Origin: a virus
Direction: 5' to 3' (one strand)
IMG/VR virus record: IMGVR_UViG_3300030106_003202
Span: 7,449-36,662 of that record
DNA: 29,214 bases
Positions 1 to 29,214 of this stretch are shown here, piece by piece; the stretch's first letter is position 1; the number at the start of each line of letters is the position of its first letter. The notes beneath the pieces were generated by a model. That model had not been told where the DNA came from and did no database searches. It was given only the letters and a program-made list of their open reading frames with translations. The translations under genes and the position numbers were made by a program.

Positions 1-205
1 CCAGAAATGGGTTCGTATTGGTACTGATGGTAAAATCAAAGGACCATGCGGTACATCCAAAAATAAAAAAAAGCCAGACAGATGTCTGCCTTTAGCTAAA
101 GCACGTTCATTGTCTAAAAGACAATTAGCGTCTACAGCAAGAAAGAAAAAAAGGTCAAACAAAACAGTAGTTAGTAATACAAAAGCAGCAAAAGTTAGAT
201 CATAA
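1..205 (+). CDS. Small basic Cys-pair protein (5'-truncated)
   Basis: This open frame enters from the left edge with its first full codon at base 2. It gives 67 visible residues and stops with TAA at 203-205. The protein is very rich in Lys and Arg and has two cysteines about 12 residues apart (GPCGTSK...DRCLP), then a run of the type LAKARSLSK and a basic tail. I recognise this style from short proteins common in marine phage genomes, possibly the family labelled DUF5872, but I cannot confirm that label. The two Cys could form a metal site or disulphide (inference). Its stop overlaps the next start by one base (TAATG), so the two are translationally coupled. Its upstream part lies outside the window. 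Function unknown; nucleic-acid binding is plausible from the charge only. Confidence 0.75.
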   Translation, partial: QKWVRIGTDGKIKGPCGTSKNKKKPDRCLPLAKARSLSKRQLASTARKKKRSNKTVVSNTKAAKVRS

Positions 206-501
206 TGGCAACAAAAGGTAGAACAAAAAAAGGACAAATAAGGAGAACTACAGGTAAAGGTGGCAACTATAGGTCAACTAAATCTGGAGCAGGAATGACA
301 GAAAAAGGGGTAAGGGCTTATAGAAGGGCAAATCCTGGAAGTAAACTAAAAACAGCGGTAACAGAAAAGAACCCTACAGGTAAAAGAGCAGCACGAAGAA
401 AATCTTTTTGTGCTCGTATGAAAGGAATGAAGGGACCATTAAAAGATAAAAAAGGAAGACCAACAAGAAAAGCTATGGCTTTAAGACGTTGGAGATGCTA
501 A
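205..501 (+). CDS. Small highly basic protein with SFCARMxGM...RRWRC tail (DUF6321-like)
   Basis: A 98-aa protein with about one third Lys or Arg. The first half is low-complexity (GRTKKGQIRRTTGKGG). The second half carries the signature SFCARMKGMKGPLKDKKG followed by a Thr-Arg-Lys segment and a C-terminal RRWRC, so the two cysteines bracket the conserved domain. I associate this pattern with the DUF6321 family found in large marine phages and algal viruses; the label is from memory. The ATG at 205 overlaps the preceding TAA by one base. No enzyme motif is visible. The charge suggests contact with packaged DNA or RNA (inference). It belongs to a run of tiny genes extending to 1836. Confidence 0.75.
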   Translation: MATKGRTKKGQIRRTTGKGGNYRSTKSGAGMTEKGVRAYRRANPGSKLKTAVTEKNPTGKRAARRKSFCARMKGMKGPLKDKKGRPTRKAMALRRWRC

Positions 502-513
502 AAAATTAATTAT

Positions 514-521
514 TATATTTG
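514..521 (+). promoter_or_regulatory. Bacteroidota-type -7 promoter element TATATTTG
   Basis: TATATTTG matches TAnnTTTG, the -7 consensus of Bacteroidota primary sigma factors. It sits in the 24-nt gap after the DUF6321-like gene. A TTG at 489-491 could be a distant -33 element. Only four bases separate the motif from the ATG at 526, so transcription would begin at or next to that start codon. The mRNA may therefore be leaderless for this gene, or the promoter may mainly serve the genes from 696 onward. Confidence 0.6.
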
Positions 522-525
522 CACT

Positions 526-693
526 ATGGCTAAAATGAATAAAAAAGACTACAACGGTATTAACTTTAAAAACAAAGTTATTGATAAGTTGTCAGCAGGA
601 CAGAAAAAAATAGCTGGAATGACTCCACCATTTGACAAAATAACTGGTAGTGATTTTGCAGCATTAAGAAATAAAAAAAATAAAAACGCTTAA
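526..693 (+). CDS. Small basic hypothetical protein, 55 aa
   Basis: ATG at 526 opens a 55-codon frame ending in TAA at 691-693. The protein starts MAKMNKKDYNGINFKNKVID and contains LSAGQKKIAGMTPPFDKITG and the tail DFAALRNKKNKNA. It is basic, has no cysteine and no membrane segment. The frame fills the space between two other small genes exactly and the next gene starts two bases after its stop, which supports it despite its size. A second in-frame ATG at 535 could also be used, since a putative promoter element ends only four bases before 526. Function unknown; it belongs with the small basic proteins around it. Confidence 0.65.
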   Translation: MAKMNKKDYNGINFKNKVIDKLSAGQKKIAGMTPPFDKITGSDFAALRNKKNKNA

Positions 694-695
694 CT

Positions 696-866
696 ATGCC
701 GACAGTAAAATACAAATGCCCAGATAGTGGGAAAAACATGAAAAAAACATTTCCATATAATGCAGTAGGAAAAGCACAAGCTGCTGAGTTTGCAAAAACT
801 ATGGGAGGTACAAAGAAGGATAATCCAGGATATGGAGATGAAAAGAAAATGAGTTCAGGTTATTAA
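696..866 (+). CDS. Small hypothetical protein with KCPDSGK...FPYN motif, 56 aa
   Basis: ATG at 696 starts a 56-codon frame ending in TAA at 864-866, two bases after the previous stop. The sequence opens with VKYKCPDSGKNMKKTFPYN, then GKAQAAEFAKTMGG and a Gly/Lys-rich end. The opening resembles small phage proteins of the form 'YKCPKTGK..K.FPYN.xGKAKA', which I have seen beside DUF6321-like genes; this is a family impression from memory. There is one cysteine, so a zinc finger is unlikely on its own. The pattern and context support a real gene of unknown role in the small-protein array. Confidence 0.7.
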   Translation: MPTVKYKCPDSGKNMKKTFPYNAVGKAQAAEFAKTMGGTKKDNPGYGDEKKMSSGY

Positions 867-883
867 TTATTAAAAATAAAAAA

Positions 884-1084
884 ATGAAACAAGGATATAA
901 TGCAAGATTAGATGAGTCTTTAGGTGGAAGACACAAAGGAAAACACTCACAGTCTATGAAAGACAGAAGAGACGAGTCTAAAGCAATGTCAAAAAAGATG
1001 TATGGTCACGCTTATGGAGCGGACAAAGGAATGTCATACAGACACACATCTTCTTGGAAAACTCACGACCACTTAAGATCGTAA
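884..1084 (+). CDS. Small basic hydrophilic protein (RLDESLGGRHKGK...), 66 aa
   Basis: A 66-aa protein beginning MKQGYNARLDESLGGRHKGK, followed by SMKDRRDESKAMSKKMYG and a His-rich end (YRHTSSWKTHDHLRS). It repeats the element D(R)xDES twice and has eleven Met, His or Tyr residues in its second half. It has no hydrophobic core long enough for a membrane segment and may be disordered or bind nucleic acid. Similar MKQGYxxRLDESLG starts occur in marine phage small-protein clusters (memory). An A-rich leader precedes the ATG. Function unknown. Confidence 0.75.
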   Translation: MKQGYNARLDESLGGRHKGKHSQSMKDRRDESKAMSKKMYGHAYGADKGMSYRHTSSWKTHDHLRS

Positions 1085-1087
1085 AAG

Positions 1088-1294
1088 ATGCCAGGTCGTA
1101 CTAAGAAAAAAGGAGCTTTTCCAGAAATAAAAAAAGGCAATCAGGGTAAATTTACATCGTGGGCAAAACGCAACGGTTTTAAAGATGCTTGTAGTGCAGC
1201 TTCATCTGTAATGAAAAATACTGATAAGTATTCAGAAAGCGTTGTTAAAATGGCTAACTATGCTAATAACTTTGGTTGTAAAAACAAAAGTTAA
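1088..1294 (+). CDS. Small basic two-Cys protein with VVKMANYANNFGC tail, 68 aa
   Basis: A 68-aa protein starting MPGRTKKKGAFPEIKKGNQG, a basic linker followed by a compact helical-looking domain FTSWAKRNGFKDACSAASSV and SESVVKMANYANNFGCKNKS. The two cysteines flank the domain. It begins three bases after the preceding stop. The conserved-looking VVKMANYANNFG end is one I associate with short proteins in phages of aquatic bacteria; no function is known to me. It looks like a folded helical module with a basic tail, fitting a DNA-associated internal or assembly protein (inference). Confidence 0.75.
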   Translation: MPGRTKKKGAFPEIKKGNQGKFTSWAKRNGFKDACSAASSVMKNTDKYSESVVKMANYANNFGCKNKS

Positions 1295-1317
1295 ATACTA
1301 ATTAAATTTATTTTATT

Positions 1318-1548
1318 ATGGCAAAAAAGAAAACTGTAAAGGGTAAAAGAAAGAATTTATTAAAAACTGACCCGGAGCAAAAACCAAACATTTCATACGA
1401 GCAAAAAATGGGGGCTGACCCTACAATTTCTGGATTTATCAAACCTGAAAAAAAAGAAATTAAAGAAGAGGCTAAACCAAAGGCTTATGTTACAAGTAGA
1501 CCTAAAACTGCTTTTAACACAAGAAAGCGGTATGACCAAACTAATTAA
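1318..1548 (+). CDS. Small Lys/Pro-rich hypothetical protein, 76 aa
   Basis: A 76-aa protein that is low-complexity, rich in Lys, Glu and Pro (KPEKKEIKEEAKPKAYVTSR) and probably disordered. It has no cysteine and no hydrophobic segment. The ATG at 1318 follows a 23-nt A/T-rich gap (ATTTATTTTATT). The next gene begins just after its stop, or overlaps it by 17 nt if an earlier start is used. I do not recognise a family beyond its membership in the basic small-protein array. Confidence 0.65.
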   Translation: MAKKKTVKGKRKNLLKTDPEQKPNISYEQKMGADPTISGFIKPEKKEIKEEAKPKAYVTSRPKTAFNTRKRYDQTN

Positions 1549-1552
1549 AAAC

Positions 1553-1675
1553 ATGAAAGAAAAATTAATATCTTTGTATTACCATTTAAGATGTAATTGG
1601 AACGTATTACTTGACAAGCTATCTATTAAGGTTGACAAGTGTGCATATGACGAATGTAAATGCAAGATAGACTAA
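1553..1675 (+). CDS. Tiny Cys-rich protein ending CAYDECKCKID, 40 aa
   Basis: The ATG at 1553 lies four bases after the previous stop and gives 40 residues: MKEKLISLYYHLRCNWNVLL, then DKLSIKVDKCAYDECKCKID. In-frame starts at 1532 (47 aa) and 1487 (62 aa) also exist; I prefer 1553 because it avoids overlap and begins a clean amphipathic helix, while 1532 is the main alternative. Four cysteines occur, three in the last eleven residues (CxxxxCxC), suggesting a metal or disulphide cluster. An amphipathic helix plus an acidic Cys tail could sit at a membrane. The next gene overlaps its end by 16 nt. Function unknown. Confidence 0.6.
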   Translation: MKEKLISLYYHLRCNWNVLLDKLSIKVDKCAYDECKCKID

Positions 1676-1836
1676 ACAACAAGTCCAGAGGATTAGGAGA
1701 TACTATAGCTAAGGTTACTAAAGCCACAGGTATAGATAAACTTGCTAATAATATGGCAAAGGCAATGGGAAAAGAAGACTGCGGTTGCGGTCAAAGAAGA
1801 GACACTCTTAATAGAGCGTTTCCATATAAAAGATAA
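1660..1836 (+). CDS. Tiny CGCG-motif protein (RGLGDTIAKVTKATGIDK), 58 aa
   Basis: ATG at 1660, inside the end of the preceding gene in another frame, opens a 58-codon frame ending in TAA at 1834-1836. The protein begins MQDRLNNKSRGLGDTIAKV, continues TKATGIDKLANNMAKAMGK, and ends with a CGCG motif followed by a basic FPYKR tail. This 'RGLGDTIAKxTKATGIDK ... DCGC ... FPYK' layout is one I recognise from small proteins in marine flavobacterial phages, so I trust the frame despite its size. The helical first half plus Cys pair and basic end could bind a partner or metal (inference). It overlaps the preceding gene by 16 nt, so expression is probably coupled. Function unknown. Confidence 0.75.
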   Translation: MQDRLNNKSRGLGDTIAKVTKATGIDKLANNMAKAMGKEDCGCGQRRDTLNRAFPYKR

Positions 1837-1865
1837 AAGAGATTTTTAACCTCAAATAAAAAAAC

Positions 1866-2408
1866 ATGGCATACCCAAAAATTACGGTAAATACTGGCCT
1901 TGCATTAAGCATAATAGCCAGTGACACTTTACCAATCCCAGCACCAGATTTACCACAAATAACAGGAACAGCAGATACTGATGTTACTAATAAATTAAAA
2001 GATACTGCTGCAAACTTTTCTACAGTAAATGTAGGGGATATAGTTTATAACACTACTGACAATACTTCAGGAGCAGTTACAGCAGTTGATTCAACTGATA
2101 CAATTTCTTTTGCTACTGATCTATTTCCTGATGGTAATGAAACTTATATAATATTTACAGCAGGACCTGTAGGATTTAATGAAAGAATAGCATCTGGAGA
2201 AGGGTGTTTATTATATGTTGGAAGTAGTGAAGCAAAAGTTGCAAATCAAGTAGCTTCACCTGTTGATGTAAAAGTAAAAACAACAGCTGGTAGTATTGTA
2301 ACATTTACAAACTTTCCAGTAGGAGAATACTTACCAGTTCAAATAGTACAGCTTTTTAAAACTGGAACTACTAATTCAGCAGATAATAACTGTATAGCAA
2401 TCTGGTAA
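1866..2408 (+). CDS. Beta-rich virion-associated protein with an inserted recurrent domain, 180 aa
   Basis: A 180-aa Thr/Val/Gly-rich protein with no signal peptide or membrane segment. Residues 1-32 and about 98-180 look like one small beta domain: MAYPKITVNTGLALSI at the start, EGCLLYVGSSEAKV in the middle, and LPVQIVQLFKTGTT near the end. Between them, residues 33-97 form a separate module (TNKLKDTAANFSTVNVGDIV ... DLFPDGNETYII) that also occurs in the proteins encoded at 25206 and 26245. Removing it leaves a small head protein of about 115 aa, a size typical of decoration or trimeric surface proteins. I know proteins of this outline from marine phages, always unnamed. It lies before the lysis genes, two bases from the next start. 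Role inferred as structural. Confidence 0.75.
   Translation: MAYPKITVNTGLALSIIASDTLPIPAPDLPQITGTADTDVTNKLKDTAANFSTVNVGDIVYNTTDNTSGAVTAVDSTDTISFATDLFPDGNETYIIFTAGPVGFNERIASGEGCLLYVGSSEAKVANQVASPVDVKVKTTAGSIVTFTNFPVGEYLPVQIVQLFKTGTTNSADNNCIAIW
1962..2156 (+). repeat. Recurrent beta domain, copy A (inside the 180-aa protein)
   Basis: Residues 33-97 of the 180-aa protein. The signature is TNKLxDxxAxF, then VGDIxYNTTD, then VTAVxSxxTxSFAxDLFPDG and NExYxI. The DNA segment for DLFPDGNE is almost the same as in the copy starting at 25302 (gatctatttcctgatggtaa against gatttatttccggatggtaa), so the two copies are clearly related. Confidence 0.8.
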
Positions 2409-2409
2409 T

Positions 2410-2679
2410 ATGATAACTCTTTCAGAAGATACAAAGTTTAGTTTAAGTCCAAAAAACTTTTTTACTATAGCTGTATTTATTGCTGGATTTGTTGGTATGT
2501 ATTATAGTTTACAGGCAGATATTCAAGAGGCTAAAGAATTACCAGAGCCTTCTCAAGTTCCAGTAGAACAAATGATTCAAATCCAAAAAGAGCTAACATT
2601 TATAAAAACAGAAATGTTAGAAATGAAAGAAACATTAAACAGATTAGACGACAGAATTTATACGCTTAAAAATAAGTAA
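2410..2679 (+). CDS. One-TM coiled-coil protein (spanin- or holin-like), 89 aa
   Basis: An 89-aa protein with a short N-terminal stretch, one hydrophobic helix at about residues 17-34 (FFTIAVFIAGFVGMYYSL), a Pro-rich linker at 44-52 (LPEPSQVPV), and a long heptad-like helix from 53 to the end. This is the layout of inner-membrane spanins and of small membrane partners in lysis cassettes. It sits directly before the amidase and holin, starting two bases after the preceding gene. There is no lipobox, so it is not an outer-membrane spanin. An accessory holin is also possible. The lysis role is inferred from topology and position. Confidence 0.65.
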   Translation: MITLSEDTKFSLSPKNFFTIAVFIAGFVGMYYSLQADIQEAKELPEPSQVPVEQMIQIQKELTFIKTEMLEMKETLNRLDDRIYTLKNK

Positions 2680-2682
2680 TAA

Positions 2683-3096
2683 ATGAGAGCAATAGAAAAA
2701 ATTGTAATTCATTGCTCAGCTACTCCCCGAAACAAAGACTTCTCAGCAGAAGATATTAGAGACTGGCACGTCAAAGGAAATGGCTGGAGCGATATAGGAT
2801 ATCATTTTGTAATACGTTTAGATGGTACTATTGAATATGGAAGAATGGTAGATAGATATGGCGCTCATGTAAAAAGCCATAACCTTAACAGTTTAGGCAT
2901 TTGTTATATAGGAGGTATGGATAAAGAGATGAATGAATGGGAAGACACCAGGACTGAAGAACAAAAAGAGTCTTTAATATTATTATTAAAAACTTTAAGA
3001 AAGTTTCATCCTAATGCTAAAATATATGGACATAGAGATTTTTCAAGTAAAGAATGTCCAAGTTTTGATGCAAAAACAGAATATAAAGATATATGA
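2683..3096 (+). CDS. Phage endolysin: N-acetylmuramoyl-L-alanine amidase (Amidase_2 / T7 lysozyme type)
   Basis: This 137-aa single-domain enzyme should cut the bond between N-acetylmuramic acid and L-alanine in peptidoglycan. The zinc ligands of the amidase_2 family are visible: H10 in IVIHCSATP, H117 in IYGHRDF, and C125 in KECPSF. K123 sits two before the cysteine and Y40 precedes H41 in GYHFVI, matching the spacing of the catalytic Tyr, His, Lys and Cys in T7 lysozyme (H17, Y46, H122, K128, C130). The length is close to T7 lysozyme. There is no signal peptide, so it needs a holin to cross the inner membrane. The last codons overlap the holin start (ATATGA). Confidence 0.93.
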   Translation: MRAIEKIVIHCSATPRNKDFSAEDIRDWHVKGNGWSDIGYHFVIRLDGTIEYGRMVDRYGAHVKSHNLNSLGICYIGGMDKEMNEWEDTRTEEQKESLILLLKTLRKFHPNAKIYGHRDFSSKECPSFDAKTEYKDI

Positions 3097-3497
3097 ATAT
3101 ATGGAGTAAAATATTTGGATCAGCAGGAATGGAGGTTGCTGATAAAGTAAGTGAGGTGGTTGACAAGTTTGTTGAAACGCCTGACGAAAAAAAAGAATTT
3201 AAAAAACAAATGATGCAGGTTTTTGCTGACAGCGTAGCTGATGAGCAAAAAAATGTAACCGAAAGATGGAAAAGCGATATGTCGTCTGATAGTCGTTTGT
3301 CAAAAACAGTAAGGCCTGCTGTATTAATTTTTTTAATTTTAAGTACAATCGTGCTTATTTTTATTGACTCAGGATTTATTAACTTTGTAGTTGACGATGA
3401 GTGGAAAGAATTATTAAAACTTTTACTTATGACAACGGTAGCCGCATACTTTGGTGGGCGCTCATACGAAAAAGGAACAAGGATAAAAAATAAATAA
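3093..3497 (+). CDS. Holin (3TM_holin-like family)
   Basis: A 134-aa membrane protein. An amphipathic N-terminal half (EVADKVSEVVDKFVETPDEK) is followed by RWKSDMSSDSRLSKTVRP, then hydrophobic helices at about 74-91 (AVLIFLILSTIVLIFID) and 105-121 (ELLKLLLMTTVAAYF), ending GGRSYEKGTRIKNK. The 'RWxxDMxSDSxLSKxVRP ... YFGGRSYEK' pattern is typical of phage holins grouped as Holin_3TMs. Holins form holes in the inner membrane that let the amidase out and so set lysis time. The start overlaps the amidase stop by four bases, which couples the two. Confidence is high from topology and neighbour. Confidence 0.88.
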   Translation: MNIWSKIFGSAGMEVADKVSEVVDKFVETPDEKKEFKKQMMQVFADSVADEQKNVTERWKSDMSSDSRLSKTVRPAVLIFLILSTIVLIFIDSGFINFVVDDEWKELLKLLLMTTVAAYFGGRSYEKGTRIKNK

Positions 3498-4220
3498 ATG
3501 GCCAGAATAGTAAGTTATCCATTACAAAATGTAGTAGTTGGAACCGATAAGTGGATTGGTTCTGATATGGTTAACGATGGCAAAACTGTAAATTTTAGTG
3601 CAGATGCTGTTGCAGTATTTTTAAACACCTTTAATAAAATAGAGGTAAATGCATTAAAATATAGATTTCAAAATTGGAATACAGGAGAAGAAAGAGAGCC
3701 AGGAACAATATCCTTTTCTACTTCTGGGATAGGCGGTCCTGCATTTAACACCATAAGTAGTTTTATGCTAAGTAAATTTCAATTAGCTTCTTTAATTGAT
3801 GTATCGTCTTATTATACAGTACCTTTAGTAGGCTCCACTGTAGTTATATCACAAGCTGATAATCCTTCAAAATTTGGTATTTATTCTTGGAATAGCGCTA
3901 CTCAAAATGCTCAAGAGTCTAATTTTTTTGATATCGGTGTAACTCTACAGGCCAGCACAGGTAGCTTAATAGACAACAAAGATTATTTCATATCTTTGCT
4001 GACGTATGCATCAGCGAGTTCTGGAGACAAAAACTTTGTGTTTTCGCAAAACGTAGCATCAGCAACGTGGAATGTAACACATAACTTAAACAAATATCCT
4101 TCAGTAAGCGTGGTGAACAGTGCAAACATTACAGTTTATGGAGATGTAGATTATGATTCATTAAATTCAGTAACCATAACTTTTAATGCTGCACATACAG
4201 GAAAAGCATTTTTTAACTAA
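3498..4220 (+). CDS. Tail fibre or appendage protein, 240 aa
   Basis: The N-terminus MARIVSYPLQNVVVGTDKWI followed by GSD and NDGKTVNFS resembles the start of the 1841-aa fibre (DLLIATD ... NNKTVTF), suggesting a shared virion-attachment module. The middle is beta-rich without recognisable domains. The C-terminus, about residues 191-240, holds SATWNVTHNLNKYPSVSVV, YGDVDY and TITFNAAHTGKAFFN, a 'W.V.HNLxKYPSVxVxxS' tip widespread in phage fibres of aquatic bacteria. The start is the base after the holin stop (TAAATGG). It probably forms a small fibre or chaperone-like tip that binds the host surface. The C-terminal motif is a known phage pattern; the exact role is inferred. Confidence 0.75.
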   Translation: MARIVSYPLQNVVVGTDKWIGSDMVNDGKTVNFSADAVAVFLNTFNKIEVNALKYRFQNWNTGEEREPGTISFSTSGIGGPAFNTISSFMLSKFQLASLIDVSSYYTVPLVGSTVVISQADNPSKFGIYSWNSATQNAQESNFFDIGVTLQASTGSLIDNKDYFISLLTYASASSGDKNFVFSQNVASATWNVTHNLNKYPSVSVVNSANITVYGDVDYDSLNSVTITFNAAHTGKAFFN

Positions 4221-4230
4221 AACAAAAAAC

Positions 4231-4626
4231 ATGACAAAAAATATTTTAACACTATTAATTACATTATTTTCACTAACAGCTTCTGCTCAGTTTATGGTAA
4301 CAAGTATGTTAAGTGAGCCAGCGGACGGAGAAGAAATGAGTTTAGATAATTTAACAGACAACATAGGAGTTATGTATTCTATGGATAAAATAAGTTTAGG
4401 AGTAATGATGAACGGAGAGGATTATGATTTAGTTGCCAGATATGCATTTGGTGATAAATTATTTGCTTATGGATTAGTTACAACTGAAGAAGAGAATGTT
4501 TCTTTAGGGGTAGGTTATGCATTAAATGTGTGGAACGAACTATACATAGAGCCTTCTTATTTAATAGACTTAGAAAACGAAGATCAAGAGGGAGAACTTA
4601 AATTTAGTTTGACCTATAAATTTTAA
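4231..4626 (+). CDS. Secreted outer-membrane beta-barrel-like protein, 131 aa
   Basis: I take the ATG at 4231, because it begins a textbook signal peptide (MTKNILTLLITLFSLTASAQ) with likely cleavage in TASA-QF, the usual Bacteroidota pattern. An in-frame ATG at 4186 would add 15 residues and overlap the previous gene. The mature chain alternates polar and apolar residues in strands (NIGVMYSMDKISLGVMM, YDLVARYAFGDKLFAYGLV, NVSLGVGYALNVWNELYIEP) and ends FSLTYKF, with the C-terminal Phe common in outer-membrane barrels. About six to eight strands are possible. It sits between two fibre genes. It could alter the infected cell's surface, for example blocking superinfection, or be a host-derived surface mimic. 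Function is inferred. Confidence 0.7.
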   Translation: MTKNILTLLITLFSLTASAQFMVTSMLSEPADGEEMSLDNLTDNIGVMYSMDKISLGVMMNGEDYDLVARYAFGDKLFAYGLVTTEEENVSLGVGYALNVWNELYIEPSYLIDLENEDQEGELKFSLTYKF

Positions 4627-4648
4627 TAATATATAAAAAACAGAAAAT

Positions 4649-7264
4649 ATGGCTATCAATTTTTTACAAAACGTATCCCTTAATAATACTGAGCTACAAA
4701 ATTTTAAAGTTCAAAATATTACAGGAACACTTCCTTCGGGTTTAGCTGGTGAAGGACAATTAATATACAAAACAGATACTAATGAATTATACCTTCACAA
4801 AGGTAGTAATTCGTGGGTAGATTTAGCGGCTGGAACTGTATCGTCTGTTGGTATATCAAGTAACTACTTTACTGTTGGAAGCTCTCCAATAACAAGTAGT
4901 GGTACGATATCGGTTGATATGCCAAATTCTGGTGTTACAGCAAACACTTATACTCATGCTACTATAACAGTAAATGCTCAGGGTGTTGTTACTTCTGCCG
5001 CAAGTGGAACAGCTACATTAGGTGTTACCTCATTTACTAATGCTAACGGAACATTTATTTCAGCAGGTACAACAAACTCGGCAGCTACTGGTGCTGTTAC
5101 AATGGGTACTATTGACTTATCAGCAAGTGGTACACCAAGTAATACAACCTTCCTTAGAGGGGATAATGTTTGGGCTACACCAGCAGGAGCATATACTTCA
5201 TGGAGTTTAGAGGCTGATTCTGGAACTGCTGTTGATATTACAGATGGTTTAAGAGTAGACTTTACTGGAGGAACAGGAATAAGCACAGCAGTTGCTTCAG
5301 CTACTCCAAATACACTGACTATTACAAATACGGGTGTTACTTCTGCGGTAGCAGGTTCAAACATTAGTGTATCAAGTGCTACAGGAGCGGTTACTATTGC
5401 TTATACTGGAGGTACAGGTTCTATGGATAGTTGGACTTTAGCAGGAGACAGTGGCTCTCAAAGTATTACTAATGGTAACACAGCTACATTTGTAGGTGGA
5501 ACCGGTTTAACAACAGCTGCAAGTGCAACTGACGATTTAACTATTACTCTGGATGATACAGCTGTTACGCCAGGCTCTTATACTTTAGCAAGTATTACAG
5601 TTGACCAGCAAGGTCGTATTACTGCGGCATCCAGTGGTTCTTCTGGTTCAATGTCTTCATGGACAATTCAAGGAGACTCGGGAAGTTCAACAGTAAGTAA
5701 TGGTCAAACAGTAGATATTGCTGGAGGAACATATTTAACAAGTGCTGAATCATCAAGAACTGTAACTTTAAATCACGATGCTACATCAAGAAGTGACACA
5801 ACAAGCACAGACAGTTTAGGTTCAGGAGGTTCATTTACAAAAGTTGACTCAATAACAACTAATGCAACAGGTCACGTTACTGCTATTAATGTTGAGACAG
5901 TAACAATAGGTTCTTTTGATAATTATGGTTCTTGGTCTTTAGCAGGTGACTCAGGATCAAACCAAACTATATCTTCTGGAAATACAGCAACTTTTACAGG
6001 AGGAACAGGTATATCAACAGAAGCTGGTACATCAACTGATGAGCTTACTATAACAAACACTGGGGTAACATCAGCAGTAGCAAGTACCGGAATTAGTGTA
6101 AGTGGAGCGACTGGTGCGGTAACATTTACCAATACAGGGGTAACTTCTATTGTGGCTGGAACTGGAATAAGTGTAAGTGGAGCGACAGGAGCTGTAACTG
6201 TAACTAATACTGTTACTAATACAGATGCTAATTATGCATTAAGCGTAGGAGCTGTATCTTCAAATGAATCTACATTGTCTTTAGTTGGTTCATCTGGTGG
6301 TTCTACAACAACAGCTAAATTCTCAGGAACAACAAACGAAATTGAAATTACAACTCCTTCTACAGGAAATGGTGGAGATATTACTATTGGTTTACCAAGT
6401 GATGTAACAATAGGTAATGACTTAACTGTAACTGGAGAGTTAACTGTTTCAGGAACTGGTCAATCATCTTTTGGTGGTCAAGTTACTGTCCCAGCAACTC
6501 CATCAGCTTCTACTGACGCTGCATCTAAAGGATATGTATTATCGCAAGTTGCAGGTGTAGGGTCTTTTCAAGGAGGTTACAACGCATCAACTAACTCTCC
6601 TGCATTAACTGGAGGTAGTAACATAGCTTTAACACAAGGTGATTTCTTTGCGGTAACAGTTGCAGGTTCATTCTTTACAGATAATTTAGAGCCAGGAGAT
6701 TTAATATTTGCTAATTCAGATATTACAGCAAGCTCTTCACCTTCACTATCTGACTATACAGTAGTAATAGCAGATGAAAACATCGCAGGTGCAGGTGCTA
6801 CAGACGGAGCTACAGAAAAAGGGGTTGCAGGATTTGATTCAGCAAACTTTGGGGTAACAGCAAATGGATTTGTTACTATTGATAACTCTGGTGTATCAGC
6901 AGGATCATACGGTGGTGTAACTAAATCACTAAGCGCAACTGTTGACGCTAAAGGTTTTGTGACAGCAATGTCAGAAAACACTATTGCAATACCAGCATCA
7001 CAAATTACAGATTTCTGTTCTGCTGTAGCAAACTGTATAAATACAAATTATAACTTTAAGACTACAATTACAGGAACATCACCATATACTGTAAATCATA
7101 ACTTAGGAACAAGAGACGTTATGGTGTATGTATATGACAATGCTTCTCCATATGAGCAAACATTTGTTGAGGTAGTACATACTGATACTGATAATGTAAC
7201 TATCAGCACAGCAGCTGATTTAGGTTCAGATGTACTAAAAGTTCTTGTAGTAGAGGTACTATAA
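4649..7264 (+). CDS. Long repetitive tail fibre protein, 871 aa
   Basis: An 871-aa Ser/Thr/Gly-rich fibre. Residues 1-60 form an N-terminal head (MAINFLQNVSLNNTELQNF ... NELYLHKGSNSWVDL). Four SWxLxGDSGS repeats span 184-473, mixed with GVTSxVAxxxISVSGATGAV units. A segment near 625-640 reads ASTDAASKGYVLSQ, the AATKxYVD-type joint seen in many fibres. A domain with AGAGATDGATEKGVAGFDSA follows, and the tip holds YTVNHNLGTRDVMVYVYDN and ends LKVLVVEVL. Such HNLGTRDVMVYV tips are common in phage fibres. It should be a homotrimeric receptor-binding shaft. Segments match parts of the 1841-aa fibre. It follows the barrel gene by 22 nt and ends before a long inverted repeat. Confidence 0.88.
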   Translation: MAINFLQNVSLNNTELQNFKVQNITGTLPSGLAGEGQLIYKTDTNELYLHKGSNSWVDLAAGTVSSVGISSNYFTVGSSPITSSGTISVDMPNSGVTANTYTHATITVNAQGVVTSAASGTATLGVTSFTNANGTFISAGTTNSAATGAVTMGTIDLSASGTPSNTTFLRGDNVWATPAGAYTSWSLEADSGTAVDITDGLRVDFTGGTGISTAVASATPNTLTITNTGVTSAVAGSNISVSSATGAVTIAYTGGTGSMDSWTLAGDSGSQSITNGNTATFVGGTGLTTAASATDDLTITLDDTAVTPGSYTLASITVDQQGRITAASSGSSGSMSSWTIQGDSGSSTVSNGQTVDIAGGTYLTSAESSRTVTLNHDATSRSDTTSTDSLGSGGSFTKVDSITTNATGHVTAINVETVTIGSFDNYGSWSLAGDSGSNQTISSGNTATFTGGTGISTEAGTSTDELTITNTGVTSAVASTGISVSGATGAVTFTNTGVTSIVAGTGISVSGATGAVTVTNTVTNTDANYALSVGAVSSNESTLSLVGSSGGSTTTAKFSGTTNEIEITTPSTGNGGDITIGLPSDVTIGNDLTVTGELTVSGTGQSSFGGQVTVPATPSASTDAASKGYVLSQVAGVGSFQGGYNASTNSPALTGGSNIALTQGDFFAVTVAGSFFTDNLEPGDLIFANSDITASSSPSLSDYTVVIADENIAGAGATDGATEKGVAGFDSANFGVTANGFVTIDNSGVSAGSYGGVTKSLSATVDAKGFVTAMSENTIAIPASQITDFCSAVANCINTNYNFKTTITGTSPYTVNHNLGTRDVMVYVYDNASPYEQTFVEVVHTDTDNVTISTAADLGSDVLKVLVVEVL
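5198..6067 (+). repeat. Four SWxLxGDSGS repeats within the 871-aa fibre
   Basis: Repeats lie at residues 184-230, 261-306, 337-378 and 428-473. Each runs SW(S/T)(L/I)xxDSGS, then a GNTATF-type strand, GGTGIST, and an LTIxNTGV end. DNA identity between copies is partial, so they are old or diversified. They likely form successive beta layers of the fibre shaft. Confidence 0.8.
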
Positions 7265-7270
7265 TTACAA

Positions 7271-7328
7271 TTACAAATACGAGTTATATTAAAAGAAATG
7301 TCTTTTAATATAATTCGTATATTTGTAA
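7271..7328 (+). repeat. Long inverted repeat (hairpin) overlapping a promoter
   Basis: An inner perfect 12-bp stem (TTATATTAAAAG at 7284-7295 with CTTTTAATATAA at 7302-7313) has a 6-nt loop AAATGT. It extends outward through a G-T pair, five more pairs (7278-7282 with 7315-7319), a two-base bulge, and about seven pairs to 7271/7328. No T-run follows, so it is an imperfect terminator. The right arm contains a TATATTTG promoter element at 7318-7325. It could be a bidirectional regulator site, a transcript-end stabiliser or a weak terminator. Confidence 0.7.
7318..7325 (+). promoter_or_regulatory. Bacteroidota-type -7 promoter element TATATTTG
   Basis: TATATTTG fits TAnnTTTG and lies 15 nt before the ATG at 7341. 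It is embedded in the right arm of the inverted repeat at 7271-7328, so hairpin formation or a dimeric repressor on this arm could control it. No clear -33 TTG is visible at the usual distance. Confidence 0.65.
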
Positions 7329-7340
7329 AAATTCCTATCA

Positions 7341-8765
7341 ATGTCTATAAATTTTGAACAATCTATATTTTTACCTGATAATAACAAAATTATATTAGGT
7401 AATGGTAGTGATTTACAAATATATCACGATGGTAGTAATAGTTATATTAATGAGTCAGGTACTGGAGATTTGTTAATTAGAGGTATTAATGTTCAAATTT
7501 CTAATACTTCGGATGTAAAAATGTTTAGAGGTGTATCAGCAGGAGAAGCTATACTTTATTATAACAACTCTAAAAAGCTTGAAACAACAGGTACAGGAAT
7601 AACAGTAACTGGAGGTGTTAATGCAACATCATCTTCAGATTTAGCTGGAGCAAATATGTCGGCAGGTATTGCAATGGGGACTAATGCTATTACAGGAATG
7701 GCTGACCCATCATCAGCTCAAGATGCTGCAACAAAAGCATATGTTGATAGTCAAATTTCTGGTGTTCCGCAAGGAACAGTAACGTCTGTTGCTACTGGAA
7801 CTGGATTAACAGGAGGAACTATCACGTCTTCTGGAACCATATCTGTTGACTCTTCTGTTGTATTAACTAATAACACGCAGACAATTTCAGGAGCCAAAAC
7901 TATTTCTGACACTTTAACAATGAGTGCTGATATAGATTTTGAAAACAGTAATGCTTCTATATTATTGGGAGCTTCAAGTACACTTCAGGTAGATGGTGAT
8001 GCAGGAGTTGGAAAATATTTAAAAAGTGTTTCGGGAGGATTACAATGGACTGCCATAACTCAAAATGCTGGAACCGTTACCTCTGTAGGTATTACAGCTG
8101 GAGCAGGAATTAGTGTTTCTGGATCACCAATAACATCTTCAGGAAATATTACTGTAACTAATACTATAACTGATAACAATCAATTGTCAAACGGAGCAGG
8201 ATATACAACAAATGCCGGTACCGTTACATCAATAGCAACTACATCACCTATTACTGGTGGTACAATAACTGGTTCAGGAACAATAGCTTTAGACCAGTCA
8301 GCTATAACAAGTTTATCTAATTTAGTTGAAACAGGAACGGTAACTGGAGGAGTTTGGAATACTAATACTCAGTTAAACAAAACATCTTCATCAGCTGGAG
8401 ATTATCAAGGAGAGGTTGTTTACTGGGCGTCAAGTACAGTGGTAAAATCAAAAGTATATGTTTATTCTGGAGGTGACTGGGTTGCCGCAGATGCAGATGC
8501 TGAATCTACATCAAAAGGAACTTTAGCTATTGCTCTAAATAGTGGTACATCTTCATCAGTTGGTATGCTAACAAGAGGAACATATACATTAATTGACTTA
8601 GGAGATGATGGAGACATATTACATCTTTCCACAAGTCCTGGTAGTTTAGTGGTTGAGCCACCAAGTGGCTCAGGAGATGTGGTAAGAATAGTTGGTCAAT
8701 TACTGGATAGTTCTAATGGTCAAATATTTTTTAATCCAGACAATACTTATATAACACTTTCATAA
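7341..8765 (+). CDS. Tail fibre protein with YHDGSNSYI head motif, 474 aa
   Basis: The N-terminus (MSINFEQSIFLPDNNKIILG ... LQIYHDGSNSYI) holds the QIYHDGSNSYI motif at 26-36, very frequent in fibres of marine phages, where it probably anchors or caps the shaft. Residues near 122-140 read DPSSAQDAATKAYVDSQI, the classic AATKAYVDSQ fibre hinge. Three GTVTSV units then follow (GITAGAGISVSGSPITSSGN is one), with strong likeness to units in the 871-aa and 1841-aa fibres. The C-terminal 110 residues contain SKVYVYSGGDWVAADADA and SVGMLTRGTYTLIDLGDDGD, a small beta tip of the kind found in 'cap' domains. Likely receptor-binding. It is the first gene after the promoter in the inverted repeat. Confidence 0.87.
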   Translation: MSINFEQSIFLPDNNKIILGNGSDLQIYHDGSNSYINESGTGDLLIRGINVQISNTSDVKMFRGVSAGEAILYYNNSKKLETTGTGITVTGGVNATSSSDLAGANMSAGIAMGTNAITGMADPSSAQDAATKAYVDSQISGVPQGTVTSVATGTGLTGGTITSSGTISVDSSVVLTNNTQTISGAKTISDTLTMSADIDFENSNASILLGASSTLQVDGDAGVGKYLKSVSGGLQWTAITQNAGTVTSVGITAGAGISVSGSPITSSGNITVTNTITDNNQLSNGAGYTTNAGTVTSIATTSPITGGTITGSGTIALDQSAITSLSNLVETGTVTGGVWNTNTQLNKTSSSAGDYQGEVVYWASSTVVKSKVYVYSGGDWVAADADAESTSKGTLAIALNSGTSSSVGMLTRGTYTLIDLGDDGDILHLSTSPGSLVVEPPSGSGDVVRIVGQLLDSSNGQIFFNPDNTYITLS

Positions 8766-8766
8766 T

Positions 8767-9657
8767 ATGTCTATAGCAAACGTTAGTGGTATAGCTATAG
8801 ATGGAATATCAGAAGTAAATAATTACACTAAAGCTCAAATAGATAAAATAAACAATGCTGATTTAGGTTCATCGTTTAGCACAGACTTTTCTTTAGACTT
8901 AAATGGAAGCACTCAATATGTTAATTTAGGAGATTTATCTTCAACAATTTTAGAACCTACACAATCTTCTGTTAACACCAGTGGAATATCTTTTACTTCT
9001 TGGGTTTATATTGACACTACTTCTGGTAATGCTATTTACAACATAGGTAATTCTGGCACAAATAACTATGGCGGATTTAAGGTTATTGTAAATGGTAATG
9101 GAGCTTTTGTGCTTCACGTTATGGGATTAAATGCAGGATTTTCTGGAGCTGGAAGTAATAATAGGAACACAATAAGAACAGCAAACTCAACTATAGCCGC
9201 AGGGCAGTGGTATCACTTAGCGGCTGTAATACCAGCAGGTAGTCTTGGTACTACACAAAACAGAAACAATTGGGTTCTTTATATAAATGGGTCGGCATAT
9301 TCGGGAACTTACACCAGGTCTGGAAATCAAAATGTTACTTTAAATTATGTTGGCAATAGTAGTCTTGGGGCTTGGACAAGGTCTTCACCAGCAATAGGTA
9401 GTCCTTTTGATGGAGAGCTAAATAATTTAGCAATATTTAACACAGGATTAGACGCCTCAAATGTTGCTGCTATTTATAACTCTGGAGCACCTATTGATTT
9501 AAGTACAAATTCAGGAAATTATACTCAGTCTTCTAATCTTGCGGCATGGTGGAGATTTAATGAAGGCTCTGGAACTTCATACACAGACAGTACAGGTAAT
9601 GGCTTTACAGGCACAGGGGTTGGGTCACCTACATATAGCACTAATGTTCCAACATAA
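8767..9657 (+). CDS. LamG / concanavalin-A-like lectin appendage protein, 296 aa
   Basis: After a short N-terminal arm (YTKAQIDKINNADLGSSF), the rest is a LamG-like jelly roll. Strands include FSLDLNGSTQYVNLGDL, GISFTSWVYIDTTSGNAIYN, GQWYHLAAVIPAG, NWVLYINGSAYSGTY, FDGELNNLAIFNTGLDASNV and LAAWWRFNEGSGTSYTDSTG. The pattern 'W.h.A.....N...lYinG' followed by 'G.l.ela.f...L' and 'AWWRFNEGSG' is characteristic of LamG_3-type domains that bind sugars. It starts two bases after the stop of the preceding fibre. It probably binds cell-surface or capsular glycan as a fibre tip or accessory adhesin. There is no signal peptide, which fits a virion part and not a secreted enzyme. Confidence 0.87.
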   Translation: MSIANVSGIAIDGISEVNNYTKAQIDKINNADLGSSFSTDFSLDLNGSTQYVNLGDLSSTILEPTQSSVNTSGISFTSWVYIDTTSGNAIYNIGNSGTNNYGGFKVIVNGNGAFVLHVMGLNAGFSGAGSNNRNTIRTANSTIAAGQWYHLAAVIPAGSLGTTQNRNNWVLYINGSAYSGTYTRSGNQNVTLNYVGNSSLGAWTRSSPAIGSPFDGELNNLAIFNTGLDASNVAAIYNSGAPIDLSTNSGNYTQSSNLAAWWRFNEGSGTSYTDSTGNGFTGTGVGSPTYSTNVPT

Positions 9658-9677
9658 TTATATAAATAAATATTTAT

Positions 9678-9685
9678 TATCTTTG
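9678..9685 (+). promoter_or_regulatory. Bacteroidota-type -7 promoter element TATCTTTG
   Basis: TATCTTTG fits TAnnTTTG, 28 nt before the ATG at 9714. It adjoins a 14-bp AT palindrome (AATAAATATTTATT, 9665-9678). No other intergenic copy of the motif occurs until 21424, so this promoter may drive the giant fibre and the packaging genes on one long transcript. Confidence 0.65.
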
Positions 9686-9713
9686 TGTTTTATTAACCTT
9701 TAAATATAATTAA

Positions 9714-9968
9714 ATGAAAAAATTAACTGATAACGAATTAACACTATTACAAGATTTACAAAAAGAATTTACCCAAGCAAAATTAGATTTAGGAAACACG
9801 CTTTTACAACAAAATAATCTAATGAATACGGTAAAAGAAATTAGAGAAAAATTTTCAGCTCAAGAAAAAGTTTTAATGGAAAAATACGGAGAAGATGTAA
9901 CCATTAACTTAGAGTCTGGAGAAATTACTGATAAAGAATCTGAATTAAAAAAAGTAGAAACAGAGTAA
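9714..9968 (+). CDS. Small coiled-coil protein next to the giant fibre, 84 aa
   Basis: An 84-aa, almost entirely helical protein: MKKLTDNELTLLQDLQKEFT, a heptad-like run through residue 55, then LMEKYGEDVTINLESGEITD near the C-terminus. The 'EKYGxDVxINLESGEI' end is a pattern I have seen in short phage proteins beside tail genes. It has no membrane segment. As the first gene after its promoter and 17 nt before the giant fibre it may be a fibre assembly partner or chaperone (inference). Confidence 0.7.
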   Translation: MKKLTDNELTLLQDLQKEFTQAKLDLGNTLLQQNNLMNTVKEIREKFSAQEKVLMEKYGEDVTINLESGEITDKESELKKVETE

Positions 9969-9985
9969 AATAAAAATGTCGCAAT

Positions 9986-12900
9986 ATGGCTGAAATTAAA
10001 AACACGACTGCTTATCCTACAGTCACTCCAAATGCAAGTGATTTATTAATAGCAACGGATGTAAGTGACAACAATAAGACAGTAACCTTTTTAGTCAGCG
10101 ACTTACTTGCTGCTGGAACCGTACTACAAGATTTACAATCCGTTTTAAATACAGGTAATACTGCTATTCAAAACATAAATCTTACAGGAACTATAAACCT
10201 CAGCGGAGTATTAAACTTTTCAGCTACGCAAGGTATTACAATAGCAAATGCTACTGGTACTGCTGGTCAGGTTTTAGCAAAAAATGCAACAAACACAGGA
10301 ATGGTATGGACCAACCAAGTTGGTTCAACCCTTACCTGGCAAGAAGTTTTAGATAACGGAAATTCAGCGACATCAAACCCATCTTTAATTGGTGTATTAA
10401 CTATTGACGATGGTGGTGTAATTGGACAAGGAGGATTAGCTTTAACGGGCACAACCACTTTAGTTGTAGACGGAACAACTACTTTTAGAAATCATGTTAC
10501 ATATGACGATGGAAGAGATGTTAATTTTTCTGCTACATCACAAATAAATGTAAATTCTACTTTTGGAACTGCTGGTCAGTTTTTAGCAGTAAATGCAGGT
10601 GCTACAGGAATGGAGTGGACATCAGCTCCTACACAAACAACACCAAATCTTTCAGCAGTATTATCAGCAGGTAATTCAACTGGTGGTGTAACGATGAGTT
10701 TTGTAGATTCGGATTTAAGTATGGATAGCGATTCTACAATTACATCTGCTGCATTAGCTTCGTTTACTAATCACGCATCTTTTTCAGGAACAGGATTATC
10801 AAATACAACCTCTGGTATTAATTTAGCAGGTTCAGTAACTGCTGGTGTATCTGGTATAGGTCTTAATGGTCAGGTATTAACCTGTATCATTGATCCAGTA
10901 AGCGGTGCCCAAACAGTAGGGTGGGCAAGCGCAGGAGGTTCACAAACATTACAAAATGTTTTAGACAATGGTAATCAAGCAAGTGCTCTTGTAGGGCAGG
11001 CAAATATTGCTATAACAGGAAATGCAACCAATGTAGCTTCTGCAAGTAATGGTATTGTTGCTATCAATGACGGTATGTTATACCTTTTAGGTAATACAGA
11101 AATATATTTAGGGACTGATGTAGGAACAGCCGGACAGGCTTTAGTTTCTGGTGGACCAAACGCATTACCACAATGGGCAACTGTAGGTGGTGGTGGTTCA
11201 GGCACAGTAACTTCTGTCTCCGGAACAACTTTACCAATTCCTAATATTAGTAATTATATTAGTATTGGTACAAACCAAACAACACCAGCTCCTGTTATAA
11301 GCTCAAACTTAGTTACTGACGGTTCAGTTTCAGGTCTTAATACCGATTTTTATAATGCTTCTGGAGCATTTTCAGTTCCAGAAGGAGCAGATTGGGACTT
11401 TACAGTAACTAAAGCATCAACTGTTGTAACTGTTGAGTTGGGTGATAACTCGTCAACTCCAAGAACAACCTCATTTAGCTTAACAGAAGGTACCGGAATT
11501 GGCCTAACACAAGCAGGTAATGATGTTACAATAGCATATACAGGGAGCGCTGGTATTACATCTTTAGGATTAGCATCTTCTACATTAGACTTAACACAGA
11601 CTGTACCTAACACAAATCCAGCTACTACTAATGGTAATATTGATATTAATTTATCATCAACAGCTGTTACTCCTGGTACTTATACTCTTGCTTCAGTAAC
11701 TGTAGATGCTTATGGAAGAATAACAGGCGCTTCAAGCGGAAGTGATAATAACACTACTTATGATTTAGGTAGTGCGCAAGCAACTAATGATGTAAATATA
11801 AATCTTACTGGTTCTGACGGTTCTACTGACACTGTTAAGTTAGTAGCAGGTACCAACATTACACTTACAGATAATAGTTCTGGTGAAGTAACTATTGATG
11901 CAGCAAGTGCTGCTGGATTAACATCATTTGGAATAGCTACTGATCCAGGAAGTACAGCGGGAACAGTAGATGTAACAAACAATACATTAACATTTAAAGA
12001 ACAAGTAAATGATATAGATGGTGTTAATTATAATTACATAGCTCAAGATATTAGTGCTACTAATATATTAACAACTGGTTTGAGCGCAGACACATCTGGT
12101 TTAACTGCTACAACAAAACTAACACACTATTTAAGAGCTGATAATACATGGGCTGCACCAGCAGGTTCTGGTACAGTTACAAGTATAGGGTTGGCATTAG
12201 GAACAGCCGGTACTGATATATCTGTATCAAATTCTCCAGTTACAGCAAGCGGTAATATAACTTTAGACATTCCAACAGCATCGTCTGCAAACAGAGGTGC
12301 TTTATCAAGCGCAGACTGGTCTACATTTAACAGTAAAGAACCGGCTTTAACAAAAGGAAACTTAACAGAGAATAATTCTGCAATATTAACAATAACGAAT
12401 GGATCAAATGCTGTAATAGGTTCTGGAACAAGTATAGAAGTAGCACAGGCTTCTAATTCAACAAGCGGATATTTATCTTCAACTGATTGGCAAACATTCA
12501 ACGGTAAAACTTCAAACACAGGAACGGTTACAAGTGTTGGTTTAAGTTATACAACAAATGGTGGTTCAGCTGCTGACGGTAATCCTGCTTTTATTGTTTC
12601 TGCAAGTCCTGTAACCACAAGCGGAACTATTGATATAGATGCTCAAGGTACAGCGGCTCAATATATAACTGGGCAAGGTAAATTAGCTACTCTTCCTTCT
12701 GCTGGAACAGGAACAGTAACTTCTGTATCAGCAGGAACTCTTGATGGCGTATCATTAACCATTACAAATCCTTCTACTACTCCATCATTATCAATAACTA
12801 ATTCAGACAAAGGTTCAGACCAAAACATATTTAAAACTGTAGCGGTATCAGGTCAAAACAATATAGTAGCTGATACTAATGCAGACACCCTTACTTTTGC

Positions 12901-15511
12901 AGCAGGAACGGGTATTACTTTAACTACTGATTCCACAACTGACACATTAACAATAAATGCTACCAATAACGGAACAGTAACATCAGTAACAGGAACCACA
13001 CCTATATCTTCTTCGGGTGGATCAACTCCTGATATTTCAATAGCAACAGCAGACGCAACTACAACAGGGGCTTTATCATCTACAGATTGGAATACATTTA
13101 ATAATAAAACATCTAACTTAGGAACAGTTACTTCGGTAGACGTAAGTTATAACACAACAGGTGGAAGCGCTGTAGCTGGCGCTGCTGCATTTACAGTTAC
13201 AGGTGGGGCTATAACAAGCTCTGGAACTATAGCATTAACTTCTGATGGAACCTCAGCGCAATACATTGACGGAACAGGTAAACTTGTTGATTTTCCAACA
13301 CTCACATCTGGAACAGTTACATCGGTAGGAATAAATGCAGATAGTGGAGCTGGAACTGGTATTACAACTTCAGGAGCATTTACTTTTAGTGGAGGAACTC
13401 TTATTTCTACTTCTGTTACAGGTAATACAGTAACATTTAATCATAGTACAGTAACAAGAACTAACGGCACAAGCTCTTCTACTATTTCCGTAGGAGGGAA
13501 CTTTGACGTTATAGATTCAATAACATCAAATGCAACAGGACACATTACTGCTGTAAACACAAAAACTGTTACACTACCAGAAGATTATCAGGGAGCTACT
13601 GGAGCATCAAATGGAGTGGCTGGATTTGTGCCGCAGCCATTAACAGCTACTGACGATCAATCTAAATATTTAAAAGGAGACGGAACTTGGAGTGTTAGTG
13701 GATTAGTTACAAGTATTGTGGCCGGTACAGGAATATCGGTTTCTGGCGCTACAGGAAATGTAACTATAACCGCATCTAATAACGGAAGCGTTACCTCTGT
13801 TAATTTAACAGGAAACTCAGGAACAGGTACAGCAATAACAGGAAGCGGAACATTTGATATAGATGGTATAACTACTGCTTCTTCAGGCTCTACAACTAAT
13901 CATTTTAATGGAATAAGCACAACTGCAAATAATTTTGATTTAGACATTAGCGGTTTTGCTATACCAGATGAAAATGAATATTGGTTCTATAGAGCTAATA
14001 GTGGAACTGGTACATCTGCTATGGGGTTACAAAAAAGTATTGTTTATGGATATGATGATGCTTACAAGAGTTTAGCGGTAGCAAATGGAGAGGTTGGCAA
14101 AGAAGGTTACACTTTAGTTTTAGGAGCTTCTGCATCTTCCAGAGCATATATATTTAATGCAGGAAATACAACATACAGATGGAGTAATGTAGATGCGGCA
14201 GGAACCACTGACTCATCAACAAACTCTATATTTATTGGTGCTAATGCGGGTGCTGCGGCTGCAACCAATGCTGATAATATAGGTATCGGTTCAAATGCCT
14301 TATTAGCATCTACTAATGGAGCAAGTAATATAGCATTAGGAACAGATTCAGGTAAAGCATTACTTGCGGGAGCAAGAAATATATTAATAGGAAAAAGTGC
14401 AGGACAATCACTTGTAGCTTCTGATGACAATATAGCAATAGGAGACCTTTCTTTATCAACAGCAAATAGTGCAGATGCAGACCAAAATATTGCAGTAGGT
14501 AAAAACACATTATCTACATTAACGACAGGAGCAAGAAACATAGCTATAGGACATCAAACACTTGCAGATGGGGTGCTGGTTCAAACAGATAATATATTCT
14601 TAGGGTATCAAGCAGGTATGGAAGCCTTTGGTGGAGCAGATATTGGTATTGGTTATCAAGCTCTTCTTTATGGATCAAACTCAACTCCAAATGTAAATAC
14701 TAACGAAGAAACAGGAAGAGTAGCTATCGGATACAAAGCATTAGCAGGAGGCTCAGGAACTGCTGTGCAAGGAATTGGAAACGTAGCTTTAGGAGGTCAT
14801 GCGGGAGAGTTTAATGCGACATCAGTGGTTGGTGGTGCTGTTTATGTTGGTCATTATGCTGGTAATAATACCAATGGTTTAACAACAACTGGATTTGGTC
14901 AAGTAGCAATAGGTAAAAATGCAATGAAGTTTACTGTAACAAGTCAATCTATTGCAATAGGATACCTTGCAATGGAAGATGCTGCTTCGCCAACAATAGG
15001 AGGTAATTCCCATGTTGCTATTGGTAAAGGCGCAATGCGTACTGCAACAGTAACTGGTAATAATAATATAGCTATTGGAACGGACGCAAATTCCAGCACT
15101 GCAAATGTTGTTTCTGCTGTTGTTGCATTAGGATATCAATCAAAAGCCAAAGGTACTTGTACTATAGCTATAGGTTGTCAAGCTTCTGCTGGAGATGATG
15201 CTTCAAGCACAGACAGTATAGCTATAGGTAACGATTCTAACACAGCAGGAACTAAATCAATTTCCATAGGACGTAATGCTTCAACAACAGGAACACACTC
15301 AATAGCTATAGGTGATAACGCACAAGTTATTGATAATTACAGTGTAGCAATAGGAGCAGGTGCATCAACTAATGCTGCAAATCAGCTTGCTTTTGGTACA
15401 GCAGCTCAAAACTTAGGTTCTGTTGTAACACAAACTATAACTCCAAATAAAACTTGGGAGGTAAGAATAAATGGAGTTAACTACTTAATACCAATAGTAG
15501 CAGCACCATAA
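9986..15511 (+). CDS. Giant modular tail fibre with YadA-head-like repeats, 1841 aa
   Basis: By far the largest gene in the window. The N-terminus (MAEIKNTTAYPTVTPNASDL, then LIATD and NNKTVTF) matches the virion-anchor style of the 240-aa fibre. About residues 90-400 carry four G(T)AGQxLxxNAxxTGMxWT units followed by LQxVLDNGN. About 400-1290 carry nine GTVTSV-type units and three LSSxDWxTFNxK units (near 12300, 12475 and 13080). Residues near 1330-1410 form a distinct domain with DENEYWFYRANSGTGTSA. From about 1412 to 1812 there are some 23 xIAIGxxA repeats, as in the head of trimeric YadA/Hia adhesins. A short cap (TWEVRINGVNYLIPIVAAP) ends it. It is likely a long trimeric fibre for host attachment. 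No membrane anchor is present, unlike bacterial YadA. Confidence 0.9.
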   Translation: MAEIKNTTAYPTVTPNASDLLIATDVSDNNKTVTFLVSDLLAAGTVLQDLQSVLNTGNTAIQNINLTGTINLSGVLNFSATQGITIANATGTAGQVLAKNATNTGMVWTNQVGSTLTWQEVLDNGNSATSNPSLIGVLTIDDGGVIGQGGLALTGTTTLVVDGTTTFRNHVTYDDGRDVNFSATSQINVNSTFGTAGQFLAVNAGATGMEWTSAPTQTTPNLSAVLSAGNSTGGVTMSFVDSDLSMDSDSTITSAALASFTNHASFSGTGLSNTTSGINLAGSVTAGVSGIGLNGQVLTCIIDPVSGAQTVGWASAGGSQTLQNVLDNGNQASALVGQANIAITGNATNVASASNGIVAINDGMLYLLGNTEIYLGTDVGTAGQALVSGGPNALPQWATVGGGGSGTVTSVSGTTLPIPNISNYISIGTNQTTPAPVISSNLVTDGSVSGLNTDFYNASGAFSVPEGADWDFTVTKASTVVTVELGDNSSTPRTTSFSLTEGTGIGLTQAGNDVTIAYTGSAGITSLGLASSTLDLTQTVPNTNPATTNGNIDINLSSTAVTPGTYTLASVTVDAYGRITGASSGSDNNTTYDLGSAQATNDVNINLTGSDGSTDTVKLVAGTNITLTDNSSGEVTIDAASAAGLTSFGIATDPGSTAGTVDVTNNTLTFKEQVNDIDGVNYNYIAQDISATNILTTGLSADTSGLTATTKLTHYLRADNTWAAPAGSGTVTSIGLALGTAGTDISVSNSPVTASGNITLDIPTASSANRGALSSADWSTFNSKEPALTKGNLTENNSAILTITNGSNAVIGSGTSIEVAQASNSTSGYLSSTDWQTFNGKTSNTGTVTSVGLSYTTNGGSAADGNPAFIVSASPVTTSGTIDIDAQGTAAQYITGQGKLATLPSAGTGTVTSVSAGTLDGVSLTITNPSTTPSLSITNSDKGSDQNIFKTVAVSGQNNIVADTNADTLTFAAGTGITLTTDSTTDTLTINATNNGTVTSVTGTTPISSSGGSTPDISIATADATTTGALSSTDWNTFNNKTSNLGTVTSVDVSYNTTGGSAVAGAAAFTVTGGAITSSGTIALTSDGTSAQYIDGTGKLVDFPTLTSGTVTSVGINADSGAGTGITTSGAFTFSGGTLISTSVTGNTVTFNHSTVTRTNGTSSSTISVGGNFDVIDSITSNATGHITAVNTKTVTLPEDYQGATGASNGVAGFVPQPLTATDDQSKYLKGDGTWSVSGLVTSIVAGTGISVSGATGNVTITASNNGSVTSVNLTGNSGTGTAITGSGTFDIDGITTASSGSTTNHFNGISTTANNFDLDISGFAIPDENEYWFYRANSGTGTSAMGLQKSIVYGYDDAYKSLAVANGEVGKEGYTLVLGASASSRAYIFNAGNTTYRWSNVDAAGTTDSSTNSIFIGANAGAAAATNADNIGIGSNALLASTNGASNIALGTDSGKALLAGARNILIGKSAGQSLVASDDNIAIGDLSLSTANSADADQNIAVGKNTLSTLTTGARNIAIGHQTLADGVLVQTDNIFLGYQAGMEAFGGADIGIGYQALLYGSNSTPNVNTNEETGRVAIGYKALAGGSGTAVQGIGNVALGGHAGEFNATSVVGGAVYVGHYAGNNTNGLTTTGFGQVAIGKNAMKFTVTSQSIAIGYLAMEDAASPTIGGNSHVAIGKGAMRTATVTGNNNIAIGTDANSSTANVVSAVVALGYQSKAKGTCTIAIGCQASAGDDASSTDSIAIGNDSNTAGTKSISIGRNASTTGTHSIAIGDNAQVIDNYSVAIGAGASTNAANQLAFGTAAQNLGSVVTQTITPNKTWEVRINGVNYLIPIVAAP
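14224..15410 (+). repeat. About 23 YadA-head-like repeats (xIAIGxxA)
   Basis: Counted units include NIGIGSNAL, NIALGTDSG, NILIGKSAG, NIAVGKNTL, NIAIGHQTL, RVAIGYKAL, QVAIGKNAM, HVAIGKGAM, NIAIGTDAN, SIAIGDNAQ and SVAIGAGAS, spaced mostly 13-30 residues apart. In YadA-type adhesins such repeats wind as a left-handed parallel beta-roll trimer. Confidence 0.85.
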
Positions 15512-15526
15512 ATTAAATTAAATTGA

Positions 15527-15661
15527 ATGAGAGTAGAATTAAATGAAGAGTCTATTAAACATATAAACCGCTTATTACAATCACTACCAATTAGTACATT
15601 ATCTATAGTAGAAGAAATTACAGCGGAGATAAACAAAGGTTTAGTAGAAGATAAAAAATAA
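15527..15661 (+). CDS. Tiny helical acidic protein, 44 aa
   Basis: ATG at 15527, 15 nt after the giant fibre stop, gives 44 residues ending in TAA at 15659-15661: MRVELNEESIKHINRLLQSL, then PISTLSIVEEITAEINKGLV and EDKK. It looks like two amphipathic helices split by a proline. It lies directly before another small gene in the same direction, and the frame bridges the gap of about 150 bases between annotated genes. I do not recognise a family. It may be a small assembly or regulatory factor; moderate confidence that it is real. Confidence 0.55.
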   Translation: MRVELNEESIKHINRLLQSLPISTLSIVEEITAEINKGLVEDKK

Positions 15662-15667
15662 AATAAA

Positions 15668-15892
15668 ATGGATATAAGAAAGATTTCCATTGGTTCTGAT
15701 TATAAATCAGGTTCAATGCACTATATAGTTGGCCAGCCCGTTCTGGGAGGAGAATACAAAATACATTTAATACAAGCAAAAGAAGATAGTCAGTCTTATA
15801 AATTATGGGTAATTAAAAACGAAGAACTATTTGTTTGGAAAGAGTTTTTATACACACTACCTATAACCTTAGAATATAATATAAATTTTTAA
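15668..15892 (+). CDS. Small beta-rich hypothetical protein (MHYIVGQ...GGEYKIHLI), 74 aa
   Basis: A 74-aa protein starting MDIRKISIGSDYKSGSMHYI, then VGQPVLGGEYKIHLIQAKED and a C-terminal LYTLPITLEYNINF. It appears to be a single compact beta-sheet domain without membrane or signal segment. I associate this 'MHYIVGQxVLGGEYKIHLI ... LPIxxEYNINF' pattern with short genes near the terminase in flavobacterial phages; no function is known to me. Its stop overlaps the next start (TTTTTAATGAGG). Close packing with the GroES-like and terminase genes suggests a head assembly or packaging link (inference). Confidence 0.72.
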   Translation: MDIRKISIGSDYKSGSMHYIVGQPVLGGEYKIHLIQAKEDSQSYKLWVIKNEELFVWKEFLYTLPITLEYNINF

Positions 15893-16461
15893 TGAGGTCT
15901 ATATATTCTTTTATTGTTGAGCCAGTTAACAATAGCAGGTATAACAATACAAAAAAATTAGGTAATGTAGAGTTGGTAACAAGTGTATCTGAAGAAGACC
16001 ATGTATCTTCAAACAGATTAGCTGTCGTAAAAGAATTGCCTCTAAATTACACAGGAGAAGTAAAAACAGGAGATACGTTGTTAGTTCATCATAATGTATT
16101 TAAGTTTTATAATGATATGAAAGGTAAAAGAAAAAGCGGCAAAAGTTATTTTAAAGAAAATTTATTTTTTATAGATGAAGATCAGTTTTTTATGTATAAA
16201 ACCAACGATACCTGGAATGCTCATGGAAAATATTGTTTTGTAAAACCAATACCTACAGAAGATTCTTTAATTTTAAAAAACACAAAATACGAGCCTTTAC
16301 AAGGAATTATAAAGTATAATAATGAACAACTAAAAAAACTTGGAGTGGATATAGGTGATAAAGTAATCTTTACGCCAAATAGTGAATATGAATTTGAGGT
16401 AGAAGGTGAGTTACTTTATCGTATGTTTACAAACAATATAACAACAATATTAAATGAATAA
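15892..16461 (+). CDS. GroES-like (co-chaperonin fold) protein, 189 aa
   Basis: Two stretches look like GroES strands. Residues 42-67 read LAVVKELPLNYTGEVKTGDT then LLVHHN, matching the 'G.VxxVG.....VKVGDxVxF' core. Residues 150-187 read LGVDIGDKVIFTPNSEYEFE then LYRMFTNNITTIL, matching the GroES end 'VGDxVxFxxxxxxExxxxGExxxIMxExDIxAI'. Between them is a longer loop (HNVFKFYNDMKGKRKSGKSY) where GroES has its mobile loop and roof. The length is near double that of GroES (about 97 aa). T4 gp31 is a known phage co-chaperonin that helps fold the capsid protein; a like role here, with host GroEL, is an inference from pattern and from its place beside capsid genes. It overlaps the next gene by 8 nt. 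Confidence 0.55.
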   Translation: MRSIYSFIVEPVNNSRYNNTKKLGNVELVTSVSEEDHVSSNRLAVVKELPLNYTGEVKTGDTLLVHHNVFKFYNDMKGKRKSGKSYFKENLFFIDEDQFFMYKTNDTWNAHGKYCFVKPIPTEDSLILKNTKYEPLQGIIKYNNEQLKKLGVDIGDKVIFTPNSEYEFEVEGELLYRMFTNNITTILNE

Positions 16462-16732
16462 TAAAGAGCTTAAATTACAAATAATAGAGGCAGGTGAAAA
16501 AGCTGTAAAGCAATTGGTTAAGGTAGCTAAAGAAGAGATAATAAAGTATGATAAAGATGATGAGTTAGCTGCTGATAGATTAAAAAACGCAGCGGCAACT
16601 AAAAAGCTGTGCATTATGGATGCATTTGAAATAGTAAAAAGAATAGAAGAAGAAAGAAATTTATTAGAAGGAAAAGTTATAGAGTCTAAAAACAATACAC
16701 CAAAAGGATTTGCAGAGTCACGATCAAAATAA
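16454..16732 (+). CDS. Small helical protein, terminase small subunit candidate, 92 aa
   Basis: A 92-aa all-helical, charged protein: NNKELKLQIIEAGEKAVKQL, then DDELAADRLKNAAATKKLCI and EIVKRIEEERNLLEG. There is no clear helix-turn-helix, but the gene lies immediately before TerL, overlaps it by 23 nt, and ends in a basic tail (FAESRSK), like several short TerS-type proteins. TerS recognises phage DNA and starts packaging with TerL. Length is below that of typical TerS (120-180 aa), so it may be another packaging factor. The call rests on position and helical nature only. Confidence 0.55.
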   Translation: MNNKELKLQIIEAGEKAVKQLVKVAKEEIIKYDKDDELAADRLKNAAATKKLCIMDAFEIVKRIEEERNLLEGKVIESKNNTPKGFAESRSK

Positions 16733-18956
16733 ATTATATAGGCTTTTACCTAATTTTGTTCCTTCAGGAATTATTAAAAGAAAAAATAAGGCAAAAACAT
16801 GGGAATATGGATATAACGAAAAGTACGATGTAGTTGTTATATCAAAAGACGGAACTATAGGAGATGTTTATGAAATAAGCGGTGTTAGAATAGCTTTGCC
16901 TGCTACTCCAAAGATATTATACAATTCACGAGAAAAACAAAAAGACCAGTGTTGGAATCCAACATTATTACCTAAGCCGCTAAAAAGAATACAGTCAATA
17001 TTTCAATGGCACAACACTCCATCAGATTTTAAAAACGAATGGGTAGATTATATTGAAAAAGAATTTGACAAAAGAGAAGAAGGCCTGTGGTTTATGAATA
17101 ACGGTATACCTACATATATAACAGGAACTCATTATATGTATTTACAATGGACTAAAATAGATGTAGGTAATCCAGATTTTAGAGAAGCTAATAGAATATT
17201 TTATATATTTTGGGAAGCGTGTAAGGCAGATAAAAGAAGTTTCGGTATGTGTTATTTAAAAATAAGACGTTCTGGTTTTTCTTTTATGAGTTCTTGCGAA
17301 GGTGTAAATCAAGCTACAATAACAAGAGATGCTCGTATTGGCATACTGTCTAAAACAGGAGCTGATGCAAAAAAAATGTTTACTGACAAAGTTGTTCCTA
17401 TATCTAACAACTACCCTTTCTTTTTTAAACCTATTCAGGATGGTATGGATAAGCCAAAAACAGAATTAGCATACAGAGTACCAGCATCTAAGATTACTAA
17501 AAAAAATATGTACTTAACCGAACAAGATGAGTTAGAAGGACTTGACACAACTATTGACTGGAAAAACACCTCCGACAACTCATATGATGGTGAAAAATTA
17601 CAATACTTATTACATGATGAAAGCGGAAAATGGGAAAAGCCAGAAAATATTTTAAATAACTGGAGGGTAACTAAAACTTGTTTAAGATTAGGTAGCAAAA
17701 TTATTGGAAAGTGTATGATGGGGTCTACCTCAAATGCTTTAGATAAAGGAGGTTCTAATTTTAAAAAATTGTATGAAGACTCAGACGCAACAAAAAGAAA
17801 TCAAAATGGACAAACAAAATCTGGCTTATATAGTTTGTTTATTCCTATGGAATGGAACTTTGAAGGTTATATAGATAAATATGGTATGCCTGTATTAAAA
17901 ACTCCAGAAAAACCAGTTATAGGTATTGATGGTGAAGATATTAAAATAGGAGCTGTAGATTATTGGGAAAATGAAGTAAGCTCTTTATCTTCTGATGCAG
18001 ACGCTTTGAATGAGTTTTACAGGCAGTTTCCCAGAACAGAGTCTCATGCTTTTAGAGATGAGTCAAAACAATCTTTGTTTAACTTAACTAAAATATACCA
18101 ACAGATAGATTACAATGATTCTTTAATTTTAGAACACCATATTACAAGAGGTAGGTTTTATTGGAAAGATGGGGTCAAGGATTCTGAGGTAATCTGGACA
18201 CCAGATTCTAGGGGTAGATTCAAAGTTTCCTGGACACCTAATAAAGGTATTGCAAATAAAAAAATACAAAAACACGGTATATTTTTTCCAGCTAATGAAC
18301 ATATAGGTGCTTTTGGATGTGATAGTTATGATATATCTGGAACAGTTGGAGGAGGAGGTTCTAATGGCGCTTTACATGGGCTTACAAAATACAATATGGA
18401 TGAAGCACCGAGCAATGAATTTTTTTTAGAATACGTAGCTAGACCACAAACAGCAGAAATATTTTTTGAAGAAGTTTTAATGGCTTGTGTTTTTTATGGT
18501 ATGCCTATACTATGTGAAAATAACAAACCACGATTATTATATCATTTTAAAAACAGAGGTTACAGGGGTTACTGTATGAATAGACCAGACAAAAGATTTA
18601 ATAAATTATCAAAAACAGAAAGAGAGTTAGGAGGTATTCCAAACTCATCAGAAGACGTAAAGCAATCACACGCAGCTGCAATAGAATCTTATATTGAAAA
18701 ACATATAGGATTAGATTTAGAAGGTACTTTTAGAGACACAGAATCTATGGGTACAATGTGTTTTCAAAGAACATTAATGGACTGGGCAAAGTTTGATATT
18801 AACAATAGAACAAAGTTTGACGCATCTATAAGTTCCGGATTAGCAATTATGGCAAATCAAAAGCACCTGTATACACCTACTAAACAAAAATCAAAAATAA
18901 GTGTTAACTTTGCAAGATATAACAATAAGAGTTCTCTAAGTCAATTAATAAGATAA
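16710..18956 (+). CDS. terL: Terminase large subunit (packaging ATPase/nuclease), TTG start
   Basis: A 748-aa protein that should pump DNA into the procapsid and cut it. The ATPase part has a deviant Walker A, RRSGFSFMSS (186-195), a Walker B with LLHDES (300-305; D303, E304) and a coupling motif MGSTSN (337-342). The nuclease half has acidic clusters GCDSYD (D538, D541) and LCENN (E603) in an RNase H-like order. Size is large for TerL (often 450-650 aa) but near that reported for crAss-like phages. No ATG exists before the conserved region: the frame opens after TAG at 16680, and TTG at 16710 is the only good start, giving QSHDQNKLYRLLPNFV. It overlaps the previous gene by 23 nt. The portal follows directly. 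Confidence 0.92.
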   Translation: MQSHDQNKLYRLLPNFVPSGIIKRKNKAKTWEYGYNEKYDVVVISKDGTIGDVYEISGVRIALPATPKILYNSREKQKDQCWNPTLLPKPLKRIQSIFQWHNTPSDFKNEWVDYIEKEFDKREEGLWFMNNGIPTYITGTHYMYLQWTKIDVGNPDFREANRIFYIFWEACKADKRSFGMCYLKIRRSGFSFMSSCEGVNQATITRDARIGILSKTGADAKKMFTDKVVPISNNYPFFFKPIQDGMDKPKTELAYRVPASKITKKNMYLTEQDELEGLDTTIDWKNTSDNSYDGEKLQYLLHDESGKWEKPENILNNWRVTKTCLRLGSKIIGKCMMGSTSNALDKGGSNFKKLYEDSDATKRNQNGQTKSGLYSLFIPMEWNFEGYIDKYGMPVLKTPEKPVIGIDGEDIKIGAVDYWENEVSSLSSDADALNEFYRQFPRTESHAFRDESKQSLFNLTKIYQQIDYNDSLILEHHITRGRFYWKDGVKDSEVIWTPDSRGRFKVSWTPNKGIANKKIQKHGIFFPANEHIGAFGCDSYDISGTVGGGGSNGALHGLTKYNMDEAPSNEFFLEYVARPQTAEIFFEEVLMACVFYGMPILCENNKPRLLYHFKNRGYRGYCMNRPDKRFNKLSKTERELGGIPNSSEDVKQSHAAAIESYIEKHIGLDLEGTFRDTESMGTMCFQRTLMDWAKFDINNRTKFDASISSGLAIMANQKHLYTPTKQKSKISVNFARYNNKSSLSQLIR

Positions 18957-21398
18957 ATGAAGGGAGTAACAATAGATATAAAATCTGCCGCATTTCCAGA
19001 TCAATTTGTACCTGACGCTAAAAAGGCAACAAAGGAATACGGATTACAGATAGGACAAGCGATACAATACGAATGGTTTAGAAAAGGAGCGGGATATAAC
19101 TCGTGCCGATTTTATGACCAATGGTTAGAGTTTAATCGTTTGAGATTATATGCCAGAGGCGAACAATCAATAGCAAAATATAAAAATGAGTTAGCAGTAG
19201 ATGGAGATTTAAGTTATTTAAATTTAGACTGGACTCCAGTTCCTGTAATTCCTAAATTTGTTGATATAGTTGTAAATGGAATGAGCGACAGATTATTTAC
19301 TGTTCAAACATACGCACAAGACGCAATGTCTTCAGAAAAAAGAGGTGAGTTTCAGCAAATGGTAGAAACTAATGTTATAGCAAAACCTTTGTTTCAACAA
19401 ATAGAAAAAGATTTTGACGTTGAAGTTTTTCAAGTAAACCCTGATGAATTACCAGAATCAGATTTAGAAATGGAACTTTATATGCAAATGAATTACAAAC
19501 CAGCAGTTGAAATAGCAAATGAATGTGCTATAAATACTATACTGGCAGAAAATCATTATGAGCAAACAAGAAAAAGGTGTGACTTAGATTTGATGACTTT
19601 AGGTATAGGAATGACAAAGCACAGCTTTCAATTAGGAGATGGTGTTAAAGTTGAATATGTAGACCCTGCAAACGTAGTATATAGTTATACTGAAGACCCT
19701 CATTTTAAAGATTGTTTTTATTGGGGTGAAATAAAAACCATACCAATAGGTGAAGTTTTAAAAATTAATCCTGATTTAACTGAAGATGATTTAGAAGAAA
19801 TATCTAAATACAGTCAAGCCTGGTATCAATATTACAATGTAGCGGCTATGTACGAAAACTCAATGTTTTATAGAGACACTTGTACTTTGTTATATTTTAA
19901 TTACAAATCTACTAATAGTTTTGTTTATAAGAAAAAACAAACAGCAGATGGTAATTATAAAGTAGTTCCTAAAACTGATGAATTTAATCCACCAGAAGAA
20001 ATGATGGAGGAGGGCAACTTTGAAAGAGTAGAAAAAAGAATTGATGTTTGGTATGATGGAGTTATGGTTATGGGGACAAACATTATTATTAAATGGGAGC
20101 TGGCAAAAAATATGGTTAGACCACAGTCGGCAAGTCAACACGCTATGCCAAACTATGTTGCTGTAGCGCCAAGAATGTATAAAGGAAATATAGAGTCCTT
20201 AGTAAGACGTATGATTCCATTTACTGATTTAATACAAATGACTCACATGAAGCTACAACAGGTTATTCAAAAAGTTGTGCCAGATGGAGTTTTTATAGAT
20301 GCAGACGGATTAAACGAAGTGGACTTAGGAACAGGAAATGCATATGACCCATCAGATGCATTGAGATTATATTTTCAAACAGGTAGTGTTGTAGGAAGAA
20401 GCTATACTCAAGATGGTGAGTTTAATAACGCCAGAGTGCCTATACAACAACTAACAACAAATAGCGGAGGTAATAAAATGCAAATGCTAATAGGTAATTA
20501 TAATCATTACATGAATATGATTAGGCAGGTAACCGGTTTAAATGAAGCAAGAGACGGAAGTACACCTGATCCAAATTCTTTAGTTGGAGTTCAAAAATTA
20601 GCCGCATTAAATTCTAATACCGCAACTCGCCATATATTAGATGGTAGTTTATATTTAACACAAACATTAGCGGAAGCATTATCTATAAGAACAGCAGATG
20701 TTTTAGAATATTCAGATTTTGCAGATGAGTTTGCTATGCAAATAGGTAAATATAACATTGGGTTATTAGATGATATTAAAAATTTATACCTGTATGATTT
20801 TGGGATATTTGTAGAGGTGGCACCTGATGAAGAAGAAAAAGCCAGATTAGAAGCAAACATACAAATGGCATTATCTAAAGGTGGTATAGACTTAGAAGAT
20901 GCGATTGATATTAGAGAAATTAAAAATATCAAAATGGCAAATCAACTCTTGAAAGTTAAAAGAAAACAAAAGCAAAGACAAGATATGGAGCGTAAAGCTC
21001 AAGAGATGCAAATGCAGCAGCAAAATAATATGCAGGCACAGCAAGCCGCAGCTCAGATAGCAATAGCAAAAATTCAAGCAGAAGGCCAGAGTAAAATGCA
21101 AGTAAAGCAAGCTGAGATTGGTTTTGAAATTGAAAAAATGAAAAACGAAGCTGCATTAAAAGAACAGCTGATGAATACTGAATTTCAGTTTGCAGTTCAG
21201 TTAAAAGGGGCAGAAGAAGCTCAAATAAATAAAAGAGAGCAAAATAGAGAGAAGGCAAAAAATAAAAGAATTAGTCAACAATCTTCAGAGCAATCAAGAT
21301 TAATTGACCAGCGAAAAAATAATTTACCTCCTATAAATTTTGAATCTAATGAAGATAGTTTAGACGGTTTTGATATGGCCGAGTTTAATCCAAGATAG
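18957..21398 (+). CDS. Portal protein, 813 aa
   Basis: The portal is the twelve-fold ring at one head vertex through which TerL loads DNA. Visible hallmarks include the clip/stem region VDPANVVYSYTEDPHFKDCF, IPFTDLIQMTHMKLQQVIQK, and a crown-like stretch with GLNEARDGSTPDPNSLVGVQ before NSNTATRHI. The C-terminal part from about residue 658 is a Gln/Met/Ala-rich coiled coil (QEMQMQQQNNMQAQQAAAQI) with a basic then acidic tail, as in the long barrel of large podovirus portals. Length of about 800 aa is large, like crAss-like portals. The start follows the TerL stop directly (TAAATG). It ends in TAG. Confidence is high from position and profile. Confidence 0.88.
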   Translation: MKGVTIDIKSAAFPDQFVPDAKKATKEYGLQIGQAIQYEWFRKGAGYNSCRFYDQWLEFNRLRLYARGEQSIAKYKNELAVDGDLSYLNLDWTPVPVIPKFVDIVVNGMSDRLFTVQTYAQDAMSSEKRGEFQQMVETNVIAKPLFQQIEKDFDVEVFQVNPDELPESDLEMELYMQMNYKPAVEIANECAINTILAENHYEQTRKRCDLDLMTLGIGMTKHSFQLGDGVKVEYVDPANVVYSYTEDPHFKDCFYWGEIKTIPIGEVLKINPDLTEDDLEEISKYSQAWYQYYNVAAMYENSMFYRDTCTLLYFNYKSTNSFVYKKKQTADGNYKVVPKTDEFNPPEEMMEEGNFERVEKRIDVWYDGVMVMGTNIIIKWELAKNMVRPQSASQHAMPNYVAVAPRMYKGNIESLVRRMIPFTDLIQMTHMKLQQVIQKVVPDGVFIDADGLNEVDLGTGNAYDPSDALRLYFQTGSVVGRSYTQDGEFNNARVPIQQLTTNSGGNKMQMLIGNYNHYMNMIRQVTGLNEARDGSTPDPNSLVGVQKLAALNSNTATRHILDGSLYLTQTLAEALSIRTADVLEYSDFADEFAMQIGKYNIGLLDDIKNLYLYDFGIFVEVAPDEEEKARLEANIQMALSKGGIDLEDAIDIREIKNIKMANQLLKVKRKQKQRQDMERKAQEMQMQQQNNMQAQQAAAQIAIAKIQAEGQSKMQVKQAEIGFEIEKMKNEAALKEQLMNTEFQFAVQLKGAEEAQINKREQNREKAKNKRISQQSSEQSRLIDQRKNNLPPINFESNEDSLDGFDMAEFNPR

Positions 21399-21423
21399 CT
21401 AAATCTTGAGGTTAAATAATTAT

Positions 21424-21431
21424 TAACTTTG
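21424..21431 (+). promoter_or_regulatory. Bacteroidota-type -7 promoter element TAACTTTG
   Basis: TAACTTTG fits TAnnTTTG, 20 nt before the scaffold ATG at 21452. A TTG at 21406-21408 is a candidate -33 element, though spacing is a little short (15 nt). A small hairpin (CAAGAT/ATCTTG, 21391-21408) lies upstream over the portal stop. It would give scaffold and major capsid protein their own strong transcript. Confidence 0.7.
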
Positions 21432-21451
21432 TAAAAATTAAATTAAATAAA

Positions 21452-22579
21452 ATGGAAATAAAAGTAAAAGAAGTTACTGATGTAACTGAAGAAAAATCAA
21501 AAGCTGAAATAGAACAAGAACTTTTAGAGAAGCATGAAGAAAAGTTTGAAGATTCAAAACAGCCAGAAACAAACGTAGAAACAACGGAAGCTCCAGTAGC
21601 TGAAGAAACAAAAGAAGAAGTAAAAGAAGAAACTCCATCGTCAGAGTTAAATGACGAAGACGTTCTTTCATATATTAAAAATAGATATGATAAAGAAATA
21701 AATTCAGTTGATGATTTATTTGCTCAAAAAGAAGTAAATGAAGAATTACCTGAAGATGTTTCTGCATATCTAAACTATAAAAAAGAAACAGGACGTGGTA
21801 TTGAAGACTTTTATAATTTACAAAGAGACTACGATACTATGGACGAAGATTCTTTATTGGCTAACTATTACGGAGCGACCGAAGAAGGTTTAGACGAAAT
21901 AGATATTCAAGATTTGATGGACGATAAATTTTCATATGATGAAGAGTTAGACGAGCCAAAACAAATTAAGAAAATTAAGTTAGCTAAAAAAAGAGAACTT
22001 GCGAAAGCAAAAAAGTATTTCAATGAACAAAAAGGTAAATATAAAGTTCCTCTTGAGTCAAGTGGGAGTGGATTATCTGATACGGACAAAGAAGCTTTGA
22101 GTGCTTATAAAAGTTACATAGAAGAATCTAAAACTGTAAATGAAGCAAACCGAAAAAAGTACGATTGGTTTCTCCAAAAAACTGATGAAGTTTTTAGCAA
22201 TGAGTTCAAAGGTTTTGAATTTAATGTAGGAGAAAAAAGTTTTACTTATAAACCAGGAGATGCTGCTGAATTAAAAAACCGACAAGCAGACGTAAATAAC
22301 TTTGTAAGTAAATTTATGGATGACAACGGTATGATTAAAGATGCAAAAGGCTATCACAGGTCTTTAGCTATAGCAATGAATCCTGATAAATTTGCTCAGT
22401 TTTTTTACGATCAAGGTGTGGCTAACGCTGTAGATGATGTTACTAAAAAATCTAAAAACATCAATATGGACATTAGAAATACACAGCAAGGTACTGTAAA
22501 AAATGGGTTAAAAATTAGACCGGTTGGTGACACAAGCAGTGGTAGAGGACTCAAAATTAGAAGTATAAAAAAAGTATAA
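21452..22579 (+). CDS. Capsid scaffolding-like protein, 375 aa
   Basis: A 375-aa protein between portal and major capsid protein, the usual scaffold position. Residues 1-75 are extremely Glu-rich and disordered (KSKAEIEQELLEKHEEKFED, EETKEEVKEETPSS). The middle holds ELNDEDVLSYIKNRYDKEIN, DLFAQKEV, LPEDVSAYLNYKKETGRG and a charged helix at about 165-195 (PKQIKKIKLAKKRELAKAKK). The C-terminus is basic (NGLKIRPVGDTSSGRGLKIR, then SIKKV), where scaffolds often bind the coat protein. No protease motif is visible. Scaffolds guide coat assembly and leave before packaging. A role as internal capsid protein is a possible alternative. Confidence 0.78.
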   Translation: MEIKVKEVTDVTEEKSKAEIEQELLEKHEEKFEDSKQPETNVETTEAPVAEETKEEVKEETPSSELNDEDVLSYIKNRYDKEINSVDDLFAQKEVNEELPEDVSAYLNYKKETGRGIEDFYNLQRDYDTMDEDSLLANYYGATEEGLDEIDIQDLMDDKFSYDEELDEPKQIKKIKLAKKRELAKAKKYFNEQKGKYKVPLESSGSGLSDTDKEALSAYKSYIEESKTVNEANRKKYDWFLQKTDEVFSNEFKGFEFNVGEKSFTYKPGDAAELKNRQADVNNFVSKFMDDNGMIKDAKGYHRSLAIAMNPDKFAQFFYDQGVANAVDDVTKKSKNINMDIRNTQQGTVKNGLKIRPVGDTSSGRGLKIRSIKKV

Positions 22580-22600
22580 ATATTAAAAACAAAATAAATT

Positions 22601-24064
22601 ATGTCAGTATTATCAACACCAGGATTTGATTTACAGCCAAGTGCTCAGAAACAGGTCCTTGCAACAAACTACATAACTAACTTTGATTTCTTGACTCAGT
22701 ATTTACCAGATACTTATGAAAAGGAATTTGAGCGTTATGGAAATAGAACTATCGCATCTTTCCTAAGAATGGTAGGTGCAGAAATGCCAACTAACTCAGA
22801 TATGATTAAGTGGGCTGAACAAGGTAGACTACACATTAAATACACTAACTGTACGTCAGGTACTGCTCAAGGAGCAAACGCATTGGCTACATATACTATT
22901 AACGATGCTTTTGACCCAGCTTTAGTTGCTGGAGAAACATCAGCAGGTTTAAGAGTAGGTCAAACAGTTATGATTTCAGACAACGCTGCTGGATCAACTT
23001 TGTCTAATAAAGGTGTAATCACTACAGCTCCGTTAGGAACTACAAGTGGTGGTGCAGTATTACTTGGAAATCAATTTGAAGTAGCTTACTACGAAGTAAC
23101 TCAGGCAGTTCCACAAACAGCTTGTACTGTATTTATTTACGGTTCTGAATTTGCTAAAGGAACAGCAGGAATGTCAGGTTCATTAGAAGCTGATGATTTC
23201 ATCTTCCAAAATAAGCCTATTATATTAAAAGACACTTATGAAGTAAGTGGTTCTGATATGGCTCAAATTGGATGGATTGAAATTCAAAGTGAAAATGGAG
23301 CAAACGGTTACCTATGGTACTTAAAGTCAGAGCATGAAACAAGATTACGTTTTGAGGATTACATGGAAACAGCTATGATTGAAGCGGTTCCAGCTGAAAA
23401 CACATCTCAAGCTCAGATAGCTCTTGTTAGCGGAACTCCACAGGCGAATAATGACCAAGCAGGTTCTGAAGGTTTATTCTATGTAATAAATGACAGAGGA
23501 AATGTTTGGGGTGGTGGAAACCCAACTACATTAGCTGGATTTGATTCAATTATTCAAAGACTTGACAAGCAAGGAGCTATTGAAGAAAATGTTATTTTCA
23601 TGAATAGAAACTTTAGCTTTGACATGGATGATATGTTAGCAGCTCAAAATTCTTATGGAGCTGGAGGTACATCTTACGGTCTATTTGATAATGATGCAGA
23701 TATGGCTTTAAATCTTGGCTTTACAGGATTCAGAAGAGGTTATGACTTTTACAAGTCTGACTGGAAATATCTAAACGACCCTACAATGAGAGGTGGTATT
23801 ACTGGAGGAAAAATTAGCGGTGTATTAGTACCTGCTGGTTCAACTACTGTATATGACCAAATCTTAGGTAAAAATGCTAAGAGACCATTCTTGCACGTTA
23901 GATATAGAGCTTCAGAAACTGAGGATAGACGTTATAAAACTTGGATCACTGGTTCTGCTGGTGGTGCTGCATCATCTGATATAGATAAGATGCAAGTTAA
24001 TATGCTATCTGAAAGAGCATTATGTACTTTAGGTGCAAACAATTTCTTCTTATTCAAAGACTAA
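22601..24064 (+). CDS. Major capsid protein, 487 aa
   Basis: A 487-aa protein right after the scaffold and followed by a strong terminator. It opens MSVLSTPGFDLQPSAQKQVL, then DFLTQYLPDTYEKEFERYGN, and later RNFSFDMDDMLAAQNSYGAG, ETRLRFEDYMETAMIEAVPA and KRPFLHVRYRASETEDRRYK. It is Gly/Ala/Thr-balanced, without signal or membrane segments, as expected of an HK97-fold coat protein; the fold itself cannot be read directly. Its start has an A-rich leader (AACAAAATAAATT). Codon usage looks richer in C-ending codons (TTC, ATC) than its neighbours, fitting high expression. Homologues of about 490 aa are typical of crAss-like phages. Confidence 0.85.
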   Translation: MSVLSTPGFDLQPSAQKQVLATNYITNFDFLTQYLPDTYEKEFERYGNRTIASFLRMVGAEMPTNSDMIKWAEQGRLHIKYTNCTSGTAQGANALATYTINDAFDPALVAGETSAGLRVGQTVMISDNAAGSTLSNKGVITTAPLGTTSGGAVLLGNQFEVAYYEVTQAVPQTACTVFIYGSEFAKGTAGMSGSLEADDFIFQNKPIILKDTYEVSGSDMAQIGWIEIQSENGANGYLWYLKSEHETRLRFEDYMETAMIEAVPAENTSQAQIALVSGTPQANNDQAGSEGLFYVINDRGNVWGGGNPTTLAGFDSIIQRLDKQGAIEENVIFMNRNFSFDMDDMLAAQNSYGAGGTSYGLFDNDADMALNLGFTGFRRGYDFYKSDWKYLNDPTMRGGITGGKISGVLVPAGSTTVYDQILGKNAKRPFLHVRYRASETEDRRYKTWITGSAGGAASSDIDKMQVNMLSERALCTLGANNFFLFKD

Positions 24065-24082
24065 GAATAAATAATTAATTCA

Positions 24083-24110
24083 AAAGGGGAGGTTCGCCTC
24101 CCCTTTATTT
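24083..24110 (+). terminator. Strong intrinsic terminator after the major capsid gene (UUCG loop)
   Basis: A perfect 10-bp stem AAAGGGGAGG (24083-24092) with CCTCCCCTTT (24097-24106), closed by a TTCG loop (24093-24096), followed by ATTT. The UUCG tetraloop is very stable and the stem is strikingly GC-rich for this AT-rich DNA. It lies 18 nt after the MCP stop and would end or trim the capsid transcript. Confidence 0.92.
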
Positions 24111-24117
24111 AACTTTA
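24110..24117 (+). promoter_or_regulatory. Weak promoter-like element TAACTTTA
   Basis: TAACTTTA differs from TAnnTTTG only at the final base and starts in the T-tract of the terminator, 15 nt before the ATG at 24133. It is the only gap longer than 40 nt in the window lacking an exact match. It could restart transcription for the next gene at a low level. Confidence 0.35.
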
Positions 24118-24132
24118 ATAAATTATAATAAA

Positions 24133-24879
24133 ATGAAAAAACAAACTTATAAAAGTAAGACATATAGACTTACAAGAGGGCAAAGACCTTTGTCCTACAC
24201 AATCCCATCAAGAAATACATCTCGTTCTCCATTACTTTATTTTGATGAAGAAACAGGAGTTAACAGACCATTAAGGTATGCAAGAAACCAAAGAAGTCCA
24301 TTTGAAGATGAGCAGGATGGAAACGCTATTTTAGAACCTGTAGTTTTTGAAGACGGTATGCTTTATGTTGACCGCTCTAATCAAGTATTGCAAGAGTTCT
24401 TGCATTATCACCCACATAATGGACAGGTTTTTGAAGAAGTAGACAACGAAGCAGATGCAGCAAGAGATTTAGAAGAGGCTACTATGGAATTAAACGCTCA
24501 AGTTATGGCTATGGAGTTACCTTTAGAAAAAATGATTTCAGTAGCAAGAGCATTTATTGGAAACTCTGTAGATAAGATGACTACATCAGAAATTAAAAGA
24601 GACTTGTTAATGTTTGCTAAATCAAGACCAGAAGAATTACTTGCTATTATTAATGACCCTATGTTAGAGTTACAAGACACAGTAATGCAAATGGAACAAG
24701 TAGGTTTAATAAAAATTAAAGGTAAAAATGTATTTTATAATTTAAAAAATAATAAAAAACAGATGTTAGTGGTTCCACATAATACAGACCCTTATGCTAT
24801 TATTGGTACTTATCTTCAGTCAGATGAAGGAATACAAATGTTTAAGATACTAAAAAAGGCTTTAAATAAAGATAGTTAG
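24133..24879 (+). CDS. Conserved-looking hypothetical protein downstream of MCP, 248 aa
   Basis: A 248-aa protein. The N-terminal 100 residues are basic then compact (SKTYRLTRGQRPLSYTIPSR, NTSRSPLLYFDEETGVNRPL, EDEQDGNAILEPVVFEDGML). The C-terminal part is helical with a small winged-helix-like end (DTVMQMEQVGLIKIKGKNVF, YNLKNNKKQMLVVP). It ends with DPYAIIGTYLQSDEGIQMFK. I recall 'RYARNQxSPFEDEQDGNAILEP' from unnamed genes of aquatic phages, so it seems widespread. Head completion or DNA-end protection are possibilities but unsupported; function unknown. It sits alone between a terminator and a promoter, so its level can differ from MCP. Confidence 0.75.
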   Translation: MKKQTYKSKTYRLTRGQRPLSYTIPSRNTSRSPLLYFDEETGVNRPLRYARNQRSPFEDEQDGNAILEPVVFEDGMLYVDRSNQVLQEFLHYHPHNGQVFEEVDNEADAARDLEEATMELNAQVMAMELPLEKMISVARAFIGNSVDKMTTSEIKRDLLMFAKSRPEELLAIINDPMLELQDTVMQMEQVGLIKIKGKNVFYNLKNNKKQMLVVPHNTDPYAIIGTYLQSDEGIQMFKILKKALNKDS

Positions 24880-24885
24880 ATTGTT

Positions 24886-24893
24886 TATCTTTG
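24886..24893 (+). promoter_or_regulatory. Bacteroidota-type -7 promoter element TATCTTTG
   Basis: TATCTTTG fits TAnnTTTG, in the 43-nt gap after the 248-aa protein and 29 nt before the ATG at 24923. No well-spaced -33 TTG is obvious. It would drive the two small virion-protein genes up to the terminator at 26175. Confidence 0.65.
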
Positions 24894-24922
24894 TACTTTA
24901 TTAATCATTAAATTTTTTAAAA

Positions 24923-25201
24923 ATGACAAAATTTCTTTTTATAACAAACGCACCTAATACAGGTCAATTAATTAGCCTTAATGGCATAAAAAATATAGGA
25001 ACAGCAAGTGCTACAGCAGCTACCGTTACAATTGATTACGTTGATAATACTACTACAACTGTAACTACTGCTAATCAAGTTGGTTCAGATGTTTACTTAG
25101 CAATAGTTAATGGAGCAGAAGAAGCTTTAGCTACAAGCTGGCAAAAAGCATATTTTCCTATGCTTTTACCAAAAGCTGTAACATCAATAGTTAACGCATA
25201 A
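24923..25201 (+). CDS. Small beta-rich virion-like protein, 92 aa
   Basis: A 92-aa protein: MTKFLFITNAPNTGQLISLN, then GIKNIGTASATAATVTIDYV and a helical end (GAEEALATSWQKAYFPMLLP). It is rich in Thr and Ala and has no signal peptide. Its size and fold-like pattern fit head decoration or minor capsid proteins, and it lies in the capsid region under its own promoter. The next gene looks like a larger relative: both begin with a short '(F/Y)L.I(T/P)' strand and contain '(Q/Y)LI.(L/M)(N/D).I' before a beta stretch and a helix. I recall similar 'ISLxGI' small proteins in marine phages; function unknown, structural role inferred. Confidence 0.7.
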   Translation: MTKFLFITNAPNTGQLISLNGIKNIGTASATAATVTIDYVDNTTTTVTTANQVGSDVYLAIVNGAEEALATSWQKAYFPMLLPKAVTSIVNA

Positions 25202-25205
25202 ATAT

Positions 25206-26156
25206 ATGAGAGCTAAATATTTAGAAATACCAGTTAATACAATTGTTTCAAGTGGAACATCGGAACTGGTTATAGGAACCACAGCTTCAGCAGGTATAGC
25301 CTCAGGAACCGCTACAAGTGACACTACGAATAAACTTGTTGATTCTGGCGCTACTTTTGTTGCAGACGGTGTTGTTGTTGGTGACATTGCATACAATGTT
25401 ACTGATGGCTCTCAAGCTGCTATAACTGCTGTTGCTAACACAGAACTAAGTTTTGCTTCTGATTTATTTCCGGATGGTAATGAAAATTATGCTATTCGTA
25501 AGGAAAAGCAATTAAACGCTGTTGCAACATTTACAACTCGTAAAGTTAGAGTTGGAGATATTGTAAAAAACACAACAGCTGGTACACAAACTACTGTAGC
25601 TGCTTTAATTAATGAGACATCATTAACATTGACTGCTGATATATTTGACAGCCCAACTTTGTTTAATGATAATTTTACAATAGAGCCGCCTGCTACTGAA
25701 GTTTATGATTTCGGTAAGGCATTTACTTCTACTGTTACTGCGGGAGATATTCTTGAGAATACTACTGCAAACACAAGCGAAACTGTAACACAAGTTATTG
25801 ATGACTTTAGGTTAAAGCTTAGCGGTAGTTTCGGAACTATTGGAAATGCTTACAATGTATTTGACACTACGATTGCTTCAAGCTACTTAATAGATATGGA
25901 TAGCATAGTTTTTGTAGATAGAGTAAATAATGAGCAGACTAAGATTATTTTAAACACTAATGTTACTCCTACTTTAACAATAGACCATTCAGATCAAGGA
26001 ACAGGTCGTATTGTGGCTATTGCTATACAAGACGCAATGAAGAGAGGATACGTTGGTGTAAATATGCCAGACCCACCTGGACCATCTACTGCAAGAGTAC
26101 AGATGCCTTTATTTGAAAGTGCTGTAATAACAGTTGAAAGCGTAGCACTATCATAA
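25206..26156 (+). CDS. Virion-associated protein with three tandem recurrent beta domains, 316 aa
   Basis: The ends (residues 1-30, MRAKYLEIPVNTIVSSGTSE; and about 222-316, with YLIDMDSIVFVDRVNNEQTK, QGTGRIVAIAIQDAMKRGYV and a VQMPLFESAVITV tail) look like one small domain related to the 92-aa neighbour. Inserted between them are three copies of the beta module also seen in the 180-aa protein (33-98, about 100-160, about 164-220). Copy 1 is closest to the outside copy (TNKLVDSGATF, DLFPDGNENYAIR); copies 2 and 3 are more diverged but keep VGDIVKNTTAGT and AGDILENTTANT. No enzyme motif is visible. Likely a surface-exposed decoration or tail protein. It starts four bases after the previous stop. 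Confidence 0.75.
   Translation: MRAKYLEIPVNTIVSSGTSELVIGTTASAGIASGTATSDTTNKLVDSGATFVADGVVVGDIAYNVTDGSQAAITAVANTELSFASDLFPDGNENYAIRKEKQLNAVATFTTRKVRVGDIVKNTTAGTQTTVAALINETSLTLTADIFDSPTLFNDNFTIEPPATEVYDFGKAFTSTVTAGDILENTTANTSETVTQVIDDFRLKLSGSFGTIGNAYNVFDTTIASSYLIDMDSIVFVDRVNNEQTKIILNTNVTPTLTIDHSDQGTGRIVAIAIQDAMKRGYVGVNMPDPPGPSTARVQMPLFESAVITVESVALS
25302..25865 (+). repeat. Recurrent beta domain, three tandem copies B1-B3
   Basis: B1 covers 25302-25499, B2 25503-25685 and B3 25695-25865. Each keeps (V/A)GDI(L/V/A)xNxT(A/D) at its centre, an AF or ATF strand before it and a final DIF/DLF-type strand (ADIFDSP in B2; SGSFG in B3). B1 is most like copy A at 1962-2156; B2 and B3 probably came from older tandem duplication. 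Confidence 0.72.
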
Positions 26157-26174
26157 TAGCATTATTATAATTTT

Positions 26175-26211
26175 AAAGAGAGGTTACAAAAAAAGTAACC
26201 TCTTTTTTTTT
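26175..26211 (+). terminator. Intrinsic terminator (GAGGTTAC hairpin with T-run)
   Basis: GAGGTTAC (26180-26187) pairs perfectly with GTAACCTC (26195-26202) around a poly-A loop, then A-T pairs extend outward (26175-26179 with 26203-26207). Nine T's (26203-26211) follow. It is a standard rho-independent terminator. It ends the transcript of the two small virion genes, 18 nt after their last stop. Confidence 0.9.
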
Positions 26212-26213
26212 GC

Positions 26214-26221
26214 TATATTTG
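26214..26221 (+). promoter_or_regulatory. Bacteroidota-type -7 promoter element TATATTTG
   Basis: TATATTTG fits TAnnTTTG and begins three bases after the terminator T-run, 23 nt before the ATG at 26245. The terminator DNA thus occupies its -33 region. This pairing separates the ring-protein transcript from the one before it. Confidence 0.7.
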
Positions 26222-26244
26222 TAGATATTTAAAATGTATTTTCT

Positions 26245-27204
26245 ATGGCTATGATTAATAACGTAAGGAATACAGTATTAGCAATTATTAATAAAAATAA
26301 TTACGGGTACTTATCTCCGCAAGATTTCAATCTGTATGCACAACAAGCGCAGATGGATATGTTTGAGGATTATTTTTATCAGTATAATCAATACATAAAT
26401 AGAGAAAATATAAGACAGTCAGGAACTGGTTATGCAGATATAGTAAAAGGTTTAGAGGAAGTTATTGATTCATTTTCTGAAGAAGTGTTTTTAACAGGGG
26501 GTACAGCAAACACTTGGTCTTTGCCATCAGACTATTATTTGGTAAACAAACTTTATTACTACCCTACACTATTAACATCAGGAACAACAACTGCTACTGC
26601 TGCAAATGAATTAGTAGATAATACTGCTAACCCCCCATTTTCAAATGGAGCTGTTACGCCTCAATATCCAGCATTGCAAAGTATAGTGGTTAATACAGAC
26701 ACGTTAAAACAGGCGTTTGTTCAAAGTGTTGCTAATGCAACAACAATAAATTTAAGCGCAGATATATTTCAAGCTGTAGCTTCTGGAGAAAATTATTCTA
26801 TATATGATGCTAATAACATAACAGAAGTAGAAAGAGTAACACAGAAAAAAATATTTTTTCTAACAAGCTCAACTTTAGGATCACCTACAACTCAATTTCC
26901 CGCATATGTTCTAAGTGGAAATACGGTAAGTGTTTACCCAACATCAATTCAAAACAATGGTGATATAAAGGCGCAATATATAAGATATCCAAAACCACCG
27001 CAGTGGACGTTTTTATCTTTAACAAATGGAGAACCAATATTTGACCAAACATCCTCTACTTATCAAGATTTTGAATTACCCTTGTCAGATGAGCCAGGAT
27101 TAATAGCTAAGATTTGTCAATACGTTGGTATTGAAATAAGAGAAGCAGAAGTATATCAATTCGGTCAAAACGAAGAAGTTCAAGATAACCAAATACAAGT
27201 ATAA
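26245..27204 (+). CDS. Ring/adaptor-like head-tail connector protein with inserted beta domain, 319 aa
   Basis: The N-terminal helical part (MAMINNVRNTVLAIINKNNY, GYLSPQDFNLYAQQAQMDMF, EDYFYQYNQYINRENIRQSG) is followed by a strand unit WSLPSDYYLVNKLYYYP. The next piece, about 111-188, is an inserted domain of the recurrent beta type (ATTINLSADIF ... SGENYSIYD). The protein then resumes with EVERVTQKKIFFLTSSTLGS, YVLSGNTVSVYPTSI and IKAQYIRYPKPPQW. The 'LP.DY... vE.v....i..l..s.l..Pt..fP.Yv..g..i.vyP' layout is typical of head-tail adaptor and ring proteins (T7 gp11, P22 gp4 and crAss-like ring proteins). It would bind below the portal. It is the first gene of the last transcript. Confidence 0.72.
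   Translation: MAMINNVRNTVLAIINKNNYGYLSPQDFNLYAQQAQMDMFEDYFYQYNQYINRENIRQSGTGYADIVKGLEEVIDSFSEEVFLTGGTANTWSLPSDYYLVNKLYYYPTLLTSGTTTATAANELVDNTANPPFSNGAVTPQYPALQSIVVNTDTLKQAFVQSVANATTINLSADIFQAVASGENYSIYDANNITEVERVTQKKIFFLTSSTLGSPTTQFPAYVLSGNTVSVYPTSIQNNGDIKAQYIRYPKPPQWTFLSLTNGEPIFDQTSSTYQDFELPLSDEPGLIAKICQYVGIEIREAEVYQFGQNEEVQDNQIQV
26575..26808 (+). repeat. Recurrent beta domain, copy C (inside the ring-like protein)
   Basis: Residues 111-188 of the 319-aa protein. It keeps the TSGTTTATAANELVDNTAN opening, the ATTINLSADIFQAVASGENY close and YSIYD end, though it carries a longer centre and lacks a clear VGDI. The flanks match a continuous adaptor protein, so this looks like a domain inserted into a surface loop. 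Confidence 0.65.
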
Positions 27205-27207
27205 CAA

Positions 27208-28128
27208 ATGGCATACATTACAGATTATTTATATTATGAAAACAATGGTAATTCTCCGGTTGATAAAAACTGGGGTTCATATCAGTATGTATCTTTAGAG
27301 GATATAGTAAATAATTTTATGTTAATGTATCAGGGTAATAACGAAATACTAAACAACATAGAAAGATATCAAGTTATATTTCATGCTAAAAGAGGAATAC
27401 AGGAGCTTAATTACGATGCAATGAAAGAAATTAAAATATTGCAGTTAACAGTAGACTCACAAATTAGATTTGTGTTACCGCCTGATTATGTTAATTATGT
27501 AAGAATATCTCTGTATGAGGCAGGGGTTTTATACCCTTTAACAGAAAATATACAAACCATGTGGAGCGAAGCCTACTTGCAAGATAACAACGCTAAAATT
27601 TTGTTTGATGTTGATGGTAATGTTTTAAAACCTGAAAACTCTCAAGTAGATTTATCAAGACAAGAGGGTGGTATGCAAAAATTATATTTAGGAGGCGGCC
27701 CTTTTCATAATCAATTAGGCCACTGTATAGATGGTTGCTGGTACTTTGAAAGACAAATGGGAGACAGATTCGGTCTTAATACTGAAACTGCTAACATTAA
27801 CCCAACTTTTACAATAAACAAAAGTACAGGCGCTATATATTTCAATTCAACTATGTCAGGTAAATCAGTGGTTTTAGAATATGTATCAGACGGAATGGAA
27901 AAAGGGGATGATTCCAAAATAAGCGTAAACAAAATGTTTGAAGAATATTTGTATGCTTATATAAGATTTGCATTGTTAAACAGTAAGTTGGGAGTGCAAG
28001 AATATATAGTAACCAGAGCAAGAAAAGACAAGTCGTCTTTATTAAGAAATGCAAAATTAAGATTAAGTAATATTCATCCAGGAAGATTGCTGATGAACAT
28101 GAGAGGTCAGGATAAATGGATAAAGTAA
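27208..28128 (+). CDS. Second ring/tail-connector-like protein, 306 aa
   Basis: A 306-aa protein starting four bases after the preceding stop. It opens MAYITDYLYYENNGNSPVDK, with EDIVNNFMLMYQGNNEILNN and RYQVIFHAKRGIQELNYDAM as helices, then VDSQIRFVLPPDYVNYVRIS as a beta unit; 'LPPDYVNYVRI' is the strand pair typical of adaptor-type proteins. The C-terminal half includes AIYFNSTMSGKSVVLEYVSD and a helical end with VTRARKDKSSLLRNAKLRLS. The gene order (ring 1, ring 2, then gp10-like) matches the neck region of crAss-like phages as I know it. Likely a head-tail or tail-ring component. Confidence 0.7.
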   Translation: MAYITDYLYYENNGNSPVDKNWGSYQYVSLEDIVNNFMLMYQGNNEILNNIERYQVIFHAKRGIQELNYDAMKEIKILQLTVDSQIRFVLPPDYVNYVRISLYEAGVLYPLTENIQTMWSEAYLQDNNAKILFDVDGNVLKPENSQVDLSRQEGGMQKLYLGGGPFHNQLGHCIDGCWYFERQMGDRFGLNTETANINPTFTINKSTGAIYFNSTMSGKSVVLEYVSDGMEKGDDSKISVNKMFEEYLYAYIRFALLNSKLGVQEYIVTRARKDKSSLLRNAKLRLSNIHPGRLLMNMRGQDKWIK

Positions 28129-28129
28129 T

Positions 28130-29214
28130 ATGGAAATTAATACTAATTTTATAGCAGGTAAAATGAATAAAAGCGTTGATGAACGCTTATTACCTCCTGG
28201 ACAATATGTTGACGCACAAAATGTAAGGCTTGGTTCTACCGAAACTACAGAAATAGGGGCGGTAGAAAATTCAAAAGGAAACACTCAGGTATCAACTTTA
28301 TTATATAATGGTGTGGCATTATCTACCTTTGCCAAATGTATTGGCGCTTACGCTGATGGTATAAACCAAACCATGTATTGGTTTGTTTGTGATCCAGGAA
28401 GAGATGTAGATATGATAGTTTCTTTTAACTCATCAACAAACGCAACTAAATACTTAGTAATTTCAGAAACTGTTTTAAATTTTCAAACAGAAAAACTAAT
28501 AACTGGCGTAAATTTAGTAAGCGACCTTTTATTCTTTACCGATAACTTTAATCCACCACGAGTAGTTAATATAAACAGAGAATACCCATATCCTACACTT
28601 GGAGTAGACGGAATTACAGAAGAGGATATATCAGTAATAGTAAAGCCTCCAGGATTTACTGAATATACAAACAATCTTGTTTTACCACCTGTAACTGAAT
28701 TTTCTTTACCAGCACCTACAATAAATTTAATCAACACTCCTTCGGAAGAAGAAAACTATATTTTAGATAAATTTTTATGTTTTGCTTACCGATACAAATA
28801 TAAAGATAATCAGTATAGCGCAACTTCTTTGTTTACCACACCAGCTTTTGAGCCAAGTGATTGGACTTTAGATTATGATACTTTAGAAAATACCGGTATG
28901 GAAAATAAATTTAACACTGCTGAGGTTACATTTAGCACAGGCGGCTCAAATGTTATCGGTGTAGATTTATTATATAAAGAATCAGGACAAAATACAATTT
29001 ACATAATTGAAAGGTATGATAAAATTAACGAAGGGTGGGGTGATAATACTGAACGTTCAATAACTTTTAGTAAAAAGAAAATCTACACTTTACTCGGGCA
29101 AGACGAGTTATTAAGAACATTTGACAATGTTCCTAAAACTGCTCAAGCACAAACCGTTATGGGTAATAGAGTGTTTTATGGAAATTATACAGACGGTCAT
29201 AACATGATAGGATT
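28130..29214 (+). CDS. P22 gp10-like tail (nozzle/stabilisation) protein, 3'-truncated
   Basis: ATG at 28130, one base after the preceding stop (TAATATGG), begins a frame that stays open to the window end (361 residues). It opens MEINTNFIAGKMNKSVDERL, then LPPGQYVDAQNVRLGSTETT, the 'F.aGkmnks.DeRllp.GqYvdAqNvrlgs' start of tail stabilisation (P22 gp10) and nozzle (T7 gp12) proteins, in which beta blades follow. Blade-like stretches include KCIGAYADGINQTMYWFVCD and KLITGVNLVSDLLFFTDNFN, PPRVVNIN, and CFAYRYKYKDNQYSATSLFT. Such proteins form the short tail tube. Usual length is 500-1000 aa, so the missing part is probably substantial. Confidence 0.8.
   Translation, partial: MEINTNFIAGKMNKSVDERLLPPGQYVDAQNVRLGSTETTEIGAVENSKGNTQVSTLLYNGVALSTFAKCIGAYADGINQTMYWFVCDPGRDVDMIVSFNSSTNATKYLVISETVLNFQTEKLITGVNLVSDLLFFTDNFNPPRVVNINREYPYPTLGVDGITEEDISVIVKPPGFTEYTNNLVLPPVTEFSLPAPTINLINTPSEEENYILDKFLCFAYRYKYKDNQYSATSLFTTPAFEPSDWTLDYDTLENTGMENKFNTAEVTFSTGGSNVIGVDLLYKESGQNTIYIIERYDKINEGWGDNTERSITFSKKKIYTLLGQDELLRTFDNVPKTAQAQTVMGNRVFYGNYTDGHNMIG

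Follow-up and report, generated by a model that had tools for sequence, protein, structure and literature searches.

Why should a phage encode what appears to be a bacterial outer-membrane protein, and why does the gene stand among fibre-like genes? We addressed these questions for a small gene in the window, by which we mean the whole stretch of DNA analysed here, 29,214 bases of a virus record of 37,175 bases. The terminase region of the window shares approximately 69% DNA identity with MW202828, an uncultured Podoviridae record from Manatee Spring, and is approximately 71% identical to Flavobacterium Elemovirus phages over one quarter of the query. A search of 50,697 catalogued phage records with the protein of interest yielded no significant match (two hits, E = 0.4 and 0.7), and the gene is therefore an accessory gene within the podovirus kin of the window. 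The window virus is a phage of marine flavobacteria, and the gene is its own version of one for a small bacterial barrel of the outer membrane.

The barrel gene and its neighbours

The locus contains the following features:

2410..3497, + strand: lysis-type block, one gene upstream of the barrel gene
2410-2679, + strand: transmembrane/coiled-coil-looking protein (by eye)
2683-3096, + strand: amidase (Amidase_2, E = 2.5e-15; phrog_822)
3093-3497, + strand: holin (GTA_holin_3TM, E = 2e-5; phrog_3427)
3498..4220, + strand: upstream fibre-like gene, 240 aa (phrog_34633, unknown function, residues 174-240, E = 3.8e-18; cluster 0)
4231..4626, + strand: barrel coding sequence, 131 aa (start 4231, stop 4624-4626)
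4231..4287, + strand: signal peptide, residues 1-19, proposed cleavage ASA/Q (by eye and from the invariant ASAQFMV)
4288..4623, + strand: predicted mature eight-stranded barrel, residues 20-131 (AlphaFold2 model m7466ba864e3f, VIA-align matches)
4649..7264, + strand: downstream fibre-like gene, 871 aa (phrog_8309, unknown function, E = 2.5e-8; cluster 0)

The coordinates and frame given to the barrel gene by an earlier, sequence-only reading are correct, and the coding sequence is real. An alternative in-frame ATG at 4186 would give a longer reading frame that overlaps the preceding gene; since the close homologues L008, L012 and L013 carry a stop codon just upstream of the ATG equivalent to 4231, translation likely starts at 4231. 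Purifying selection on the barrel is strong, with dN/dS about 0.1 (0.075-0.131 for the window copy against L007, L008 and L009, and 0.069-0.204 for 15 pairs among six further relatives). The sequence-only reading raised the possibility that the barrel blocks re-adsorption by sister phages, which is still a hypothesis; such conservation would argue mildly against an arms-race receptor mimic.

Gaps of only 10 nt to the upstream and 22 nt to the downstream fibre-like gene suggest that the three genes share one transcript. The proposed location between two fibre genes stood in part: the gene at 7341-8765, one past the downstream neighbour, matches a tail-fibre PHROG (6.8e-16), whereas the two direct neighbours are fibre-like on weak evidence and match PHROGs of unknown function. 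Also among the fibre genes, 8767-9657 encodes a lectin-like Laminin_G_3 domain (PF13385, E = 1.9e-12).

Predicted fold and cellular location

The N-terminus of the protein, MTKNILTLLITLFSLTASAQ, fits by eye a signal peptide cut at ASA/Q, and ASAQFMV is invariant in 43 of the 43 members of alignment A2. Cysteine is absent at the cut, so the barrel does not appear, by eye, to be a lipoprotein. The C-terminus is SLTYKF, with Phe as the last residue. AlphaFold2 modelling on A2 (43 sequences) produced eight strands with a mean pLDDT of 82.9 and a pTM of 0.68, covering residues 20-28, 45-51, 54-61, 64-73, 77-84, 89-101 (with a break at 97), 104-113 and 121-130. In the model, the mature protein is all barrel, with no extra periplasmic domain; it comprises about 112 residues and is acidic (22 Asp/Glu versus 5 Lys/Arg from residue 21 onward). 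The summed inside/outside hydrophobicity difference over the eight strands was 13.0, compared with 5.4 ± 1.5 in within-strand shuffles (p = 5e-5, the lowest value that 20,000 shuffles allow), with the lipid-facing side assumed rather than taken from coordinates. The signal peptide, the alternating pattern and the terminal Phe noticed earlier were thus borne out, and together with the eight strands they are the features of the OmpA class of eight-stranded barrels.

Structural comparison likewise agreed with the proposed outer-membrane-type barrel, with OprF/OmpA-type proteins being the closest. When the Foldseek candidates were re-aligned with VIA-align, the OprF barrel 4rlc ranked at the top (Z 12.9, rmsd 2.9, 103 residues), followed by Opa60 (12.3), a designed transmembrane barrel (12.2) and OmpA 1qjp (11.6). 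Soluble eight-stranded avidin-type barrels reached Z 11.5 in the same re-alignment, near the outer-membrane scores, and the Foldseek search of the PDB itself returned nothing at E <= 0.001 (best 0.0064, OmpA). In a viral-structure library, the best Foldseek match was an uncultured-virus protein (E = 8e-9, 36% identity), and the next were phage proteins, several of them annotated as outer-membrane barrels, for example from Vibrio phage nt-1. At the sequence level, nothing exceeded the cut-off in Pfam, NCBIfam or PHROG, and a search against solved structures gave three chance-level matches (E = 0.066 or worse). We favour an outer-membrane over a soluble barrel because of the signal peptide, the terminal Phe and the chromosomal homologues described below. 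Taken alone, the fold and the outer-membrane location are very likely to be correct.

We also considered a loop-specific divergence between host and phage copies, given that identity is 0.20 in loop 1 and 0.51 in the strands. The periplasmic turns also have low identity (0.17-0.49), and a long host insert escapes the 62-63 measure; therefore, this claim was dropped.

Phage contexts, a membrane partner and chromosomal counterparts

Viral loci for the barrel numbered 16 with the window protein as the query, 65 with a first alignment and 128 stretches with A2. Contexts were counted on the best 80 of these 128 stretches, each on its own contig, and neighbour genes that had not been scanned were named by eye or by cluster. 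A fibre context like that of the window was found in 22 of the 80 contigs (20 by rule, with L001 and L003 added by eye; L001 and L075 lack the upstream gene). The podovirus relatives L097 and L098 have the barrel elsewhere, placed between genes that adjoin each other in the window. Seven contigs have the barrel adjoining a ribonucleotide-reductase (RNR) gene or its usual neighbour; in 19, it lies among head genes, of which the portal, head protease and major head protein match PHROGs, and these contexts are T4-like in gene order by our reading. A further 22 place it in a block that contains either an HD-type phosphohydrolase-like gene or genes neighbouring such a gene, four (L032, L033, L106 and L110) by lysis-type genes, and four (L031, L092, L102 and L122) remained unclassified. 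L106 also carries a tape-measure-like gene (by eye). The spread over several unrelated phage contexts suggests that the barrel is cargo that entered several kinds of phage.

Two other exported proteins were observed on these contigs. L026:3600-4697 (-) and L106:7234-8331 (+) encode cluster 50 proteins of ~350-365 aa with a signal peptide, beside lysis-type genes, which are possibly another phage-encoded envelope protein. L033:4575-4952 and L106:8621-9025 encode a small exported protein, thioredoxin-like by eye, adjoining a holin-cluster gene; the L033 copy gave no PHROG or Pfam match.

The sequence-only reading had suggested that the barrel acts as a partner to the fibres. As a rule this does not hold, given the share of fibre contexts and the fact that in 51 of the best 80 contigs the gene next to the barrel is another one, coding for a membrane protein of 74 residues and two hydrophobic helices. 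This partner lies downstream of the barrel in 49 contigs and upstream in two. The 29 contigs that lack it are all 24 podovirus-type contigs, several of which end soon after the barrel, and five of the seven RNR-type contigs; in the remaining two, L113 and L132, the partner sits between the barrel and the gene that is otherwise next to it, so that a gain or loss of the partner is visible at one site. When we searched with the partner first, 351 viral stretches were obtained, and among the best 80, which overlap partly with the 80 barrel contigs, the barrel was directly upstream in 78 and directly downstream in one; the remaining locus has only 29 bases of upstream sequence. The pairing is thus nearly exclusive on the partner side. 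Among 18 whole virus records searched, the partner was matched in three (G311, G312 and G313), with no match in the window's record or in 14 of the 17 others. The window lineage has the barrel alone and does not represent the two-protein version. In L272, a viral contig of 232,028 bases, the order is reversed: the partner comes first and a divergent barrel (E = 6.6e-8) second. The barrel and partner of a T4-like carrier had no match at 0.1 among the 50,697 catalogued phages. Antisense cluster 7 reading frames overlap the partner gene and were rejected as genes.

The partner has neither a Pfam nor a PHROG assignment, and its model is helical (mean pLDDT 63.1, pTM 0.27), too weak for a structure search. 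Its small-holin size and two-helix pattern bring in the idea of a late helper of lysis, in which the barrel, with the partner where present, would weaken or link both membranes and aid release. The gene order in part of the family fits: the window barrel follows one gene after the amidase/holin block, the barrel comes after holin-cluster and M15-endolysin-cluster genes in L106 and L110, and the barrel-partner pair precedes a holin-cluster gene in L032 and L033. There is also a striking lambdoid parallel, since lambdoid phages co-transfer lom with a holin gene, and the authors suggest that Lom may act in lysis (PMC9836094). However, the immediate neighbours are not lysis genes in the T4-like head, RNR and HD-type contexts, L106 holds a holin-cluster gene besides the partner, and the closest holin family, phrog_526, was matched at E = 2 in two of 14 partner members. 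Chromosomal and usually tandem homologues of the partner in small marine flavobacteria would also be odd for a lethal holin. We consider a lysis role unlikely.

These chromosomal homologues concern both genes. A search of genome contigs showed that two Flavobacteriales metagenome-assembled genomes encode a relative of the barrel, and among 296 Flavobacteriales genomes drawn for the search, the barrel was found in 48 (E <= 1e-4; including G084, a weak match at E = 1e-7) and the partner in 69 (E <= 0.01; including G149, a partial match at E = 0.004 that is probably due to chance). Both genes occurred together in 40 genomes, compared with 11.2 expected if they were independent, an excess that common ancestry inflates; as kinship and genome incompleteness are ignored here, the hypergeometric value was not used as a probability. 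The barrel-bearing genomes are small (0.8-2.1 Mb).

We drew eight host barrel regions from the 48 genomes and nine host partner regions from the 69. In seven of the eight barrel regions, the barrel is flanked by alaS and a porin-like gene, with a short additional reading frame intervening in one of them; L193 differs, and the barrels of L069 and L070 lie by hisS. A short-chain dehydrogenase gene adjoins the host partner in all nine regions and polA in eight (two with a small extra reading frame between or opposite). The alaS, hisS, polA, dehydrogenase and porin-like genes were Pfam-checked in one region each, the porin-like gene falling below the Pfam cut-off. Between the dehydrogenase gene and polA, the host partner (L196-L204) usually occurs twice in tandem, as two-helix proteins that have diverged from each other, and one host genome has two tandem chromosomal copies of the barrel (G099:C16:22378-23292). 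G047, G131, G013 and G141 each have a contig with both genes, and the distance between the two is about 84-243 kb. In none of the host regions read do the two stand next to each other, so the phage cassette brings together what are separate loci there. Homologues beside a porin-like gene, together with the signal peptide, lend indirect support to the earlier proposal that the barrel is made in the infected cell and placed in its outer membrane.

A tree was built from 67 phage and 31 host proteins (98 in all), and one branch with support 97/89 splits the phage from the chromosomal copies. The truncated L065-L068 and L132, the window's copy L017, duplicate sequences and any shorter than 120 aa were left out. 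As the alignment has only 143 columns and the tree has no outgroup, it does not give the direction or number of transfers; it would be compatible with a single ancient transfer, and we infer a host origin for the phage barrel.

The chromosomal copies raise the alternative that the phage takes over host physiology by resupplying an outer-membrane protein, mostly together with an inner-membrane one, whose loss in the course of infection would impair uptake or the integrity of the envelope, much like other auxiliary genes. The homology of both genes to those of small-genome Flavobacteriales, the presence of the partner in 40 of the 48 barrel genomes and the strong purifying selection on the barrel all point this way. 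Against it, the tree sets the phage copies apart as a sub-family instead of showing them as recent host copies, and eight-stranded barrels have little or no pore. We judge this role to be rather improbable. An eight-stranded barrel that serves as a virion component in the tail or fibre complex would explain why the gene lies between fibre-like genes in 22 of the 80 contigs, and soluble eight-stranded barrels do score nearly as high structurally. Nevertheless, the invariant signal-peptide end ASAQ, the homologues that lie next to chromosomal housekeeping genes in the host regions read and the position away from fibre genes in most carriers make it very hard to sustain.

A putative mechanism and comparison with known systems

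After weighing these data, we prefer a putative mechanism in which a cargo gene of the phage, with a homologue on Flavobacteriales chromosomes, encodes a minimal barrel of the OmpA class. The gene would be expressed late in infection and co-transcribed with virion genes, because it sits in a tight run with them. The product would be exported via its signal peptide by the host Sec route and inserted into the outer membrane of the infected cell by the host barrel machinery. The altered envelope may then bar further phages (superinfection exclusion), which we guess to be the most likely of three purposes, with lysis support and host-function takeover as close rivals. Most carriers would have a component acting at each membrane, the barrel at the outer and the two-helix partner at the inner one; the barrel of the window lineage may act alone or with an unrelated partner. 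The statement as a whole, including the guessed function, is tentative and falls clearly short of an even chance.

We further speculate that two far-apart host envelope genes, one for a barrel of the outer membrane and one for a two-helix protein of the inner membrane, were assembled into a two-membrane cassette that spread across podovirus-, siphovirus- and T4-like phages and the 232-kb viral contig and acts as a unit on phage entry or exit. This idea comes close to an even chance without reaching it. If it is true, a partnership would be predicted between the two host proteins, which are encoded far apart. The occurrence of barrel and partner in unrelated marine viruses hints at a shared way of remodelling the surface of the infected cell.

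Precedents for superinfection exclusion exist at both membranes, with Llp of T5 at the outer and Imm of T4 at the inner membrane. The likeness lies in the proposed working principle only; Llp is a lipoprotein, which the window barrel does not appear to be. Mimicry of type IX secretion was considered through PorP/SprF (PF11751), the barrel of that system in Bacteroidota, and GldL. Seven of eight close members matched PF11751 weakly (best E = 0.007), and profile comparison gave a Prob of 61% over 71 columns; the window barrel scored 12.3 bits against a cut-off of 22.3 and is less than half as long as PorP/SprF. The partner failed clearly in comparison with the N-termini of seven GldL sequences from host genomes (hhalign Prob 0.5%). 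The mimicry idea was rejected, the barrel match being partial and possibly generic.

A literature search on phage-encoded outer-membrane barrels in flavobacteria did not find the barrel family in titles or abstracts, and one on the PA-2 porin gave no result. R9TIU5 from Vibrio phage nt-1 is also a phage gene product predicted to fold as an outer-membrane barrel (Foldseek E = 3.5e-4), but it shares 12% identity, belongs to another host and shows no sign of a shared gene pair. Lambda Lom is an eight-stranded barrel encoded near host-recognition fibre genes, and the window protein resembles it in being a phage-encoded, predicted eight-stranded barrel in proximity to fibre-like genes. By its model, the window protein belongs to the eight-stranded class of Ail/Lom, with Ail 3qra at a Foldseek E of 0.011 (above 0.001). 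Lom is described as an outer-membrane protein of a phage late operon (PMC9836094). The window family differs from Lom in that it has chromosomal homologues in Flavobacteriales, is often paired with a two-helix protein and lacks PF06316 (Ail/Lom) among the Pfam matches of the window protein and of eight members. Phage-encoded outer-membrane barrels are a known kind. Within the searches made, what is new comprises the barrel family, the counterpart of the barrel on small-genome Flavobacteriales chromosomes and the near-exclusive pairing seen in most carriers with another membrane protein, and this pairing provides a testable handle on both the role of phage barrels and the envelope of small-genome marine flavobacteria.
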